From positions 1 through 64,000 of the IMG/VR virus record IMGVR_UViG_3300023184_000101: 64,000 bases of DNA. One strand, written 5' to 3'. Each line of letters begins with the position of its first letter. The first letter of the stretch is position 1. A model generated the notes under the pieces. The model saw nothing but the letters and a program-made list of their open reading frames with translations, did no database searches and was not told where the DNA came from. Source of the stretch: a virus. Of this stretch, positions 1 through 64,000 are shown piece after piece. The translations under genes were made by a program, and so were the position numbers.

Positions 1-2931
1 TGCCCTAATTGTGTTATTGTAATACCAAACAATGACCTATATTATCTATCATTCCCTTGTAATGATTTATATTATACAATGTATGTATGTCCTACACCAA
101 CACCAACAATTACACCAACAGTAACTCCAACATCAGAACCATTAAACTTGACTCTTTTTGCTGAATATACACCTGGTTCAATAATCGCATCTTACACATT
201 ATCATTGAATCGACCATATAATGAAGAAATAAATGTTACTTTTGAAAATGTTCTGAACGTTTATAGTGGTGACCCAATTACAATATTTACAGGTGTCACA
301 GTTAATTCGGGTAGTTTATCAGGACAAACCATAGTCACAATAAATGAAGATTATAACAACTATACTGGAGTACCATATTTTAGTCAATTATCGGGTACAC
401 CAGCGGGCAGTGAATATGAAATTTTTGTAATTTCACCAACTCCCACAATAACAAATACCCAAACTCCAACACAAACTCCAACACAAACTTTAACACAAAC
501 TCCAACTGTAACTCAAACGTTAACACCGACTAACACAGAAACACCTACTAATACTCCGACTGAAACAATAACTCAGACTCCAACTAACACAGAGACTCCA
601 ACAAATACTCCGACAGAAACACAAACGCCGACACCAAGTGTTACTGAAGGATTAACTCCAACTGCAACAGAAACTCAGACACCAACTCCAACACAAACCC
701 CAACAAACACCCCAACTAATACAGAAACGCCGACTAATACTCCAACTTATACAGAAACGCCGACTAATACTCCAAGTGAAACTCCGTCAGAGACTCCTAC
801 CAATACACCAACTAATACTGTAACACAAACAGAAACACCAACGGAAACACCTACTAACACTCCAACAGAAACTCCAACCAATACACCAACTAATACTGTA
901 ACACAAACAGAAACACCTACAAATACTCCAAGCGAAACCGCGACAGAGACACCAACTAACACTCCTACTAATACTGAAACTCCAACAAAGACTCCAAGTG
1001 AAACACCTACAAACACACCAACTAACACCCCTACTAATACTGAAACACTCACAAACACTCCGAGCGAGACTCCAACTAATACTCCGACTAATACTGTAAC
1101 ACAAACAAATACTCAAACTCCGACACAAACTCAGACACCTACAACAACAACTACTCTTACAGCAACTGTAACACAAACTCCTACACCAAGTATTACTGCA
1201 AGTCAAACTGCCACACCAACGATTACTCAGACTCCAACTAATACTGTTACACAAACACAAACTCCAACAAACACAAGAACAGCAACACCAACTCCATCAC
1301 CAAATATTATACAGACAGGATTGATTGTTAATTTAGATGCGGGTCAATTAAGTAGTTACCCTGGTTCAGGAAGTACTTGGACTAACATTGGTAGTGGGGG
1401 TGCAACATATAATGCAACATTATTAAACTCACCAACATATAGTTCAAACTACGGAGGTATTTTGACTTTCAATGGCACCAATCAATCTACATCAATTACA
1501 AGACCAGTTCAAGATGACTTTACGTTAAATGTTTGGTTCAGAACAACGTCAAACGCAGGAACTGCAGTTCAATGGTATAATGGAATTGGTTTAATGGATT
1601 GTGAGGTTGGAACACTTGCAAATGATTTCGGTCTAACTATCGGAGCAGGAAAACTTATGTTTGGTGTTGGAAACCCTGATACAACAATTATATCACCTTT
1701 AACGTACAATAATGGTTTATGGTATAATGTCACAGCAACAAGAGTAAAATCAACTGGTACTATGGTTCTTTATGTAAATGGGGTTCAAGTAGCTTCAGGA
1801 ACTACTAATACAAATACATTGAATGCAGCAACAACAATGTATATTGGTCTAGGAGCGACGTCAGGATTATTCTTGAACGGAGGCCTCGGAGTGTGTCAAG
1901 CGTATACGGTTGCTTTGACCGCATCTCAAGTTTTACAAAACTATAATTTTTTGGCTCCGAGATATGTGGAACCAACACCAACGCCTACAACAACAAATAC
2001 ACCAACGGTCACTCAAACTCCAACCAACACTCCAACTACTACTTTAACATTGACCGCAACTCAAACAGTAACTCCAACTAAAACAGTTACACCAACTACT
2101 ACTACAACATTAACTGCAACGCAAACAATAACTCCAACTAGAACATCCACACCAACTACTACATCTACACCAACAAACACCCTAACTCCTACCACAACAT
2201 CAACAGGAATAACGACTAACGGTTTAATTTTGAATTATGATGTTCAGAAAAGTTCTTCGTATAATGGTACGGGGACTACTATCGTAGATTTGGTAGGGAA
2301 TTCAAATGGTGAATTAAGTAACGGAATTATTCCATATGTTAGCGGTTCTACAAATTATTTAGTGTTTACAGGAAACACAACTCCTAGTTCAAGTTCAACA
2401 TATATTACAACTGTTTCGGGTTTGAACCCTTATTTATCACCTGTGAATACTGGTACAGCAATATCAGTATTTCTTTGGGTATACCCAACCGATTTAAATG
2501 GTAACATATTAGTTGAGAATGGGCAACAAACACCTGCCATAGGATACACTGATAATCAGATTGCGATAATATCAGGAGTCATGAAATTTGGTGTGTGGAA
2601 TGGAACAGGCGTTGTTGGAGTGAATTCAAGTATATCAACACCATTGAATAACTGGTACTATGTTGGATTTGCATATAGTGCATCAACACTTACATGTTAT
2701 GTAAATGGTCAAGTGGCTGGAACTGTATCGGTTACTCGTGTAACTCCATATAATTATTCACCACTTTATTCTTTACATTATAGTTTGAGTGGTCCTTGTA
2801 ACGTGGCAAACTTAGGTACAACAATACCTGGTGCATATAGATTTGGTGCAATGCAAGTTTATAATATAGCACTGAATTCGTCACAAGTTTTAGGAAACTT
2901 TAATATTGATAAATCAAAATACGGATTATAA
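1..2931 (+). CDS. Thr/Pro-repeat fibre-like protein with two LamG-like domains (5' partial)
   Basis: The reading frame is open from base 1, so the ATG at 79 is probably internal and the true start lies left of the window. In order it shows a short N-terminal part, a small beta-rich segment (about 145-430), a long TPTxTPT-type linker (about 433-1310), a LamG/concanavalin-like domain (about 1318-1965), a second Thr/Pro linker (about 1970-2205) and a second LamG-like domain to the stop. Both globular domains have the typical opening ([17 protein letters not shown]) and the 'LYVNG' or 'CYVNGQVAG' strand of Laminin_G_3 folds. The likely role is a virion surface fibre that binds glycans. The linker resembles mucin tandem repeats. 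Three smaller genes with the same linker follow. The exact product is not recognised; fibre is an inference from architecture and phage context. Confidence 0.7.
436..1310 (+). repeat. Thr/Pro-coding degenerate tandem repeat tract
   Basis: About 290 codons are almost entirely T, P, N, E, Q and S in a TPTNTPTxT pattern. The DNA repeats are degenerate because Thr and Pro codons vary, but long exact copies exist. A 41-bp segment at 799-839 recurs at 877-917, offset by 78 bp (26 codons). Such tracts are expected to expand, contract or recombine with the similar tracts at 1970-2205, 3720-4075 and 4950-5024. Confidence 0.85.
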
Positions 2932-2933
2932 AA

Positions 2934-3491
2934 ATGTATACAACAGACTGTAACTACTTTAAGATAACAAACTACAACACCGTTCAACAAGGGTATTATG
3001 CTTGGACAGGTTGTACTGGAATTTATAGTGTAACACCAATTGACCCATTACAATCTCATTATGTTTGTGCCAAAGATTTATATGCTCAAGATTGTGGAGC
3101 TCCTTTAACAATTGTATTTGCCGGATTATGTCCTTCTATTACACCAACACCATCATTTACACCAACTCCTACACCGACAAATATTACTCAAACACCAACA
3201 CCTACACCGACTTTAACACCAAGTCTTACTCAAACTCTTATCCCTGTTTATAATTTGTGGGGTGCTGGATATTTTGAAGATGCGTGTGGTGAAGCGGGAT
3301 ATGGACCATCAAATGTATCGTTTTATAGTGTAATTTCTTTTGAGGCATTACAACCTGGTGATTATGTTTATGGGAATGCGGCATTAACAATTCCTCCTAT
3401 TTTCCAAGGTAATATAGTTTCGGATGGTGCTGTGTGGGTACAATTTGATATTAATAATGGCCTTGTCCTTGACACGGGTATTTGTTTTTAG
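2934..3491 (+). CDS. Small Thr/Pro-linker virion-like protein
   Basis: This 185-residue protein has three parts. The N-terminal domain has Cys at intervals (TTDCNYF, WTGCTG, YVCAKD, QDCGAP), the middle is a short TPT linker (about residues 68-100), and the C-terminal domain ends in GICF. It starts 2 nt after the preceding stop, so it is probably co-transcribed with the large LamG protein. The arrangement of a small Cys-containing head, mucin-like linker and small terminal domain matches the next two genes. A role as minor fibre or capsid decoration is inferred; no family was recognised. Confidence 0.6.
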   Translation: MYTTDCNYFKITNYNTVQQGYYAWTGCTGIYSVTPIDPLQSHYVCAKDLYAQDCGAPLTIVFAGLCPSITPTPSFTPTPTPTNITQTPTPTPTLTPSLTQTLIPVYNLWGAGYFEDACGEAGYGPSNVSFYSVISFEALQPGDYVYGNAALTIPPIFQGNIVSDGAVWVQFDINNGLVLDTGICF

Positions 3492-3508
3492 AAAACAAAA
3501 TAATTAAG

Positions 3509-3517
3509 TATTTATAA
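3509..3517 (+). promoter_or_regulatory. TATTTATAA motif before 3520 gene
   Basis: TATTTATAA lies 11 nt (first T to A of ATG) before the start at 3520, in an AT-rich 28-nt gap. The spacing leaves no room for a conventional leader if it is a -10 element. Confidence 0.5.
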
Positions 3518-3519
3518 TC

Positions 3520-4665
3520 ATGTCTGATTGTGGTGTTTCAATTTTTAGTAATAACTTGAGTGGTTTAACCGCCAATGTTACCTTTTATCCTTGTTCTGGT
3601 GGAACAATTGATTTGGGTCAACAGACCTTTCCATTTTCATATGAGACCGATTATTGGTATGGGACATACGATTGTTATGTTCCCTATTATGCATTTAATT
3701 ATGTTTTAGATGTACCGTGTCCAACACCTACTCCAACTCAAACTTCAACTCAAACATCTACACCAACAACAACTCCAACACCATCAGTCACAGTTGGTTT
3801 GACACCAACGATGACGGAAACTCCAACACAAACTCCAACTAAAACACCAACACCAACTCCTACGGTAACAATAGGTTTAACTCCAACCGCAACTCAAAGT
3901 CAAACTCCAACACCAAGACCAACTGAAACTCCAACTAATACTCCTACAAATAGTGAAACGCCAACTAATACACCAACTAATACCGAAACACCAACGAATA
4001 CTCCTACACTAACTAATACACCAACTAATACCGAAACACCAACAAATACTCCTACACCAACACCCACACCAAGAGCTGCAGTTCCATTTAATTTTGATTT
4101 TGATTATATGTTATGTGAATATTTCTTTACTGATGGTACTGATATGGACACTGTCACTTATATGACAGTACCGTCAATTATGGAAACAACACCATCTGAC
4201 CCTAATCCTAATATCGGTCCTGTTAATGGTAAGTATTATAATTATGTTGGTACTTGTGCGGTATCAGACAGTGGTCCTCAATACCCATTATCACCATCAA
4301 CACCATTTTTAACTTATGGTGGTGATAATAGAAGTGCAAGTGGTACTGAATCAGTGTTATTTAATTTAATTGAGTTTAAGAGTCAAAATCCAGGTGTTGT
4401 AAATATCCAATTCGCATTCACTGCAGATTGGTTTGGTGATGTAGGTATTAATCCTGTTATTATGAAAGCAACTTTATGGAAAGGAGGCACACCAATATAT
4501 TTCGGAGACCCTGATTACACATGGACTAATCCAACAGCAACAGGAACATATTCAGTAAATTCCATTGGTCAAGTAATTACTTTAAACGTACAAGATTGTG
4601 AACCTTATGAGTTAGTTTCAAATTTACAATATAATACTTCGACTTACCAAGGACAGTTCAATTAA
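3520..4665 (+). CDS. Thr/Pro-linker protein with distinct N- and C-terminal domains
   Basis: The 381-residue product has an N-terminal domain of about 65 residues containing CGVS, YPCSGG and YDCYVPYY, a TPT linker (about residues 67-186) and a C-terminal domain of about 195 residues rich in aromatic residues. The N-terminal module has the same general form as that of the next gene (a short beta-rich fold with a conserved Cys after an NVTF or NFSY strand), suggesting a shared attachment module. It is probably a virion fibre or decoration protein. No catalytic motif is visible and the C-terminal domain was not recognised. Confidence 0.6.
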
Positions 4666-4708
4666 AAACATTTTTTTTCTCTCTTTAATAAATTAGAATA
4701 ATTCGTAG

Positions 4709-4717
4709 TATTTATTA
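4709..4717 (+). promoter_or_regulatory. TATTTATTA motif before 4734 gene
   Basis: TATTTATTA occurs 25 nt before the ATG at 4734. A T-run without an obvious hairpin (about 4670-4685) separates it from the preceding stop. Confidence 0.45.
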
Positions 4718-4733
4718 GTTAAATAAGAATATT

Positions 4734-5027
4734 ATGTCATGTAGTAAATATACTCTAACAAATACAGGTTCCTCAATTGTGAACTTCAGTTATCAAAGAT
4801 GCGACGACGCGATGTGGGAATATCAAGTTGAGATTAATCCAAATCAAACAAAAACAATTTGGTTATTAGACCCAACTTATTCAACAGCTTTTTCATCAAG
4901 CATTGTTAAAATTGATTTGGGGGCTTTTCCTCCAACAGATAATGGTCCAACCTTAACCCCAACTCATACCCCAACACCAACAGGTACTCCTTCGGTTACT
5001 CCTACACCAACTCCAACACGTCCTTAA
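4734..5027 (+). CDS. Small protein ending in a bare Thr/Pro tail
   Basis: The 97-residue protein has an N-terminal domain of about 70 residues (Cys at positions 3 and 23) followed by a TPTPT tail that ends directly at the stop codon, with no C-terminal globular domain. It looks like the head-plus-linker half of the 3520 gene, either a natural short form or the remnant of a protein that lost its distal domain by recombination in the linker. It is the last gene before a strong terminator. Confidence 0.55.
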   Translation: MSCSKYTLTNTGSSIVNFSYQRCDDAMWEYQVEINPNQTKTIWLLDPTYSTAFSSSIVKIDLGAFPPTDNGPTLTPTHTPTPTGTPSVTPTPTPTRP

Positions 5028-5058
5028 TTTTTTTAATTAAAAATAATTTTATACATTT

Positions 5059-5087
5059 AAACCCTATTCTTTTGGATAGGGTTTTTT
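5059..5087 (+). terminator. Intrinsic terminator after fibre cluster
   Basis: AAACCCTAT (5059-5067) pairs with ATAGGGTTT (5076-5084), extended by two inner pairs around a TTTT loop, and runs into a T-tract (5082-5087). It separates the fibre genes from the glycosyltransferase genes. Confidence 0.85.
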
Positions 5088-5110
5088 ATTTTTAAAACAA
5101 AATACAATTA

Positions 5111-6379
5111 ATGAGCAAAATTTTTATTCAAATCGCATCATATAGGGACCCACAGTTAATCCCAACTTTAAAAGATATGATTGCAAATGCCAAGAAACCA
5201 AAAAATTTGGTTTTTTCAATCGCAAGACAATTCAGTGAAACCGATGGTTTCGATAACCTTGATGAATTCAGAAACGACAAAAGATTTAAAATCTTGGATA
5301 TTCCTTATCAAGATGCAAGAGGAGTTTGTTGGGCAAGAAATTTAACTCAACAACTATATGGTGGTGAGACTTATACAATGCAAATCGATTCTCACATGAG
5401 ATTTGTTAAAGATTGGGATGATATCCTGATTAAAATGATAAAGGGGTTGCAAAAGGATGGGTATAAGAAACCTCTACTTACGGGTTATGTACCTTCCTTT
5501 GACCCTGATAATGACCCTGCGGGTAGAGCACAAGATGCTTGGAGAATGGCGTTTGATAGATTTATTCCTGAAGGTGCGGTATTCTTTTTACCTGAAACAA
5601 TTCCTGGATGGAGAGAAATGAAAAAACCTGTAACGGCAAGATTTTATTCGGCTCACTTCTGTTTCACATTAGGTGAATTTTCAAAAGAAGTTCAACACAA
5701 TCCTGAATACTATTTCCATGGAGAAGAAATTTCAATCGCAGCAAGAGCTTACACTTGGGGTTATGATTTATTTCATCCTCACATTCCTGTGGTTTACCAT
5801 GAATATACTCGTAAGGGTAGAACAAAACAATGGGACGATGATAAGACTTGGGGTGACAAAAATAAACATTCACATTTAACAAATAGAAAGTTATTTGGAA
5901 TGGATGGCGAAACCCAAGAAGGTCACGATGGTCCTTATGGTTTTGGTACTGTTAGAACATTAAGAGACTATGAAAAATATTCTGGTTTGTTATTTGAAAG
6001 AAGAGCAATCGACAAACATTGTTTAGACAAACAATATCCACCAAGTCCTTATAATTTTGAAACAGAAGAAGAGTGGAAGGATAGTTTTGCAACAATATAC
6101 AAACATTGTATTGACGTTGGTTACACAAGCGTACCTGAAAAAGATTATGATTTTTGGGTGGTTGCATTTCATAATGCTAAAGATGAAACGTTACATAGAA
6201 GAGATGCAGATAAGAATGAGATTGCTGGTTTCATGAGAGACCCTGACGGATACTGTAAAGTTTGGAGAGAATTCCAAACCACAGAATTACCAACATATTG
6301 GGTTGTTTGGCCTCACTCAGAATCAAAAGGTTGGTGTGATAGATTAACGGGTCAGTTAAACCACAACAACGTTAGTTAA
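5111..6379 (+). CDS. Glycosyltransferase, GlcNAc-transferase family (PF11397-like)
   Basis: This GT-A-fold glycosyltransferase resembles the family that includes Skp1-hydroxyproline N-acetylglucosaminyltransferase. Family features seen are the start FIQIASYRDPQL (residues 5-16), the segment DARGVCWARN (68-77), and QIDSHMRF (91-98), whose D93-S-H95 is the usual metal and nucleotide-sugar binding DxH. An acidic HGEE segment follows near residue 203. The length of 422 residues fits a full enzyme. It would transfer a sugar to an acceptor in the host cytoplasm; donor and acceptor cannot be read from sequence. It overlaps the next gene by TAATG and begins a run of four glycosyltransferase-like genes directly after the Thr/Pro-rich fibres. 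Confidence 0.85.
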   Translation: MSKIFIQIASYRDPQLIPTLKDMIANAKKPKNLVFSIARQFSETDGFDNLDEFRNDKRFKILDIPYQDARGVCWARNLTQQLYGGETYTMQIDSHMRFVKDWDDILIKMIKGLQKDGYKKPLLTGYVPSFDPDNDPAGRAQDAWRMAFDRFIPEGAVFFLPETIPGWREMKKPVTARFYSAHFCFTLGEFSKEVQHNPEYYFHGEEISIAARAYTWGYDLFHPHIPVVYHEYTRKGRTKQWDDDKTWGDKNKHSHLTNRKLFGMDGETQEGHDGPYGFGTVRTLRDYEKYSGLLFERRAIDKHCLDKQYPPSPYNFETEEEWKDSFATIYKHCIDVGYTSVPEKDYDFWVVAFHNAKDETLHRRDADKNEIAGFMRDPDGYCKVWREFQTTELPTYWVVWPHSESKGWCDRLTGQLNHNNVS

Positions 6380-7122
6380 TGAAATTTAATGAAATACCAA
6401 AGTTTGTTGTTAATTTAGAAACAAGACCTGATAATCTTGAACTTATAAAAAAAGAGATGGATTATATTGGTTGGGAGTTTGAAAAGTTCAACGCGGTAAA
6501 TAGAAACAGTTATATGGGTTGTACCCTATCTCATTTGGAAATTATTAAAATTGCCAAAGAAAGGGGGTATGATAGAGTTATGGTTATTGAAGACGATTGC
6601 GTATTCATGCCATACGCCAAATCCCTTTTAGATGACATTGAAAAACAAACTGAAGGTATTGAATTTGGTGTGTTTAATATAACTCCGACTTTAAATAGGA
6701 AACTTAATCCGAGCGATAAATATGATTTATTATTAGACATTACAAATATTCCTCCAAAAGAAGAACATCATACTGAAACATTTGCAACAAATATTTTAAT
6801 CTATGATAAGTCAGTATATGACGAAATGTTTAATATTGCTTTGACCGCATTTACTGAATCAGGAGATTATTATTTTCCAATAGACGGGTACCTTGTTAAA
6901 TTTATTTATCCTAAGTTTCAAAGTTATTGTGCGGTATTACCTATTGCACCACAAAGAAATTCGTATTCTGACGTTTCTCATGGTATGTATAATAACTTCT
7001 ATACTCAAACGTATAATTGGAATTTATATTCTCCCAAGAAACTTCCAAACGAATTTAAAAGTGAGCAGGAGAATGAAAAAATAAAAGAAGAAAAAAAACA
7101 CATTCAATATTATGTCAGTTAA
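6379..7122 (+). CDS. Glycosyltransferase family 25-like
   Basis: The start KFVVNLETRPDNLE, the GCTLSHLEI segment (residues 48-56) and the acidic MVIEDDC motif (68-74, with E71-D72-D73) are characteristic of GT25 (LPS and collagen beta-galactosyltransferase-like) enzymes. At 247 residues it is of typical bacterial length. The start codon overlaps the stop of the previous gene (TAATG) and its 3' end overlaps the next gene by 11 nt, so the cassette appears translationally coupled. The sugar and acceptor are unknown. Confidence 0.8.
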   Translation: MKFNEIPKFVVNLETRPDNLELIKKEMDYIGWEFEKFNAVNRNSYMGCTLSHLEIIKIAKERGYDRVMVIEDDCVFMPYAKSLLDDIEKQTEGIEFGVFNITPTLNRKLNPSDKYDLLLDITNIPPKEEHHTETFATNILIYDKSVYDEMFNIALTAFTESGDYYFPIDGYLVKFIYPKFQSYCAVLPIAPQRNSYSDVSHGMYNNFYTQTYNWNLYSPKKLPNEFKSEQENEKIKEEKKHIQYYVS

Positions 7123-7993
7123 ATTTATAACATCGATTTATAGTGATTTACACGGAACAGAATTAGGTGGTAGAACAGGTAGAAATGGTCATTATAGATA
7201 TAGTTTATTGTCATTATTAAAAATGACGGATGCTGATTTTTTATGTTATACGTCAGATAGAGAAATAGAATCATTAAAAGAATTTTTCTATACAGATAAT
7301 AAAATTTCAGAAGAAAAATTAAAGTTTCAAATTTTTAATATTAGTGATACTAAATTTAAAGATTTAATTAGTAAAAGAAAAAATATAGACCAAATTAAAC
7401 AAGGGGATAGATGTGTTGAGATTCAATACTCTAAGTTTCATTGGTGGTGGAATGAGGATAAATCTTATGATTACTATTATTGGATTGATGCAGGATTTTC
7501 TCATTGTGGGTTAATTCCACCAAAATATTTACTTGGCGAACATCCTCAAGCAAGATATTATGAAAGTAGTTTATTTAGTAATGATTTTTTGAAAAATTTG
7601 ATTGAAGATACTGGTGACAAATTTTTAATTTTAGGTAAAGAGAATGATAGGAACTATTGGTCAGGAACTGTGAACCCAAAATGGTATACTGAGTATGATA
7701 GAAGTATTCACATTATTGGTGGTATGTTTGGTGGTCACAGAGATAAGTGGGATACTATAGTTAGTATGTTTGAAAGTTATATTGAGAATGTATTAACTGA
7801 AGATGAGGGATTACCTCACGAAGAACAAATAATGAGTTTGATGCACGTAAATCATAGAGATTTATTTGTAAGAAAACATTTTGATATATGGTGGTATAAA
7901 GGTAACTCCCCTTCAGGAGTATCGGACGAGATGTTCGAACAAAATAAAAGTTTTTATAAAATATTAGAAGAATTTAATAGAATTTATGAGTAA
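7112..7993 (+). CDS. HtrL/YibB-like putative glycosyltransferase
   Basis: The 293-residue protein shows YWIDAGFSH (about residues 123-131) and GGMFGGHRDKW followed by an acidic HEEQIMSL segment. This is the layout of HtrL/YibB family proteins (PF09612), which are thought to be GT-A-like transferases acting on surface polysaccharides. The start overlaps the GT25 gene by 11 nt and the end overlaps the next gene by 8 nt. The enzymatic activity of this family is poorly characterised, so glycosyltransferase is a family-level inference. Confidence 0.6.
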   Translation: MSVKFITSIYSDLHGTELGGRTGRNGHYRYSLLSLLKMTDADFLCYTSDREIESLKEFFYTDNKISEEKLKFQIFNISDTKFKDLISKRKNIDQIKQGDRCVEIQYSKFHWWWNEDKSYDYYYWIDAGFSHCGLIPPKYLLGEHPQARYYESSLFSNDFLKNLIEDTGDKFLILGKENDRNYWSGTVNPKWYTEYDRSIHIIGGMFGGHRDKWDTIVSMFESYIENVLTEDEGLPHEEQIMSLMHVNHRDLFVRKHFDIWWYKGNSPSGVSDEMFEQNKSFYKILEEFNRIYE

Positions 7994-9656
7994 AATAACT
8001 TTAGTAACCGGTATATGGAATATCGGTAGAGATGAATTACAGGAAGGATGGTCAAGACCATTCCAACATTATTTGGATAAATTTTCTCAATTATTAGAGG
8101 TGGATACCAACATGATAATTTTTGGAGAAGAAGAATTAAAAGATTTTGTCTTTAGTAAAAGAAGTAGAGAAAACACTCAATTTATTACAAGACCATTAGA
8201 TTGGTTTAGAAACAATGAGTTTTTTGATATGATTCAAAAAATAAGAACTAATGAATCTTGGTCAAACCAAGTTGGTTGGTTAAAAGAATCAACACAAGCA
8301 AGATTGGAAAATTACAATCCTCTTGTAATGTCTAAAGTATTTTTACTTAACGACGCTAAAATCATGGACCAATTCAATTCGGAATATTTGTTTTGGATTG
8401 ATGGTGGTTTAACAAATACCGTTCACCCTGGTTACTTTACTCACGATAAAGTTTTAGATAAATTATCTAAACATATTTCTAAATTTTCATTCATTTGTTT
8501 CCCTTATGATGCTGAAACTGAAATTCATGGATTTGAATATAATAAATTAAATTCAATTGCTGGAGATAAGGTAACAAAAGTTGCTAGAGGTGGTTTCTTT
8601 GGTGGTCCTAAAGATTCTATTAGTGATATTAATGGAATTTACTATTCATTATTAAAGACAACCTTAGATGAGGGATATATGGGTACTGAGGAATCTATTT
8701 TCAGTATTATGTGTTATAAACATTCTGATATTATAAATTATTTTGATATTGAATCAAATGGTTTAATTGGTAAGTTTTTTGAGGATTTAAAAAATGATAC
8801 CCTTAAAACTAAAAATGAAAGTAAGGTTGTTGTAACAAATAATTTGGACACCAATAAAGTTGGTCTATATGTTATAACATTTAACAGCCCAAATCAATTT
8901 AGAACTTTAATTAAATCAATGACTGAGTATGATAAAGATTACTTACTTAAAACTGAAAAGTTTTTATTAGATAACTCTTCTGACGAATCTACCTTTGAAG
9001 AATACGCTAAACTTTGCGAAGAACATAACTTTACTCATATCAAAAAAGATAATTTAGGAATATGTGGTGGAAGACAATTTATTGCCGAACATTTTGATAC
9101 AACAGATTTAGATTATTATTTATTCTTTGAAGATGATATGTTTTTCTTTCCAAATGAAGGGGTTTGTAGAAATGGGTTTAATAGATATGTCCCAAACCTA
9201 TACACCAAGTCATTAGAGGTTATGAAAAAAGAAAATTTTGATTTCTTAAAACTTAATTACTCAGAATTTTACGGAGATAATGGAACCCAATGGGCTTGGT
9301 ATAATGTACCTCAACATGTTAGAGAAGAATTTTGGCCAGGTAAAAACAGATTACCTGTTCAAGGGTTAGACCCAAATGCACCAAAAACAGTTTATAGTAA
9401 TGTCTTATCCCACAAAGGATTACCTTACTCAGTTGGTGAAGTTTATTACTGTAATTGGCCACAACTTGTTAGTAGACCTGGAAACCAAAAGATGTTTTTA
9501 GATGTGACATGGGCACACCCATTCGAACAAACATGGATGAGTCATATGTATCAGTTAGTTAAAAAAGAGGAATTATATCCTGGATTACTACTTTTAACCC
9601 CAACTGAACATAATAGATTCGAACATTATGACGGGGGTCTTCGTAAAGAGTCATAA
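7986..9656 (+). CDS. Two-domain protein: HtrL/YibB-like domain fused to GT-A glycosyltransferase
   Basis: The N-terminal half (about residues 1-280) is HtrL/YibB-like: TLVTGIWNIGRDE at the start, FWIDGG near 136-141 and GGFFGGPKD near 200. The C-terminal half begins at about residue 290 with KVGLYVITFNSPNQF, contains the DNSSDES and NLGICGGRQ segments of family 2-like transferases, and has an acidic FFEDDMFF motif near residue 380. At 556 residues this looks like a fusion of two transferase modules. It is the last gene of the cassette. The fusion suggests that two consecutive sugar transfers may be coupled on one acceptor. Confidence 0.65.
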   Translation: MSKITLVTGIWNIGRDELQEGWSRPFQHYLDKFSQLLEVDTNMIIFGEEELKDFVFSKRSRENTQFITRPLDWFRNNEFFDMIQKIRTNESWSNQVGWLKESTQARLENYNPLVMSKVFLLNDAKIMDQFNSEYLFWIDGGLTNTVHPGYFTHDKVLDKLSKHISKFSFICFPYDAETEIHGFEYNKLNSIAGDKVTKVARGGFFGGPKDSISDINGIYYSLLKTTLDEGYMGTEESIFSIMCYKHSDIINYFDIESNGLIGKFFEDLKNDTLKTKNESKVVVTNNLDTNKVGLYVITFNSPNQFRTLIKSMTEYDKDYLLKTEKFLLDNSSDESTFEEYAKLCEEHNFTHIKKDNLGICGGRQFIAEHFDTTDLDYYLFFEDDMFFFPNEGVCRNGFNRYVPNLYTKSLEVMKKENFDFLKLNYSEFYGDNGTQWAWYNVPQHVREEFWPGKNRLPVQGLDPNAPKTVYSNVLSHKGLPYSVGEVYYCNWPQLVSRPGNQKMFLDVTWAHPFEQTWMSHMYQLVKKEELYPGLLLLTPTEHNRFEHYDGGLRKES

Positions 9657-9661
9657 CAATA

Positions 9662-9670
9662 TATTTATTG
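9662..9670 (+). promoter_or_regulatory. TATTTATTG motif before 9673 gene
   Basis: TATTTATTG begins 11 nt before the ATG at 9673 and 6 nt after the preceding stop. It decides the start: the in-frame ATG at 9628 lies upstream of the motif and inside the glycosyltransferase gene. Confidence 0.5.
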
Positions 9671-9672
9671 TT

Positions 9673-10053
9673 ATGGAATTTTATATCAAGAAGAATGCGA
9701 CCCTACCTGTTTTAAAAATGCAGGTTGTTAAAGACGGAAGAGCTGGCTATATCCAACTAATGCAAGATTTGGAAGTATCGACTATTTTCTTTTCAATGGT
9801 TGATGTTTACAACGGTATTCCAAAAATTGTTTCTGCTCCGTGTTATATTGTCCCCCTTATCTTTGCAGAAGACGGGGCACCAACAGAATATTATATTTAT
9901 TATCAATTTAATGAAAGGGATACAAATACACCTGGCAGATATCAAGGTCAATTTTTAATTAAAAATGATGAGGGTAATTTAATTTTACCTATCAGAGAAG
10001 ACTTGTATATTAATATCCAAGATAGTTTTATTTCTGAAACTGCGTGTTGTTAA
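9673..10053 (+). CDS. Probable virion structural protein, BppU/Ig-like
   Basis: This 126-residue protein starts EFYIKKNATLPVLKMQVV and contains YYIYYQFNERDTNTPGRYQG and LILPIREDLYINIQ. The pattern (polarisation of strands, GRYxGQF, LPIREELY) is like small Ig-like baseplate or tail proteins of BppU N-terminal type that recur in phages. An upstream in-frame ATG at 9628 is rejected because it overlaps the preceding gene and lies before the TATTTATTG motif. The C-terminus ends in ETACC. The structural role is an inference. Confidence 0.5.
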   Translation: MEFYIKKNATLPVLKMQVVKDGRAGYIQLMQDLEVSTIFFSMVDVYNGIPKIVSAPCYIVPLIFAEDGAPTEYYIYYQFNERDTNTPGRYQGQFLIKNDEGNLILPIREDLYINIQDSFISETACC

Positions 10054-10078
10054 TTTGATTAATCCAAACTAATTTTTA

Positions 10079-10087
10079 TATTTATTA
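10079..10087 (+). promoter_or_regulatory. TATTTATTA motif in polymerase leader
   Basis: The motif lies 65 nt before the polymerase ATG, one of the longest spacings in the window. The intervening leader contains CACATATCGTGAAAG and could carry regulatory structure. Confidence 0.4.
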
Positions 10088-10143
10088 AAGAAGGTAAATT
10101 TCACATATCGTGAAAGCTAATACACCACTTTAAAAAATATATT

Positions 10144-12942
10144 ATGATATCTGACGAAGAGATTGAATCGTTCCTACACGGAAACGACCCCGAAGAATTT
10201 ATTGTCGCCATCGAGTACGACTATCGCGAAAACTGCATTTACAAAATCAAAGAAATCCCTGGTAAAGGAAAAGAAATACGTAAAGATACGTTTACCCCAT
10301 TTGCGTGGGTGGGTGATTTACGTGGTATTAAGTTCTATAATGATTCCAAGGCATTACAGAAAGAGGCGATGACCAAACACGGTATCGTCATAGACAAATT
10401 AGAAACTCACGGTAACGAGAGATTAGAAAAAGGTATGACCTACATGGTTAAATCCCTTAAAGGTTATAGAGAACTTATTCAGTTCTTTAGAGATGGTGGT
10501 TGCGACCCGTGGGGAGACAGGACAAAGGATAAGGTGATGATTCTACCTCCTGTGGAACAATATTTAATTTCCAAAGAAAAAAGACTATTCAAAGGTTTTG
10601 AGAACTACGAAGAAGTGACTCGACTTGTATATGACTTAGAAACGACAGCCCTTGACCCAAAGGATGGTCGTATATTCATGATTGGAATTAAAACAAATAA
10701 GGGTTACCACAAGGTTATCGAATGTATGGATGAGTCCCAAGAGATGGGTGCCATCATAGAATTCTTTAAGATTATTAACGAAATCAAACCAAGTATTATT
10801 GGTGGGTATAACTCAGCGAACTTCGACTGGCATTGGATATTCGAAAGATGTAGAATCTTAGGTATCGACCCAAAGAAGATATGTAAGTCGTTACACCCCG
10901 AACATTCATTCACAAGAAAGGATAGTATGTTAAAACTTGCCAATGAGGTGGAGGAATATGTTCAGACATCCATTTGGGGTTATAACGTAATTGATATTAT
11001 CCATGCTGTTCGTAGAGCTCAAGCGATTAATTCAAGCATCAAAGCTGCGGGTTTAAAGTATATTACAAAATTTATTAATGCTGAAGCTCCTGACCGTGTG
11101 TATATCGACCACGAGAACATTGGTAAAATGTATACTAACAAAGAAGATTATTGGTTGAATATACAAAACGGTAAATATAGAAAGGCGAAAGTTGACCCAA
11201 AGATTGATGAAGTTTGTGAAAAAAGAACTGACGTTTATATTAAGACAACAGGAGATAATATTGTTGAGAGATATCTTGACGATGACTTGGATGAAACATT
11301 AAAAGTTGACCAAGAGTTTAACCAAGGTTCGTTCTTGCTTGCTGCAATGATTCCAACAACTTATGAGAGAGTATCAACAATGGGTACCGCAACATTATGG
11401 AAGATGTTAATGTTGGCGTGGTCTCATAAACACGGACTTGCAATACCAGCAAAAGAATCCAAGACAGACTTCGTAGGAGGTCTTTCTCGACTACTTAAGG
11501 TTGGTTATAGTAAGAATGTATTAAAGCTCGACTTTTCGTCTCTATACCCCTCTATTCAGCTCGTACACGATGTGTTCCCCGACTGTGATGTAACAGGTGC
11601 AATGAAAGGTATGTTAAGTTACTTCCGTAACACCCGTATCAAATACAAACAACTTGCTGAAGAGTTTTATAACATCGACCGTAAGAAGTCCGAATCATAT
11701 GGTAACAAACAATTACCGATTAAGATTTTTATTAACTCGATGTTCGGAGCCTTGTCTGCACCTCAGGTGTATGCGTGGGGTGACATGTATATGGGAGAAC
11801 AAATTACTTGTACGGGTAGGCAATACCTTCGTCAAATGATTAAGTTCTTTATGACTAAGGGTTATGTTCCGTTGGTAATGGATACGGATGGTGTGAACTT
11901 CTCTACTCCTGATGATGCCAAAGACCGAGTTTATGTTGGTCGTGGATTGAATTGGAAGGTAGTGTTGGGTAAAGAATATTATGGTCCTGAGGCCGATGTT
12001 GCAGAGTATAATGATATCTTTATGAGAGGTGAGATGGCTCTTGATACCGATGGGGTGTGGCCGTCTTGTATTAACTTGGCTCGTAAGAACTATGCTGTTA
12101 TGGACTCCAAGGGTAAGATTAAGTTAACCGGTAATAGTATTAAGTCAAAGAAACTTCCATTGTATATTGAGGCGTTCTTGGATAAAGGTATTAAAATGTT
12201 ATTGGAAGGTAATGGTAAGGCGTTCGTAGAATACTATTATGAGTATCTACAAATCATTTATGATAAGAAAATTCCATTGAGTAAAATCGCCCAAAGAGCA
12301 AAGGTTAAATTAACCCTTGAGGATTATTCTAAAAGATTAAATACCAAAACTAAAGCGGGTAATAGTATGAGTAGAATGGCTCATATGGAATTGGCAATTA
12401 AAGAAAAATTAAATGTGAACTTGGGAGATGTTATTATGTATGTTAATAACGGTACCAAGGCGTCTCAGGGTGATGTTCAGAAGATGACTGCAAAACAAAT
12501 TAAAGATACGAATTTAGTTAATCAATATAATGACCCTAAATCTAAACCAATCACTGATGGCGTTATGATTAATTGTTATATGTTGGATAAAGATATTTTG
12601 GAGAAAGACCCTGATTTAACAGGTGATTATAATGTTCCAAGAGCGATAACAACATTCAACAAAAGAATTGAACCGTTGATGGTTGTATTCCAAGATGAAG
12701 TTAGAAATCATTTGATTGTTGATAATCCACAGGATAGAGGAATTTTTACAACATCTCAGTGTGAGTTAATAAACGGACATCCGTTAGGTGAAGGTGACCA
12801 AGATGATTTACAAAAAGATGTTATGGATATAACCGAACCTGAATTACGTTATTGGGAAAAAAGAGGTTTGAAATCTGATTATATGTATGATTTAGCTGAA
12901 GAGGGTTGGAAAGAAAAATTAGGAATTCTTCAAACCGTCTGA
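10144..12942 (+). CDS. DNA polymerase, family B (gp43-like)
   Basis: This is the replicative DNA polymerase with 3'-5' proofreading. Exo I is YDLETTALDP (D163, E165), Exo II is GGYNSANFDWHW, and the polymerase motifs are A LKLDFSSLYPSIQ (about residue 463), B KIFINSMFGALSAP (about 525-540) and C VMDTDGVNF (about 578-586, with D580-T-D582). The length of 932 is close to T4 gp43. The 3' end overlaps a minus-strand gene by 24 nt, a convergent overlap. Codon use in the first two thirds looks richer in C-ending codons than the surrounding structural genes, perhaps because of high expression or a different history. Confidence 0.97.
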   Translation: MISDEEIESFLHGNDPEEFIVAIEYDYRENCIYKIKEIPGKGKEIRKDTFTPFAWVGDLRGIKFYNDSKALQKEAMTKHGIVIDKLETHGNERLEKGMTYMVKSLKGYRELIQFFRDGGCDPWGDRTKDKVMILPPVEQYLISKEKRLFKGFENYEEVTRLVYDLETTALDPKDGRIFMIGIKTNKGYHKVIECMDESQEMGAIIEFFKIINEIKPSIIGGYNSANFDWHWIFERCRILGIDPKKICKSLHPEHSFTRKDSMLKLANEVEEYVQTSIWGYNVIDIIHAVRRAQAINSSIKAAGLKYITKFINAEAPDRVYIDHENIGKMYTNKEDYWLNIQNGKYRKAKVDPKIDEVCEKRTDVYIKTTGDNIVERYLDDDLDETLKVDQEFNQGSFLLAAMIPTTYERVSTMGTATLWKMLMLAWSHKHGLAIPAKESKTDFVGGLSRLLKVGYSKNVLKLDFSSLYPSIQLVHDVFPDCDVTGAMKGMLSYFRNTRIKYKQLAEEFYNIDRKKSESYGNKQLPIKIFINSMFGALSAPQVYAWGDMYMGEQITCTGRQYLRQMIKFFMTKGYVPLVMDTDGVNFSTPDDAKDRVYVGRGLNWKVVLGKEYYGPEADVAEYNDIFMRGEMALDTDGVWPSCINLARKNYAVMDSKGKIKLTGNSIKSKKLPLYIEAFLDKGIKMLLEGNGKAFVEYYYEYLQIIYDKKIPLSKIAQRAKVKLTLEDYSKRLNTKTKAGNSMSRMAHMELAIKEKLNVNLGDVIMYVNNGTKASQGDVQKMTAKQIKDTNLVNQYNDPKSKPITDGVMINCYMLDKDILEKDPDLTGDYNVPRAITTFNKRIEPLMVVFQDEVRNHLIVDNPQDRGIFTTSQCELINGHPLGEGDQDDLQKDVMDITEPELRYWEKRGLKSDYMYDLAEEGWKEKLGILQTV

Positions 12943-13254
12943 TGATAAGATGTACCATGTACCACCAACAAATCTAAACTCAACACAGGCATATCTGTCC
13001 ATTACTATTTCGTCATAATCCTCATCAATCTTACCTACATCAGGTCTGATTGTGAGGTGTGTCATAGACTTAACTACAACGTGGTCGGTTGTTCTTGAAT
13101 CAAGAACCACAACTGAAAATGGTATGCCTGTTACAATAACACACTCTTCACCGTTTGTGCGATAATCCAACTCCGAAACCATTGAGATTTCTGATGTGGT
13201 GATTTGCATCCCGTTGATAATCCTTCTTGAGGGTATTGTTCTTACTATTGCCAT
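12919..13254 (-). CDS. Hypothetical small protein downstream of gp13-like gene
   Basis: This 111-residue product has no recognised family. It is beta-rich in appearance and ends FVGGTWYILSSDGLKNS. It starts 4 nt after the stop of the gp13-like gene on the same strand and its end overlaps the polymerase gene by 24 nt. Its position suggests a neck or virion component but nothing in the sequence proves this. Confidence 0.6.
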   Translation of the reverse strand: MAIVRTIPSRRIINGMQITTSEISMVSELDYRTNGEECVIVTGIPFSVVVLDSRTTDHVVVKSMTHLTIRPDVGKIDEDYDEIVMDRYACVEFRFVGGTWYILSSDGLKNS

Positions 13255-13258
13255 AAAA

Positions 13259-14383
13259 TTAGATTACGTAAATTTGACGAGGCATTGCTCTAAATTTCAT
13301 TTGTTTGTTTAGGTTTTCAGCAATTTGGGCTTCTCTTTCCATTACTTTTTCAGGTCTTAATCTTGTTAACCAACCTTCAGCACCTGTTAATTCTTCTAAT
13401 AGTTTAGATTTTTCGTCTTTAGCTTCTGTTAATAAACTTGTGTAGTCCATTGTAATTTCAGAGTCTGGTGTTTTTAAATTACCACTATACTTACCTCTTA
13501 CTCTTGCTAATGTTTCTTTTACATAAGCTGTGAACCATCTTCTAACCCATTGTTTTCCCGGAACATTTAATTCTTCCCACGATAGTTCTTCTAATGGAAC
13601 ATCTGTTGGAAGTTTAATAACATCTTTGTTTGCCTTAAGACAAGCCGCCCTGTCATCAGGACCTACATCATAATACCAATACCATACTGCTTTTCCAACG
13701 TAACCACTATATTGATTCCAGTTAAATTTTCCACCAGGTGTATTGTATAAGAAAATATTCTTTTTACCATCAGGTAAACCTGTAATTCTGTAAGTTAATG
13801 AACCACCTAAAATTCTATTTAGGATATTGGCTTCTTGCATTCTGATTAAATAATCAAAACCCGACATCATATAATAAGAACCTTGATTACCCATTTGAGC
13901 AAATCCTGCTTGGTCAGCACCAAGACCTACACCACCGCCAACACCAGCAAATCCGCCCAAACCAAATGCGGTCCAAGCTTGATTGCTAAACCATAAAAGT
14001 TCATTAACCTCACGACCTGCGGGGATTTCATAGTTTTGTGTGTTAGCACTTAATATAAAATAATCTTTCTTTAATACCCACGGACCCATAGTTTGAAGTC
14101 CAACAATTTTTGAATATGAATATGCGAACTGTTGTTCAAAATCCATTGTTCTTGTAACCAACGCCTTTGCAACAGATTTTTCAGACATGTTTAAGTTAAC
14201 AAGGTTAACCCATTGACTATCAATTAACCATTGTAAAATGTATTCTTCATAATCTTGAATAGATAATTCCATCAAAGAATCCATCATTTCATCTTCGACT
14301 TCTACACTTCTCAAAGGAGCACCTAACAGGTGTTTAATTCTCGTGTATATTTTTGACCTTTCTGGTTCTGGAATTACTGCCAT
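13259..14383 (-). CDS. Neck protein, gp13-like
   Basis: The 374-residue protein begins MAVIPEPERSKIYTRIKHLL, has LSIQDYEEYILQWLIDSQW and, near the C-terminus, RVRGKYSGNLKTP...EITMDYTSLL followed by a helix that ends in a short basic tail. These features and the length match T4-type gp13 neck proteins of environmental phages, which close the filled head and join it to the tail. A Gly-rich stretch at about residues 140-168 (GLGGFAGVGGGVGLGADQ) is an odd insertion. The genes in the gp14, gp15, gp18 and gp19 positions follow on the opposite strand from 17792, so the gene order is T4-like but this gene is in an inverted block. Confidence 0.55.
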   Translation of the reverse strand: MAVIPEPERSKIYTRIKHLLGAPLRSVEVEDEMMDSLMELSIQDYEEYILQWLIDSQWVNLVNLNMSEKSVAKALVTRTMDFEQQFAYSYSKIVGLQTMGPWVLKKDYFILSANTQNYEIPAGREVNELLWFSNQAWTAFGLGGFAGVGGGVGLGADQAGFAQMGNQGSYYMMSGFDYLIRMQEANILNRILGGSLTYRITGLPDGKKNIFLYNTPGGKFNWNQYSGYVGKAVWYWYYDVGPDDRAACLKANKDVIKLPTDVPLEELSWEELNVPGKQWVRRWFTAYVKETLARVRGKYSGNLKTPDSEITMDYTSLLTEAKDEKSKLLEELTGAEGWLTRLRPEKVMEREAQIAENLNKQMKFRAMPRQIYVI

Positions 14384-14386
14384 ATC

Positions 14387-14395
14387 AAATAAATA
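14387..14395 (-). promoter_or_regulatory. TATTTATTT motif (minus strand) before gp13-like gene
   Basis: Read on the minus strand the motif TATTTAT occupies 14395-14389, 12 nt before the ATG at 14383. It shows that the motif follows gene direction. Confidence 0.45.
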
Positions 14396-14407
14396 TCATC
14401 AAAACGT

Positions 14408-15946
14408 TTATTCGATGTTTAACTTTAAAGCATCGATTGGAAACACATAATTACCATTAAATATCTTAGGTTTTTTGTTAAAAATTAAAACGTTTTTTCC
14501 TTTTTGGAATATCAATAAATCGGTACTATAATACTTAACCTTACCAGTACCAAGAAGTGTAATAGTTCCTTTTTCTTCGTCAACTATTTTAACTTTGAAT
14601 GGTTTAACTTGTGCAGTTTCTGTCTTGCCTCCACTTGTCAATTTCAAATCAATTCCTGATAATGCATCTTCTTTACTACCAAGTTTACCAATTTGTTCTA
14701 TCTTAACATCTTTACCAAAATATCTTCTTAATATGGCTGCTGTTATTTCTTCTCTCTTATCCCCCATAGCGTTTTTCTCTTCAAGAGTCTTCATTATGTT
14801 AACAAACGTTGAACTTTTAGTATCAAAAATTTTATATTTAAAATGGTCTAAAGCGTTAACAAATCTTTCAACTTCTTTAAGTTGTTCGTTAGGGTTTTTA
14901 CCTTTAAATACAATTGGTTTTTTACCTTCTATTGTTTTAATAACTTGGTTGATGTCGCTAAGTAAAATACAGAACGTTGTGTAGTTTGTGTTTAATTTAT
15001 TAATAACAGACCTTCCTTCATTTTCTAAATTGAATATCCCCGGTAATTCACCCTTAGGTGGATTGGAAACATATAGGTCACTAAAGACCTCAATTAATAT
15101 TCTTTCGATTCCGGCTCTATATCTTGATTCAATATCTTTGTGTGTGTTGAATAACTTTCTATAAAAATCAGTTTCTTCAGGTGAACATGCTTCTGATTTT
15201 GCTTCAGACATAAGTTTTTTTAATTCTGTAGACTCAGTTAATTTTGTCTTGGTCTTCATTTTGTACATCTTGGTTACAAAATCCCAGTTCACAACTTTCC
15301 AAAAGTTTGCAATATATTCGTCTCTTTTGTTTCTGTATTTTAAATAATATGCATGTTCCCATAAGTCTAATCCTAAAAGTGGAAACCCACCGTTCTCAAT
15401 AACATTCATTAATGGATTGTCTTGATTAGGTGTCGACATTATTTTCAAAGTATTTCTTGTTGTTAATACTAACCATACCCAACCTGAACCAAATCTGTCT
15501 TTAGCAACTGCTTCAAACTTTTTCTTAAAGGTAGGAAAACTTCCAAAGTCTTTTATAATTTTCTTGTAAAGGTCTCCTTCTAATTTCTTTGGAGTTGGGG
15601 TCAACATATTCCAAAACAGTGCGTGGTTAAATGCCCCACCTGCGTTGTTTCTAATTGATTTATCAAACCTACTTATCGTTTTGATAATTTGTTCTAACTC
15701 TACATCCCCATATTCTTTCTTTGATAAAGCACTGTTTAACTTGTCTACATAACCTTTATAGTGTTTGTTGTAGTGAAAGTTCATTGTCTCTGCGTCAATG
15801 AATTGTTTGAGGGCGGAATAGGAATAGGGTAATTTTTCTATTCCAATTTTTTTCATTTCAGTTATTAACTGATTGGCTTGTTCTTCAACTTTTGATTCAA
15901 TTATCTTATTTTCTGTAAGTTGAATTTTCTCTTCTATTTTGTTCAT
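14408..15946 (-). CDS. Fe/Mn superoxide dismutase fused to a PD-(D/E)XK-like nuclease domain
   Basis: Residues about 37-230 form a complete Fe/Mn superoxide dismutase. All four metal ligands are in place: H58 (MNFHYNKHYKGYV), H108 (GGAFNHALFWN), D194 and H198 (LLGLDLWEHAYYLKY), with the GSGWVWLV strand. Such enzymes convert superoxide to oxygen and peroxide. A linker with KLTEST and a helical region (about 255-390) lead to a C-terminal domain whose E400, G431-I-D433 and Q446-V-K448 match the E...GxD...(E/Q)xK core of PD-(D/E)XK nucleases. The N-terminus (IQLTENKIIESK) and the linker (KLTEST) each contain an LxE tripeptide, the type of site cut by T4 prohead protease, which would be compatible with packaging in the head. 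The SOD call is firm; the nuclease and packaging ideas are inference. Confidence 0.85.
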   Translation of the reverse strand: MNKIEEKIQLTENKIIESKVEEQANQLITEMKKIGIEKLPYSYSALKQFIDAETMNFHYNKHYKGYVDKLNSALSKKEYGDVELEQIIKTISRFDKSIRNNAGGAFNHALFWNMLTPTPKKLEGDLYKKIIKDFGSFPTFKKKFEAVAKDRFGSGWVWLVLTTRNTLKIMSTPNQDNPLMNVIENGGFPLLGLDLWEHAYYLKYRNKRDEYIANFWKVVNWDFVTKMYKMKTKTKLTESTELKKLMSEAKSEACSPEETDFYRKLFNTHKDIESRYRAGIERILIEVFSDLYVSNPPKGELPGIFNLENEGRSVINKLNTNYTTFCILLSDINQVIKTIEGKKPIVFKGKNPNEQLKEVERFVNALDHFKYKIFDTKSSTFVNIMKTLEEKNAMGDKREEITAAILRRYFGKDVKIEQIGKLGSKEDALSGIDLKLTSGGKTETAQVKPFKVKIVDEEKGTITLLGTGKVKYYSTDLLIFQKGKNVLIFNKKPKIFNGNYVFPIDALKLNIE

Positions 15947-15963
15947 ATTATTGGACTATCTTA

Positions 15964-15972
15964 TAATAAATA
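15964..15972 (-). promoter_or_regulatory. TATTTATTA motif (minus strand) before SOD gene
   Basis: TATTTATTA read on the minus strand from 15972, 26 nt before the ATG at 15946, in the 39-nt gap after the SNF2 gene. Confidence 0.45.
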
Positions 15973-15985
15973 ATCCGTTTTTCGT

Positions 15986-17737
15986 TTAACGACGCATTTC
16001 TTGAATTCTCTTTAGAATTTCCTCCGCAGCATCTGTCGTGTTTTGATTGTCCCCCATAACTGTGGCAATCACTTGTTTTTTATTATTTAAGATGTCGTAG
16101 ATAATTCCTTCGATTGTGTTTTCGAATATGGGGTAGTAAACTAATACATTGTTCTTTTGACCGTATCTGTAGGCACGGTCTTCGGCTTGTGAGTGGTCTG
16201 ATGGTAGAAATGATAGGTCATTCATAATAACAGCTTCAGCGGCGGTTAATGTTAAACCAACACCGGCTGCTTTGATGTTACCAACAAACACTTTTATTTT
16301 TTCATTGTCTTGGAATTGGTCAACCGAGTTTTGTCTTTCGTGCTTTGGTGTTGAGCCATCGACTCTAACCGCCGCCTTTCCAAAGTGTTCACATATCTTA
16401 GATAGTGAGTCTGTGAAGTTACAGAATATAATAACTTTCTTTCCTTGCTCAACGATGTTTTCGGCCAACTCAATTGTTTGACTAATCTTCTCATCGGCAA
16501 TTACTTGTCGTATCTTGGTTAACTTGGTGAACTGAACGGTAAGTGATTTTGATTCGTCGGGGTTCTTATCATACCAATCATAATATTCACCCATAATATC
16601 TTCATATGCTTTCGACTTTAATCTAAGGTATACTGGTGTGATAATCTTATCAGGTAAATCTAAAACATCTTCCTTTAATCGTCTTAAGGTAAGACCCGCA
16701 GTCCTATCTCTTAACTCTTCAAGATTACTGGCACCTGTAACGTTCCATATCTTTCTACCACCAGCATTGAACTGATATCCACTACAATATCTGATGGCGT
16801 ATGCCATCCAGTTTTTGGCTACGGGTGAATCAACTAAACTTAATAAGTTAAAATAATCCATCGGTCTTGAAGTCATTGGTGTACCTGTTAACAACCAAAG
16901 TCTATCAACTTTCTTTACAAGGTCGTTGATTAGTTTTGTTCTTTGTGCTTGACCGTTTTTAATATAGTGTGCTTCATCAACGACAACCAAATCAAAATCG
17001 GCTCCAAGAATTTGCGAATCAGATTTCTTTTTAACATTATGAAAATTTTTAATAATATCGTAATTTATAATAACAAAGTCGTGTTCTTTACTGAAGTTCT
17101 TTCCTTCAGAAATATAAACACTTCTGTCTGTGTAGTTTGCAATTTCTCTTTGCCAGTTTATCTTCAAACTCGCAGGACAAACAATCAAAACTTTTTTGGA
17201 CCCACTTTCAAGTGCCGCAATTATAGTTGATGTAGTCTTACCAAGACCCATATCATCAGCCAAGATATACTTCTTATTCTCAACAAGTTTTTGAATTGCC
17301 TCTTTTTGATGAGATAGTGGTGGTCTGTGAGAATATTTTTCATAACTAATAACAACGTCTTTTACTGTATTATCTTTAATGACCGCGGCTTTAGGTAACC
17401 AAAAGTCGTGGAGTTCTTCTCTCTCAAAAACTTTTCCCCAAATGTGAAACGCCTTTTCCTTTTCTGCCAACAACTTCTCCACCCAAACTTTTTCAGGTAT
17501 TGTGGTGTATAATTTATCGTCAGCCAGTCTCTGAGCAAAATAAGCATCAAGTATCACCCACTTCTTGGCTACTTTAGGTGGCTTGTCGTGATTGTTTATA
17601 ATATATTCAGATTGACTCCTTGTAGGATAAAATCTCTTATTCAACCGTGACTTCCTTTTAAGCTCAAGAATGTAGTTGTTGGGACCTTCATAGTTATCCA
17701 ATAAGGACATTGCTTTTGACTCTAAACTTAATTCCAT
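15986..17737 (-). CDS. SNF2-family helicase, SMARCAL1/HARP-like
   Basis: This DNA-dependent ATPase has Walker A DDMGLGKTT (residues 161-169), a DEAH box VVVDEAHYIK (251-260), LLTGTPMTS (motif III) and the SNF2 C-terminal motif QAEDRAYRYGQ near residue 535. Upstream of the ATPase core is a region (about 55-125) like the substrate-recognition part of HARP enzymes. In T4 the related UvsW helicase remodels forks and branched DNA, and this protein probably does similar work in replication or recombination. It heads a minus-strand group of four genes. No TATTTAT motif precedes it, unlike the next gene down. Confidence 0.93.
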   Translation of the reverse strand: MELSLESKAMSLLDNYEGPNNYILELKRKSRLNKRFYPTRSQSEYIINNHDKPPKVAKKWVILDAYFAQRLADDKLYTTIPEKVWVEKLLAEKEKAFHIWGKVFEREELHDFWLPKAAVIKDNTVKDVVISYEKYSHRPPLSHQKEAIQKLVENKKYILADDMGLGKTTSTIIAALESGSKKVLIVCPASLKINWQREIANYTDRSVYISEGKNFSKEHDFVIINYDIIKNFHNVKKKSDSQILGADFDLVVVDEAHYIKNGQAQRTKLINDLVKKVDRLWLLTGTPMTSRPMDYFNLLSLVDSPVAKNWMAYAIRYCSGYQFNAGGRKIWNVTGASNLEELRDRTAGLTLRRLKEDVLDLPDKIITPVYLRLKSKAYEDIMGEYYDWYDKNPDESKSLTVQFTKLTKIRQVIADEKISQTIELAENIVEQGKKVIIFCNFTDSLSKICEHFGKAAVRVDGSTPKHERQNSVDQFQDNEKIKVFVGNIKAAGVGLTLTAAEAVIMNDLSFLPSDHSQAEDRAYRYGQKNNVLVYYPIFENTIEGIIYDILNNKKQVIATVMGDNQNTTDAAEEILKRIQEMRR

Positions 17738-17780
17738 TATTTCAGAATAATCTTTGAGTTAAATATAGTTATAATTAAAG

Positions 17781-17789
17781 TATTTATCA
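17781..17789 (+). promoter_or_regulatory. TATTTATCA motif before 17792 gene
   Basis: The motif begins 11 nt before the ATG at 17792 within the divergent gap between the SNF2 gene and the tail genes. Confidence 0.5.
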
Positions 17790-17791
17790 AT

Positions 17792-18304
17792 ATGGAAAAA
17801 TTAGTCCCTATTACTCGTTTAGGTAAGTTCTTCGGTGGAGAGGATTATACGTTGGATATTGGTATGGGTGAGGAGTGGTTGTTAGGTGATATGAACTTTA
17901 CAATAATTCTTTATAGAATTGATAGATACAAAACTAAAACGGATGATGTTTATGGTGAGGTATTGGAAGATGGTATACAATTCTTGGCTCCTGTTGAGTT
18001 GAAAGGGTTGGTACAGATTATGGCGCCTTCCAATAAGAATTTGGGTAATTCTAAGGTTGCACAAAATGAGCCAGGTAATATGAAGTTTTCAATTTACCAA
18101 AAAACATTGGAAGACCTTCAGGTTAATGTTTTTGTGGGGGATTATATTGGATACTATGAGACTGAAGACAGGGTTAGATATTACACAGTAATTGATGACG
18201 GTCTTGTTAAGTCCGACAATAAACACACTTATGGTGGATACAAACCATTCTACAGAACGGTTACAGCAACATGGGTAAGTGAAAATGAATTTAGAGGAAT
18301 ATAA
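17792..18304 (+). CDS. Probable neck/head-tail joining protein (gp14 position)
   Basis: The 170-residue product was not matched to a family by sequence. It lies directly before a gp15-like gene and the tail sheath, the place of gene 14 in T4. The region VNVFVGDYIGYYETEDRVRYYTV recalls the GDLIYFP-type strand pair of gp14 in a general way. Its stop overlaps the next start (TAATG). A role as neck or adaptor protein is therefore an inference from synteny. Confidence 0.45.
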   Translation: MEKLVPITRLGKFFGGEDYTLDIGMGEEWLLGDMNFTIILYRIDRYKTKTDDVYGEVLEDGIQFLAPVELKGLVQIMAPSNKNLGNSKVAQNEPGNMKFSIYQKTLEDLQVNVFVGDYIGYYETEDRVRYYTVIDDGLVKSDNKHTYGGYKPFYRTVTATWVSENEFRGI

Positions 18305-19344
18305 TGGCGTTTCCAAAACAAGTTAAACCAACACTACCGTTAGTACCTAAGAAAACTTTACACGCTCGTAGAGAACAATTATTAGAGTACATCAACAAAG
18401 ACGGAACTTATTTACCTAAGTCGGTATTACATGCTGATTTGGATAGAGGTATGTTAGATTTTGTTAAAGAAGATTTAAAAGTTGTTACTGCCGGAAAAAT
18501 TGTTCCGATGGTTGACATTATTATTACAACACAAAACTGGTCTCAATACGTTGAAACCGCTTTGTTTGTTGATTTGGATTACAATCCAACCCCACCATTT
18601 ATCACGGTTGTTAGAAGCCCTGAAGTAAAGTACGGGACAAACCCGTCACTTCAATATACAATTCCAAACAGAAAACAATTTTATTATGCATCTGTCCCAA
18701 CATGGAATGGTAATGAACAAGGTATGGACATTTACACAATACCTCAACCAGTTCCTGTTGATATCAATTATAGTGTGAAAATTATTTGTAATAGAATGAG
18801 AGAGTTGAATCAACTTAACAAGATTGTAATGCAGAAGTTTTCATCAAGACAGGCTTACACATTTATTAAAGGCCAATACGTTCCAATCGTTATGAATAAT
18901 GTTTCGGATGAATCTCAAATGACTTTGGAGTCGAGAAAATATTATATTCAAAGTTATGACTTCACAATGTTGGGTTATCTTATTGATGAGGAAGAGTTTG
19001 AAGTTAAGCCCGCAATTCAAAGGGTCACACAATTATTTGAACTTGATACAAGAGTGTTGAATAAAAAAAGAAAACAATTTCCTGAGAACCCTGATGAAAT
19101 TGTGAACAACTTTTTATTTGTTGTAGGGAACACAACTTTAGTTGATGTTATCGATTATACCGCTAATATGGTTTTAGTCGGGACGGAAAACATTGCGAGT
19201 TACGATGTGTATATTAATAATGATTATTATGGTAGTGATGTTAATCTAATTCAAATCACAACTAATGATACTTTGAGAATTCAAGCATTCAAAAACGATT
19301 ATAGTTATGAGGCCAAAATTATCTTCGATAGTAAGTTAGTTTAA
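18304..19344 (+). CDS. Tail terminator / sheath stabiliser, gp15-like
   Basis: The 346-residue protein has a central PVPVDINYSVKIICNRMREL segment followed by helix and YIQSYDFTMLGYLIDEEEFE. This matches the layout of T4 gp15 (proline-led strand, YELSIFTRYEDDM-type helix, then a beta sheet), the hexamer that caps the tail and binds the neck. It lies between the gp14-position gene and the sheath gene, as in T4. It is longer than T4 gp15 by about 70 residues, with an extra beta-rich C-terminal part from about residue 265. The assignment is moderate. Confidence 0.55.
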   Translation: MAFPKQVKPTLPLVPKKTLHARREQLLEYINKDGTYLPKSVLHADLDRGMLDFVKEDLKVVTAGKIVPMVDIIITTQNWSQYVETALFVDLDYNPTPPFITVVRSPEVKYGTNPSLQYTIPNRKQFYYASVPTWNGNEQGMDIYTIPQPVPVDINYSVKIICNRMRELNQLNKIVMQKFSSRQAYTFIKGQYVPIVMNNVSDESQMTLESRKYYIQSYDFTMLGYLIDEEEFEVKPAIQRVTQLFELDTRVLNKKRKQFPENPDEIVNNFLFVVGNTTLVDVIDYTANMVLVGTENIASYDVYINNDYYGSDVNLIQITTNDTLRIQAFKNDYSYEAKIIFDSKLV

Positions 19345-19502
19345 CCCTCACCATAGATATCTTTCTTTTCCTTACACTTTTCCATAATTAAATTTTCAAC
19401 AAATTTGTAAATCTTAATTCCACGTTTATCACAGTATTTTTTTAATACCTCGTGTGATTCAGGTGATATCTTTAAGTTCTTTATTTCTTTCTTTGTTTTC
19501 AT
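19341..19502 (-). CDS. Small ribbon-helix-helix-like protein
   Basis: This 53-residue reading frame on the minus strand runs from ATG at 19502-19500 to a TAA that overlaps the stop of the gp15-like gene. It begins MKTKKEIKNLKIS, followed by PESHEVLKKYCDKRG and KIYKFVENLIMEKCKEK. A short strand followed by two amphipathic helices is the pattern of Arc/CopG/MetJ-type DNA-binding proteins. It is the only minus-strand gene between 17737 and the end of the window. It could repress the sheath operon whose leader lies just beside it. The gene is short, so function and reality rest on coding-like composition and fold pattern only. Confidence 0.55.
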   Translation of the reverse strand: MKTKKEIKNLKISPESHEVLKKYCDKRGIKIYKFVENLIMEKCKEKKDIYGEG

Positions 19503-19581
19503 AGGTAGAAAAAAGGCAGAATAAAATCATACCGTTTACAAATACATATCTAAAAGTCAAGTTTTTTGTGTTAGTAATGAA

Positions 19582-19590
19582 TATTTATCA
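19582..19590 (+). promoter_or_regulatory. TATTTATCA motif before tail sheath
   Basis: The motif is 41 nt before the sheath ATG in a 120-nt AT-rich gap (19503-19622). The leader to the ATG is almost free of G. Confidence 0.5.
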
Positions 19591-19622
19591 TTAAAATAAA
19601 TCTGCAATAGAATTAATTAATA

Positions 19623-22600
19623 ATGGCAACAGCACAAGCAAACAAAAAGGTGTACGTTTCACCTGGTGTATACACTTCTGAAACGGACTTATCGTTCGTA
19701 GCCCAAAGCGTGGGTGTTACGACTTTAGGGGTAGTTGGGGAAACATTGAAAGGTCCCGCTTTCGAACCGATTTTTATAACTAACTATGATGAGTTCCAAG
19801 CCTATTTCGGTGGTACAGAACCAGTGAAATTCGTGAACACACAAATCCCCAAGTATGAAGCTGCGTATATCGCAAAATCTTACTTACAACAATCAAACCA
19901 ATTATTCGTAACAAGAGTATTAGGTTTATCAGGATATGACGCGGGTCCATCTTGGAGTATTACTGTAACTGCGAATGTTGACCCTTTAACTATTGGACTT
20001 ACGTCTTCAGTTGGTGTTCCATTTACCGCATCATTTACAGGTAGTAATTCTGCAAATACTGTAACAGTTAATACTTCGGCGTTACCTGTTTCAATTCAAC
20101 AAGATTATACAACACAATATAGATTAAGTGATGGAAGTACATCAACTTATCAGGCAGACTTTAACACATATCTTAGTGGTATTTGGGATACTTCAGGTTC
20201 TTCGGGTAACACTTCTGTGATTTATGGTTCAATACCTAACGGTGATTGGTATTCGTTGGCAACAACATATCAAAATATTAATAACGTTTTTGGTGTACCA
20301 GGAAATTGTAATATTGAATATAACGATTTAAGTTCGGGTTCTAACGACCCTTGGTATTATGCAACGTTCACAGGTTATACTGGAGATAATTATTCAGGAT
20401 ATTCTTTTGATTATATCGTTAATTCACTATCTTCAGGTGCTACAAGTGATGCGTTTGTTGGAACAATATCTGGTACAATTTATACTTTCTCAGGATTTGC
20501 TTATACTGAATACAACAACATGGTTGTTGCAACATTACGTTCAAGAGGTATTTCTGAATATACAAACAACGTTTCTTCACCAAATCACGGTCCTATCTAT
20601 CAAGTTACTGGTATAACAGATGTAAGTTTGGTAACTGATGGAGCGTATTCAGGTGTAAGTAAAAATCCTTATGGAACATTCATAGTTTCTGGTATTACTA
20701 AAGCTGACTTTAATACAGGACAAAGAACAACTTTCCAACTTGAAACTTCATTAGCTGCTTCATCTTCAAAATACTTAACTAAAGTTTTTGGAGTTGATAA
20801 TTTTGGAAAAGATAGATTTTCTGTACCTTTGTTTGTTGAGGAGTCTTATCAAGCATCATTAAATATTGCTTATCAAAAAGGTTACATTAGAGGATTAAAT
20901 TCTACTTTAATTGAACTTGAAGATGCTAGAAGTGAAAATAACACATCTATTGCATATAGTTTAGAGAAATACCAATCTCCTGAAACACCTTTCTTGGTTT
21001 CTGAATTAAGAGGTAATAAAGTTTACAACTTATTCAAATTCATTTCAATCTCCGATGGAGATGCTGCAAATATGGAGGTTAAAGTTTCAATTGCAAATCT
21101 TTCTTTTAATAATATGTCTTTTGACGTATTAGTTAGAAATTTCTATGATACTGATGCTAATCCAGTGGTTATCGAAAAATTCACTAACTGTAATATGGAC
21201 CCAGCTTCTAACAACTTTATTGGTGTTAAGATTGGTACATCTAACGGTGAATACGCATTACTTTCAAAATATGTTATGGTTGAATTATCACCAACGGCTC
21301 CTATAGATGCAATACCTTGTGGATTCCGTGGGTACACTCAAAGAGAATATGAAAATCTTTCTTCATATCCTTCACCATATATTCAATACAAAACAAAATA
21401 TTTCTACCCAGGTGAAACTATTACAAACCCTCCATTTGGTGGGGCAGCAAATACAACAGAATCTGCGGGGGATATTGTTAGAAGAGCTTATTTAGGTTTC
21501 TCAACTCAATACGGCGTTGATGAATCATTTTTAACTTATAAAGGAAAACAAAATCCATCTAATTGGATTTCAAGTCCTACACAAGAAGCGGCTCCTTGGA
21601 ATGTACAAAGTAAAGGATTCCATATGGACTCAGGTGCTACGGTTGTTACAATTTCAAACACTTATCAAACAAGTGGTGAAACAGCGTTTGAGTGTGGAAC
21701 TGCTGACTTTAGATTTGACCCAGAATCTCAAGAAAACCCTTACTACTTCATTTACGCTAGAAAATATACAGTATGTTTTGCTGGTGGTTTTGATGGTTGG
21801 GATATCTATAGAGAGTGGAGAACTAACGAAGACAGATTCCAATTAGGTGCGTCAGGTTTCTTAGCAGGAGCTTATCCTTCTTCAAGATATCCAAACGCTA
21901 CAGGTGAAGGTTTATTCAAGAGAATTGTTGTACAAAACAATACTCAAGACTTTGGTAACACTGACTACTACGCTTACTTACTTGGTATCCTTACATTCGC
22001 AAATCCTGAATCTACAAATATTAATGTATTTGCAACTGCAAGTATCGATTATATTAACAACTCAAACCTTTGTGAAGACGCTATTAACATGGTTCAATAT
22101 TCAAGAGCTGACTCGGTTTACATCGTAACAACTCCTGACTATAAAATGTATACACCAGACGGAACAAGTCAGTATGACGTTATCTACTCTCAAGAAGCTG
22201 TTGATAACTTAGACAATACAGGAATTGATTCCAACTACACAGCAACTTACTATCCTTGGATTTTAACAAGAGATACAGTTAACAATACACAAATTTACTT
22301 ACCAGCAACTGGTGAGGTTTGTAGAAACTTAGCTCTAACAGATAACATTGCATTCCCTTGGTTCGCATCAGCGGGTTACACAAGAGGTCTTGTAAATTCA
22401 ATCAAAGCTAGACAAAAACTAACTCAAGAAGATAGAGATACATTGTATCAAGGTAGAATTAACCCTATCGCAACTTTCTCTGATGTTGGAACAGTGATTT
22501 GGGGTAACAAAACTTTACAAGTTGCTGACACAGCTCTTAACAGATTAAACGTTAGAAGATTGTTGTTACAAGCTCGTAAGTTGATTTCAGCGGTAGCGGT

Positions 22601-22850
22601 AAGATTATTGTTCGAACAAAACGACCAAATCGTTAGACAACAATTCTTAGACAGTGTTAACCCAATTTTAGATTCTATCAGAAGAGACAGAGGTTTATAC
22701 GATTTCCGTGTAACAGTTTCATCTTCTCCTGAAGACTTAGACAGAAATACACTTACAGGTAAGATTTACTTAAAACCTACGAAGGCTTTAGAATTCATTG
22801 ACATCGAATTCTTCATCACTCCAACAGGAGCTTCGTTTGAAAATATCTAA
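19623..22850 (+). CDS. Contractile tail sheath protein (gp18-like)
   Basis: The N-terminus KKVYVSPGVYTSETDLSFVA and the GGTEPV segment, together with the C-terminal region (IATFSDVGTVIWGNKTLQ, RRLLLQARKLISAVAVRLLFEQN, NTLTGKIYLKP) are diagnostic of myovirus sheath proteins. The C-terminal part polymerises around the tube and contracts to drive injection. At 1075 residues it is far longer than T4 gp18 (659). The extra length lies between about residues 110 and 850, beta-rich and Ser/Thr/Gly-rich, and would be exposed on the outside of the tail. A strong terminator follows. Confidence 0.95.
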   Translation: MATAQANKKVYVSPGVYTSETDLSFVAQSVGVTTLGVVGETLKGPAFEPIFITNYDEFQAYFGGTEPVKFVNTQIPKYEAAYIAKSYLQQSNQLFVTRVLGLSGYDAGPSWSITVTANVDPLTIGLTSSVGVPFTASFTGSNSANTVTVNTSALPVSIQQDYTTQYRLSDGSTSTYQADFNTYLSGIWDTSGSSGNTSVIYGSIPNGDWYSLATTYQNINNVFGVPGNCNIEYNDLSSGSNDPWYYATFTGYTGDNYSGYSFDYIVNSLSSGATSDAFVGTISGTIYTFSGFAYTEYNNMVVATLRSRGISEYTNNVSSPNHGPIYQVTGITDVSLVTDGAYSGVSKNPYGTFIVSGITKADFNTGQRTTFQLETSLAASSSKYLTKVFGVDNFGKDRFSVPLFVEESYQASLNIAYQKGYIRGLNSTLIELEDARSENNTSIAYSLEKYQSPETPFLVSELRGNKVYNLFKFISISDGDAANMEVKVSIANLSFNNMSFDVLVRNFYDTDANPVVIEKFTNCNMDPASNNFIGVKIGTSNGEYALLSKYVMVELSPTAPIDAIPCGFRGYTQREYENLSSYPSPYIQYKTKYFYPGETITNPPFGGAANTTESAGDIVRRAYLGFSTQYGVDESFLTYKGKQNPSNWISSPTQEAAPWNVQSKGFHMDSGATVVTISNTYQTSGETAFECGTADFRFDPESQENPYYFIYARKYTVCFAGGFDGWDIYREWRTNEDRFQLGASGFLAGAYPSSRYPNATGEGLFKRIVVQNNTQDFGNTDYYAYLLGILTFANPESTNINVFATASIDYINNSNLCEDAINMVQYSRADSVYIVTTPDYKMYTPDGTSQYDVIYSQEAVDNLDNTGIDSNYTATYYPWILTRDTVNNTQIYLPATGEVCRNLALTDNIAFPWFASAGYTRGLVNSIKARQKLTQEDRDTLYQGRINPIATFSDVGTVIWGNKTLQVADTALNRLNVRRLLLQARKLISAVAVRLLFEQNDQIVRQQFLDSVNPILDSIRRDRGLYDFRVTVSSSPEDLDRNTLTGKIYLKPTKALEFIDIEFFITPTGASFENI

Positions 22851-22859
22851 TAAAAAAAT

Positions 22860-22882
22860 GGGGGAGTTTATCTCCCCCTTTT
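22860..22882 (+). terminator. Intrinsic terminator after tail sheath
   Basis: GGGGGAG (22860-22866), TTTAT loop, CTCCCCC (22872-22878), then TTTT. The stem is unusually GC-rich for this genome. Confidence 0.85.
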
Positions 22883-22889
22883 AGCCAAT

Positions 22890-23717
22890 ATGAGAAGAAT
22901 AGTAGAGGGATTTAAATCAGAGCATACACCAGATATGAAATATTATGCATTCGATTGGGATGATAATATTGTTCATATGCCGACTAAGATAGTTTTAAAA
23001 ACTGAAGACGGTGATGAGATTGGGATGAGTACTGATGATTTTGCAGAATATAGACACAACATTGGAAAAAAACCATTTAATTATAAGGGTGAAACTGTTG
23101 TTGGTTTTGCTGATGATGCATTTAGAAACTTTAGAACCGATGGTGATAAAGATTTTTTAATCGATGCAATGACCGCTAAAAAAGGTCCCGCGTTTAATGA
23201 CTTTAAAGAGGCTATTAATAACGGTTCAGTTTTTTCTATAATCACTGCGAGAGGTCACAACCCAAATACATTAAAAGAGGCGGTTTATAATTATATCATC
23301 AACGGGTTCGGTGGTATCGATAAAGACCAATTAGTTAAGAATCTTAAAAAATATAGGACGTTTTCTGATGAGGAAGATATGTCTGATGATGATTTAATTA
23401 GGTCATATTTAGAACTTAACAAATATCACCCCGTTTCTTTTGGTAATGACAATAGTGCCGCAAGTCCTGAAGAATTAAAGGTTATGGCTATGGATGAGTT
23501 TGTGGACTATGTTAAAGGATTAGCGGCATCACTTAATAAGAAAGCGTTTCTTAAAAAAGATATAGGTAATAAATTTGTACCAGAGCAACCTAAAATAGGT
23601 TTTTCAGATGATGATTTAAAGAATGTAGAAAAGATAAGTAAACATTTTAAAGATAAACCAGATAATATAGTAAAAACTTATTCTACTGCTGGAGGAATTA
23701 AGAAAGAATATAAATAA
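22890..23717 (+). CDS. HAD-superfamily phosphatase-like protein
   Basis: The motif YAFDWDDN (residues 19-26, D22 and D24) matches HAD motif I, SIITARG (about 115-121) matches motif II, and FGNDNSA (about 183-189) could serve as the acidic motif. These enzymes remove phosphate from small molecules or nucleic acid ends. The first 15 residues (MRRIVEGFKSEHT) precede the fold. It sits between sheath and tube genes, directly after a terminator, an unusual place for an enzyme. It might be a packaged or morphogenesis-linked protein; the substrate is unknown. Confidence 0.7.
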   Translation: MRRIVEGFKSEHTPDMKYYAFDWDDNIVHMPTKIVLKTEDGDEIGMSTDDFAEYRHNIGKKPFNYKGETVVGFADDAFRNFRTDGDKDFLIDAMTAKKGPAFNDFKEAINNGSVFSIITARGHNPNTLKEAVYNYIINGFGGIDKDQLVKNLKKYRTFSDEEDMSDDDLIRSYLELNKYHPVSFGNDNSAASPEELKVMAMDEFVDYVKGLAASLNKKAFLKKDIGNKFVPEQPKIGFSDDDLKNVEKISKHFKDKPDNIVKTYSTAGGIKKEYK

Positions 23718-23769
23718 TGAATATTAATTTTTAACCACAAAGTAAATAGAAATATTTTTGATAAGACTA

Positions 23770-23778
23770 TATTTATAA
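23770..23778 (+). promoter_or_regulatory. TATTTATAA motif before tail tube
   Basis: The motif starts 42 nt before the tube ATG; the leader is nearly pure A and T with A-runs. Confidence 0.5.
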
Positions 23779-23811
23779 GATATAAAATAAAAAAAACAAA
23801 ATTATAATAAC

Positions 23812-24300
23812 ATGGCTGATTTACTAATGAAAATGCCGATTCCTTACGAACCGAAACGTCAAAACCGATTCATCTTGAGGTTTCCTTCAAGCTTAGGAAT
23901 AAATGAGTGGTTCGTAGAAAGTACGAAAAGACCATCCATTAAAATTGCTCCAACAGAGATACAATTTTTAAATACATCAACATACGTTGCAGGTAGATTC
24001 AACTGGGATGAAATGACTGTTAAGTTTAGAGACCCAATTGGTCCTTCAGCTTCTCAAGCTCTTATGGAGTGGGTTCGTTTACATGCAGAATCGGTAACAG
24101 GTCGTATGGGATACGCCGCAGGTTATAAGAAAGACATTGACTTGGAGATGTTAGACCCAACAGGAGTTGTTGTTGAAAAATGGATTCTCTATGGAACCTT
24201 CTTAACAAGTGTGGACTTCGGTTCTTTAGGGTATTCAACAGACGCATTGGCTGATATTACAGCAAGTCTTCGTCCTGACCGTTGTGTGTTAGTGTACTAA
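23812..24300 (+). CDS. Tail tube protein (gp19-like)
   Basis: The 162-residue product is the length of T4 gp19 (163). Family features include PKRQNRFILRFPSSLGINEW, WDEMTVKFRDPIGPSASQ and WILYGTFLTSVDFGSL. It would stack as hexamers inside the sheath to form the DNA conduit. It is followed by a short gap with a TATTTAT motif and a strong terminator, so it seems to be transcribed as a separate, abundant unit. Confidence 0.93.
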   Translation: MADLLMKMPIPYEPKRQNRFILRFPSSLGINEWFVESTKRPSIKIAPTEIQFLNTSTYVAGRFNWDEMTVKFRDPIGPSASQALMEWVRLHAESVTGRMGYAAGYKKDIDLEMLDPTGVVVEKWILYGTFLTSVDFGSLGYSTDALADITASLRPDRCVLVY

Positions 24301-24303
24301 TAC

Positions 24304-24312
24304 TATTTATAA
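24304..24312 (+). promoter_or_regulatory. TATTTATAA motif between tube gene and terminator
   Basis: It begins 3 nt after the tube stop and only about 30 nt before a strong terminator hairpin, so a transcript starting here would be very short unless it reads through. It is 68 nt from the next ATG, the longest spacing seen. Confidence 0.35.
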
Positions 24313-24334
24313 AAAATCAATACATACTATATTT

Positions 24335-24369
24335 AACCGTAAAGACATAAACTTTACGGTTATTTTTTT
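24335..24369 (+). terminator. Intrinsic terminator after tail tube
   Basis: AACCGTAAAG (24335-24344), loop ACATAAA, CTTTACGGTT (24352-24361), then ATTTTTTT. The next ATG (24372) begins right after the T-tract. Confidence 0.88.
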
Positions 24370-24371
24370 AT

Positions 24372-25115
24372 ATGGACAATCAAACATCAAATTACGCACA
24401 ACAAAATTTTACGTTACCTCATGACGTGGTACCTTTACCATCCCAAGGTATTTTTTATAAAAACAAAAAAAAATCTGTTAAGATAGGTTATCTTACGGCT
24501 TCTGATGAAAACATTCTTTTATCTGGAGGTGAAGATATTACAACTAATTTAATTAGGACTAAATTATATGAACCAGATATTAGAGTTGAGGATTTATTAG
24601 AAGGTGACGTTGAAGCAATACTTGTCTTCTTAAGAAACACTTCATTTGGACCTGAAATCACATTAAATGTAACAGACCCTAATACAAGAAAACTGTTTGA
24701 AACAACAGTTATTTTAGACGAACTTTCAATAGTTAATGGACAAGAACCATTAGAAGACGGAACGTTTGTTATCACACTACCAAAATCAGAGGCGACTATT
24801 AAAATAAAACCAATGACTTATGGTGAGATAATGGAGATTAATAAAATGGTGGAGCAATATCCTCAAGGAAGAACGGCACCAAGAGTTACTTGGAGATTAA
24901 ACAAACAAATTGTTGAGGTAAACGGAAATCAAGATAAAGGTGAAATTGCTAAATTTATAGAACAAATGCCAATCATGGATTCCAAATTCGTAAGAAAATT
25001 TATGGACGAAAACGAACCAAGATTAAACATGAATAGAGTAGTAACAACCCCATCAGGAGATAGACTGACAGTTAACGTCGGTTTTGGGGTGGAATTTTTT
25101 CGTCCTTTCTTCTGA
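24372..25115 (+). CDS. Tail assembly chaperone / baseplate hub protein, gp26-like (T4_baseplate, PF12322)
   Basis: The 247-residue protein opens TLPHDVVPLPSQGIFYKNK, the characteristic PLPSxGxxY of PF12322 proteins, followed by the SVKIGYLTASDENIL strand and a helical C-terminal half. In T4-like phages this family is tied to hub and tail assembly and lies before the tape measure gene, as here. The zero-frame product ends GVEFFRPFF. An open +1 frame continues with a second conserved-looking segment (see the 25102-25254 entry). The start directly follows the T-tract of a terminator. Confidence 0.75.
   Translation: MDNQTSNYAQQNFTLPHDVVPLPSQGIFYKNKKKSVKIGYLTASDENILLSGGEDITTNLIRTKLYEPDIRVEDLLEGDVEAILVFLRNTSFGPEITLNVTDPNTRKLFETTVILDELSIVNGQEPLEDGTFVITLPKSEATIKIKPMTYGEIMEINKMVEQYPQGRTAPRVTWRLNKQIVEVNGNQDKGEIAKFIEQMPIMDSKFVRKFMDENEPRLNMNRVVTTPSGDRLTVNVGFGVEFFRPFF
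25095..25101 (+). other. Candidate +1 frameshift site TTT TTT C
   Basis: In the frame of the gp26-like gene the codons are GAA TTT TTT CGT, 12 nt before the TGA stop. A Phe tRNA on TTT could slip forward to TTC, a better codon for its GAA anticodon, and enter the +1 frame. The shift must happen in the 47-nt overlap 25069-25115, since the +1 frame has a TGA at 25066-25068. Another candidate is TTC TGA at 25110-25115. Confidence 0.45.
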
Positions 25116-25254
25116 TTATAGAAAAGGACAACTTGACGAGTTCTATTATTTAAGTACTCTGATGAACATTTCTTACAACGATTTTTTAAATATGCCATTG
25201 TTTATGAGAAAATATCTTTTAGATAAATGGGTTGAAGAACATAAGAAGGACTAA
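25102..25254 (+). CDS. +1-frame extension of the gp26-like tail chaperone
   Basis: The +1 frame codes for about 50 residues, including DYRKGQLDEFYYLSTLMN and YNDFLNMPLFMRKYLLDKW, to a TAA at 25252-25254. The YY...sy.dfl.MP...R..l pattern is like the C-terminal part of tail assembly chaperones found after FF in related phage proteins. It has no upstream ATG in the open frame before 25162, so expression either needs a +1 frameshift (product about 293 residues) or an internal start at 25162 (30 residues). Position just before the tape measure gene is typical of frameshifted tail chaperones. The frameshift itself is inferred. Confidence 0.6.
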   Translation, partial: VLSSDYRKGQLDEFYYLSTLMNISYNDFLNMPLFMRKYLLDKWVEEHKKD

Positions 25255-25271
25255 AAAAATAGTCCTTCTTC
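25244..25271 (+). terminator. Hairpin before tape measure gene (weak terminator or attenuator)
   Basis: AGAAGGACTA (25244-25253) pairs perfectly with TAGTCCTTCT (25260-25269) over an AAAAAA loop. It includes the stop of the chaperone extension and is followed by a T-poor tail that merges into the TATTTATAA motif at 25272, so termination is uncertain. Confidence 0.5.
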
Positions 25272-25280
25272 TATTTATAA
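25272..25280 (+). promoter_or_regulatory. TATTTATAA motif before tape measure
   Basis: Spacing of 21 nt to the ATG at 25293; the leader is GAAAAACACTTA. It abuts the preceding hairpin. Confidence 0.5.
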
Positions 25281-25292
25281 GAAAAACACTTA

Positions 25293-27119
25293 ATGGCAGA
25301 CAAAAAAGAAACTTTAGACGAATTTAATGAAGGACTTGGTAAAGCGATATCTTTTGGTTCTGACGAATGGGTAGGGGCTATTGACCAAATGACTATGGCA
25401 GGTAATGAACTTACTAAAGCCTTTTCACAATCTCGTGCCAGAGTAAGTGAGATGATGACTGCTGTGAACGAAGCGGCACCAAGAATGAGAAGACTTGGAG
25501 CTGATTTTGAACAGACAATGGCAACAATGCAAGAAATTGCTAAAGCTACAGGTAAAAACACATTAGCATCGGCCGATAGTGTTGCTAAATTATATGCAAC
25601 ATCTCAAGTCCTTGAACAAAGCACCGAAAGTATTGTTAAAAACTTTGAAGGGGCAGGAATTCAATTTGGTGTTGTTGGAGGTCAATTAGAAGAGGCGACA
25701 AACACTGTAAGAGATTTAGGGTTAAACGCCAAAGAAGTGATGGGACAAGTTGTCCAAAACGCATCTGCACTTAATAAATTTAATTTTGATGGTGGTGTTC
25801 AGGGATTGACTAAAATGGCGGCAAGAGCGGCCCAACTTAAGATGGATATGGGTCAAGCACTTGATTTTGCTGATAGAATGATGGACCCTGAAAGTGCAAT
25901 TAACATGGCATCGGCATTTCAAAGACTTGGAGTTTCAGCGGGAAGTCTTGTTGACCCATTTGCATTAATGAATCAATCAATTAATGACCCAGGAGCACTA
26001 CAAGAAAGTTTAGCAAAAGTAGGTAAACAATTTACTTATTTTGACGAAAAAACAAAATCATTTAGAATTAATCCTCAAGGTATCTTAACCTTGAAAGAAA
26101 TGGAAAAAGAGGCTGGATTGGCCAGTGGTACACTATCAAAAGCCGCTTTAGCATCTTCCGAATTAGATAAGAGACTTTCAAACATAAGTCCTAGTATTAC
26201 TTTTAAAGATGAATCAGACAAACAATTCTTAAGTAATTTATCTGAAATGGATTCGTCTGGTAACTATGTCGTTAAGATTAGTGACCAAGAAACTAAAAAA
26301 CTTAGTGACGTAACTCAAGATGAATTTGATAAATTAATCAAAGAACAGAAGAATCAGCCAAAGTCAATGGAAGAAATTGCCAGAGCTAGTATGAAAACAA
26401 GTGATGTTATTAAAAATGACGTTACGGCAATTAAAGAAGCTATTACAAGAGGAGCAGCAGGAACAACATTCGTTAAAGATAATCTTGAAGCGTCTAGAAA
26501 AATACTCACAATACCATCAGGGATTTTATCGGACAAAGCTGGAAAAACAGAAATTTATAACAAACAGTTTGAAACACTTAGTAATTCAATTAGAGATGCT
26601 GCAAAAGAGTTGGTTAAAACAAATGGTAAATCAATGGGTGAGGTTTTAAAAGATTTGGGTGGTAAATTTGGAAAACAAGGGGAAGATGTTAAAAAATTTG
26701 TTGAACAATTTAGTACATCAGTTTATAAAGAGTTTAAAGGAAAAGATTTAAGATTTAGGTCTTCTGAAGCTGGTGACATAGCACAAAGTGCAAAAGATGC
26801 GTTTCAAAATTATGTTGATAAAACAAATTTTGGTAAAAAAGCGGCAGAACAAAGTGGAACATCGGTACCAACAGCCAAATCAAAATCATTATTCTTAAGT
26901 GGAACAGATGCATTCACTAGTAAAGAAAATCAAAATCAAACATTAACATCTACAGTAACTAAAACTGTTGATTATAGTGGTACTGTTGTGTTTAAGGTAG
27001 ACGCCCCTCCAGGTATTAGCAAAGAATATTTAGAACGATTCTTGAACGAAGAAAAATTCAAAGAAATGATTTACAAATATGTTGACGAAAAAAACAAACA
27101 ACTCCAAAAGACAAAGTAA
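25293..27119 (+). CDS. Tail tape measure protein (gp29 position)
   Basis: The 608-residue protein is strongly helical with Ala-, Gln- and Lys-rich segments such as ADFEQTMATMQEIAKATGK and MAARAAQLKMDMGQALDFAD, typical of tape measure proteins. It follows the tube gene and the chaperone, the standard order. Its length is near T4 gp29 (590), so the tail should be about T4 length by the usual residue-to-length relation. No lysozyme or peptidase motif was seen. The C-terminal 60 residues (VVFKVDAPPGISKEYLERF) look like a separate small domain that could bind the hub. Confidence 0.75.
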   Translation: MADKKETLDEFNEGLGKAISFGSDEWVGAIDQMTMAGNELTKAFSQSRARVSEMMTAVNEAAPRMRRLGADFEQTMATMQEIAKATGKNTLASADSVAKLYATSQVLEQSTESIVKNFEGAGIQFGVVGGQLEEATNTVRDLGLNAKEVMGQVVQNASALNKFNFDGGVQGLTKMAARAAQLKMDMGQALDFADRMMDPESAINMASAFQRLGVSAGSLVDPFALMNQSINDPGALQESLAKVGKQFTYFDEKTKSFRINPQGILTLKEMEKEAGLASGTLSKAALASSELDKRLSNISPSITFKDESDKQFLSNLSEMDSSGNYVVKISDQETKKLSDVTQDEFDKLIKEQKNQPKSMEEIARASMKTSDVIKNDVTAIKEAITRGAAGTTFVKDNLEASRKILTIPSGILSDKAGKTEIYNKQFETLSNSIRDAAKELVKTNGKSMGEVLKDLGGKFGKQGEDVKKFVEQFSTSVYKEFKGKDLRFRSSEAGDIAQSAKDAFQNYVDKTNFGKKAAEQSGTSVPTAKSKSLFLSGTDAFTSKENQNQTLTSTVTKTVDYSGTVVFKVDAPPGISKEYLERFLNEEKFKEMIYKYVDEKNKQLQKTK

Positions 27120-27147
27120 TTCATCATCAGAAAAATACCAATTAACC

Positions 27148-27156
27148 TATTTATAA
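27148..27156 (+). promoter_or_regulatory. TATTTATAA motif before 1682-residue baseplate gene
   Basis: Spacing of 21 nt to the ATG at 27169, with sequence TATTTATAATAAAAG nearly identical to the site at 39895. Confidence 0.5.
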
Positions 27157-27168
27157 TAAAAGTATTGA

Positions 27169-30100
27169 ATGGGTAGTCCATTAGATTTAGTTAATTCAGA
27201 CGCGTTTAGAAAGAAACTCATTACGAGAAACTTGACCCCTTATCTTAAGGCTCCCAATAGACCTACGCCTCCATTTAATACTGAATACATACAATCAGAT
27301 ACATCAGTTCAAGATAGTCCTGACCAACTAATTGACGAACCATCGTTCGCCAATAAATTATATCCATTGAATAAGTGGGGTAATGAAGGCGGGTATTTAC
27401 AAGCTCCAGACCCTGTTGGGAACACAAACACAAAATCAAATGAAGGGGAATATGGATTTCAAGATGCGAACATTTTAAGCGAAGCTGAACCTGAATCAAA
27501 AAATTGGAGAAAGATTAATGCCTTTGGTAACGGTAGTGAACAATTATATGATAGTGGAGAATTCGTTGGGAATTTAGAAACAATTGACGCCAATGGTAGT
27601 TCAAGATACTATAACAACCAACCATACCCCAACTTTAACCCGTCGACATACGGACCCGTTTCAATCTTATTAACACCAGACCCACAAGGTAGTAATGGTT
27701 TATTAAGTTCTGATTCATATCTTGCTCGTTTAGGTGCATCAAGATTAAGAAAAGGTTTTGAAGAAAGAATTGCAACAGGAATATATCAACAAACTGTAGG
27801 TAGAGCCAACGCATTTAATGTAAGAAGTGGTACAGATGTTTTAAATTTAGTAACAGGTAGAGTTCCTTTAATTGAACCTAACTACACTATTACAATGCCG
27901 TCTAACCCAATACTTGCGGCAACCGACTTTGCTTTAAGACTTGCGGGCAGTACTATCCCAACATCTACAATCCCTGGTTCATACTTCGATGCTAGTATCA
28001 ATTCAGGTCAACCAACAACAATACAACAATTAAGTTCTGCGTTCCTTAAAACATCTGTTGGTAAATCATTCAGTAGACTATTGGGTGGTGATAAAACAGG
28101 TTCACAGTTATTCTTAAACAATACAGGTGGCGGTCAAAAGTCGAGACTATTCGGTAACATTGACTATAACAAGTATAAGCCGAGTTACGACAGAACTTTA
28201 TTTGATAGAGTTGCTGGAGCTTTAGTAGGTTCTACAACCGACAACAGTAATTTTTATGTTGGCTCAAGAACATCAGACCCATCAAGAGTATTCTCACCGG
28301 GTGGTGATATACCGGTAAATCAGTTTGGACAAGAGGTTCAATCACCTGTTTATGGTCCAAACGAACTTGCGGCATTATATGAGGGTCCTGATAAGGAAAG
28401 TAAACTTGGTGCTAACGGACCTACCTATGGTAATGGTGGTGGTGTTGAAGGTGGATTCACATGGGTTTCACCAAAATATAAGGGCAACGCTGGTAAGTAT
28501 GTTGGTATAGGTGGGGAAATTATTAGACAGGACGAAGATTTCAAACCATCATCATACGACAAGACTGAATCAACAAATCAAACATATAGAGAAGGTTCAA
28601 TTCTTGATGATACCCAAAGATTAATTAATAGTCAACCAGCGGGCGGAAGAAGATTACAACACGTAGGTAATGCTATTGACCAAGTTAGTAAGGTCTTTCA
28701 TGATGGATATAAAGAGATTACAAAGGGTTCAAAAGTTCTTAAGTACATTGGTTCAATTGGACAAGAAGTAGGAACAGAGTACTGTCGTATCTTCACTAAA
28801 GACGTTCCTTATTTACAATACAATGACCTTCAAAAAAGAAATGGAATGACAACTGAAGGCAGAAAGTTTTCTTATTCGGTAATGGATAAGACATGGAACT
28901 TGAATATCTATCCAAACAAACAAGAGGGAGGTCAAGACTCTACAAATCTTATTGGTACAACCAATAACTCTTATGCCAAGAAATATATGTTTTCAATTGA
29001 GAATTTAGCTTGGAGAACATCTAATACTCCTGGTTTTTCTGTTTCAGATTTGGCGATATGTGAAAGAGGACCTAATGGTGGTAGAGTTATGTGGTTCCCT
29101 CCGTATGGTTTAACGTTTAGTGAGAACGTAAGTACTAACTGGAAAGATACTTCTTTCATAGGTAGACCCGAACCCATTTACACATACAACAATACAAATA
29201 GAACTGGAAGTTTAACTTGGAAAATAGTTGTAGACCATCCTTCGGTATTAAATCTATTGGTCGATAAAGTTCTTAAGAATGAAACCAACAGACCGAGAAT
29301 TGATAGTATTATTGACTCATTCTTTGCGGGATGCAGAACCTACGACTTATATGAGTTAGCCAAAAAATATTATACAATCAACCCTAACGATTTGTTTCAA
29401 TTACAACAAATGATTTCATCTAAAGAGATGACTAAGGAACAAATGACGTATGCGGTTGAAACAATCCAATCAGGTGCAAAATCAGGACCCAAAACGCAAC
29501 CTATCAGTCCAAGTAACACACCGGTTATAATACCAAACTCAACTAACATTGGGTTCTATTTTGATAATGATATACCTAAAAAAGGTGACAATGTTCCAAA
29601 CTTTACTTCAGAATATGCGGCATACAGTGGCAACGTATTAAGTGGAAGTTATACAAAACAAGACACTGCTGCGTTAACTCAATCGTTCTTCAAATCGGTA
29701 GTTGAACCAAACTACAATCAAATTCAAAAACTGTGTGAAGAAATTGGAAAAGCTTTAAAAAACAATGATGGAACTGTCTCAATATCGATTGACTCTAGTT
29801 GTTCTGCTCCTGCGACAGTTGCCTATAATGTAGAATTATCTAAGAGAAGAATTAATGCTGCAATACAATATTTCACAACGAACCCAAATACTGCACCATA
29901 TTTCAACAGTTCACCAAGAAGGTTGTTTCTTTTGTCAGGAACCGCTTCTGGTGAAACGGCAAGTGTCATGAAATATAATGACCAAGATAAAAAGTTTGAA
30001 AATGGTACAACAGTAAGTTGTACTGATGCTAACCCAAAAGCAAAAGGTGGGGACACATTAGCGGCTTCACATGAAATTTATACAACAACAGCCATGGCTT

Positions 30101-32217
30101 GTAGAAGAGCGTATATTAATGTAAACACATCAAAATTAACACAACCACCAGCTCAACCATCAGCATCGATAACACAACAACAACCACAACCAAACTTGGC
30201 TAATCAAATAGTTGGAACAGTTACACCTGTAACAACAACAGTTCAAAAAATTGAAGAGAAGTGGGTTGAGAAAGATAACATTACAAAGAGAGTGTTAAGG
30301 TCATTATTGTCTGAGTGTAATTACTTTGAGGCAATTAAAGAAGAAACCCCAATGGTTTATGATAACTTGAAAGATAAATTGAAGTTTTTTCAACCGGCAT
30401 TCCACTCAATGACACCTGAAGGATTGAACACAAGATTGACTTTCCTTCAACAATGCATGAGACCTGGAGACACTATTCCAACAATTAAAACAGTAGGTCA
30501 AACAAACGAACTTCAATATAATAATGCGACTAATACAGCGTTTGGTGCACCACCTGTTTTAGTATTAAGGGTTGGTGATTTCTATAACACAAAAATAATT
30601 CCGGTATCGTTAGGACTTACCTATGAAGACTTAGACATTAATCCCGAAGGTATTGGTATTCAACCAATGATTGCTAACGTAACAATGACATTTAATTTTG
30701 TTGGAGGAAGTGGATTAAAAGAATCTGTTGATAAATTACAGAATGCATTAACTTTCAACTATTATGCTAATACTGAAATGTATGATGAAAGAGCCGACGC
30801 AACAGACTTGAGTTATAAAGTTGTTGATAAAGATTTCTTGAGTTCTATTGGAGCTCAACCACCAGCGGCAACTGTTAACCAAACACAAGACAACAACCCA
30901 CAAACTAATGAGGCGACTATTGGTGATATATTATCGACTTCAGGTACAACAGGAACAACAAGTTATCAAAAGTATATGGATAATCTTGTTGCACAAACCC
31001 AAACATATTTCCAAAACTATGTTAATAAGAGTAAAGAATGTGTTAAACAATATAACAACGCAATGTTACAGAATTTAACTTGTGATAGAAATTATACAAA
31101 AGGAATATTCTTGGTGGATACAAGTAAAGAAGTGCTTTTAATAGGAAAACCTAATAATGTCCAACAAGTTGTTAATAATGTTTTTGCGGATTATATTGTG
31201 AATATTGAAAGTACCGACTCAACTACTCAAGATAGGTTTATTAATTTTATGTCTAACAATAAAGGTTTTAGTCCTAAGGTAATTAGACAATTAACAATGA
31301 ACCTAAAAAACTTTGTTACTAATAAAACAAGTACATATCAAAACGCTGTGACTCAGTTAAGTCAAGAACTTGTTAATCAACAACAAACATATATTCAATA
31401 CCTTACAAGAGCAAATGTAATACCTTTATACAAATCAGGACCAACAACAGGTACGGATGGTTTACAAGAAAAGAACGGTAATGTTGTGATTTATGATATT
31501 AGTGGGACTGCGAATGTTTATAATAAAACAGAAGCGGCAGATACATTCACTGAGATTCAAAATGATATTAGAAAGATTGGACGTAATATTAGTGAATACT
31601 ATGGACTATTAATTACCGCCAGCACATTCAATTACAACTCGGTACCGTATACAGGTATTGGTTTATATGGTGATATTGCGGAACAAACCACTTACGAAAA
31701 GTACATAAAACGTGTTGTGTTTATACCATTTACTCAGGGTGATTTTGGACAAACTATTACAAATGGTGACGGAACTCCTCAAAACTATGCCTTTAGAAGA
31801 ATGTATATGATTTTATCACCAGAAATATTGGATGATAAAAAGTATCAAACCTTTAAAGACGCGATGATTAATAATATAATTAACAATAAGGATATTCTTG
31901 ATAATGGAAGTCAAGATGTTTCGGCACAATTTGATGCTTATTGGATTGGAGTTGCTAAACCACAATTTGCTAATGAAAACGCTGTAACAACTGCGTTCCT
32001 TGAAAATCTTGAAAAAGGTAAATTACAAAACTTTATAAAATATACACCATTCCCAACAAAGAAAAGATTATTCACGTTTGAAAAATCAACTTCTCCAACG
32101 GCAAGCCAAACTGAAGTAATCACAGGATTGGGAAGAGTGTTGGCTAACTCAGACAAAACAACTTGGAATAATCCAGATAAAACATTAGCATATGTTGCAA
32201 AATTAAAACTTAATTAA
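27169..32217 (+). CDS. Large baseplate/tail-tip protein with OmpA-like domain
   Basis: This 1682-residue protein begins with a low-complexity, Asn/Ser/Pro-rich part. A domain near residues 540-740 contains MWFPPYGLTFSENVS and GSLTWKIVVDHPSVLNLLVDK, repeated in general form near 1140-1210 (VLVLRVGDFYNTKIIPVSLG, GIQPMIANVTMTFNFVGGSG); both look like tube-type or baseplate initiator folds. Between them, at about 795-990, is an OmpA-like module: IGFYFDNDIP, a long helix, then VSISIDSSCSAPATVAYNVE and LSKRRINAAIQYF, the consensus of peptidoglycan-binding domains. It probably sits at the base of the tail (gp48/gp54 position). The stop overlaps the next start by TAATG. Confidence 0.7.
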   Translation: MGSPLDLVNSDAFRKKLITRNLTPYLKAPNRPTPPFNTEYIQSDTSVQDSPDQLIDEPSFANKLYPLNKWGNEGGYLQAPDPVGNTNTKSNEGEYGFQDANILSEAEPESKNWRKINAFGNGSEQLYDSGEFVGNLETIDANGSSRYYNNQPYPNFNPSTYGPVSILLTPDPQGSNGLLSSDSYLARLGASRLRKGFEERIATGIYQQTVGRANAFNVRSGTDVLNLVTGRVPLIEPNYTITMPSNPILAATDFALRLAGSTIPTSTIPGSYFDASINSGQPTTIQQLSSAFLKTSVGKSFSRLLGGDKTGSQLFLNNTGGGQKSRLFGNIDYNKYKPSYDRTLFDRVAGALVGSTTDNSNFYVGSRTSDPSRVFSPGGDIPVNQFGQEVQSPVYGPNELAALYEGPDKESKLGANGPTYGNGGGVEGGFTWVSPKYKGNAGKYVGIGGEIIRQDEDFKPSSYDKTESTNQTYREGSILDDTQRLINSQPAGGRRLQHVGNAIDQVSKVFHDGYKEITKGSKVLKYIGSIGQEVGTEYCRIFTKDVPYLQYNDLQKRNGMTTEGRKFSYSVMDKTWNLNIYPNKQEGGQDSTNLIGTTNNSYAKKYMFSIENLAWRTSNTPGFSVSDLAICERGPNGGRVMWFPPYGLTFSENVSTNWKDTSFIGRPEPIYTYNNTNRTGSLTWKIVVDHPSVLNLLVDKVLKNETNRPRIDSIIDSFFAGCRTYDLYELAKKYYTINPNDLFQLQQMISSKEMTKEQMTYAVETIQSGAKSGPKTQPISPSNTPVIIPNSTNIGFYFDNDIPKKGDNVPNFTSEYAAYSGNVLSGSYTKQDTAALTQSFFKSVVEPNYNQIQKLCEEIGKALKNNDGTVSISIDSSCSAPATVAYNVELSKRRINAAIQYFTTNPNTAPYFNSSPRRLFLLSGTASGETASVMKYNDQDKKFENGTTVSCTDANPKAKGGDTLAASHEIYTTTAMACRRAYINVNTSKLTQPPAQPSASITQQQPQPNLANQIVGTVTPVTTTVQKIEEKWVEKDNITKRVLRSLLSECNYFEAIKEETPMVYDNLKDKLKFFQPAFHSMTPEGLNTRLTFLQQCMRPGDTIPTIKTVGQTNELQYNNATNTAFGAPPVLVLRVGDFYNTKIIPVSLGLTYEDLDINPEGIGIQPMIANVTMTFNFVGGSGLKESVDKLQNALTFNYYANTEMYDERADATDLSYKVVDKDFLSSIGAQPPAATVNQTQDNNPQTNEATIGDILSTSGTTGTTSYQKYMDNLVAQTQTYFQNYVNKSKECVKQYNNAMLQNLTCDRNYTKGIFLVDTSKEVLLIGKPNNVQQVVNNVFADYIVNIESTDSTTQDRFINFMSNNKGFSPKVIRQLTMNLKNFVTNKTSTYQNAVTQLSQELVNQQQTYIQYLTRANVIPLYKSGPTTGTDGLQEKNGNVVIYDISGTANVYNKTEAADTFTEIQNDIRKIGRNISEYYGLLITASTFNYNSVPYTGIGLYGDIAEQTTYEKYIKRVVFIPFTQGDFGQTITNGDGTPQNYAFRRMYMILSPEILDDKKYQTFKDAMINNIINNKDILDNGSQDVSAQFDAYWIGVAKPQFANENAVTTAFLENLEKGKLQNFIKYTPFPTKKRLFTFEKSTSPTASQTEVITGLGRVLANSDKTTWNNPDKTLAYVAKLKLN

Positions 32218-32540
32218 TGGCATATCCGTATTATAATCGATATAGTGAATTCATCATTAATGGTGAACAAACTGTCGTGCCATTTGTTTATATTGCTCAA
32301 AAACCTACAGACCAAACATATATTTATAAAGTTGCTAGAAGTAGATTAGATAAAGTTTCCCAAGAATTTTATAACTCTCCATATTTCAGTTGGTTGATAT
32401 TACAAGCGAATCCTCAATTCGTTGGGTTAGAAGATAATATTTATGACGGTGCAGTATTGATTATTCCATTTCCGCTCATAGCTTCTTTACAGGATTATAA
32501 AGCGGCATTAGAAAATCATTTTTATTATTATGGCAGGTAA
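32217..32540 (+). CDS. Baseplate wedge protein, gp53-like with LysM-like fold
   Basis: The 107-residue protein includes YIYKVARSRLDKVSQEFY, YFSWLILQANPQFVGLED and GAVLIIPFPL. This is the layout of gp53/LysM-like baseplate proteins (RLDxIAxxFYG, WxIxxANP, iriP). In T4, gp53 is part of the baseplate wedge and, as here, is far shorter than its neighbours. It overlaps the next gene by 11 nt. Confidence 0.75.
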   Translation: MAYPYYNRYSEFIINGEQTVVPFVYIAQKPTDQTYIYKVARSRLDKVSQEFYNSPYFSWLILQANPQFVGLEDNIYDGAVLIIPFPLIASLQDYKAALENHFYYYGR

Positions 32541-35500
32541 CTTACAAGCTGACAACAGCGGAAACATATTGGTGGACTTTGACTATAATAATATTATTGT
32601 AGTTGACCCCAACAAAACGATAGATAGTTTTGGTAATGTCAAAGAAAGATTGGTTGACCATGAGAATTTGGTTATGTATGCCAATCTTGAGGCTGAAGTT
32701 GTGCCGAGAACAAAATTGTCGGTAGGAGGAAGTCCTGAAGATAGAATTAGAACAATATCAGTGGCTAAAATTAATTTTCTAAAGCCAACAAAAAACGCCT
32801 ACTTAGGAACTGGATATTATGACGAATTAACAGGAAAAAATTCAACCAAGTATGAAGGAGTTAATCAACCTAAACAAACGTTAACTCAAACCGCTGATGG
32901 TAAAGAAGCCTACAAGATTAATAGTGTTGCTGACCAAACAAATGTAATTGATACAGGATTACTTGGTATGACAAGTATTAGTATTAGAACAAGTACGTCA
33001 TTTATTCCAACCGTTTCAATCAGATTGGAAGACATTCAAGGAAGAGCGTTATTTCAATTAGGGAATAATTCTCCATACTCCGCTTTTTTTAATTTACCAT
33101 ATTGTCCTTTCTATTTGACACTTAAAGGATATTATGGACAAGCAATTAGATATCAATTAAATCTTGAAAAATTTTCAGCGTCGTTTAATCAAGCGGGTGG
33201 AAGTTATATTGTGGATTTAGAATTTAAAGGATACAAATTCAATATCTTAAATGAAATTTCTTTTGGTCATTTACTTGCGGCACCGCATATGTACTCCCAA
33301 AGATTTCAAATTACTCAATCTCCAACCGAAGGTCAAAATGCCAATGAACAAAAAGACGCGTCTTTAGCGGGTAAAACCGGTGCTGGAACTACAAGTACAA
33401 ATAATGTAACATCAGAAATAGTTGCGGAAAGAGGTTATCAAAAAGTTGCTGAACTTTATAGTGAATATAAAGCCAAAGGATTAGTTGCTAGGGATTTTCC
33501 AGAATTGACGGTTCAACAATTAATGAATAAGTTAGATAATTTTGAACAAGCCATTGTTAATTCTTATCAAAAAGCCAACGTTGAACCACTTACAAACATT
33601 CGAAATTATCAACAAAAACTTAAAGAGTATTTTGCAAATGTAAGAGGTGAAAATACTTCATGGTTCAATACATATTGTGATGTCAGACCGATTTATTTAA
33701 ATAATAAACCGGAGGTTGTTTATGCGTATAAAGCCAATTTAGACCAAGCGGCAATATCTGAGGCAAATACTAAACTATCTGATTTGGTTGCAAGATATAA
33801 TTTAGGATTAGCTGAAAACCCAACATTAGGAAAGGCCGGAACCTCACCAATTCCGAACCCAATTAAGTATGATGACTTTTTTAAAACGGTTGTGGGGAGT
33901 GATGTTGATTGGGTGGAAACAACAAGGTCACAAACCGGTATTATTGCACCCACAACTGGAGATACAGAATTGGTTAAAACTACGTTGTCAAAATTCTTTA
34001 AAGTGTCGTTTGAAACAGATATTAACTCTAATTTAGCCCTACCCGTGCCTAAAAAAATTGTGTTACCACAATTTATTGTTTTTGAGGGTGACAAACATTT
34101 TGACAAAAGTCTTGCCAATATGGAAACTTTGGCAAGTGCAAAACTTGCTGAGATTGAGGGTTTATTGTCGGCGGATTTGGCTAGAAAGATAGAGGACAAG
34201 GCAACGGGTTTAGGTTTTAAACCTACGGTAAGAAATATTATTGCGGTTTTAATGGCTTCTTCGGAAGCGTTTATTAGATTGTTAGATGATGTTCATACTA
34301 ATGCTTGGAATGTAAAATATGACCCGATTAGAAAAAATGCCATATTAGATAATCCATCATCAGCTCGAAGCTCTGATGGTAGAGATGATGTTAAAATATC
34401 TGCAGATGCACAACAATCAAACCAAGGGTTGTCCACGGCTCAAATACCGGTTTACCCGTGGCCTCAATTTTTTGTTGAAACACCTGAAGATAAAAAAGGA
34501 AGATTCCAATTAAAATATATTGCCGACCCGTCCGTTGTTAATTCAACAAAAGGTTATTTGTATGATAAATGGCCTGAGGTAGAATTTGTTGAGGAATACA
34601 TGAAAGGGTTAACACAAAAGTTTCAAAATCCATTAAGTCAGCCATCATTAGGTGCGGAGTCAAAAACAATAATAACTAACGTAAATGGAATTGAATTTCC
34701 AAATGCGGGAATTGCCTACGTAAACAAAGAAGAAATAAAGTTTTTTTATGAAATTTGGGAAAGACAATATCTTACATCTTTTTATTCAGGTTATGTCAGA
34801 ATATTGGGTAACAACAATGGAAGTGATGTGTTCAGTGATTATGCAATGTCTGCCGAATCTCAAAACATAAAATTAAGTTTAGGTGCGAGCTCACCATACT
34901 TAAATCTAAAACTGAAGAACTTAAATTTAAACTCTACCAATTATGTTAGTACGTTAGAAACAATTTCAAATCAGGGAACAGGTAGAGCTTATCAAGATTT
35001 TATTAGAGATTTTTATGTGACACCATATATTAAAACTTTGACCGAATCTCCGTTCTCAATCTTAAATTTAAATGAGACTGGCAAAATTCCGGAACAACCA
35101 ATAGTATCTGAAGCACTTCAACAAATTATAAAATCACCATACAACACTCCGATGTTATTGGACACTTATCCGTTTACAGATGGAAAGTGGTGTTTTAATA
35201 ATATGGATAACTCGGCCGCAAATACAAATGAGTTAGTCTATAATACAAACAAAACATATAAAATTTACTCAGAGAATAAGGTTATTGCGAACTTCGATAC
35301 TTTAACAGACTATACAACAAACAGACCTGTAACAAACTTTTCTTATTTGAATGTAAGTAATCCCTCAGACGGGCGTACCAATGGTAACTTAAATGAATTC
35401 TATAGAACTAGAATAACAACAGAATTCATACCAACGGAAGGTTATTGTTATTTTCCATCACCTGACACCACCTTTGAAATTAGAACAACAACCTCAATAT

Positions 35501-38500
35501 TGAATACACCGTATTTTGTAAATGCAATTCAGAACGGCGTGAATAATTCAAGAAAGTCGGACCCATATCCTTATGTTCAGGCGGCTTATTTGTTCATTAA
35601 TTCATTACCATTAGCGTCTACAAGAGAAAGATACAAAACATATTCACAAGGACAAACTAGTGAGTTGGATTATATTGCTTCAGTGTTTAAAAAATTTGGT
35701 GCAATACATAAAGTACCATATGCTTGGGTTTTAAAAATGGGTTCTATCTGGCATAGATATAAAAAGCATGTCGAAACAAACGTAGATATTTTGGATTCAT
35801 GTTGGAAAGAGTTTGATTATGCTGTTAACTACGACCCAATAACAAATGACGTAAACCATCAATATAGTTATGAAACTACTGTTCAAGGGATAAAACCCCC
35901 AACACAAAAAATTGTTTTACAAGATGAAACCTCAACAAGTATTAAAATACAGAGCGGTTTTTATCCTAAGTTAGTTAATGACTTCAACGTTTTTTATAAT
36001 GGATATGAATTATATCAAAATTATACTAACGAAGAAATACAGGCTAGTTTAAATAATGGAATGAAATTATTTTCATTAAAAGAAGGTTCTATTTCAGGTG
36101 TAAAACAAAAAACAAAAGACCTTATAGTTGAACCCTTTAGTGTGGTTATTCCACATTTAATTGATGATTCATCTAAAAATCAATCTGTTTGTGTGCCAGC
36201 AAATAATACTAAAGGTGGTGAGTATTATGTAATACCATCATATGGAACTACTTTGAGTCAAACAGCGGCACAGTGTGTTAATACAATAGGTAGTACCATA
36301 GTTGATTTAACATACAACCAATCAATGTATAATGGTAGTGTTAGATTATTATGGGCGGCACCAAACTATGGATATTTTGATTCATTATCAATTCGTAAAC
36401 CATCGCCAGATTCTTATTTAAATTATATTAATCCATTAAGTGCAATACAAGCTCCGATGAGATTATACTCGGGAGATACGTATTCTAAAATTGAAGAGAT
36501 TTTCTCTGTGTTTGATAAATCAATTCTGAATCAATTTGAACAAGAGTTTTTAAATTTTTGTAAACCAATTAATACATTAGACGCCGCATTATCAGTGGTC
36601 GGAATTGGACAAAGCCCAATTGACTTAAATGCTGGATTTAAAAACTTCCAATCGTTTATGAGGACCGCAATGACAGTTCCGGCACAAGCGGCCTCTGAAG
36701 ATAACGTACAATATTTTAAAAACACTATCAATAACCAAGCTCAAGTTTTTTGTTCAAACATAAAGAACTTCATGGAGTATGATGTTATTTTAAGAAATGG
36801 TAACCCTGGAAATTACAATAGAAGAATATTCGGTTCTTTCCTTGGTACCGCAACTGACCCAATTCCATACGAACCGTATGTTAAAAACAGTTTACCAACA
36901 TCAGGTGGCGGAATAACCTTGTCACAAAGTAAGGCAAAGTATCCACTTGAATGGGCGGCATTACAAACAAATATAGGGTTCTCAACAATCATCAATTTAG
37001 AATATACGGATAAAGGTTCTTATATTACAGACTTCTTTGTTGATAACAATATGTTATTTAGTGTACCAAACATCACATTATATTCTGAGTTAATAAAAGT
37101 ATACGCAACAAGAAAACTATTAAATCCAACAATAACAACAGGAAATTTTAAAACACAAATACAAAACTTTATTTCTGACGGTACTAACATACAAAACATA
37201 GTTTTAAACAAAACATTGGAATCACTTAGAAAAAATTTAGATGATTATTCCCAATTACCCGAGAGAACAATTCAATCAGTTATTGATGGACAACAATCTA
37301 AAGTTGAAAACTATGAAGTATTTAAAGCACTTAACGATAAGTGGGTTGCTGGTGGTGACTATAAAACAAAAACATTGTTTGAAGATATGATGTTCTTAGA
37401 CAGAGCATCAAGAAATATTGGAGATACAATTATTATTGACATATTTGACCTACAAACAATGTTGGGTAAAAATGCCTATAACGAGGCAATGAGTGTCTTC
37501 ACACTTATAAGTGGAATTTTAATTAAAAATAATTTTAATGTAATGCCTCTTCCGGCCTATGTTAACTTTTATAATGTACAAGATGTTTCTGGGATTAATA
37601 TACCACAAAAATCTGAAGGTTCACTTGAGTTTGCGAATAGTATGTGGGGGACTTATTTAAATGTTGACTATAGAAACTCAGGTCCAAAAATGGTTTGTTT
37701 CTATGCGGGTAAACCATCACAATATTTGGATTTACCAAAAGGTAATTTTAGATTTAGAGATGATAGTTTTGATATGAAAAGGGCATCTGAAAATCCATTA
37801 ATTGAGGACTTAAAAGATAAAAAAGATTATGGATTATCAAACAGATGTGTCGGGTTCAACGTAGAGATAGGGATAAGAAATCAAAATGTATTTAAAGATT
37901 TTTCAGTTTCACAAGAGGCGGGAAAGGCAACTTCTGAAACAATAAACGCTCAGTTAAATATGATTGACCAAGCTTCTGGTAGAAATGTTACAACTCAAAA
38001 TGTAAGTTTGTATAATTTGTATAAAAACAGAAGTTATAAATGTAGTGTAACTTGTTTGGGTAATGCAATGTTACAACCTACAATGTATTTTAATGTACAA
38101 CATGTACCAATGTTTAATGGGCCGTATTTAATTCAGGAGGTTACACACACCATAGCGGCGGGAACCTTTGAAACACAGTTTACAGGTGTAAGACAAGGTA
38201 TTTTTGATTTACCTGCAATTGATAATTTCTTACAGAGTATCAATAAAAATCTCTTAAGTAAAATTGAACAAGCGGTTCTTAATAAAAAAGACGCAACACC
38301 GGCGATTGGTGCAACAACAGACCAAGCTAAGGCTTCTAAAATCATACAAGAAGCTAAGAGTACTTTACAAGCTCAAAACGCTTGTAAGAACAAATTAAGT
38401 CCTATTTATACAGAACAAGGTTGGGAATCAGCAACAGCGAAATCAACACCACTTTCACCACAAGAATTTAAAGACGCTATCGTAAGTAAAACATCTGACT

Positions 38501-39876
38501 TATATCTTCAAACAATAATATATTCTTTATGTTATGTTAGGGCATATCAAGGAACTAAAGATAAAGGTTCTTTTGTTGGGTTCAATAATAACTTTGCAAC
38601 CGTAACTTTAGATTTGGATTACGGAAATAATAACACATATTTCAATCAACAACCAAGAACGTATTCTTGTGTGGATGTTCAATCAGGAACCGCAACCAAA
38701 GTTGAGAATGTATTGCCTATTGCTAATTTCTCAGATGTAAATAAGTTTTTGGATTTTATGATTTCTAAATTGAATGCAAACGTCCAAAGAATTACGCAAA
38801 TTGGATTACCAAAATATTATGTTTGTTATTGGCCAACAACAAACTTTACCGAACAATATTATGATACTAAAGCGACCACAGAATTTAAAGAAGTTAATGC
38901 CAATTTCGAAAGGGCGATTAAATCTGCAGTAAGCTTAGGATTATCTGATTTAGAAGGTGTTTATGAGCCACAACCTACACCAACAATTTCTGCGACAATA
39001 GGGTCAACACCAACAGCAACTAGCTCGGTTACACCTACACCAACACCTACTAAAGGAACAATACCTCCACCAACACCTACACCAACTCCTTGTGAAAAAC
39101 CTGTTATTACTTCGTTCACGCCAACTTCAGGTGGTTACAACACTATTTTAACTATCACAGGAAAATATTTACAATCAACACTTCAAATCATTATAAATAA
39201 CGTTTCTGTAGATAAAGGTTTCACTGTTTCAAGCGATGGAACACAACTTACTGTTACAGTACCTGAGGCAAGATTAATTGGTGTATTAATTAATTCTATA
39301 ACTGTAAAAACTCAGAATGGGGATGTTACAAGCACTGAAAAATTCATTTACAATCCGGCAATCAAAATGCCGATTTCTCCTGCACGACCATTGAATTTAA
39401 CGATGGCAAGCACACAAACACAAATAAAAGATACTGAAAAACAAAGTTCTACATTTTATGATGGGCTAACAGGACCAAAAGTACTAACTGAAAAAATTGT
39501 AACACTTCCAACAGGAACCATGCAAAATATATCAGTTAAGGTAAATACCGATGTTGGAATATGGTCGATAACTGACAGTGTGAATATACAGTTACAATTA
39601 TTTGGGTACGATGTAGGACCAAACAATTCAATTAATAAAGTATTAATCAAAGAACAGGGATTCACAGAAACAGGTTTAGTTTCAACTAATAGACAATCGT
39701 TCTTTATCGATGCCACTGATATTGATGACTTGATAAAAAACAGTGGTAAATTCACTGCTGATGAAATTAAAAAAACTAAGGAAATACTCGGAAGAGTGTC
39801 CTTAACAACAATACCGGCGGACAAAAATAAACAACAAATAAATTCAACATATAACTTCAAAATCTTGATGGTTTAA
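32530..39876 (+). CDS. Giant baseplate hub protein with Thr/Pro linker and IPT/TIG domain
   Basis: At 2448 residues this is the largest gene in the window. The N-terminal 250 residues include TSISIRTSTSFIPTVSIRLED and FFNLPYCPFYLTLKGYYGQA, a hub-type beta domain. Near residues 1860-1895, PYLIQEVTHTIAAGTFETQF resembles gp27/gp44-type hub proteins. After about residue 2146 comes a TPTPT linker like those of the fibre proteins, then an IPT/TIG Ig-like domain (about 2189-2276: PVITSFTPTSGGYNTILTIT and IINNVSV strands) and a last domain of about 170 residues. It would form the central hub or spike of the baseplate, with its tip displayed on a flexible linker. The exact T4 counterpart is uncertain. 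Confidence 0.65.
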   Translation: MAGNLQADNSGNILVDFDYNNIIVVDPNKTIDSFGNVKERLVDHENLVMYANLEAEVVPRTKLSVGGSPEDRIRTISVAKINFLKPTKNAYLGTGYYDELTGKNSTKYEGVNQPKQTLTQTADGKEAYKINSVADQTNVIDTGLLGMTSISIRTSTSFIPTVSIRLEDIQGRALFQLGNNSPYSAFFNLPYCPFYLTLKGYYGQAIRYQLNLEKFSASFNQAGGSYIVDLEFKGYKFNILNEISFGHLLAAPHMYSQRFQITQSPTEGQNANEQKDASLAGKTGAGTTSTNNVTSEIVAERGYQKVAELYSEYKAKGLVARDFPELTVQQLMNKLDNFEQAIVNSYQKANVEPLTNIRNYQQKLKEYFANVRGENTSWFNTYCDVRPIYLNNKPEVVYAYKANLDQAAISEANTKLSDLVARYNLGLAENPTLGKAGTSPIPNPIKYDDFFKTVVGSDVDWVETTRSQTGIIAPTTGDTELVKTTLSKFFKVSFETDINSNLALPVPKKIVLPQFIVFEGDKHFDKSLANMETLASAKLAEIEGLLSADLARKIEDKATGLGFKPTVRNIIAVLMASSEAFIRLLDDVHTNAWNVKYDPIRKNAILDNPSSARSSDGRDDVKISADAQQSNQGLSTAQIPVYPWPQFFVETPEDKKGRFQLKYIADPSVVNSTKGYLYDKWPEVEFVEEYMKGLTQKFQNPLSQPSLGAESKTIITNVNGIEFPNAGIAYVNKEEIKFFYEIWERQYLTSFYSGYVRILGNNNGSDVFSDYAMSAESQNIKLSLGASSPYLNLKLKNLNLNSTNYVSTLETISNQGTGRAYQDFIRDFYVTPYIKTLTESPFSILNLNETGKIPEQPIVSEALQQIIKSPYNTPMLLDTYPFTDGKWCFNNMDNSAANTNELVYNTNKTYKIYSENKVIANFDTLTDYTTNRPVTNFSYLNVSNPSDGRTNGNLNEFYRTRITTEFIPTEGYCYFPSPDTTFEIRTTTSILNTPYFVNAIQNGVNNSRKSDPYPYVQAAYLFINSLPLASTRERYKTYSQGQTSELDYIASVFKKFGAIHKVPYAWVLKMGSIWHRYKKHVETNVDILDSCWKEFDYAVNYDPITNDVNHQYSYETTVQGIKPPTQKIVLQDETSTSIKIQSGFYPKLVNDFNVFYNGYELYQNYTNEEIQASLNNGMKLFSLKEGSISGVKQKTKDLIVEPFSVVIPHLIDDSSKNQSVCVPANNTKGGEYYVIPSYGTTLSQTAAQCVNTIGSTIVDLTYNQSMYNGSVRLLWAAPNYGYFDSLSIRKPSPDSYLNYINPLSAIQAPMRLYSGDTYSKIEEIFSVFDKSILNQFEQEFLNFCKPINTLDAALSVVGIGQSPIDLNAGFKNFQSFMRTAMTVPAQAASEDNVQYFKNTINNQAQVFCSNIKNFMEYDVILRNGNPGNYNRRIFGSFLGTATDPIPYEPYVKNSLPTSGGGITLSQSKAKYPLEWAALQTNIGFSTIINLEYTDKGSYITDFFVDNNMLFSVPNITLYSELIKVYATRKLLNPTITTGNFKTQIQNFISDGTNIQNIVLNKTLESLRKNLDDYSQLPERTIQSVIDGQQSKVENYEVFKALNDKWVAGGDYKTKTLFEDMMFLDRASRNIGDTIIIDIFDLQTMLGKNAYNEAMSVFTLISGILIKNNFNVMPLPAYVNFYNVQDVSGINIPQKSEGSLEFANSMWGTYLNVDYRNSGPKMVCFYAGKPSQYLDLPKGNFRFRDDSFDMKRASENPLIEDLKDKKDYGLSNRCVGFNVEIGIRNQNVFKDFSVSQEAGKATSETINAQLNMIDQASGRNVTTQNVSLYNLYKNRSYKCSVTCLGNAMLQPTMYFNVQHVPMFNGPYLIQEVTHTIAAGTFETQFTGVRQGIFDLPAIDNFLQSINKNLLSKIEQAVLNKKDATPAIGATTDQAKASKIIQEAKSTLQAQNACKNKLSPIYTEQGWESATAKSTPLSPQEFKDAIVSKTSDLYLQTIIYSLCYVRAYQGTKDKGSFVGFNNNFATVTLDLDYGNNNTYFNQQPRTYSCVDVQSGTATKVENVLPIANFSDVNKFLDFMISKLNANVQRITQIGLPKYYVCYWPTTNFTEQYYDTKATTEFKEVNANFERAIKSAVSLGLSDLEGVYEPQPTPTISATIGSTPTATSSVTPTPTPTKGTIPPPTPTPTPCEKPVITSFTPTSGGYNTILTITGKYLQSTLQIIINNVSVDKGFTVSSDGTQLTVTVPEARLIGVLINSITVKTQNGDVTSTEKFIYNPAIKMPISPARPLNLTMASTQTQIKDTEKQSSTFYDGLTGPKVLTEKIVTLPTGTMQNISVKVNTDVGIWSITDSVNIQLQLFGYDVGPNNSINKVLIKEQGFTETGLVSTNRQSFFIDATDIDDLIKNSGKFTADEIKKTKEILGRVSLTTIPADKNKQQINSTYNFKILMV

Positions 39877-39894
39877 TTTAACGATGAATTAGTA

Positions 39895-39903
39895 TATTTA
39901 TAA
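39895..39903 (+). promoter_or_regulatory. TATTTATAA motif before 39916 gene
   Basis: Spacing of 21 nt to the ATG. The stretch TATTTATAATAAAAG is shared with 27148. Confidence 0.5.
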
Positions 39904-39915
39904 TAAAAGATTTTT

Positions 39916-40140
39916 ATGGATTTAAAATTAGCATTGAACAATTACCTTGGAAAATCAGTGAGATATTCTGAGGAAGATAACGGAGACGGAAGTAAACAAG
40001 TTTGTGACTTGGATACTGGAGACTGTTACACAGTTAGAGAAAGAGACGGACTAATCGAAAGAGCGGGACATCAAACAACAGCTAACAGAAAAGTTAGAGT
40101 TGAAACAGCTAACGGAATAAAACAACTTTTAAACGGATAA
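39916..40140 (+). CDS. Hypothetical small acidic/basic protein
   Basis: The 74-residue product contains VCDLDTGDCYTVRERDGLIE, with two Cys six residues apart and alternating charge. No family was recognised. It has its own TATTTATAA motif and is followed after 4 nt by the next gene, so the two form an operon ended by a strong terminator. Confidence 0.65.
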   Translation: MDLKLALNNYLGKSVRYSEEDNGDGSKQVCDLDTGDCYTVRERDGLIERAGHQTTANRKVRVETANGIKQLLNG

Positions 40141-40144
40141 CAAC

Positions 40145-40816
40145 ATGAGTTTAGATAGAAAAATTATCAGCGAAATTCAAAGATATAAGAATATCAACAA
40201 ATACATAATGGAGCAAGATGCACCACCCCCACCGGCTGACTTAGGTACGGAGTTAGGGGCTATGGCACCACCACCACCTGCAGACCCTGCAGCCGCGGCG
40301 GCACCTCCACCAGAAGCTGTACCAGCACCTGAAGCGGCACCTCAACCAATAGATGTTGCGAATGACCCTGATGTTGAAAAGATTGACGACGACGGTAAGT
40401 CAGAAGAAAAGAAAGACGATGAGGGAGAAGGTTCAGAAGAGTTGGATGTAACAGACTTAGTCGATTCTCAAAAAAACATTGAACAAAAACAAGAAGAGTA
40501 TTTTGAAAACTTGTTTGGACAATTAAATAAGTTAGAATCAAGATTAGGAGAAATGGACCAAATCATGTCTAAGTTGAATACCCTTGAAGCTAAGATTGAA
40601 AAATACAGAGAAAAAACTCCTCAAGAAAAATTGGAATTAAGAACGTATGATTCATATCCTTTCAATCAAAAATTATCTGATTTCTTTGACGATAAGAAAG
40701 AAGAAATGGAGTTAACTGGTAAGAAAGATTATGTGTTAACATCGGATGATGTAACTGACATTAATGCGAATGATGTAAAAAAATCATTCCAACCAACAGA
40801 GGACGATTTAATGTAA
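40145..40816 (+). CDS. Acidic protein with Pro/Ala linker and coiled coil
   Basis: The 223-residue protein has a helical N-terminus (IISEIQRYKNINKYIMEQ), a Pro/Ala-rich stretch (about residues 25-75), an acidic region with DDEGEGSEELDV, a coiled-coil segment (about 110-155: IEQKQEEYFENLFGQLNKLE) and a conserved-looking tail RTYDSYPFNQKLSDFF. The N-terminal amphipathic peptide ending in E-Q before a disordered linker resembles the targeting peptides of proteins packaged in T4-like proheads. A scaffold or internal virion role is a guess from this layout. It has no similarity I can name. Confidence 0.55.
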   Translation: MSLDRKIISEIQRYKNINKYIMEQDAPPPPADLGTELGAMAPPPPADPAAAAAPPPEAVPAPEAAPQPIDVANDPDVEKIDDDGKSEEKKDDEGEGSEELDVTDLVDSQKNIEQKQEEYFENLFGQLNKLESRLGEMDQIMSKLNTLEAKIEKYREKTPQEKLELRTYDSYPFNQKLSDFFDDKKEEMELTGKKDYVLTSDDVTDINANDVKKSFQPTEDDLM

Positions 40817-40837
40817 TACAAAGAAAAAAATATTGAG

Positions 40838-40866
40838 AAGGTCATCGAAAGATGACCTTTTTTTAT
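40838..40866 (+). terminator. Intrinsic terminator before gp32
   Basis: AAGGTCATC (40838-40846), GAAA tetraloop, GATGACCTT (40851-40859), then TTTTT. It is a textbook GNRA-capped hairpin. Confidence 0.92.
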
Positions 40867-40891
40867 TTGACATAGAGCCAAATTATACCTA

Positions 40892-40900
40892 TATTTATAA
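40892..40900 (+). promoter_or_regulatory. TATTTATAA motif before gp32
   Basis: The motif is 27 nt before the ATG at 40919 and about 25 nt after the terminator, giving gp32 its own transcription unit with terminators on both sides. Confidence 0.5.
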
Positions 40901-40918
40901 ACAATAAAACACTTTAAA

Positions 40919-41779
40919 ATGAGTAATGTATTAGACGCCGTATTGGCACAGTATGAAAAAACAAAACAACAAGGGGCAGGCCCACAGTTCAAAATGTCGC
41001 AAGACGAAAGAATGAAAAAGTATTTCGCTTTAATCCTTAGTGATAAAGAGAAACAAGGACAAAGAAGAGTAAGAATCCTTCCTACCCAAGACGGTTCATC
41101 ACCGTTTAAAGAAGCTTGGTACCACGAAATTCAAGTTGGTGGTCAATGGCAGAAGTTCTTCGACCCAGGAAAGAATGACAACGAACGTTCACCTTTAAAC
41201 GAGGTTTACGAAGAGTTAATGTCTACGGGTAAAGAATCAGATAAAGAATTGGCGAAACAATACAAGTCTCGTAAGTTCTATATCGTTAAGGTAATCGACA
41301 GAGACCACGAAGAAGATGGTCCAAAGTTTTGGAGATTCAAACACAATTACAAGAACGATGGTATCTTGGACAAAATCATCCCTATTTGGAGAAACAAAGG
41401 TGATATCACTGACCCTACAACAGGACGTGATTTAATCATTGAGTTAACAAAATCAAAAACACCGGCAGGTAAAGAGTACACAAGTGTATCTACAATTATG
41501 TATGAAGACCAAGCTCCTGTTCACGCAGAAAAAGAGCAAGCAAATGCTTGGATTAACGATGAGTTAACTTGGTTGGATGTATATTCTAAAAAACCTGTTG
41601 AGTACCTTGAGGCGATTGCAAGAGGTGAGACACCGAAATGGGACACTGAAAAAGGTGGATATGCTTATGGTGACGCAACGGTAGCTGAAGAAACTTTCGG
41701 TGGTAGCAAAAAGGCGGCACCTGCAATGGTTGTTGACCCTCAAGCTGAAGCTGAGGCTGATTCGGATTTACCATTCTAA
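40919..41779 (+). CDS. Single-stranded DNA-binding protein (gp32-like)
   Basis: The 286-residue protein starts MSNVLDAVLAQYEK and contains RRVRILPTQDGSSPFKEAWYHEI, RKFYIVKVIDRDHEEDGPKF and WRFKHNYKNDGILDKI, as in T4-like gp32. It coats single-stranded DNA in replication, recombination and repair. It has no cysteine at all, so the zinc-binding His/Cys group of T4 gp32 is missing. It ends in DSDLPF, close to the DDDIPF tip of bacterial SSB that recruits partner proteins. It lies beside UvsX, Rnh and helicase, its functional partners, between two strong terminators. Confidence 0.9.
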   Translation: MSNVLDAVLAQYEKTKQQGAGPQFKMSQDERMKKYFALILSDKEKQGQRRVRILPTQDGSSPFKEAWYHEIQVGGQWQKFFDPGKNDNERSPLNEVYEELMSTGKESDKELAKQYKSRKFYIVKVIDRDHEEDGPKFWRFKHNYKNDGILDKIIPIWRNKGDITDPTTGRDLIIELTKSKTPAGKEYTSVSTIMYEDQAPVHAEKEQANAWINDELTWLDVYSKKPVEYLEAIARGETPKWDTEKGGYAYGDATVAEETFGGSKKAAPAMVVDPQAEAEADSDLPF

Positions 41780-41786
41780 TTTATAC

Positions 41787-41815
41787 GGGTGGAGGTAATA
41801 CTCCACCCTTTTTTT
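41787..41815 (+). terminator. Intrinsic terminator after gp32
   Basis: GGGTGGAG (41787-41794), GTAATA loop, CTCCACCC (41801-41808), then TTTTTTT. The next ATG is only 11 nt downstream. Confidence 0.92.
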
Positions 41816-41825
41816 AATTTATCAT

Positions 41826-42122
41826 ATGACATTTAAAGAAGAAATTGAATTACAATTAGTTGACAATAAAACATTGTCCTACGAAATATTGAGTCAATTA
41901 AAACATAAGAATTATTACTCTGGTAGAGCTAAACAAATTGGTGATACAGTTTTATTTGGGATGTTGAAAGAAGAAACTGAAGATGGTCAATTGGGTTTGA
42001 AGTTAGTTACCTTTCATGAAGAGGAACTTAGTGAGTTGTATGAAGAAGATACAGAATTCTATAAGGTAACTAAGATAAGTAAAATACCAAACATTAAAAG
42101 AAAAGAAGATGGCGGGAATTAA
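41826..42122 (+). CDS. Hypothetical small protein upstream of UvsX
   Basis: The 98-residue acidic protein (many Glu, with EDGQLGLKLVTFHEEELSE) has no recognised family. Its 3' end overlaps the UvsX gene by 14 nt, so it is probably co-expressed with the recombinase and might be a partner or regulator in recombination. The start follows the gp32 terminator directly. Confidence 0.6.
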   Translation: MTFKEEIELQLVDNKTLSYEILSQLKHKNYYSGRAKQIGDTVLFGMLKEETEDGQLGLKLVTFHEEELSELYEEDTEFYKVTKISKIPNIKRKEDGGN

Positions 42123-43092
42123 GAAAAAAGAATCGGGAGGATTTAAAGATAAGTTCTCAACCAAAACAAAATATAAAGAAACTAGCTACTACTTTTGTGG
42201 CGATGCTTTCTTAAGTGCTAGTGGATTACCAGGCCCTGTTATGGGTGGTATCAATATGTTCTTGGGACATAGTAATAGTTCTAAAACAACTGCCATGATA
42301 TTAGCTGCGGCTGATGCTCAAAAGAAAGGTCACTTACCTGTCTTTATTATTACTGAAAAAAAATGGAGTTGGGAACACGCTGTTGAATTAGGGTTGGATG
42401 CCAAGAAGAATTCTGACGGTGAGTGGGACGGCGACTTTATTTTTAATGATAGTTTTGATTATATTGAACAAGTAACTGAGTTTATTAATGAAGTATTGGA
42501 TGCTCAAGAGAAAGGAGAGATTCAACAATCAATATTATTCCTTTGGGATTCGGTAGGTTCAATTCCTTGTAAGATGACCTTTGATGGTAAGGGTGGTAAA
42601 CAACATAACGCAGCAACACTTGCTGATAAAATTGGTATGGGAGTTCACTCAAGAATTTCTAAATCAAAGAAAGAAGACTACGCTTACTACAATACTTTAG
42701 TAGTTGTAAACCAACCTTGGGTTGCTCTTCCTGACAATCCTTTTGGACAACCAACAATCAAAGCAAAAGGTGGCGAAGCTTTATGGTTAGCATCTTCATT
42801 GGTATTCCTTTTTGGTAATCAAGCAAGTGCTGGTATTAACCACATTACAGCAACCAAAGGAGGAAGAACTGTAAGATATGCAATCAGAACTAAGATATCA
42901 ATTTTAAAGAATCACGTAAATGGTTTAGGTTACAATGACGGTAAGTTGATTGCGGTACCACAAGGATATATTGAAGATACTAAGGAGGCTTTAGAATCTT
43001 ATAAGAAAGAGTATTCCCAATATTGGAATGGTATCTTATCAGGAACTGGCGAATTGACTTTAGAAGAAACAACAGACGATATCAGCGAGTAA
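42109..43092 (+). CDS. uvsX: RecA-like recombinase UvsX
   Basis: The P-loop is GHSNSSKTT (residues 53-61), a UvsX-type variant of Walker A, and ILFLWDSVG (about 141-149) is Walker B. The segment LVVVNQPWVALP and IKAKGGEALWLASSLVF follow the RecA/UvsX core order. The enzyme forms filaments on gp32-coated DNA and catalyses strand exchange for recombination-dependent replication. At 327 residues it is shorter than T4 UvsX (391), lacking part of the N-terminal region. It precedes the Rnh and helicase genes. Confidence 0.9.
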   Translation: MAGIKKKESGGFKDKFSTKTKYKETSYYFCGDAFLSASGLPGPVMGGINMFLGHSNSSKTTAMILAAADAQKKGHLPVFIITEKKWSWEHAVELGLDAKKNSDGEWDGDFIFNDSFDYIEQVTEFINEVLDAQEKGEIQQSILFLWDSVGSIPCKMTFDGKGGKQHNAATLADKIGMGVHSRISKSKKEDYAYYNTLVVVNQPWVALPDNPFGQPTIKAKGGEALWLASSLVFLFGNQASAGINHITATKGGRTVRYAIRTKISILKNHVNGLGYNDGKLIAVPQGYIEDTKEALESYKKEYSQYWNGILSGTGELTLEETTDDISE

Positions 43093-43124
43093 GAAACAAT
43101 TTTTATCACCTCTAATTTAACAAA

Positions 43125-44120
43125 GTGACTAAAACACTTTTAGTAGACGGAAACAATTTATTTAAAATAGGATTTCACGGAGTCAAAGAATTATACAGTG
43201 ATGGGGACCATTTAGGTGGAATCTATCACTTTATAAACATTCTTAGAAGATTCTTACAAGAACATGACCACGATAAAGTGGTTGTATTCTGGGATTCTAA
43301 TTCGTCTATCCGTAAATCAATCTACCCACAATATAAGGCTAATAGACGCCAAGATATGAATGAGGATAAGTACCAGTCATATCTTAATCAACAATCAAGA
43401 ATTAAAGAATACCTTGAAGAGATTTTTGTAAGACAGGTTGAAATGATAGATAATGAGGCGGATGACCTTATTGCTTACTATTGTAAGGTTGCCGTTGAAG
43501 AACAGATAATTATCTTTTCTGCGGATAAAGACCTGACTCAATTGATTAACGAGAACATTAGTATCTATTCACCCGTATCCAAACAATACTTTAAGAATGG
43601 AGATAACATTATAATTAATAAGGTAGAGATACCTCATTATAACGTATTGTTATGTAAAATTTTTACAGGTGATAAATCCGACAACATAGATGGAATAGAA
43701 GGCCTTGGTGAAAAGACATTAATAAAATACTTTCCACAAATGCAGGAAAAACCCTGCACTATCAAAGAATTACTCGATATTGCACGAAATATCCCGCAAA
43801 AAAAACCTATTAAAACTTTATCAAATATTTTGACTGGGAAGACAAAATCAACTATTCTTGGAGAAGAGTTTTATAACACAAACAAAAAAATTGTAGACCT
43901 TTCAAACCCGTTAATTACAGATGATGGAAAGACCTTAGTAGAACAAATTTACACTGATACAATAGACCCCACCGACAGGGGGTATAAAAACCTAATGAGA
44001 ATGATGATGGAAGATGGACTCTTCAAGTACCTCCCTAAAGATGATGAGGCTTGGGTTAACTTTCTCACACCATTCACAAAATTAATAAGAAAAGAAAAAC
44101 GAAACACAAACAAAAATTAA
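43125..44120 (+). CDS. 5'-3' exonuclease / RNase H (Rnh, FEN-like)
   Basis: The PIN/FEN fold is seen from TLLVDGNNLFKIGFHG (D8), VVFWDSNSSIRK, DNEADDLIAYY (acidic cluster), IIFSADKDLTQLI and the helix-hairpin FTGDKSDNIDGIEGLGEKT. Such enzymes remove RNA primers and flaps from the lagging strand. The start is GTG at 43125; no ATG is nearby in frame. At 331 residues it matches T4 Rnh (305). The next gene begins 5 nt after its stop. Confidence 0.88.
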   Translation: MTKTLLVDGNNLFKIGFHGVKELYSDGDHLGGIYHFINILRRFLQEHDHDKVVVFWDSNSSIRKSIYPQYKANRRQDMNEDKYQSYLNQQSRIKEYLEEIFVRQVEMIDNEADDLIAYYCKVAVEEQIIIFSADKDLTQLINENISIYSPVSKQYFKNGDNIIINKVEIPHYNVLLCKIFTGDKSDNIDGIEGLGEKTLIKYFPQMQEKPCTIKELLDIARNIPQKKPIKTLSNILTGKTKSTILGEEFYNTNKKIVDLSNPLITDDGKTLVEQIYTDTIDPTDRGYKNLMRMMMEDGLFKYLPKDDEAWVNFLTPFTKLIRKEKRNTNKN

Positions 44121-44125
44121 ACGCA

Positions 44126-44578
44126 ATGAAAGAAATGGACAGCACCAAAATGGAATTCCTTTTGACTTTGAATGACAACATTGTTGTACAAAGATTCTTC
44201 AACGTTAGAGGATTTAACCCTAAGGCGAAGAACTCGGTAGACTTGTATGATTATATCAAATCTCTAAAAGAAGAGTTGCAGTATTATCTTAAAATGAAAA
44301 CAGTTGTTTACATGATGGACAACAGAGATGCAATCAGTCATGACCCAAAAATTATGGATACATCATTCACAGATGGTCCTGAAATATTTAACCTTTTTGT
44401 GAAAGTTGGAGAACAGACAATTTGTCATAGACAATTTGATGGAAAATTATTTCCGCCGAAAGTTCGTTATACGGTGGACGTACGACCATTTTTGAAAGAT
44501 GTCTTAAGAGATTTAACTGACATTTTTTCAAACAACCAATTATCTTACCAATATTTGGATTTCGAAACAAGTAAGTAA
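44126..44578 (+). CDS. Hypothetical protein between Rnh and helicase
   Basis: The 150-residue product contains MEFLLTLNDNIVVQRFFNVR and VGEQTICHRQFDGKLFPPKV. It was not recognised. The arrangement in a replication operon, with only 5 nt from the Rnh gene and 35 nt to the helicase gene, suggests a replication or transcription-linked role. In-frame ATGs also occur at 44135 and 44147; 44126 gives the tightest spacing to the preceding gene. Confidence 0.65.
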   Translation: MKEMDSTKMEFLLTLNDNIVVQRFFNVRGFNPKAKNSVDLYDYIKSLKEELQYYLKMKTVVYMMDNRDAISHDPKIMDTSFTDGPEIFNLFVKVGEQTICHRQFDGKLFPPKVRYTVDVRPFLKDVLRDLTDIFSNNQLSYQYLDFETSK

Positions 44579-44613
44579 GTATTTAATAAAAGAGGGGATA
44601 TTTTAAAACAACT

Positions 44614-45996
44614 ATGAACAAGAATTTTGATTATTTAGGGAACACATTTCAGGTGCAGTTACTCAACCAAATAGTTGTCGACAAGGATTTTTCACATTCC
44701 ATTATGGATGTTATTGAAAGTTCATATTTCGACAACAAATACTTTAAAATCATCATACAGATGATTAAAGAGTATCACATAAAGTACGAGTCAACACCTA
44801 CTTTCGACACCTTAGAGCAGATTGTAAAATCTGAGATACCTCAAGAACTTGTTGCCAAGATTGTTTTGGACACACTTAAACAAGTTAAAGACGCTCCGTT
44901 TGAGGGAACATCTTTTGTTCAAGAGAAGGCATTAAAATTCTGTAAACAACAAGAGTTACAGAAGGCGATGGACAAATCACAAAAGATTATTACTGAGGGT
45001 GACTTTGAATCTTACGACAAGGTGGAAGGACTTATTAGAGAAGCTCTACAAGTTGGTGAGTTTGAGAAAGGTGAGACAGATGTATTCGATAACTTAGAGA
45101 CAGTCCTCGAGGAAGACTACAGACACCCCATTCCAATGGGTATTACAGGAATCGACAAACTACTTAAGGGTGGACTTGCGAAGGGTGAGATTGGGGTTAT
45201 ATTAGCTCCTACGGGGGTCGGTAAAACCACCGTCTTATGTAAGATAGCCAACACAGCATTCAATATGGGTTATAACGTTCTTCAAATATTTTTTGAGGAC
45301 AACCCAAAGATTATTCAAAGAAAACATTTCACGATGTGGACGGGTATTGAACCAGATAATTTGGTTCTCCACAAAGATGTTGTCATGGGTAAGATAACTG
45401 AGATTAAAGAGACGATGAAGAATGAGTTAATCTTGAAGAAGTTAGCTTCTGATAGTATGACCATGAATCAAATCAAGAATCAAGTTAGAAAGATTATTGC
45501 TGATGGTACAAAGATTGATATGATTCTATTGGATTATATTGATTGTGTTCTCCCTGAATCAAGTGCAAAGGATGAGTGGAAAGCTGAAGGTTCTGTAATG
45601 AGAGGATTTGAAGGTATGTGTCACGAGTTGAATCTTGCTGGATGGACCGCAACACAAGGTAATAGAAGTTCAATCTCATCTGAGGTTGTGACTACAGACC
45701 AAATGGGTGGCTCAATCAAAAAGGCTCAGGTGGGTCACGTAATCATCACTGTGGCTAAATCATTACAACAAAAGGAAATGAACTTAGCAACAATTGCCAT
45801 TACAAAGTCACGTCTTGGTAAAGACGGAGTTGTCTTTGAAAATTGCAAGTTTAACAATGAACTTCTTGAAATAGATACTGAATCGTCAGTTACCTTCTTA
45901 GGATTTGAGGGACAACAAGAGGAAAGAAAAAGGGATAGAGTTAAGGAACTTCTTGAGAAAAGAAAAGAAAGAGAATCTCAACAAAAATCCACTTAA
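44614..45996 (+). CDS. Replicative DNA helicase, DnaB/gp41-like
   Basis: The N-terminal helical domain (about residues 1-110) is followed by the RecA-like motor: MGITGIDKLLKGGLAKGEIG, Walker A APTGVGKTT (198-206), MILLDYIDCV (Walker B) and GWTATQGNRSSI. This fits hexameric 5'-3' helicases that unwind DNA at the fork with the primase. At 460 residues it is similar to T4 gp41 (475). The C-terminus is highly charged (EERKRDRVKELLEKRKERES). A TATTTAA variant lies just upstream at about 44580, weaker than the other sites. Confidence 0.92.
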   Translation: MNKNFDYLGNTFQVQLLNQIVVDKDFSHSIMDVIESSYFDNKYFKIIIQMIKEYHIKYESTPTFDTLEQIVKSEIPQELVAKIVLDTLKQVKDAPFEGTSFVQEKALKFCKQQELQKAMDKSQKIITEGDFESYDKVEGLIREALQVGEFEKGETDVFDNLETVLEEDYRHPIPMGITGIDKLLKGGLAKGEIGVILAPTGVGKTTVLCKIANTAFNMGYNVLQIFFEDNPKIIQRKHFTMWTGIEPDNLVLHKDVVMGKITEIKETMKNELILKKLASDSMTMNQIKNQVRKIIADGTKIDMILLDYIDCVLPESSAKDEWKAEGSVMRGFEGMCHELNLAGWTATQGNRSSISSEVVTTDQMGGSIKKAQVGHVIITVAKSLQQKEMNLATIAITKSRLGKDGVVFENCKFNNELLEIDTESSVTFLGFEGQQEERKRDRVKELLEKRKERESQQKST

Positions 45997-46070
45997 TTAA
46001 ATATCTACTTTTTTCAAAAAAAACTTATTTTTTTAATTACAAATTGTTGGTCGATTGGTGTTCGACCACA

Positions 46071-46079
46071 TATTTATCA
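46071..46079 (+). promoter_or_regulatory. TATTTATCA motif before ribonucleotide reductase
   Basis: The motif is 59 nt before the ATG at 46130. An imperfect hairpin (TGGTCGATTGGTGTTCGACCA, 46049-46069) lies immediately upstream, so the long gap 45997-46129 looks regulatory. Confidence 0.45.
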
Positions 46080-46129
46080 TAAAAATCAACGATTTTTTAA
46101 TAAAATATCTACACCTAAAAATTTACAAA

Positions 46130-47992
46130 ATGGACATTTCAAACAGAATTTTATCGGATATTACAGTGTATATGAAATACGCAAAGTATATCCCTGAGTT
46201 AAAGAGGAGAGAAACGTGGCAAGAATTAGTCACAAGAAACATGGAGATGCATATTAAGCAATATCCACAATTAGAGAAAGAAATTAGAGAGAACTACATG
46301 TATGTTTACAGAAAACAAGTTCTTCCATCAATGAGGTCAATGCAGTTCGCAGGAAAGCCAATTGAAATTTCACCAAACAGAATTTACAACTGTGCCTTTG
46401 CACCCATTGATGATTGGAGAGTATTCTCTGAAATCATGTTCTTACTTTTAGGAGGAACAGGTGTTGGTTATTCAGTACAAAAACATCACGTTGATGCTTT
46501 ACCTGAAATCAGAAAACCAAATAAAGAAAGAGGTAGAAGATGGCTAGTTGCCGATTCAATTGAAGGATGGGCTGACGCTGTAAAAGTGTTAGTTAAATCA
46601 TACTTCTTTGGAGGCTCAAAAATTGAATTTGATTTTTCGGACATTAGAGCTAAAGGTGCTAGATTAGTTACATCAGGTGGTAAAGCACCTGGTCCTCAAC
46701 CATTAAAGGAATGTTTAATTAAAGTTGAAGGTATCTTGGATTCAAGACAAGATGGTGAAAGATTAAAACCAATTGAAGTACATGATATCGTTTGTCATAT
46801 TGCGGACGCAGTATTGGCTGGTGGTATCAGAAGAGCGGCTCTTATCTCATTATTCTCAGCAACTGACGAAGAAATGATTGGTTGTAAGAGTGGAGCTTGG
46901 TGGGAAACAAATCCACAAAGAGGTAGAGCTAATAACTCTGCGGTATTAATGAGACACAAAATTACAAAAGACTACTTTATGGACCTTTGGAAGAGAATTG
47001 AAGCAAGTGGGGCGGGAGAACCTGGTATCTACTTAAGTAACGATAAAGATTGGGGAACTAACCCTTGTTGTGAAATCGCTTTAAGACCATTCCAATTCTG
47101 TAACCTTACAGAGGTTAACGTGTCTAACGTTGTATCTCAAGAAGATTATGAAGATAGAGTTAGAGCGGCATCTTTCATTGGAACATTACAAGCGGGATAT
47201 ACAAACTTCCACTACTTAAGACCAATTTGGCAAAGAACAACGGAAAAAGATGCATTGATTGGAATTTCAATGACAGGTATCGGTTCAGGTGCGGTGTTAG
47301 GTTTAAATATGAAATCTGCGGCTAAAGTAGTTAAAGAAGAAAACAAAAGAGTTGCTGAATTATTACATATAAATCCATCGGCAAGAACAACAACAGTTAA
47401 ACCGGCAGGAACAACATCATTAACTTTAGGCACATCTTCAGGTATCCACGCTTGGCACAATGAATATTATGTTAGAAGAGTGAGAGTTGGTAAGAATGAA
47501 GCGATTTATTCACACTTGAAGAATAATCACCCTGAGTTAGTTGAAGATGAATACTTCAGACCACACGATACAGCGGTAATCGGTATTCCACAAAAAGCAC
47601 CAGAAGGGTCAATCTTGAGAAACGAATCTCCAATTCAATTATTAGAGAGAGTTAAAAAGGTTCAACAAGAATGGATTAAACCAGGACATAGAAATGGAAA
47701 CAACGCACATAACGTATCGGCAACAATCTCAATTAGAGAGCATGAGTGGCCGGCAGTTGGTGAGTGGATGTGGGAGAATAAAGAATACTACAACGGACTT
47801 TCAGTATTACCTTATGATGGGGGAACTTACATTCAAGCACCATTTGAAGATTGTACGAAAGATAGATATGAAGAATTAATGAAGACACTTCATGATGTCG
47901 ATTTATCAAAAATCATTGAGATGGATGATGATACAGATTTAAGTGGTGAAGTGGCTTGTGCAGGCGGGGCTTGTGAAATAGTACTTGTATAA
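46130..47992 (+). CDS. Class II (B12-dependent) ribonucleoside-triphosphate reductase
   Basis: The 620-residue protein matches monomeric adenosylcobalamin-dependent reductases. Cysteines expected for catalysis are present: C88 (RIYNCAFAP), the thiyl-radical position C313 in NPCCEIAL, C324 in FQFCNLTEVN and the C-terminal pair C610/C615 (CAGGAC) for re-reduction. AGTTSLTLGTSSGIHAWH is also typical. It makes deoxynucleotides without oxygen or iron, using host cobalamin. The start at 46130 is preferred over the GTG at 46055, since the TATTTATCA motif lies between them. Confidence 0.93.
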   Translation: MDISNRILSDITVYMKYAKYIPELKRRETWQELVTRNMEMHIKQYPQLEKEIRENYMYVYRKQVLPSMRSMQFAGKPIEISPNRIYNCAFAPIDDWRVFSEIMFLLLGGTGVGYSVQKHHVDALPEIRKPNKERGRRWLVADSIEGWADAVKVLVKSYFFGGSKIEFDFSDIRAKGARLVTSGGKAPGPQPLKECLIKVEGILDSRQDGERLKPIEVHDIVCHIADAVLAGGIRRAALISLFSATDEEMIGCKSGAWWETNPQRGRANNSAVLMRHKITKDYFMDLWKRIEASGAGEPGIYLSNDKDWGTNPCCEIALRPFQFCNLTEVNVSNVVSQEDYEDRVRAASFIGTLQAGYTNFHYLRPIWQRTTEKDALIGISMTGIGSGAVLGLNMKSAAKVVKEENKRVAELLHINPSARTTTVKPAGTTSLTLGTSSGIHAWHNEYYVRRVRVGKNEAIYSHLKNNHPELVEDEYFRPHDTAVIGIPQKAPEGSILRNESPIQLLERVKKVQQEWIKPGHRNGNNAHNVSATISIREHEWPAVGEWMWENKEYYNGLSVLPYDGGTYIQAPFEDCTKDRYEELMKTLHDVDLSKIIEMDDDTDLSGEVACAGGACEIVLV

Positions 47993-47993
47993 A

Positions 47994-48182
47994 ATGAAAC
48001 AAGAGAATATTAAAAGGGAGAAGCCAAAACTTCTCCCTTCTTATTTTTATGAAGAAAATGGTAGAACCGTTTTCACTGAAGAATATCACATTGAAAGAGG
48101 ATATTGTTGTGGTAATGGATGTAGACATTGCCCTTTTGAACCAAAAGCTCAAAAAGGTAATATGTATTTAAGAAAAAAATAA
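47994..48182 (+). CDS. Small Cys-rich protein, DUF5522-like
   Basis: The 62-residue protein carries EEYHIERGYCCGNGCRHCPF, the pattern of the DUF5522 family, with four closely spaced Cys and a His probably binding metal. The preceding LPSYFYEENGRTVFT also fits that family. The ATG at 47994 is 1 nt after the reductase stop; a TTG at 47985 is an unlikely alternative. A terminator-like hairpin lies inside its first codons. Function is unknown; homologues are common in Bacteroidetes, so host origin is plausible. Confidence 0.8.
   Translation: MKQENIKREKPKLLPSYFYEENGRTVFTEEYHIERGYCCGNGCRHCPFEPKAQKGNMYLRKK
48014..48049 (+). terminator. Terminator-like hairpin inside DUF5522-like gene
   Basis: AAGGGAGAAG (48014-48023), CCAAAA loop, CTTCTCCCTT (48030-48039), then CTTATTTTTA. 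It would end transcripts after the reductase, while the overlapping bases code for residues about 7-19 of the small protein. It may act as partial terminator or translational switch. Confidence 0.6.
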
Positions 48183-48190
48183 TCCAAGTA

Positions 48191-48199
48191 TATTTATCA
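48191..48199 (+). promoter_or_regulatory. TATTTATCA motif before gp25
   Basis: The motif begins 12 nt before the ATG at 48203, opening the baseplate wedge cluster. Confidence 0.5.
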
Positions 48200-48202
48200 C
48201 AT

Positions 48203-48673
48203 ATGGCAAATGGTACAACATATGGTTTGGCGTTTCCTTTTAATGATTCAATTAAAGGTGATTATTTAGAGTTAACTGAATTTCAGAAAGACGAAATTAA
48301 ATCAGACCTGTTACATTTATTATTGACAAGGAAGGGCTCAAGATATTATTTACCTACGTTTGGTACAAGATTATATGAGTTTATTTTTGAACCTTTTGAC
48401 GGATTAACATTTGATGCGATACAATCAGATATTAGAGATGCAGTTCAAAATTTTATGCCGAACTTATTAATAAATGAAATTACAATAACACCGGCTGACC
48501 CAATGGAAGAAGTTGACATTGCCACAGGACAAAACTTTGTAGGAACAAGTGAATCTTCAATCTACAGACTTCCTGGAAAAGGAACCGCAGAATATACTGC
48601 AAAAATAAAAATAGATTATGCAACAAACGGTCAAACGTTTTCACAAAGTGATTTTCTAATTATCAATATTTAA
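48203..48673 (+). CDS. Baseplate wedge protein gp25-like
   Basis: The 156-residue protein includes LHLLLTRKGSRYYLPTFGTR and YEFIFEPFDGLTFDAIQSDI, the hallmark of gp25/GpW-type wedge proteins (a fold related to lysozyme but not active as such). In contractile tails it lies at the start of sheath assembly on the wedge. The next gene, gp6-like, starts 5 nt after its stop, the usual order. A C-terminal beta-rich extension of about 50 residues (NFVGTSESSIYRLPGKGT) is longer than in T4 gp25. Confidence 0.92.
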   Translation: MANGTTYGLAFPFNDSIKGDYLELTEFQKDEIKSDLLHLLLTRKGSRYYLPTFGTRLYEFIFEPFDGLTFDAIQSDIRDAVQNFMPNLLINEITITPADPMEEVDIATGQNFVGTSESSIYRLPGKGTAEYTAKIKIDYATNGQTFSQSDFLIINI

Positions 48674-48678
48674 CATAG

Positions 48679-50517
48679 ATGGCTAGTCGTAAAATACCAT
48701 ATACAAGCAGAGATTTCCAAGCGATAAGAGTAGAACTACAAAACTACGTTAGAACTTATTATCCGGAATTAATACAGGATTTTAATGATGCCTCAGTATT
48801 TTCGGTATTCTTAGATTTAAATGCTGCGGTTGCTGATAACCTACATTATCATATTGATAGAAGTATTCAAGAAACCGTTCTTCAATACGCACAACAAAAG
48901 TCTTCGGTTTATAACATTGCCAGAACTTACGGTTTAAAATTACCGGGTCAAAGACCATCAGTATCGTTAGTAGATTTTTCAATCACAGTACCAGCTTATG
49001 GTGACAAAGAAGATGAAAGATATCTTGGTACTATATTAAGAGGTTCTCAAGTAGTAGGAGCTGGTTTAGTTTTTGAAAATATTTACGATGTAAACTTTGC
49101 ATCACCATACAATGCTCAAGGATTCCCTAATAGATTAAAAGTTCCAAACTTTAATGCCAATGGTATTTTAATAAACTATACAATAACTAAGAGAGAACTT
49201 GTTGTTAACGGTATTACAAAGGTATTCAAAAGAGTTATCACACCAAACGACGTTAAGCCATTCTTTGAATTATTCTTACCTGAAAAAAACGTGTTAGGTA
49301 TCACAAATGTTTTACTTAAAGACGGTACAGAATATACAAACATACCAACGACAGCTGAATTCATGGGATTATCAAACAGATGGTACGAAGTAGACGCATT
49401 AGCAGAAGATAGAGTATTCATCGAAGACCCAACAAAAGTTTCAGACCAACCCGGTATCAAAGTTGGTAGATATATCCAAACTCAAGATAGATTCATTAGT
49501 GAATATACCGGAGAGGGATTTAAGAAGATGACATTCGGTGGCGGAACAAACACAGCTCAAGACCAATTAGACCAATTCACAACATTTGGTGGAACTTTAG
49601 AATTACAAAAATATTCAAATAACTTTTCATTAGGTTCTGCATTGAAAGCCAACTCAACATTGTTCGTTCAGTATAGAGTAGGTGGTGGATTACAAAGTAA
49701 CTTAGGTACAAACGTAATCAATCAAATTGGTACAGTATCATTCTTTGTTAACGGACCTTCAGAAGCAACAAACTCATCAGTAGTAAATTCTTTAAGATGT
49801 AATAACGTAACTGCGGCTATCGGTGGAGCGGGATTACCAACAATTGAAGAAATTAGAAACTACGTATCGTTTAACTTCTCAGCACAAAAAAGAGCGGTTA
49901 CTGTTCAAGATTATGATTCAATTATTAGAAACATGCCAGCTCAATTTGGAGCTCCTGCAAAAGTTGCAATCACAGAAAACGATAATAAAATTTTAATTCA
50001 AATATTATCATACGATACTTCAGGTAAACTGACTAATATTGTATCTAATACTTTGAAACAAAATATTGCCAACTACCTATCTAACTACAGAATGATGAAT
50101 GACTACATCTCAATCTTCACCGCTGAAGTTATTGATGTAAGTGTAGACATTTCAATCGTATTAGACTCTGCTCAAAACTCTGGCCAAATTATTTCACAGG
50201 TTATTGATATAATATCAACATACTTTAATCCACAAACAAGACAACTTGGACAAAACGTTTATTTATCTGAGATAAGAAGTATAGTTCAAAACACAAATGG
50301 AGTCTTAACTGTTGCAGGACTTGATATTTACAACGAAGTTGGAGGTCAATATTCATCAGCTGAAACGTCAATGACATACTCTAACCCTGAAACAAAATTA
50401 ATTGGACCTGTTGACGATACAATATTTGCACAACCATCACAAGTGTATCAAATTAGATATCCAAACAAAGATATTAGAGTATCTGTGAAGAACTTCCAAT
50501 CAGTTACATTCTCATAA
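48679..50517 (+). CDS. Baseplate wedge protein gp6-like
   Basis: The start KIPYTSRDFQAIRVELQNYV and the segments FNDASVFSVFLDLNAAVADN, YNIARTYGLKLPGQRPS and RNMPAQFGAPAKVAITE are typical of gp6/GpJ baseplate proteins. They form the inner ring that joins wedges and drives the shape change of the baseplate. The length of 612 residues is near T4 gp6 (660). It directly follows the gp25-like gene. The end of the cluster gap (50518-50602) contains an imperfect hairpin without T-tract. Confidence 0.9.
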   Translation: MASRKIPYTSRDFQAIRVELQNYVRTYYPELIQDFNDASVFSVFLDLNAAVADNLHYHIDRSIQETVLQYAQQKSSVYNIARTYGLKLPGQRPSVSLVDFSITVPAYGDKEDERYLGTILRGSQVVGAGLVFENIYDVNFASPYNAQGFPNRLKVPNFNANGILINYTITKRELVVNGITKVFKRVITPNDVKPFFELFLPEKNVLGITNVLLKDGTEYTNIPTTAEFMGLSNRWYEVDALAEDRVFIEDPTKVSDQPGIKVGRYIQTQDRFISEYTGEGFKKMTFGGGTNTAQDQLDQFTTFGGTLELQKYSNNFSLGSALKANSTLFVQYRVGGGLQSNLGTNVINQIGTVSFFVNGPSEATNSSVVNSLRCNNVTAAIGGAGLPTIEEIRNYVSFNFSAQKRAVTVQDYDSIIRNMPAQFGAPAKVAITENDNKILIQILSYDTSGKLTNIVSNTLKQNIANYLSNYRMMNDYISIFTAEVIDVSVDISIVLDSAQNSGQIISQVIDIISTYFNPQTRQLGQNVYLSEIRSIVQNTNGVLTVAGLDIYNEVGGQYSSAETSMTYSNPETKLIGPVDDTIFAQPSQVYQIRYPNKDIRVSVKNFQSVTFS

Positions 50518-50581
50518 GTTTATTTTTACTTTGATTGAACTATAATTTATTGTGGTGTGTTTTATAAAATTCCACATAAAC

Positions 50582-50590
50582 TATTTATAG
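50582..50590 (+). promoter_or_regulatory. TATTTATAG motif before 1568-residue gene
   Basis: Spacing of 21 nt to the ATG at 50603. An imperfect inverted repeat (TTTATTGTGG / CCACATAAA) lies just upstream at about 50547-50581. Confidence 0.5.
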
Positions 50591-50602
50591 TAAAACCATT
50601 GG

Positions 50603-53600
50603 ATGGGTCAATCATATAGGATACAAACAGAACTTGGGATTAATAAGACAATTAATGTTCAATTAGACCAAGAGTTCGAATTTCTTGAAATTCTTTCACT
50701 AAAAATTCAACAATCAGACATCTATACAAGAAGTTGTGCTGACTATGGTGTAATGGTGGGAAGAGTGACTGCGAACAATGGATTTGGATTACCAAATGCA
50801 AGGGTTTCAATATTCATACCAATCGAAAGTGTCGATGAGTCAAATCCCGTTATTCAAAGTATCTACCCTTATAAGTCACCAAGTGATAAAAATGAAGATG
50901 GGTATAGATACAATTTATTACCTTACGAAAAATCATATTCAAAACACGCAGCTACAGGTACCTTACCTTCAAGAATTGATGTATTAAATCAGTCAATTGC
51001 GGTTGAGATATATGACAAATATTATAAATTTACTGCCAAGACAAATGAAAGTGGTGACTACATGATTATGGGTGTTCCATTAGGTAGTCAAAGTATCGTA
51101 ATGGATGTGGACCTTTCAGATATTGGAGAGTTTTCTTTAACACCACAAGATTTAATTAGAATGGGTAGAGCCACAGAGGCTCAAGTTGCGGGTAATCAAT
51201 TTAGAACTTCTACCGACCTTAACTCATTACCACAAATTGTTAACTTAACAACAAATGCCGAAATATCTCCATTATGGGGAGACCCTGACTTATGTCAAAT
51301 AGCTATTAATAGAGTTGATTTTGATTTAAGAGATGATGCTAATATTGATATCCAACCAACATCAACATTTATGGGTTCTGTATATTCTACTTCAGATGCC
51401 TATAGAGTTAGAAGAAATTGTAAGCCAAGAGATGATATGGGTAATCTTTGTTCGTTATCTTCAGGACCTGGTCAAGTATTGGCAATAAGACAAACAATAC
51501 AACAAGATTCTGATGGTAACCCTATTTTAGAATTATATCAATTGGAGCAGGCTGGAAATATTATAGATGGAAATGGAGTATGGTTGACTGAACTACCAAT
51601 GAATTTAGATTACTTAGTAACAAACCAATACGGCGAAAAAGTAATATCAAATGACCCAACAATTGGTATTCCAACTAAAGCTAAGTACAGATTTAAGATT
51701 AAATGGCAACAACCAGCTGCTTTGTCAACTCAAACAAGAAGACCTAATTATTTGGTTCCAAATATTAAAGAATATGGTCCTGATGTTACACAAAGAAAAA
51801 GTTCTTATTATTTCGGATTAGCTTGGAGTGGATACACAAATGGATTTATAGGAACCCAAAAAACAAATAGATTAAATGAAGTAATAGATTGTGAAGATAC
51901 ATTTTATGAGTTCAAGTTTAATAAAGTTTATACTGTTGCCGGATTAATCGATGAGTATAAAAAAGGTGCTAAAGGTAGATTTATTGGAATTAAAGAAATT
52001 GATAGCAGCGATTGTGAAAGCACAATAAATAAGTTTCCTGTTAACGACGGGTTTAGAAATTTTGATTTATTATTTTTTATATTCTCAATATTAATGACTT
52101 TAATAACGCCATTAGCTCTTGCAATTCTTTTTGCGATGCATTTGGTGTTGTGGATTTATTTAACATTAATAAATGCGCTTTGTTGGATATGTGGTATTAA
52201 ACTATTAGGAGGACACCCATTCGGATTTATCTGTAGGGGTTTAGGAATTGATTGTAATCAAAAAAGAGATTATTCATTCAGATTACCAATGATAACATAC
52301 CCTGAATGCCAAGCGTGTGACTGTAAACAGTCCGCACAAACACTCCCAATAAATAACTCAGGAGGACCAACGAGTTATCTGCCAACAGGTACCTTAAGTT
52401 ATTTATCATCAGCACCTCAATATCAAACAAAGTTTGAGCAATATTACTCGGCGTCAACATCTGCTGACATTTTTAACTTGGCAACAATATCTTCTCAGTC
52501 AGTTGCGGGGTTTGGTGCTGTTGCGGTTTTAAATGACCCATCAAGATATAAAATTCCGTTCTCTGAGACTTTAACATTTAGTAATGGTAAATCAGGATTT
52601 GCGATATCAAAATCTTTACCAATAGGAGAAAGAATTAATTTATTTAACCAAAGGTCTAATTTCTTTACAGGATTAAATTCCGTGAAAGTAAGTTTTGCTG
52701 GAGACTCTAACATAAATAAATTTCATTTGGATAATACAATTACCGTATTATCCAATATACAGTATAATGCTGGTGATTTACTAAGTACTGTTTCTATAAC
52801 AGGCTCAACCGATATAAACTGGACATACACCGCAGATACGGTAAATGGAATGGAAACAGGTATTAGTGGAGAAACTTACAATGGAGCTAGCGCAACCACA
52901 ATCAATGTTACATATGCAACATCACAGTATACAAACTCACAAACAATAAGTTATAATTTACCATATGGTTCGGAAACAACTAATTACAAATACCCGGCTG
53001 ATATTGAATACTTCCAAGTTGTAACTGCAATTACAATTGCCGATGCTGCAAAAATTTGGAATAGCGGAACTACACAATCTTTTCCGAATGTTATAACAAC
53101 ACCAATCGATTTCAGTATATTTGAACCATTCTTGGGGGTTAATCGTGAAAAGAGTACCGCATCGGTAACAGTATTTGATACTTTTGATAATATAGAAAAT
53201 CAATACATTTTAATATTACAAAGAGGAGTTGACCCATATTCTCCTAAATATAAAAACGTTTATAGTTTGGGTAGAATATTTGGTAGTAATATCGATGATG
53301 CCAACTTTGTGGTAACCGCTGAAACAAGAGTTAACATACCAATACAAGCTTTAAATAACTCATCTACAACAATTCAAGGTTATAGTATTAATGACATGTA
53401 TTATCAGTCATATTTTTTCAAACCTGGAGTATCGGGAAGTACGGCACCTGGTGGAATGTTTACAGGGTTTAATACAACTAATTTGGCTTATTATGGGGCG
53501 CAATCATCTTTAACATCATTATCAACACAAGAAGAAGTATTAAATTCTGCGGTTGTGAGTAAGAGTTCTAATGGTTTTTATGCGGTTGGGGCAAATGCTG

Positions 53601-55309
53601 CAAAATATGACAATAGTGAAGATGTCTCAGGTTTATCGTTTATGCAATGTGGTAACTATGGTTCCATCCTTAGCACAGATAGTGCTTTAATTCCTGTACA
53701 ATTGGGATGTTACTATTATACACCAAGTTTATTTTCATCTATAAACACAGCAGGACCAACATTATTAATTAATAACAATGTTAAAAATATTGTAAGAACG
53801 GATAGACTACCAACTTCAGATGTACTTGACGGAGGTAGTTTTTCAAACAACCCATCAATACTACAACAAAATAATTCATTTTCATTTTATTTAATCAACA
53901 CAGATAGCGAAGACATTACAACTTCAAGTAACACTTTTGGAGCGTCTCAAGTTCCTCCCGAACTAGGCGACTTACCTGGTGTTACAAACGTACTTGAAAG
54001 TTTTAACTGTGAAAGTATGGTTGGATTAGGGTGTTACGAAGGACTAGGAACAAATTTCCAAGTAAATCAACAATGTACCGAAGTAGACCCTGTTGAAAAT
54101 GGGTGTTATGTATTCATGAAAAACCCTACAAATTTAGGAACAATTAAAGATGATTTTGCAACATACTCAGAATGGAGTTTCAGGTTTAGATTTTTCTATG
54201 GATTATGTCGTGGAGTTTTATCTCAATCGTTTATGAACAACTGGGTTAGCGGAAGTCTGTATATGTTTCCAATACAAGTTGATACAAGATATAATAATAA
54301 GAACCAAGCATATTCTCTTTATTGTAGTGATTTAGTTTATTTTGAATCTGAAACAAACAATTTTTACTATAGAAGTAGTCCTTATAATACAGGTTCTGCA
54401 AAATTTGTTGGAATACCGGCACCAGACTCTACGTCAGTAAACACAAGAAATTTATTGTTCCCAACAACAATAATGAATTTAGGAATGAAAGATTATTTTT
54501 ATCAAGAGATAACTTTTAACCCTGAAACAAAAGGGTATGTAATGCCTAATTTAGATTCAACTAGCTATGGTGATACATCTGATTTAGTTAACTTATTTGT
54601 TATTTCAAGAATTACAGACGAAGGATTTTTAAGACAGATTATTGTAGTTGGAGATAACTCTTTAAATCAATTATTTAGTAGAACTGATAAAAGAATTGAC
54701 GGTGATTTAGCACAACTTCTTTCAATTAATTCTGAAGAGGGTGTTATTAAATTTTCACCTGAGTATTATGAAACAATTCAAGGTTCAACAACCGACCCTG
54801 TAAACATTTTAGGTACTTCTTTAGACCCTGTCATGTGTGTTTGGTTTTCATCAACAACAAATGATATTCAATTCAAAGATTATTTAACGCCAGGAAGAAT
54901 TGATTTCAGAACTAACGATAATACAAATTATTACCCTTATCCATATGGTATTAAATCACAAGTAACTCCATTCTATCAGTGGAAATTAGCTAACACCACA
55001 ACAATTTTTGGTAGTCAAAGCAATACATGGGCTACAGACCTCGGAGATATTGTTCAAAACAAAAGATTCCAAAGTTTAGATAGAACAAGTTTAACTCAAC
55101 CAAACTATTTTAGACCATCAACTTCAAGCGTTAATGATTTATATGCGAGAGGTTATATTTTCAGTGTTGATTCGAGCGGCGTTTATTCTACAGTAGGAGC
55201 AACAAGTGATAAGTTCATAGTTGGAGCACCATTCCATTTCTATTTTGGGACAATTAAGGGTCAAACAGCTTTAGATAAATTTAAAACAAAATATTCTATC
55301 ATTGAGTAA
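50603..55309 (+). CDS. Giant baseplate wedge protein (gp7 position) with hydrophobic hairpin
   Basis: This 1568-residue protein follows the gp6-like gene, the place of T4 gene 7 (1032 residues). Near residues 45-170 it has a carboxypeptidase-regulatory/CNA-B-like domain (GRVTANNGFGLPNARVSIFI then TNESGDYMIMGVPLGSQ). Residues about 489-530 are strongly hydrophobic (LLFFIFSILMTLITPLALAI and following), long enough for a membrane hairpin, and are followed by Cys-rich ICRGLGIDCNQ and CQACDCKQ. The C-terminal 900 residues are beta-rich. Baseplate proteins rarely contain membrane segments. The wedge role is inferred from order and size. Confidence 0.65.
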   Translation: MGQSYRIQTELGINKTINVQLDQEFEFLEILSLKIQQSDIYTRSCADYGVMVGRVTANNGFGLPNARVSIFIPIESVDESNPVIQSIYPYKSPSDKNEDGYRYNLLPYEKSYSKHAATGTLPSRIDVLNQSIAVEIYDKYYKFTAKTNESGDYMIMGVPLGSQSIVMDVDLSDIGEFSLTPQDLIRMGRATEAQVAGNQFRTSTDLNSLPQIVNLTTNAEISPLWGDPDLCQIAINRVDFDLRDDANIDIQPTSTFMGSVYSTSDAYRVRRNCKPRDDMGNLCSLSSGPGQVLAIRQTIQQDSDGNPILELYQLEQAGNIIDGNGVWLTELPMNLDYLVTNQYGEKVISNDPTIGIPTKAKYRFKIKWQQPAALSTQTRRPNYLVPNIKEYGPDVTQRKSSYYFGLAWSGYTNGFIGTQKTNRLNEVIDCEDTFYEFKFNKVYTVAGLIDEYKKGAKGRFIGIKEIDSSDCESTINKFPVNDGFRNFDLLFFIFSILMTLITPLALAILFAMHLVLWIYLTLINALCWICGIKLLGGHPFGFICRGLGIDCNQKRDYSFRLPMITYPECQACDCKQSAQTLPINNSGGPTSYLPTGTLSYLSSAPQYQTKFEQYYSASTSADIFNLATISSQSVAGFGAVAVLNDPSRYKIPFSETLTFSNGKSGFAISKSLPIGERINLFNQRSNFFTGLNSVKVSFAGDSNINKFHLDNTITVLSNIQYNAGDLLSTVSITGSTDINWTYTADTVNGMETGISGETYNGASATTINVTYATSQYTNSQTISYNLPYGSETTNYKYPADIEYFQVVTAITIADAAKIWNSGTTQSFPNVITTPIDFSIFEPFLGVNREKSTASVTVFDTFDNIENQYILILQRGVDPYSPKYKNVYSLGRIFGSNIDDANFVVTAETRVNIPIQALNNSSTTIQGYSINDMYYQSYFFKPGVSGSTAPGGMFTGFNTTNLAYYGAQSSLTSLSTQEEVLNSAVVSKSSNGFYAVGANAAKYDNSEDVSGLSFMQCGNYGSILSTDSALIPVQLGCYYYTPSLFSSINTAGPTLLINNNVKNIVRTDRLPTSDVLDGGSFSNNPSILQQNNSFSFYLINTDSEDITTSSNTFGASQVPPELGDLPGVTNVLESFNCESMVGLGCYEGLGTNFQVNQQCTEVDPVENGCYVFMKNPTNLGTIKDDFATYSEWSFRFRFFYGLCRGVLSQSFMNNWVSGSLYMFPIQVDTRYNNKNQAYSLYCSDLVYFESETNNFYYRSSPYNTGSAKFVGIPAPDSTSVNTRNLLFPTTIMNLGMKDYFYQEITFNPETKGYVMPNLDSTSYGDTSDLVNLFVISRITDEGFLRQIIVVGDNSLNQLFSRTDKRIDGDLAQLLSINSEEGVIKFSPEYYETIQGSTTDPVNILGTSLDPVMCVWFSSTTNDIQFKDYLTPGRIDFRTNDNTNYYPYPYGIKSQVTPFYQWKLANTTTIFGSQSNTWATDLGDIVQNKRFQSLDRTSLTQPNYFRPSTSSVNDLYARGYIFSVDSSGVYSTVGATSDKFIVGAPFHFYFGTIKGQTALDKFKTKYSIIE

Positions 55310-56999
55310 CTATAGAATCATACCAAGTAGATTAACTTATCAATCAGCACCTTCTGTTGACCAAGAAATCCCTATTTCATTGGAACAACAAAGTCAATTA
55401 ATGACTGAATACGACAGAAGCTCAACAGTTAGTTTGGCCCAAGTTTATGATGATGAGAGACAGGCTTGTTTAATTTTCAGACCAACTTTTAAAGTAACAT
55501 ATTTATATGCAAATACCTACACAGGTACGACAAACTACACACCGTTTCAATATAATTTATTTTATGCTCAACCTGAGGTTTCAATGTCAAGTGGAACATG
55601 GAAAGGATTACCTCAATACTATGAGTTTGACTTTATGAGACCTAATATAACAGACCAACATTTAGACTACAAGGCAAAAAGTGCTTACACATACAATTGG
55701 ACATATTATTTAAGTTATGGTTATGAGAATGACTATGATAAAACTTTATATTTTAATTTAAACAATTCCAACTTAACATGGACTGCTTCAACAGGTATTC
55801 CTTTTATCATTAACAATAGTGAAACTAATGGAAGTCCGTTAGTATCTTTTCAATGTGTTGCACCTCATGGACTTACAGAGGGTGAGTATGTTGAACTTTC
55901 ATTTTTCTATAACAACACAAATTTATTTCAGGTATATTCATTGGGTAATAATCAATTGGATAGTTCTGAGTATATTTTTAATGTTTATGATATTGGTTAC
56001 ACAGGCAAAACATTTCAAAATGGAGTGGTTGGTACATTTAAGAGAGTAACAAATCCTGATAATATTGAAGAAACAAGGTCAAAATATTATGTAAGAAAAC
56101 ATAAGATTCTAACTAACTTAGAGGATTCTGTTATGACTAAAGTTGCTTTTGAAAAAAATGTTTTTAGTGAGATTAAAAAGTTAGAATATAGTTCAATCAC
56201 GCCAAATCAAGTTACAAGAATATCTCAATTAACAAGTAGTAATGCTTACAATGTAACGGTTAATTATGATTTAGATTTTACTAATTTATTGGACAATCAA
56301 AAAAGACCAATAAGTGAATTATTTCTAACTGTAATTAATAAAGGGTATTCAGGATATTTTAATGCACCATTTAACAACGTTGGTTTGAAACAAGGATGGA
56401 AATTCAACTTAACACCAAAACCAAATAGCTATTGGAGTGCAACAAATAACTTATCTAATACTAACATACCAGTATCTTCTTATACAAGAAGTGATAATGG
56501 AAAGACATATACCTTTTATTTTAATTTGAATTTAAAGAAAGATGATATAATCGACGGTGATTTTTGTGAGTGGAATGATTATGAACAGATGGAGAGAGTA
56601 GTTTCGAGTTATTATCAAAAGATAAAATACAATCAGAACATTTTTCAAACAACAAGAACTACTGACCAAAACTCACCTGGTTTCTACTATACTCCACACA
56701 ATAAAATGACTTTAAGGGTATTCTCAGATTATATCGAGACAGGGGATATTAAATTTATCGACCAAGTTCCATCGTTCTCTTACTTCTCTAAGTCTGACCA
56801 ACAGTTTAGATGGAGAGACTTGTATACTTTTGGATTCAAAGACAATCTTAAGAGAGGTGTTGATTATCCTTTTATGAATACGGCCCAATACCCATTTGCA
56901 GATGTGGTATTTAGATTAATACCTGAGGGAATAAACTTTAATTCTAACTTACTTGGAATTAATTATCCAATTAAACCATTGATAGATGGATGTGAATAA
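55302..56999 (+). CDS. Baseplate/tail structural protein (gp8 position)
   Basis: The 565-residue protein starts at a TTG (55302) that overlaps the stop of the previous gene by 8 nt; the next in-frame Met is 33 residues later. It begins SNYRIIPSRLTYQSAPSVDQ and contains QYYEFDFMRPNITDQHLDYK and FCEWNDYEQMERVVSSYYQK. No family was recognised. The tight overlap with genes on both sides (14 nt with the next) shows that it belongs to the baseplate operon. Confidence 0.6.
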   Translation: MSNYRIIPSRLTYQSAPSVDQEIPISLEQQSQLMTEYDRSSTVSLAQVYDDERQACLIFRPTFKVTYLYANTYTGTTNYTPFQYNLFYAQPEVSMSSGTWKGLPQYYEFDFMRPNITDQHLDYKAKSAYTYNWTYYLSYGYENDYDKTLYFNLNNSNLTWTASTGIPFIINNSETNGSPLVSFQCVAPHGLTEGEYVELSFFYNNTNLFQVYSLGNNQLDSSEYIFNVYDIGYTGKTFQNGVVGTFKRVTNPDNIEETRSKYYVRKHKILTNLEDSVMTKVAFEKNVFSEIKKLEYSSITPNQVTRISQLTSSNAYNVTVNYDLDFTNLLDNQKRPISELFLTVINKGYSGYFNAPFNNVGLKQGWKFNLTPKPNSYWSATNNLSNTNIPVSSYTRSDNGKTYTFYFNLNLKKDDIIDGDFCEWNDYEQMERVVSSYYQKIKYNQNIFQTTRTTDQNSPGFYYTPHNKMTLRVFSDYIETGDIKFIDQVPSFSYFSKSDQQFRWRDLYTFGFKDNLKRGVDYPFMNTAQYPFADVVFRLIPEGINFNSNLLGINYPIKPLIDGCE

Positions 57000-57777
57000 A
57001 TTTTTTATTAGGAAAGATGGTTTCACTGCAAAACAGGTGAATATACCTATTCAGTTGGAGTGGGATTATTTAGGTTTGGACCAAAGTGTGGACTTGTATG
57101 AGAAAGAGGTGATTACTGAGGTAATTGGCGTGGGTAGAGATTTTGAGGTTAGTAGATTTGCGAATGAGCCGTTCTCAGGTAGAACAGATGAAACAGCGAT
57201 AAAGTATCAGTTCTATTTTTATTCTGGTGGTTCGTTAACCAATGTTGCGAATTGGAGATTAGATTATAGAAGTGAAGGTTTTACGACTGGTAACATATAC
57301 TATTACGAGAACAATTTTTCTAACTCTTTTTTTAAGTTGGATTTGTATGATACGACTGATGATAAGAGACAAAAAAACTATATCACGATTATCATACCAA
57401 CTCAACAAGGATTAAAAAAAGATGCGATATTACAAAGAACACCTGTGACAATCAAATATCCTGATTTTGTTTTGGATTATATTGGAGACACAGAAGGGTT
57501 CTTTCTTTATTGGTTAAAGAAAAGAACTTTCTTGGATATTGATACTTTTTATATGTCTGCGAAGTTCTATAATGCGATAACGGGACAATTCACCAAAATG
57601 ATGACGGTACCGCAATCAACATTACAAGGAGAACATAATTTCGATAGTTTAACATATTTCTATTATAAGGTTAAGTTGGATTATGATAAGAGAACTTATC
57701 AAGTGTTTAACACAATAACAGGTAATAGAGAGGGAACTCCACTTCCCATAAAATGGTATGAATACGTTAATCCATAA
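56986..57777 (+). CDS. Probable baseplate/virion protein
   Basis: The 263-residue product includes GFTAKQVNIPIQLEWDYLGL, KNYITIIIPTQQGLKKDAIL and EYVNP at the end. It was not recognised. It overlaps the upstream gene by 14 nt and its stop overlaps the next start (TAATG), so it is translationally coupled with structural genes. Its beta-rich pattern suits a virion component. Confidence 0.55.
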   Translation: MDVNKFFIRKDGFTAKQVNIPIQLEWDYLGLDQSVDLYEKEVITEVIGVGRDFEVSRFANEPFSGRTDETAIKYQFYFYSGGSLTNVANWRLDYRSEGFTTGNIYYYENNFSNSFFKLDLYDTTDDKRQKNYITIIIPTQQGLKKDAILQRTPVTIKYPDFVLDYIGDTEGFFLYWLKKRTFLDIDTFYMSAKFYNAITGQFTKMMTVPQSTLQGEHNFDSLTYFYYKVKLDYDKRTYQVFNTITGNREGTPLPIKWYEYVNP

Positions 57778-58856
57778 TGGCAGATTATAATTTTATAGTA
57801 TCACCTGAGAATGTTGAAAGAGACCTTTCCGTTGTTAATTCAAATGGGATAAGTGTTGGAGTCTATTCAGGTATGTCTCAAATTGTTAGCGGGGGTACGT
57901 ATGGTACGTCTTTATTAACAGGTTTAACGGTTAACATCTTGTTAACCCAAAGCGCTGTTGACGCGGGTTATTATACACCTTTTGATGGAGCTGTTATGCA
58001 GAAAGACGTGGTATCTAACTTTATATTTTCATCTACAACATCTGACCCTTATAGAGTTTATGTTTATAACACTTCAAGTGAGTTCCAAAAATTTCTGGAC
58101 CTATCTAAGTATGTAATCAGTTGGGGTGATGGTTCACAATTACAAGCTGTGACCGCATATACACCAAATTCAATATCACACGTTTATCCTTCAGCCAGTA
58201 AAACCTATACAATTACTTTAACTCAAACTAATCCATGGGGTGTGATTAAAGTTCAAAAGAACGTTACTTTACCTTATTCTGTGGTTACAATTTATAACCA
58301 ACAAGGTACGGCTTATTTCACACCTGCGGGCGGTAATTGGTTCGGAACACCGGTGAGTTATGATTACATATTTTCAGGAGATGCCGTGAATGTTGTGTCC
58401 GCTCAAACAACAAACAACTTCGAACAAGTTCCGTTTATTGTTTCGGGTATAACAACATCAAGAGTAACAGAATTGGCGTTATATGGTAGTCCAAAGTATC
58501 AGGTTGGAGTTCCGGTAATTAAGAACGGTGAGATATGGGGAGCGATTACAAACATAAGTGCAATCTATACGGCTTATACGATAACGGGAATAAACTTTTA
58601 TGATTATGCTGATGGTACGAGCATCTTCTTCCAAGAATCATCAGGATTTACGGATAGTAATTTAACAGCGGTACCAATAACAAAATTGGAATCATTACTC
58701 AAAGTAATGGACCAACCACAAATACAAACAGACGTGTTTTTGGAAAGAGGAAAAAACAGTGCATACGAAAGAGTACAAAGACTTGGTGAGGTAGATAACT
58801 TAGGTGATTTATTAAACTACGGATATGGATTTTTCAACGTGCAAAAGGCACCTTAA
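57777..58856 (+). CDS. Virion protein with PKD-like domain
   Basis: A PKD-type Ig fold is seen near residues 112-165: YVISWGDGSQLQAVTAYTPN followed by SHVYPSASKTYTITLTQTN, where WGDG and HxYxxxGxYxVxL-like segments are the family's core. Such domains are common in surface proteins and mediate protein or carbohydrate contacts. The C-terminal third (TDVFLERGKNSAYERVQRLG) is helical and resembles the short tails that attach baseplate proteins. The start overlaps the previous stop. Confidence 0.65.
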   Translation: MADYNFIVSPENVERDLSVVNSNGISVGVYSGMSQIVSGGTYGTSLLTGLTVNILLTQSAVDAGYYTPFDGAVMQKDVVSNFIFSSTTSDPYRVYVYNTSSEFQKFLDLSKYVISWGDGSQLQAVTAYTPNSISHVYPSASKTYTITLTQTNPWGVIKVQKNVTLPYSVVTIYNQQGTAYFTPAGGNWFGTPVSYDYIFSGDAVNVVSAQTTNNFEQVPFIVSGITTSRVTELALYGSPKYQVGVPVIKNGEIWGAITNISAIYTAYTITGINFYDYADGTSIFFQESSGFTDSNLTAVPITKLESLLKVMDQPQIQTDVFLERGKNSAYERVQRLGEVDNLGDLLNYGYGFFNVQKAP

Positions 58857-58858
58857 AC

Positions 58859-58867
58859 TATTTATTA
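58859..58867 (+). promoter_or_regulatory. TATTTATTA motif before 58880 gene
   Basis: Spacing of 21 nt to the ATG; the motif begins 3 nt after the previous stop. Confidence 0.5.
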
Positions 58868-58879
58868 AAAAACTAAATT

Positions 58880-59788
58880 ATGGCAATAGGTTCATACGGT
58901 ACAATAAGACCAAGTGATGTCTCACCTCAAGATGTAGACATTATCATGGCTTACACACCAACAAGAGATGTGACCGACAACTATACACTTACTTCGTTAA
59001 ATGCTCAAAGCATTTTAAAACCTTATTTCAACAACTCTGAAACAGGAGGAAATGCGGGTGTTGAAGTTTTAGGTGGATTATACAATCTAACATTACCAGC
59101 AGAACAATTTAATGCCCTTGGAATTTATACTTTATATTTGAGACCAGCACAAATTAGAACAGTGATTACTGATTGTGGTGTGTTAAGTGCTTTACCTAAT
59201 GTAAAAGGAATTGTTATTGATTTAACAAACGTTCCTGTTGAATACCAAAACAAATTTGTCCCACAAGGACTTGTTGGATTCAGAGTTGAATATCTAAATC
59301 CAGATGGTTCAAAAATACCAAACTTCTTTAGAGTTATCACTTCAAGTTTCTTCTGTGAACCGGTGGTTACCAACGAAGTTAACACAACTCAAAAATCTGT
59401 AAGATATAGATATGTTGATGGAAGTGCTAATTTACTATTCTGTACGTTATCACCGTCATCATCTCCAACAAATAAACCGAATGCGACACCATTCATTGGT
59501 CAGCCAAATCAAAGTATTATTATCTCAAATACTTTCTTTAATCCAATTTCTATAGAAATTGAAATGGTTGAGTACGATATTTCATCTCTTGCGATTGCTC
59601 TTTACGGTAATCAAACTAAGTCTATTGATGATGGTATCTACACAATCTACGATGCTCAAAATAACATCTACAGACAATATAACCTATACGAAATTAGAGA
59701 CCAATTTAACGCATTGTTATATGAGGTTAGACAAAGTAGAGGTACTAATATTGATTTCAGTAAGAACTTTACAAACATAACCGCATAA
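58880..59788 (+). CDS. Baseplate/virion protein, unrecognised
   Basis: The 302-residue protein contains IGSYGTIRPSDVSPQDVDII, a central beta domain (LVGFRVEYLNPDGSKIPNFF) and a helical end (YEIRDQFNALLYEVRQSRGT). It was not assigned to a family. Its place between a PKD protein and the large 59788 gene, with a TAATG overlap, supports a baseplate role. The pattern of an N-terminal short peptide followed by a beta domain is like proteins that attach the fibre to the wedge. Confidence 0.5.
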   Translation: MAIGSYGTIRPSDVSPQDVDIIMAYTPTRDVTDNYTLTSLNAQSILKPYFNNSETGGNAGVEVLGGLYNLTLPAEQFNALGIYTLYLRPAQIRTVITDCGVLSALPNVKGIVIDLTNVPVEYQNKFVPQGLVGFRVEYLNPDGSKIPNFFRVITSSFFCEPVVTNEVNTTQKSVRYRYVDGSANLLFCTLSPSSSPTNKPNATPFIGQPNQSIIISNTFFNPISIEIEMVEYDISSLAIALYGNQTKSIDDGIYTIYDAQNNIYRQYNLYEIRDQFNALLYEVRQSRGTNIDFSKNFTNITA

Positions 59789-62787
59789 TGGCAACATCGA
59801 TAAAGAGTACCAAATATTTTTATCCGCCAAGACCAGGTAGTGGGGCGGCCACCTTTTCAGACAACATTGTAGGTTTACAAACTGTTGAGGGTGGCGGACT
59901 TACGCAAGGTAACTTTGAGTTCACAACAGGAGTAACCGAGAAGGTTAATAGAACGTTTAATGTAGGCGCTTTTTCTGAACCAATGACTCTTGATAATATG
60001 AATATCGAGGATTTGGCGGAGAGTAGAAGAATTCAAGCAACACAATTTAGAGTTTATCCAAACTATGATGTTTCTCAAGTTCTGAACTTTTCAATGTATG
60101 GTTCATTATCGAAAAGATTTAGTGTTTCTGTTCTTCATATTATAAATTATTTTCCGGCATCGGTTGATGTATTATTTAATAACTTGTCATTTGCCACAGG
60201 GTCAACCGCGTATGATATATCGTATGATTCGGTTTTAAATGAAACTTTTTTTAAAGTAGATGTTGATAGATTTAATAATCCTTTTGATGTTGATTATTCA
60301 CTTAGTGCGTCAACCAATTTAAGTGTAAGAGAGATTGTAGTTTCTCCGTATAGAAATTTATACAACACCTATTTGGATTACTGTATTGCTTTTACAAATG
60401 ACCAAGGTGAAAACAATATATTTAAAGTTGTTGGATTTGCTCCATCACCAAGTCTCACAAGCGGGTACCTTCAATTTTATGTTCAAGGTGCTCCATTTGG
60501 TACTGGTACAACTCAATCCTATATCAATTATAGTATTAGACCTAATGACCTAATAGTTGATAAAGTATTTTCTGAAACTTTTGATGAGGTGGAAAAGTTT
60601 TTAGTGAACAGATTAGTAAGACCTGAATATACTGCGGTATTCCAAGTACCACAACAAAATGAGGCGGGTCAGTATTATACCAATAACGAACAAGTTACTT
60701 GGCCGAAAGATGGTAATTGGAACTTAGATATTAGGTCGTTTAGTTTCGATGCTTATTTAACACAACTACAAGAAATTGCAATTAATTTAGATTCATTTAA
60801 AACAAATTTAATTTCAAGATTTTTGGTGAGTGATTCACTTAAAGAATTTGATACTCTTGGTAGAAAGGTTGAAAAGGTTTTACAGATATATGGTAGAAGT
60901 TTTGACCAAGTAAAACAATTCATTGACGGGTTGGCTTATATGAACTCAGTAAACTATACTCCTGAAAACGACATCCCATCCCAATTATTGGTTAACTTAG
61001 CTCAAACATTAGGATGGACATCTAATTTCTCACCAATTACTGAAGACGACTTTTTACAATCAATTTTTGGTAACGAAAACAATTACAAATATCCAGGTTA
61101 TGCCCGAGCTCTTACACCAACAGAGATTAACTACGCATTTTATAGAAATCTTATCTTGAATTCGGCTTACTTGTTTAAATCGAAAGGAACAAGAAGGTCA
61201 GTTGAATTTATTTTAAGATTAATTGGTGCACCCGATTCTTTGATTGAGTACAATGAACACATTTACTTAGCCGACCAAAGAATTAACATGGACCAATTCT
61301 ATACACAATATGCTCAAATATCAGGAGGAACTTACGTGAATACTTCACCAAGTTATATCCCTGGTGACACATATAAAGTAAAAGGAAAAACATTTACAGC
61401 ATTCACATCAAGTTCGGTTTATGAAGATACAACTATTAGATTGGTTGATTATCCTGTAGACGCGTTGGGTTATCCAAAAGCACCTTTGAATACAGAATCT
61501 TACTTCTTCCAAATCGGAGCGGGTTGGTATGAAACAACACCACAGCATCGAAGTCCAGATAATGTTGTTGTCACAGGTAATGTATTCACTGGGCAAAACT
61601 ATAACATCCAAACTCAATTACAACCATTCACTTATGGTCAAACATATTTGGATAGATATAGAGATTTTCCTTATATGACTGAAGGGTTTAAACTGAGAAA
61701 GATTGTCGACAATAATAAATCATGGTTACAAGACGATGATAAAATAAGAGTATCAACACAGGGAGATTATAATGCCTACTACTTCGTTGACAACGAAAAA
61801 CTTGTATTAAATGTTAAGAACGTAGATATCTTTATGAATCCTGGCCAAGGTTTGACCTATGCCATTTGGGATACATCAAGAGAATACAATTACCCAATAC
61901 CTGAAGAAGGTTTAACCGTTGGATATCCTGTGCCGGGAGGGGTTGATTGGACTTATGTTGACCCCCAACCGAAGAAGAAAACTTTCTTCGAGTTTGCACA
62001 AACTTTTTGGGAGAACATGATTAATGTTAGAAACAGACAATATATTACTGATGGTAAAACAGGTGGATATCCTACATTACAATCATTATGGTGGAAGTAT
62101 ATTGAAGTTGAAGACCCAAATGTTAAAACAAACAAATACACTTATCAAAAATTAATAAACTATGTGGAGGGTATTGGTCCTTATTGGTTGAAGTTAATGG
62201 AACAAATGATTCCGGCAACAACAATTTGGAATGGAGGAATTAGATATGAAAACTCAATTCTTCAAAAACAAAAGTTTGTTTATAGAAGACAAAGAGGGTG
62301 TCAATTTGTACCAGTTCCTGCTGAACCATGTTACATTATTGGAAATATATTCCAATACAATTGTGCAACTGAATACGTTGACTTCTATATTTATCCATGG
62401 TTAAACGGTGATACTAACGTATCAAACTTTAGTGCAATATTAAACAATAGAGTAACCGCTTTATTAGTTCAAAATAACTTATCACCTACACAATGTATTG
62501 CCGATTCAATTGCAACAGATTGGTATGTTAACTTAACAATAGGGACTGATACGATAATAAACGCCTTATTCTACACAGGGTATGGAAGTACTGATGTTCC
62601 TACTAATAGACAATGGAGAAACGCATTAATTGCAAATCTACCATTGTTATATGATTATGGATTTACTTATTTCCTAAACGGGAATAACTTAAGAATATCA
62701 AGTTTGACTTGCGAACCAAGAAATTTGGATGAAGCGGTAAAATTAAATGTGGGAATAATGATAGATATAAATTGTAATACAAATTAA
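59788..62787 (+). CDS. Large baseplate protein with gpI-like region
   Basis: The 999-residue protein includes, near residues 450-495, INYAFYRNLILNSAYLFKSK followed by GTRRSVEFILRLIGAP, a pattern like P2 gpI/tail-protein family members that bind the baseplate periphery. The rest is beta-rich with many Tyr and Asn (QAGYTN-type strands, YVNTSPSYIPGDTYKVK). The last 160 residues contain WNGGIRYENSILQKQKFVYR and RGCQFVPVPAEPCYIIG. It lies directly before a SprB-repeat fibre and may be the protein to which that fibre attaches. Confidence 0.6.
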   Translation: MATSIKSTKYFYPPRPGSGAATFSDNIVGLQTVEGGGLTQGNFEFTTGVTEKVNRTFNVGAFSEPMTLDNMNIEDLAESRRIQATQFRVYPNYDVSQVLNFSMYGSLSKRFSVSVLHIINYFPASVDVLFNNLSFATGSTAYDISYDSVLNETFFKVDVDRFNNPFDVDYSLSASTNLSVREIVVSPYRNLYNTYLDYCIAFTNDQGENNIFKVVGFAPSPSLTSGYLQFYVQGAPFGTGTTQSYINYSIRPNDLIVDKVFSETFDEVEKFLVNRLVRPEYTAVFQVPQQNEAGQYYTNNEQVTWPKDGNWNLDIRSFSFDAYLTQLQEIAINLDSFKTNLISRFLVSDSLKEFDTLGRKVEKVLQIYGRSFDQVKQFIDGLAYMNSVNYTPENDIPSQLLVNLAQTLGWTSNFSPITEDDFLQSIFGNENNYKYPGYARALTPTEINYAFYRNLILNSAYLFKSKGTRRSVEFILRLIGAPDSLIEYNEHIYLADQRINMDQFYTQYAQISGGTYVNTSPSYIPGDTYKVKGKTFTAFTSSSVYEDTTIRLVDYPVDALGYPKAPLNTESYFFQIGAGWYETTPQHRSPDNVVVTGNVFTGQNYNIQTQLQPFTYGQTYLDRYRDFPYMTEGFKLRKIVDNNKSWLQDDDKIRVSTQGDYNAYYFVDNEKLVLNVKNVDIFMNPGQGLTYAIWDTSREYNYPIPEEGLTVGYPVPGGVDWTYVDPQPKKKTFFEFAQTFWENMINVRNRQYITDGKTGGYPTLQSLWWKYIEVEDPNVKTNKYTYQKLINYVEGIGPYWLKLMEQMIPATTIWNGGIRYENSILQKQKFVYRRQRGCQFVPVPAEPCYIIGNIFQYNCATEYVDFYIYPWLNGDTNVSNFSAILNNRVTALLVQNNLSPTQCIADSIATDWYVNLTIGTDTIINALFYTGYGSTDVPTNRQWRNALIANLPLLYDYGFTYFLNGNNLRISSLTCEPRNLDEAVKLNVGIMIDINCNTN

Positions 62788-64000
62788 TGGCAGCATTTAG
62801 TTACATACTACAGATTACTGGGGATTGTCAATCAACAGGGGCGGGAGCAATTAATTTGATACCTACGGGAGGTACCGCACCATATACTGTAGAATGGACA
62901 CAACCTTCTTTAGGGGAAGACCAAGCCGTTTTATCATCAAGTAGAAGTGGATTAGTTCCAAACACATATGTTGTAAGAGTTAACGATTCTACGTTACCTA
63001 CAAACCAAGAATTTTATATTAATATACCAGTATCCGATGGTATTTGTGCCAGTGTTTCAGGAATTAGTAATACAACTTGTGAACTTGATAATGGAGTTGT
63101 TACAGGAACCTCAACTTCAGATTATTCATCAACAAATTATTATTTGTATGATAATAGTAATAGTTTTATCACATCAGCAGTAACAAATGTGTCTTATGTT
63201 GAATTTGCGAATTTATCGGCAGGAACCTATTATATGATTGCTCAAGATTTGGGTGGTTGTACGGGTAGAAGTGAAAGTTTTATTATTGAAAGTTCGCCAC
63301 CATTTGACTTTGGATTATATGCGGTACCCAATTCAAGCTGCGGAGGAACACCTATAGGTAAAGTATTAGTCTCAGGAATGACGGGAGTTGCGCCTTACAC
63401 TTATCTTTGGAGTAATGGGACAACGGGTAGCACAATCACAGGATTGACTGAAGGGTCTTATTCCGTTCAAATAACTGATTCTAAAAATTGCCAAGTTACA
63501 CATTCTGCGACAGTAACAAGAGTAGACCCAATTGGTTTTGGCTCATTCACAGCGGTAACGCCAAGTTGTTTACAACAAAACGGTAGTATTACTCTTACAA
63601 TCACAGGGGGGACGGCTCCATATTATTATTCAGCCTCAACAGGAGACGTTTTAATATCATATTCTCAAGAATATACAATTAGTGGACTAACTGCTGGTCA
63701 ATATAATTTCTTAGTTACAGACGCAGGATTTTGTACATTAAATGTCGGAACAACTTTGGCAACGCCACAAGGTATTTCAAGTGTTTCTGTTAATGGAAAA
63801 AACTCAACATGTTCAAGTACGGACGGTTCAATACAAATTACTGTTGTGGGTGGTACATTACCTTATACTTACACGTTAGTTTTACCTGATGGAAGTACAA
63901 GTGCAATAACAAACTCTCAAACAAGTATAATTTATCCAAGTCTGACAACAGGAACTTACACAGTTGCGGTTGCTGACTCATCAGGATGTTATTACGTACA
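62787..64000 (+). CDS. SprB-repeat fibre protein (3' partial)
   Basis: The frame is open from the ATG at 62787 (overlapping the previous stop as TAATG) through the right edge, over 404 codons. At least three units match the SprB repeat: GTAPYTVEWTQ, GVAPYTYLWSNGTTGSTITG with LTEGSYSVQITDSKNC, and GGTLPYTYTL with LTTGTYTVAVADSSGC. A further unit (GGTAPYYYSAS / LTAGQYNFLVTDAGFC) makes four. This repeat is known from SprB adhesins of gliding Bacteroidetes. Here it lies downstream of baseplate genes, so it is probably a tail fibre or adhesin that binds the cell surface. The distal part is not visible. Confidence 0.85.
   Translation, partial: MAAFSYILQITGDCQSTGAGAINLIPTGGTAPYTVEWTQPSLGEDQAVLSSSRSGLVPNTYVVRVNDSTLPTNQEFYINIPVSDGICASVSGISNTTCELDNGVVTGTSTSDYSSTNYYLYDNSNSFITSAVTNVSYVEFANLSAGTYYMIAQDLGGCTGRSESFIIESSPPFDFGLYAVPNSSCGGTPIGKVLVSGMTGVAPYTYLWSNGTTGSTITGLTEGSYSVQITDSKNCQVTHSATVTRVDPIGFGSFTAVTPSCLQQNGSITLTITGGTAPYYYSASTGDVLISYSQEYTISGLTAGQYNFLVTDAGFCTLNVGTTLATPQGISSVSVNGKNSTCSSTDGSIQITVVGGTLPYTYTLVLPDGSTSAITNSQTSIIYPSLTTGTYTVAVADSSGCYYV

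Follow-up and report, generated by a model that had tools for sequence, protein, structure and literature searches.

A superoxide dismutase and a predicted PD-(D/E)XK nuclease encoded by one gene in T4-like aquatic phages, and its possible packaging in the phage head

The window (the whole stretch of viral DNA analyzed here, 64,000 nucleotides long) contains on its minus strand an open reading frame for a 512-aa protein at 14408..15946, where the first-pass annotation had placed a superoxide dismutase (SOD) joined to a nuclease-like domain; 170 distinct homologues with both domains support the gene. From its N- to C-terminus, the protein consists of a helical leader (residues 1-30, 15857..15946) that ends at ITE 28-30, a SOD domain (residues 36-230, 15257..15841), an interdomain stretch with the tripeptides LTE 236-238 (15233..15241) and MSE 246-248 (15203..15211), a central helical region identified by alignment and AlphaFold2 helices (residues 256-390, 14777..15181; signature GRSVINKLNTNY at residues 311-322) and a predicted PD-(D/E)XK nuclease domain (residues 379-512, 14411..14812). 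On the same strand, the conserved upstream neighbor encodes an SNF2-family helicase (15986..17737; family matches and synteny), while the conserved downstream neighbors encode an Ad2-like neck or head-tail adaptor protein (13259..14383; PHROG 211, E=2.5e-10, and synteny) and, after it, a 111-aa protein recognized by synteny (12919..13254).

The SOD domain was identified by Pfam search (Sod_Fe_C, E=8.7e-40; Sod_Fe_N, E=2.2e-23) and by phmmer, with which SODs of the PDB, MnSODs included, match the protein down to E=8.4e-60. The ligands H58, H108, D194 and H198, which had been read as those of an intact Fe/Mn SOD, show no variation across 93 distinct aligned relatives, on which all counts of residue conservation given here rest, and that reading holds. 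G103-G104 together with Q175 form what we take to be the Mn-type pattern. Judged by its sequence, the domain is a Mn-type SOD with intact catalytic residues. It shares with the Fe/Mn SODs (PF00081/PF02777) the full domain, the four ligands and conserved second-shell residues, but its fusion to the nuclease part and the [L/I]xE sites on either side of it set it apart. The other phage SODs found (e.g., those of PA5oct-like phages and Vibrio phage 2.275.O) match the fusion over the SOD part only. A full-length AlphaFold2 model, whose SOD part was poor (pTM 0.56, shallow alignment), was set aside.

Structure prediction of the C-terminal domain, proposed earlier as a check on the nuclease, yielded a confident model (AlphaFold2 with 24 homologues; pLDDT 89.9, pTM 0.84) that contains a PD-(D/E)XK nuclease core; the result named earlier as refuting the idea, a predicted fold lacking this core, did not occur. 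By Foldseek, this model is nearest to I-Ssp6803I, the best match, and to Hjc, with probabilities of 0.93-1.00 for the leading matches, a best E-value of 2.6e-3 and a TM score that is low across the full query. E399 (14750..14752), D433 (14648..14650) and both Q446 and K448 of Q446-V447-K448 (14603..14611) are without variation in the 93 aligned members, while residue 400, which is E in the fusion, is V, Q, D or I among its relatives. Because E400 varies, the acidic residue that the nuclease motif contributes from its helix is assigned to E399 and not, as first suggested, to E400; the D433 and QxK parts of the suggested motif are retained. By prediction, the domain has the PD-(D/E)XK fold with the catalytic E, D and QxK, and it may be an active nuclease. 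The core fold and the E...D...QxK motif are shared with I-Ssp6803I and archaeal Hjc, but the fusion has in addition an extra long helix, the helical region and the GRSVINKLNTNY signature, and it has no sequence-family match: region 236-512 gave none above the cut-off in Pfam (24 members searched) or PHROG, and no sequence match in the PDB. The Hjc family is absent among the Pfam matches listed for these 24 members, the likeness to Hjc being one of fold only. Searches for TnsA-like and Endonuclease VII families, run without a positive control, gave no match.

A scan of viral contigs gave 377 matching stretches, each coding for a relative, and the fetched IMG/VR loci contain the 170 distinct SOD+nuclease proteins, 152 of which are full-length. 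The search in other phages that had been recommended found the fusion repeatedly, and its slot is constant: the SNF2 helicase comes first, then the fusion, the neck adaptor and the 111-aa protein, followed by a DNA polymerase gene on the opposite strand. Identity falls to 46% overall and to 37% in the C-terminal part. Both domains are present in almost every homologue whose gene is complete, and an artefact of SOD-only or nuclease-only genes was rejected as an explanation of the fusion; contig-end copies seemingly without the SOD (e.g., L194, L215 and L263) were set aside as truncated. In one locus (L176), the gene is apparently split by a frameshift into frames of 345 and 193 aa, by sequencing error or decay, and in another (L340) about 1.1 kb of extra DNA, which most relatives lack, separates the fusion from the neck (Ad2) gene. 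Diverged paralogues of the nuclease module are found in related genomes (L370, L371, L372 and L463), of which that in L372 (496 aa) starts with ILITEKQ; its nuclease is preceded by a CxxC..CxxC stretch resembling a zinc ribbon and by a KVMVYYNLHKHTFSVTY domain.

Among the INPHARED phages, none significantly matches the C-terminal part of the fusion, and the nearest cultured phage, Flavobacterium phage immuto, is matched weakly through its neck protein and helicase. Shine-Dalgarno sites are nearly absent before the genes of related genomes (3/152, 6/296 and 5/188), which fits a Bacteroidota-type host but is not proof of one. Among the matches listed from two scans of cellular genome contigs, made with poor search patterns, there was no fusion. 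We found no description of the fusion or of its leader tags in the literature searched, which included few subscription journals. In BFVD, A0A6J5L953 of an uncultured Caudovirales phage (501 aa) matches in its C-terminal fold (TMq 0.86, 35% identity); more distant and annotated only as "superoxide dismutase", with its nuclease part bearing no annotation, it apparently belongs to the fusion family. A second BFVD entry, the 1113-aa protein A0A8D9CCA0 of an uncultured marine phage, is likewise a match for the nuclease model (TMq 0.80, 21% identity), which means that the nuclease module has a different partner in that protein.

Three conserved [L/I]xE sites border the SOD domain. The pattern is found in 86/93 aligned members at 28-30, in 88/93 at 236-238 and in 85/93 at 246-248, and with [LIVM] at the first position both interdomain sites are present in 93/93. 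At 236-238, E238 is invariant, the middle residue is free and S or T comes next in 86/93 members. Of the remaining sites listed at a threshold of 60% of the 93 members, that at 15-17 in the leader is weaker, and the others are within folded regions, among them 195-197, which belongs to the SOD motif WEH, and 284-286. The first-pass annotation had named LTE 10-12 and LTE 236-238 as possible cleavage sites of a prohead protease, one after an N-terminal peptide and the other between the domains. Both tripeptides exist in this sequence, but only the interdomain one is conserved; the pattern at 10-12 is confined to the near group and was rejected as a cleavage site, the conserved N-terminal site being 28-30, which was missed along with 246-248. 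Cleavage by the T4 head protease occurs after E, and residues 8 and 10 (P3 and P1) of the IPIII leader govern processing (PMC9026906). The [L/I]xE motif is short, and a helix could instead be the reason why E238 and E248 are conserved.

In the 308-kb phage G017 (locus L354), the nuclease alone occupies the fusion slot, and its record has no SOD match. About two dozen distinct SOD-less sequences were found, and in the nuclease tree (a quick tree with a midpoint root, in which the truncated L194 accounts for a third label change) such forms arise at least two times inside SOD-bearing clades. In L408 and L409, the pre-SOD segment INEMKKIEIEKL is fused directly to the post-SOD segment KSIISEGKSERC; the SOD is complete in L427, a close sister of the two. 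Because of this INEMKKIEIEKL remnant and of the two nested positions, SOD-less forms are not favored as pre-fusion ancestors. With the SOD lost at least two times and the nuclease retained, the nuclease is the core part of the protein. SOD-less relatives also keep a short N-terminal segment equivalent to the fusion leader, which in most of them ends in LxE[S/T] and in which the site aligns with 246-248 of the fusion; in one sub-group, LIQ replaces it (L403).

Upstream of the fusion gene is TATTTAT (15966..15972, minus strand), a probable late-promoter-type motif found in 152/154 homologous leaders. In the window, it precedes many virion genes, including those for the sheath, the tube and a baseplate protein, and it is absent before UvsX, exonuclease, DnaB and RNR, with SSB as the exception. 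This distribution, in which the motif precedes the fusion and many virion genes and not most replication genes, suggests that the fusion gene is expressed late. Directly ahead of the start codon, a stem-loop that overlaps TATTTAT (15953..15976, minus strand) is predicted in most, not all, homologous leaders. In T4, hairpins in the leaders of some late genes block translation of early read-through RNA, and the arrangement at the fusion gene may be similar.

The 182-kb relative G001 encodes a prohead protease of the S77 family and a capsid protein of the gp23 type, and it is the only record in which family search found the protease, the others being fragments; neither an S77 protease nor a gp23 match was found in the window's own record (68.7 kb). 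In the capsid protein, the site LINE|A is conserved among G001, G017 and a further related genome, G013. N-terminal [L/I]xE[S/A] occurs 9 times in G001 vs. 2.6 expected (chance maximum 8) and 28 times in G017 vs. 4.8 expected (chance maximum 13), while the excess in G013 is weak (8 vs. 3.1 expected, chance maximum 10); control motifs stay within their chance maxima in all three. The recurrent leader forms are MKLIITESQYxxL and MKKIIKLTESDLxxIVKRV, and we regard such tags as candidate capsid-targeting leaders. MKxIITES[QKR] or MKKxI[KR]LTESDLxxIVKRV forms the N-terminus of dozens of proteins (L465-L480 in G017, L164-L173 in G001 and L481-L490 in G013), and the cargoes behind these [L/I]xE-ended tags are mostly proteins of unknown function; the tag MKKIIKLTESDL is proposed as a candidate for head packaging. 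Among the listed genes of the window, the fusion is the sole one with an [L/I]xE[S/A]-type motif in its first 25 residues, and the tail, baseplate and replication proteins of the window have no such N-terminal tag. For a G017 protein suspected of being RuvC-like, Pfam gave no match, and the protein was not used.

The T4 internal proteins, whose capsid targeting sequence is cut by gp21, resemble the fusion in having a short [L/I]xE-ended leader before diverse cargo (PMC9026906), a layout that is matched best by the SOD-less relatives. The leader is 30 residues long in the fusion vs. 10-20 in T4, however, and the fusion has extra, putative interdomain sites and a cargo with no PHROG family match. 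Foreign nucleases can be packaged by the T4 capsid targeting sequences (PMC9026906; PMC3012670). Based on these comparisons, we propose, with about even confidence, that the fusion is a late, head-packaged cargo like the T4 internal proteins, in which a PD-(D/E)XK nuclease is preceded by a Mn-type SOD and which is cut by the prohead protease. The fusion protein would enter the prohead, where the phage S77 protease would cut it after E30 and after E238 or E248, so that the SOD and the nuclease would become separate packaged enzymes and enter the host together with the phage DNA. There, the substrate of the nuclease may be host or competing DNA, or the nuclease may process phage DNA ends, while the SOD may remove superoxide in early infection or protect the packaged DNA. 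A packaged active nuclease would have to be kept off the phage genome. A broader version, in which short LTES/ITES-type leaders throughout the genome load many enzymes into the head and the SOD-nuclease polyprotein is cut into a co-injected antioxidant and DNase, is more tentative and seems to us somewhat improbable.

Packaging and processing are favored by the [L/I]xE sites that flank the SOD, the S77 protease, the retained capsid site, the tag enrichment, the synteny with the neck gene, the late-type TATTTAT and the LxE-ended leaders of the SOD-less forms. These sites and leaders are left unexplained by the main alternative, that the protein is a late, intracellular, structure-specific (Hjc-like) nuclease that debranches DNA before or during packaging together with the SNF2 helicase, is neither packaged nor cut, and has the SOD as an accessory. 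Hjc resolvases among the Foldseek neighbors, the SNF2 helicase and neck genes that adjoin the fusion in synteny tests and the lack of an Endonuclease VII match in the relatives, from a search without a positive control, all point to such a role, which we judge rather unlikely. Antioxidant genes, SODs included, are often carried by freshwater phages (PMC6802176), but an intracellular antioxidant gene whose C-terminal part only anchors the SOD to DNA, with no working nuclease, is hard to reconcile with nuclease motif residues that are invariant in 93 members and with the repeated loss of the SOD instead of the nuclease, and has little probability. Equally improbable is a homing-type endonuclease, free-standing and directed at competing phages, that acquired a SOD, as the constant slot and orientation, the strong conservation and the lack of any intron or insertion pattern seen argue against it despite the homing enzyme I-Ssp6803I as top Foldseek match and the nuclease-module paralogues in some related genomes.

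A SOD and a nuclease-type domain encoded by one gene are widespread in T4-like lake and sea phages, and the sequence evidence suggests that both may be inside the virion. If the packaging proposal is correct, widespread aquatic T4-like phages inject an antioxidant enzyme and a nuclease that the head protease frees from a single precursor. Phage SODs, which tend to be listed as no more than auxiliary metabolic genes, would then gain a testable role, and a sequence tag would become available for predicting packaged proteins of uncultured phages. Even without packaging, annotated "superoxide dismutases" of this family need rereading as a strict SOD-nuclease fusion in which the SOD is the dispensable half. 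Elsewhere in the window, a cluster of glycosyltransferase-like genes at 5111-9656, one of which weakly matches beta-glucosyl-HMC-alpha-glucosyltransferase, may function in DNA or surface glycosylation.
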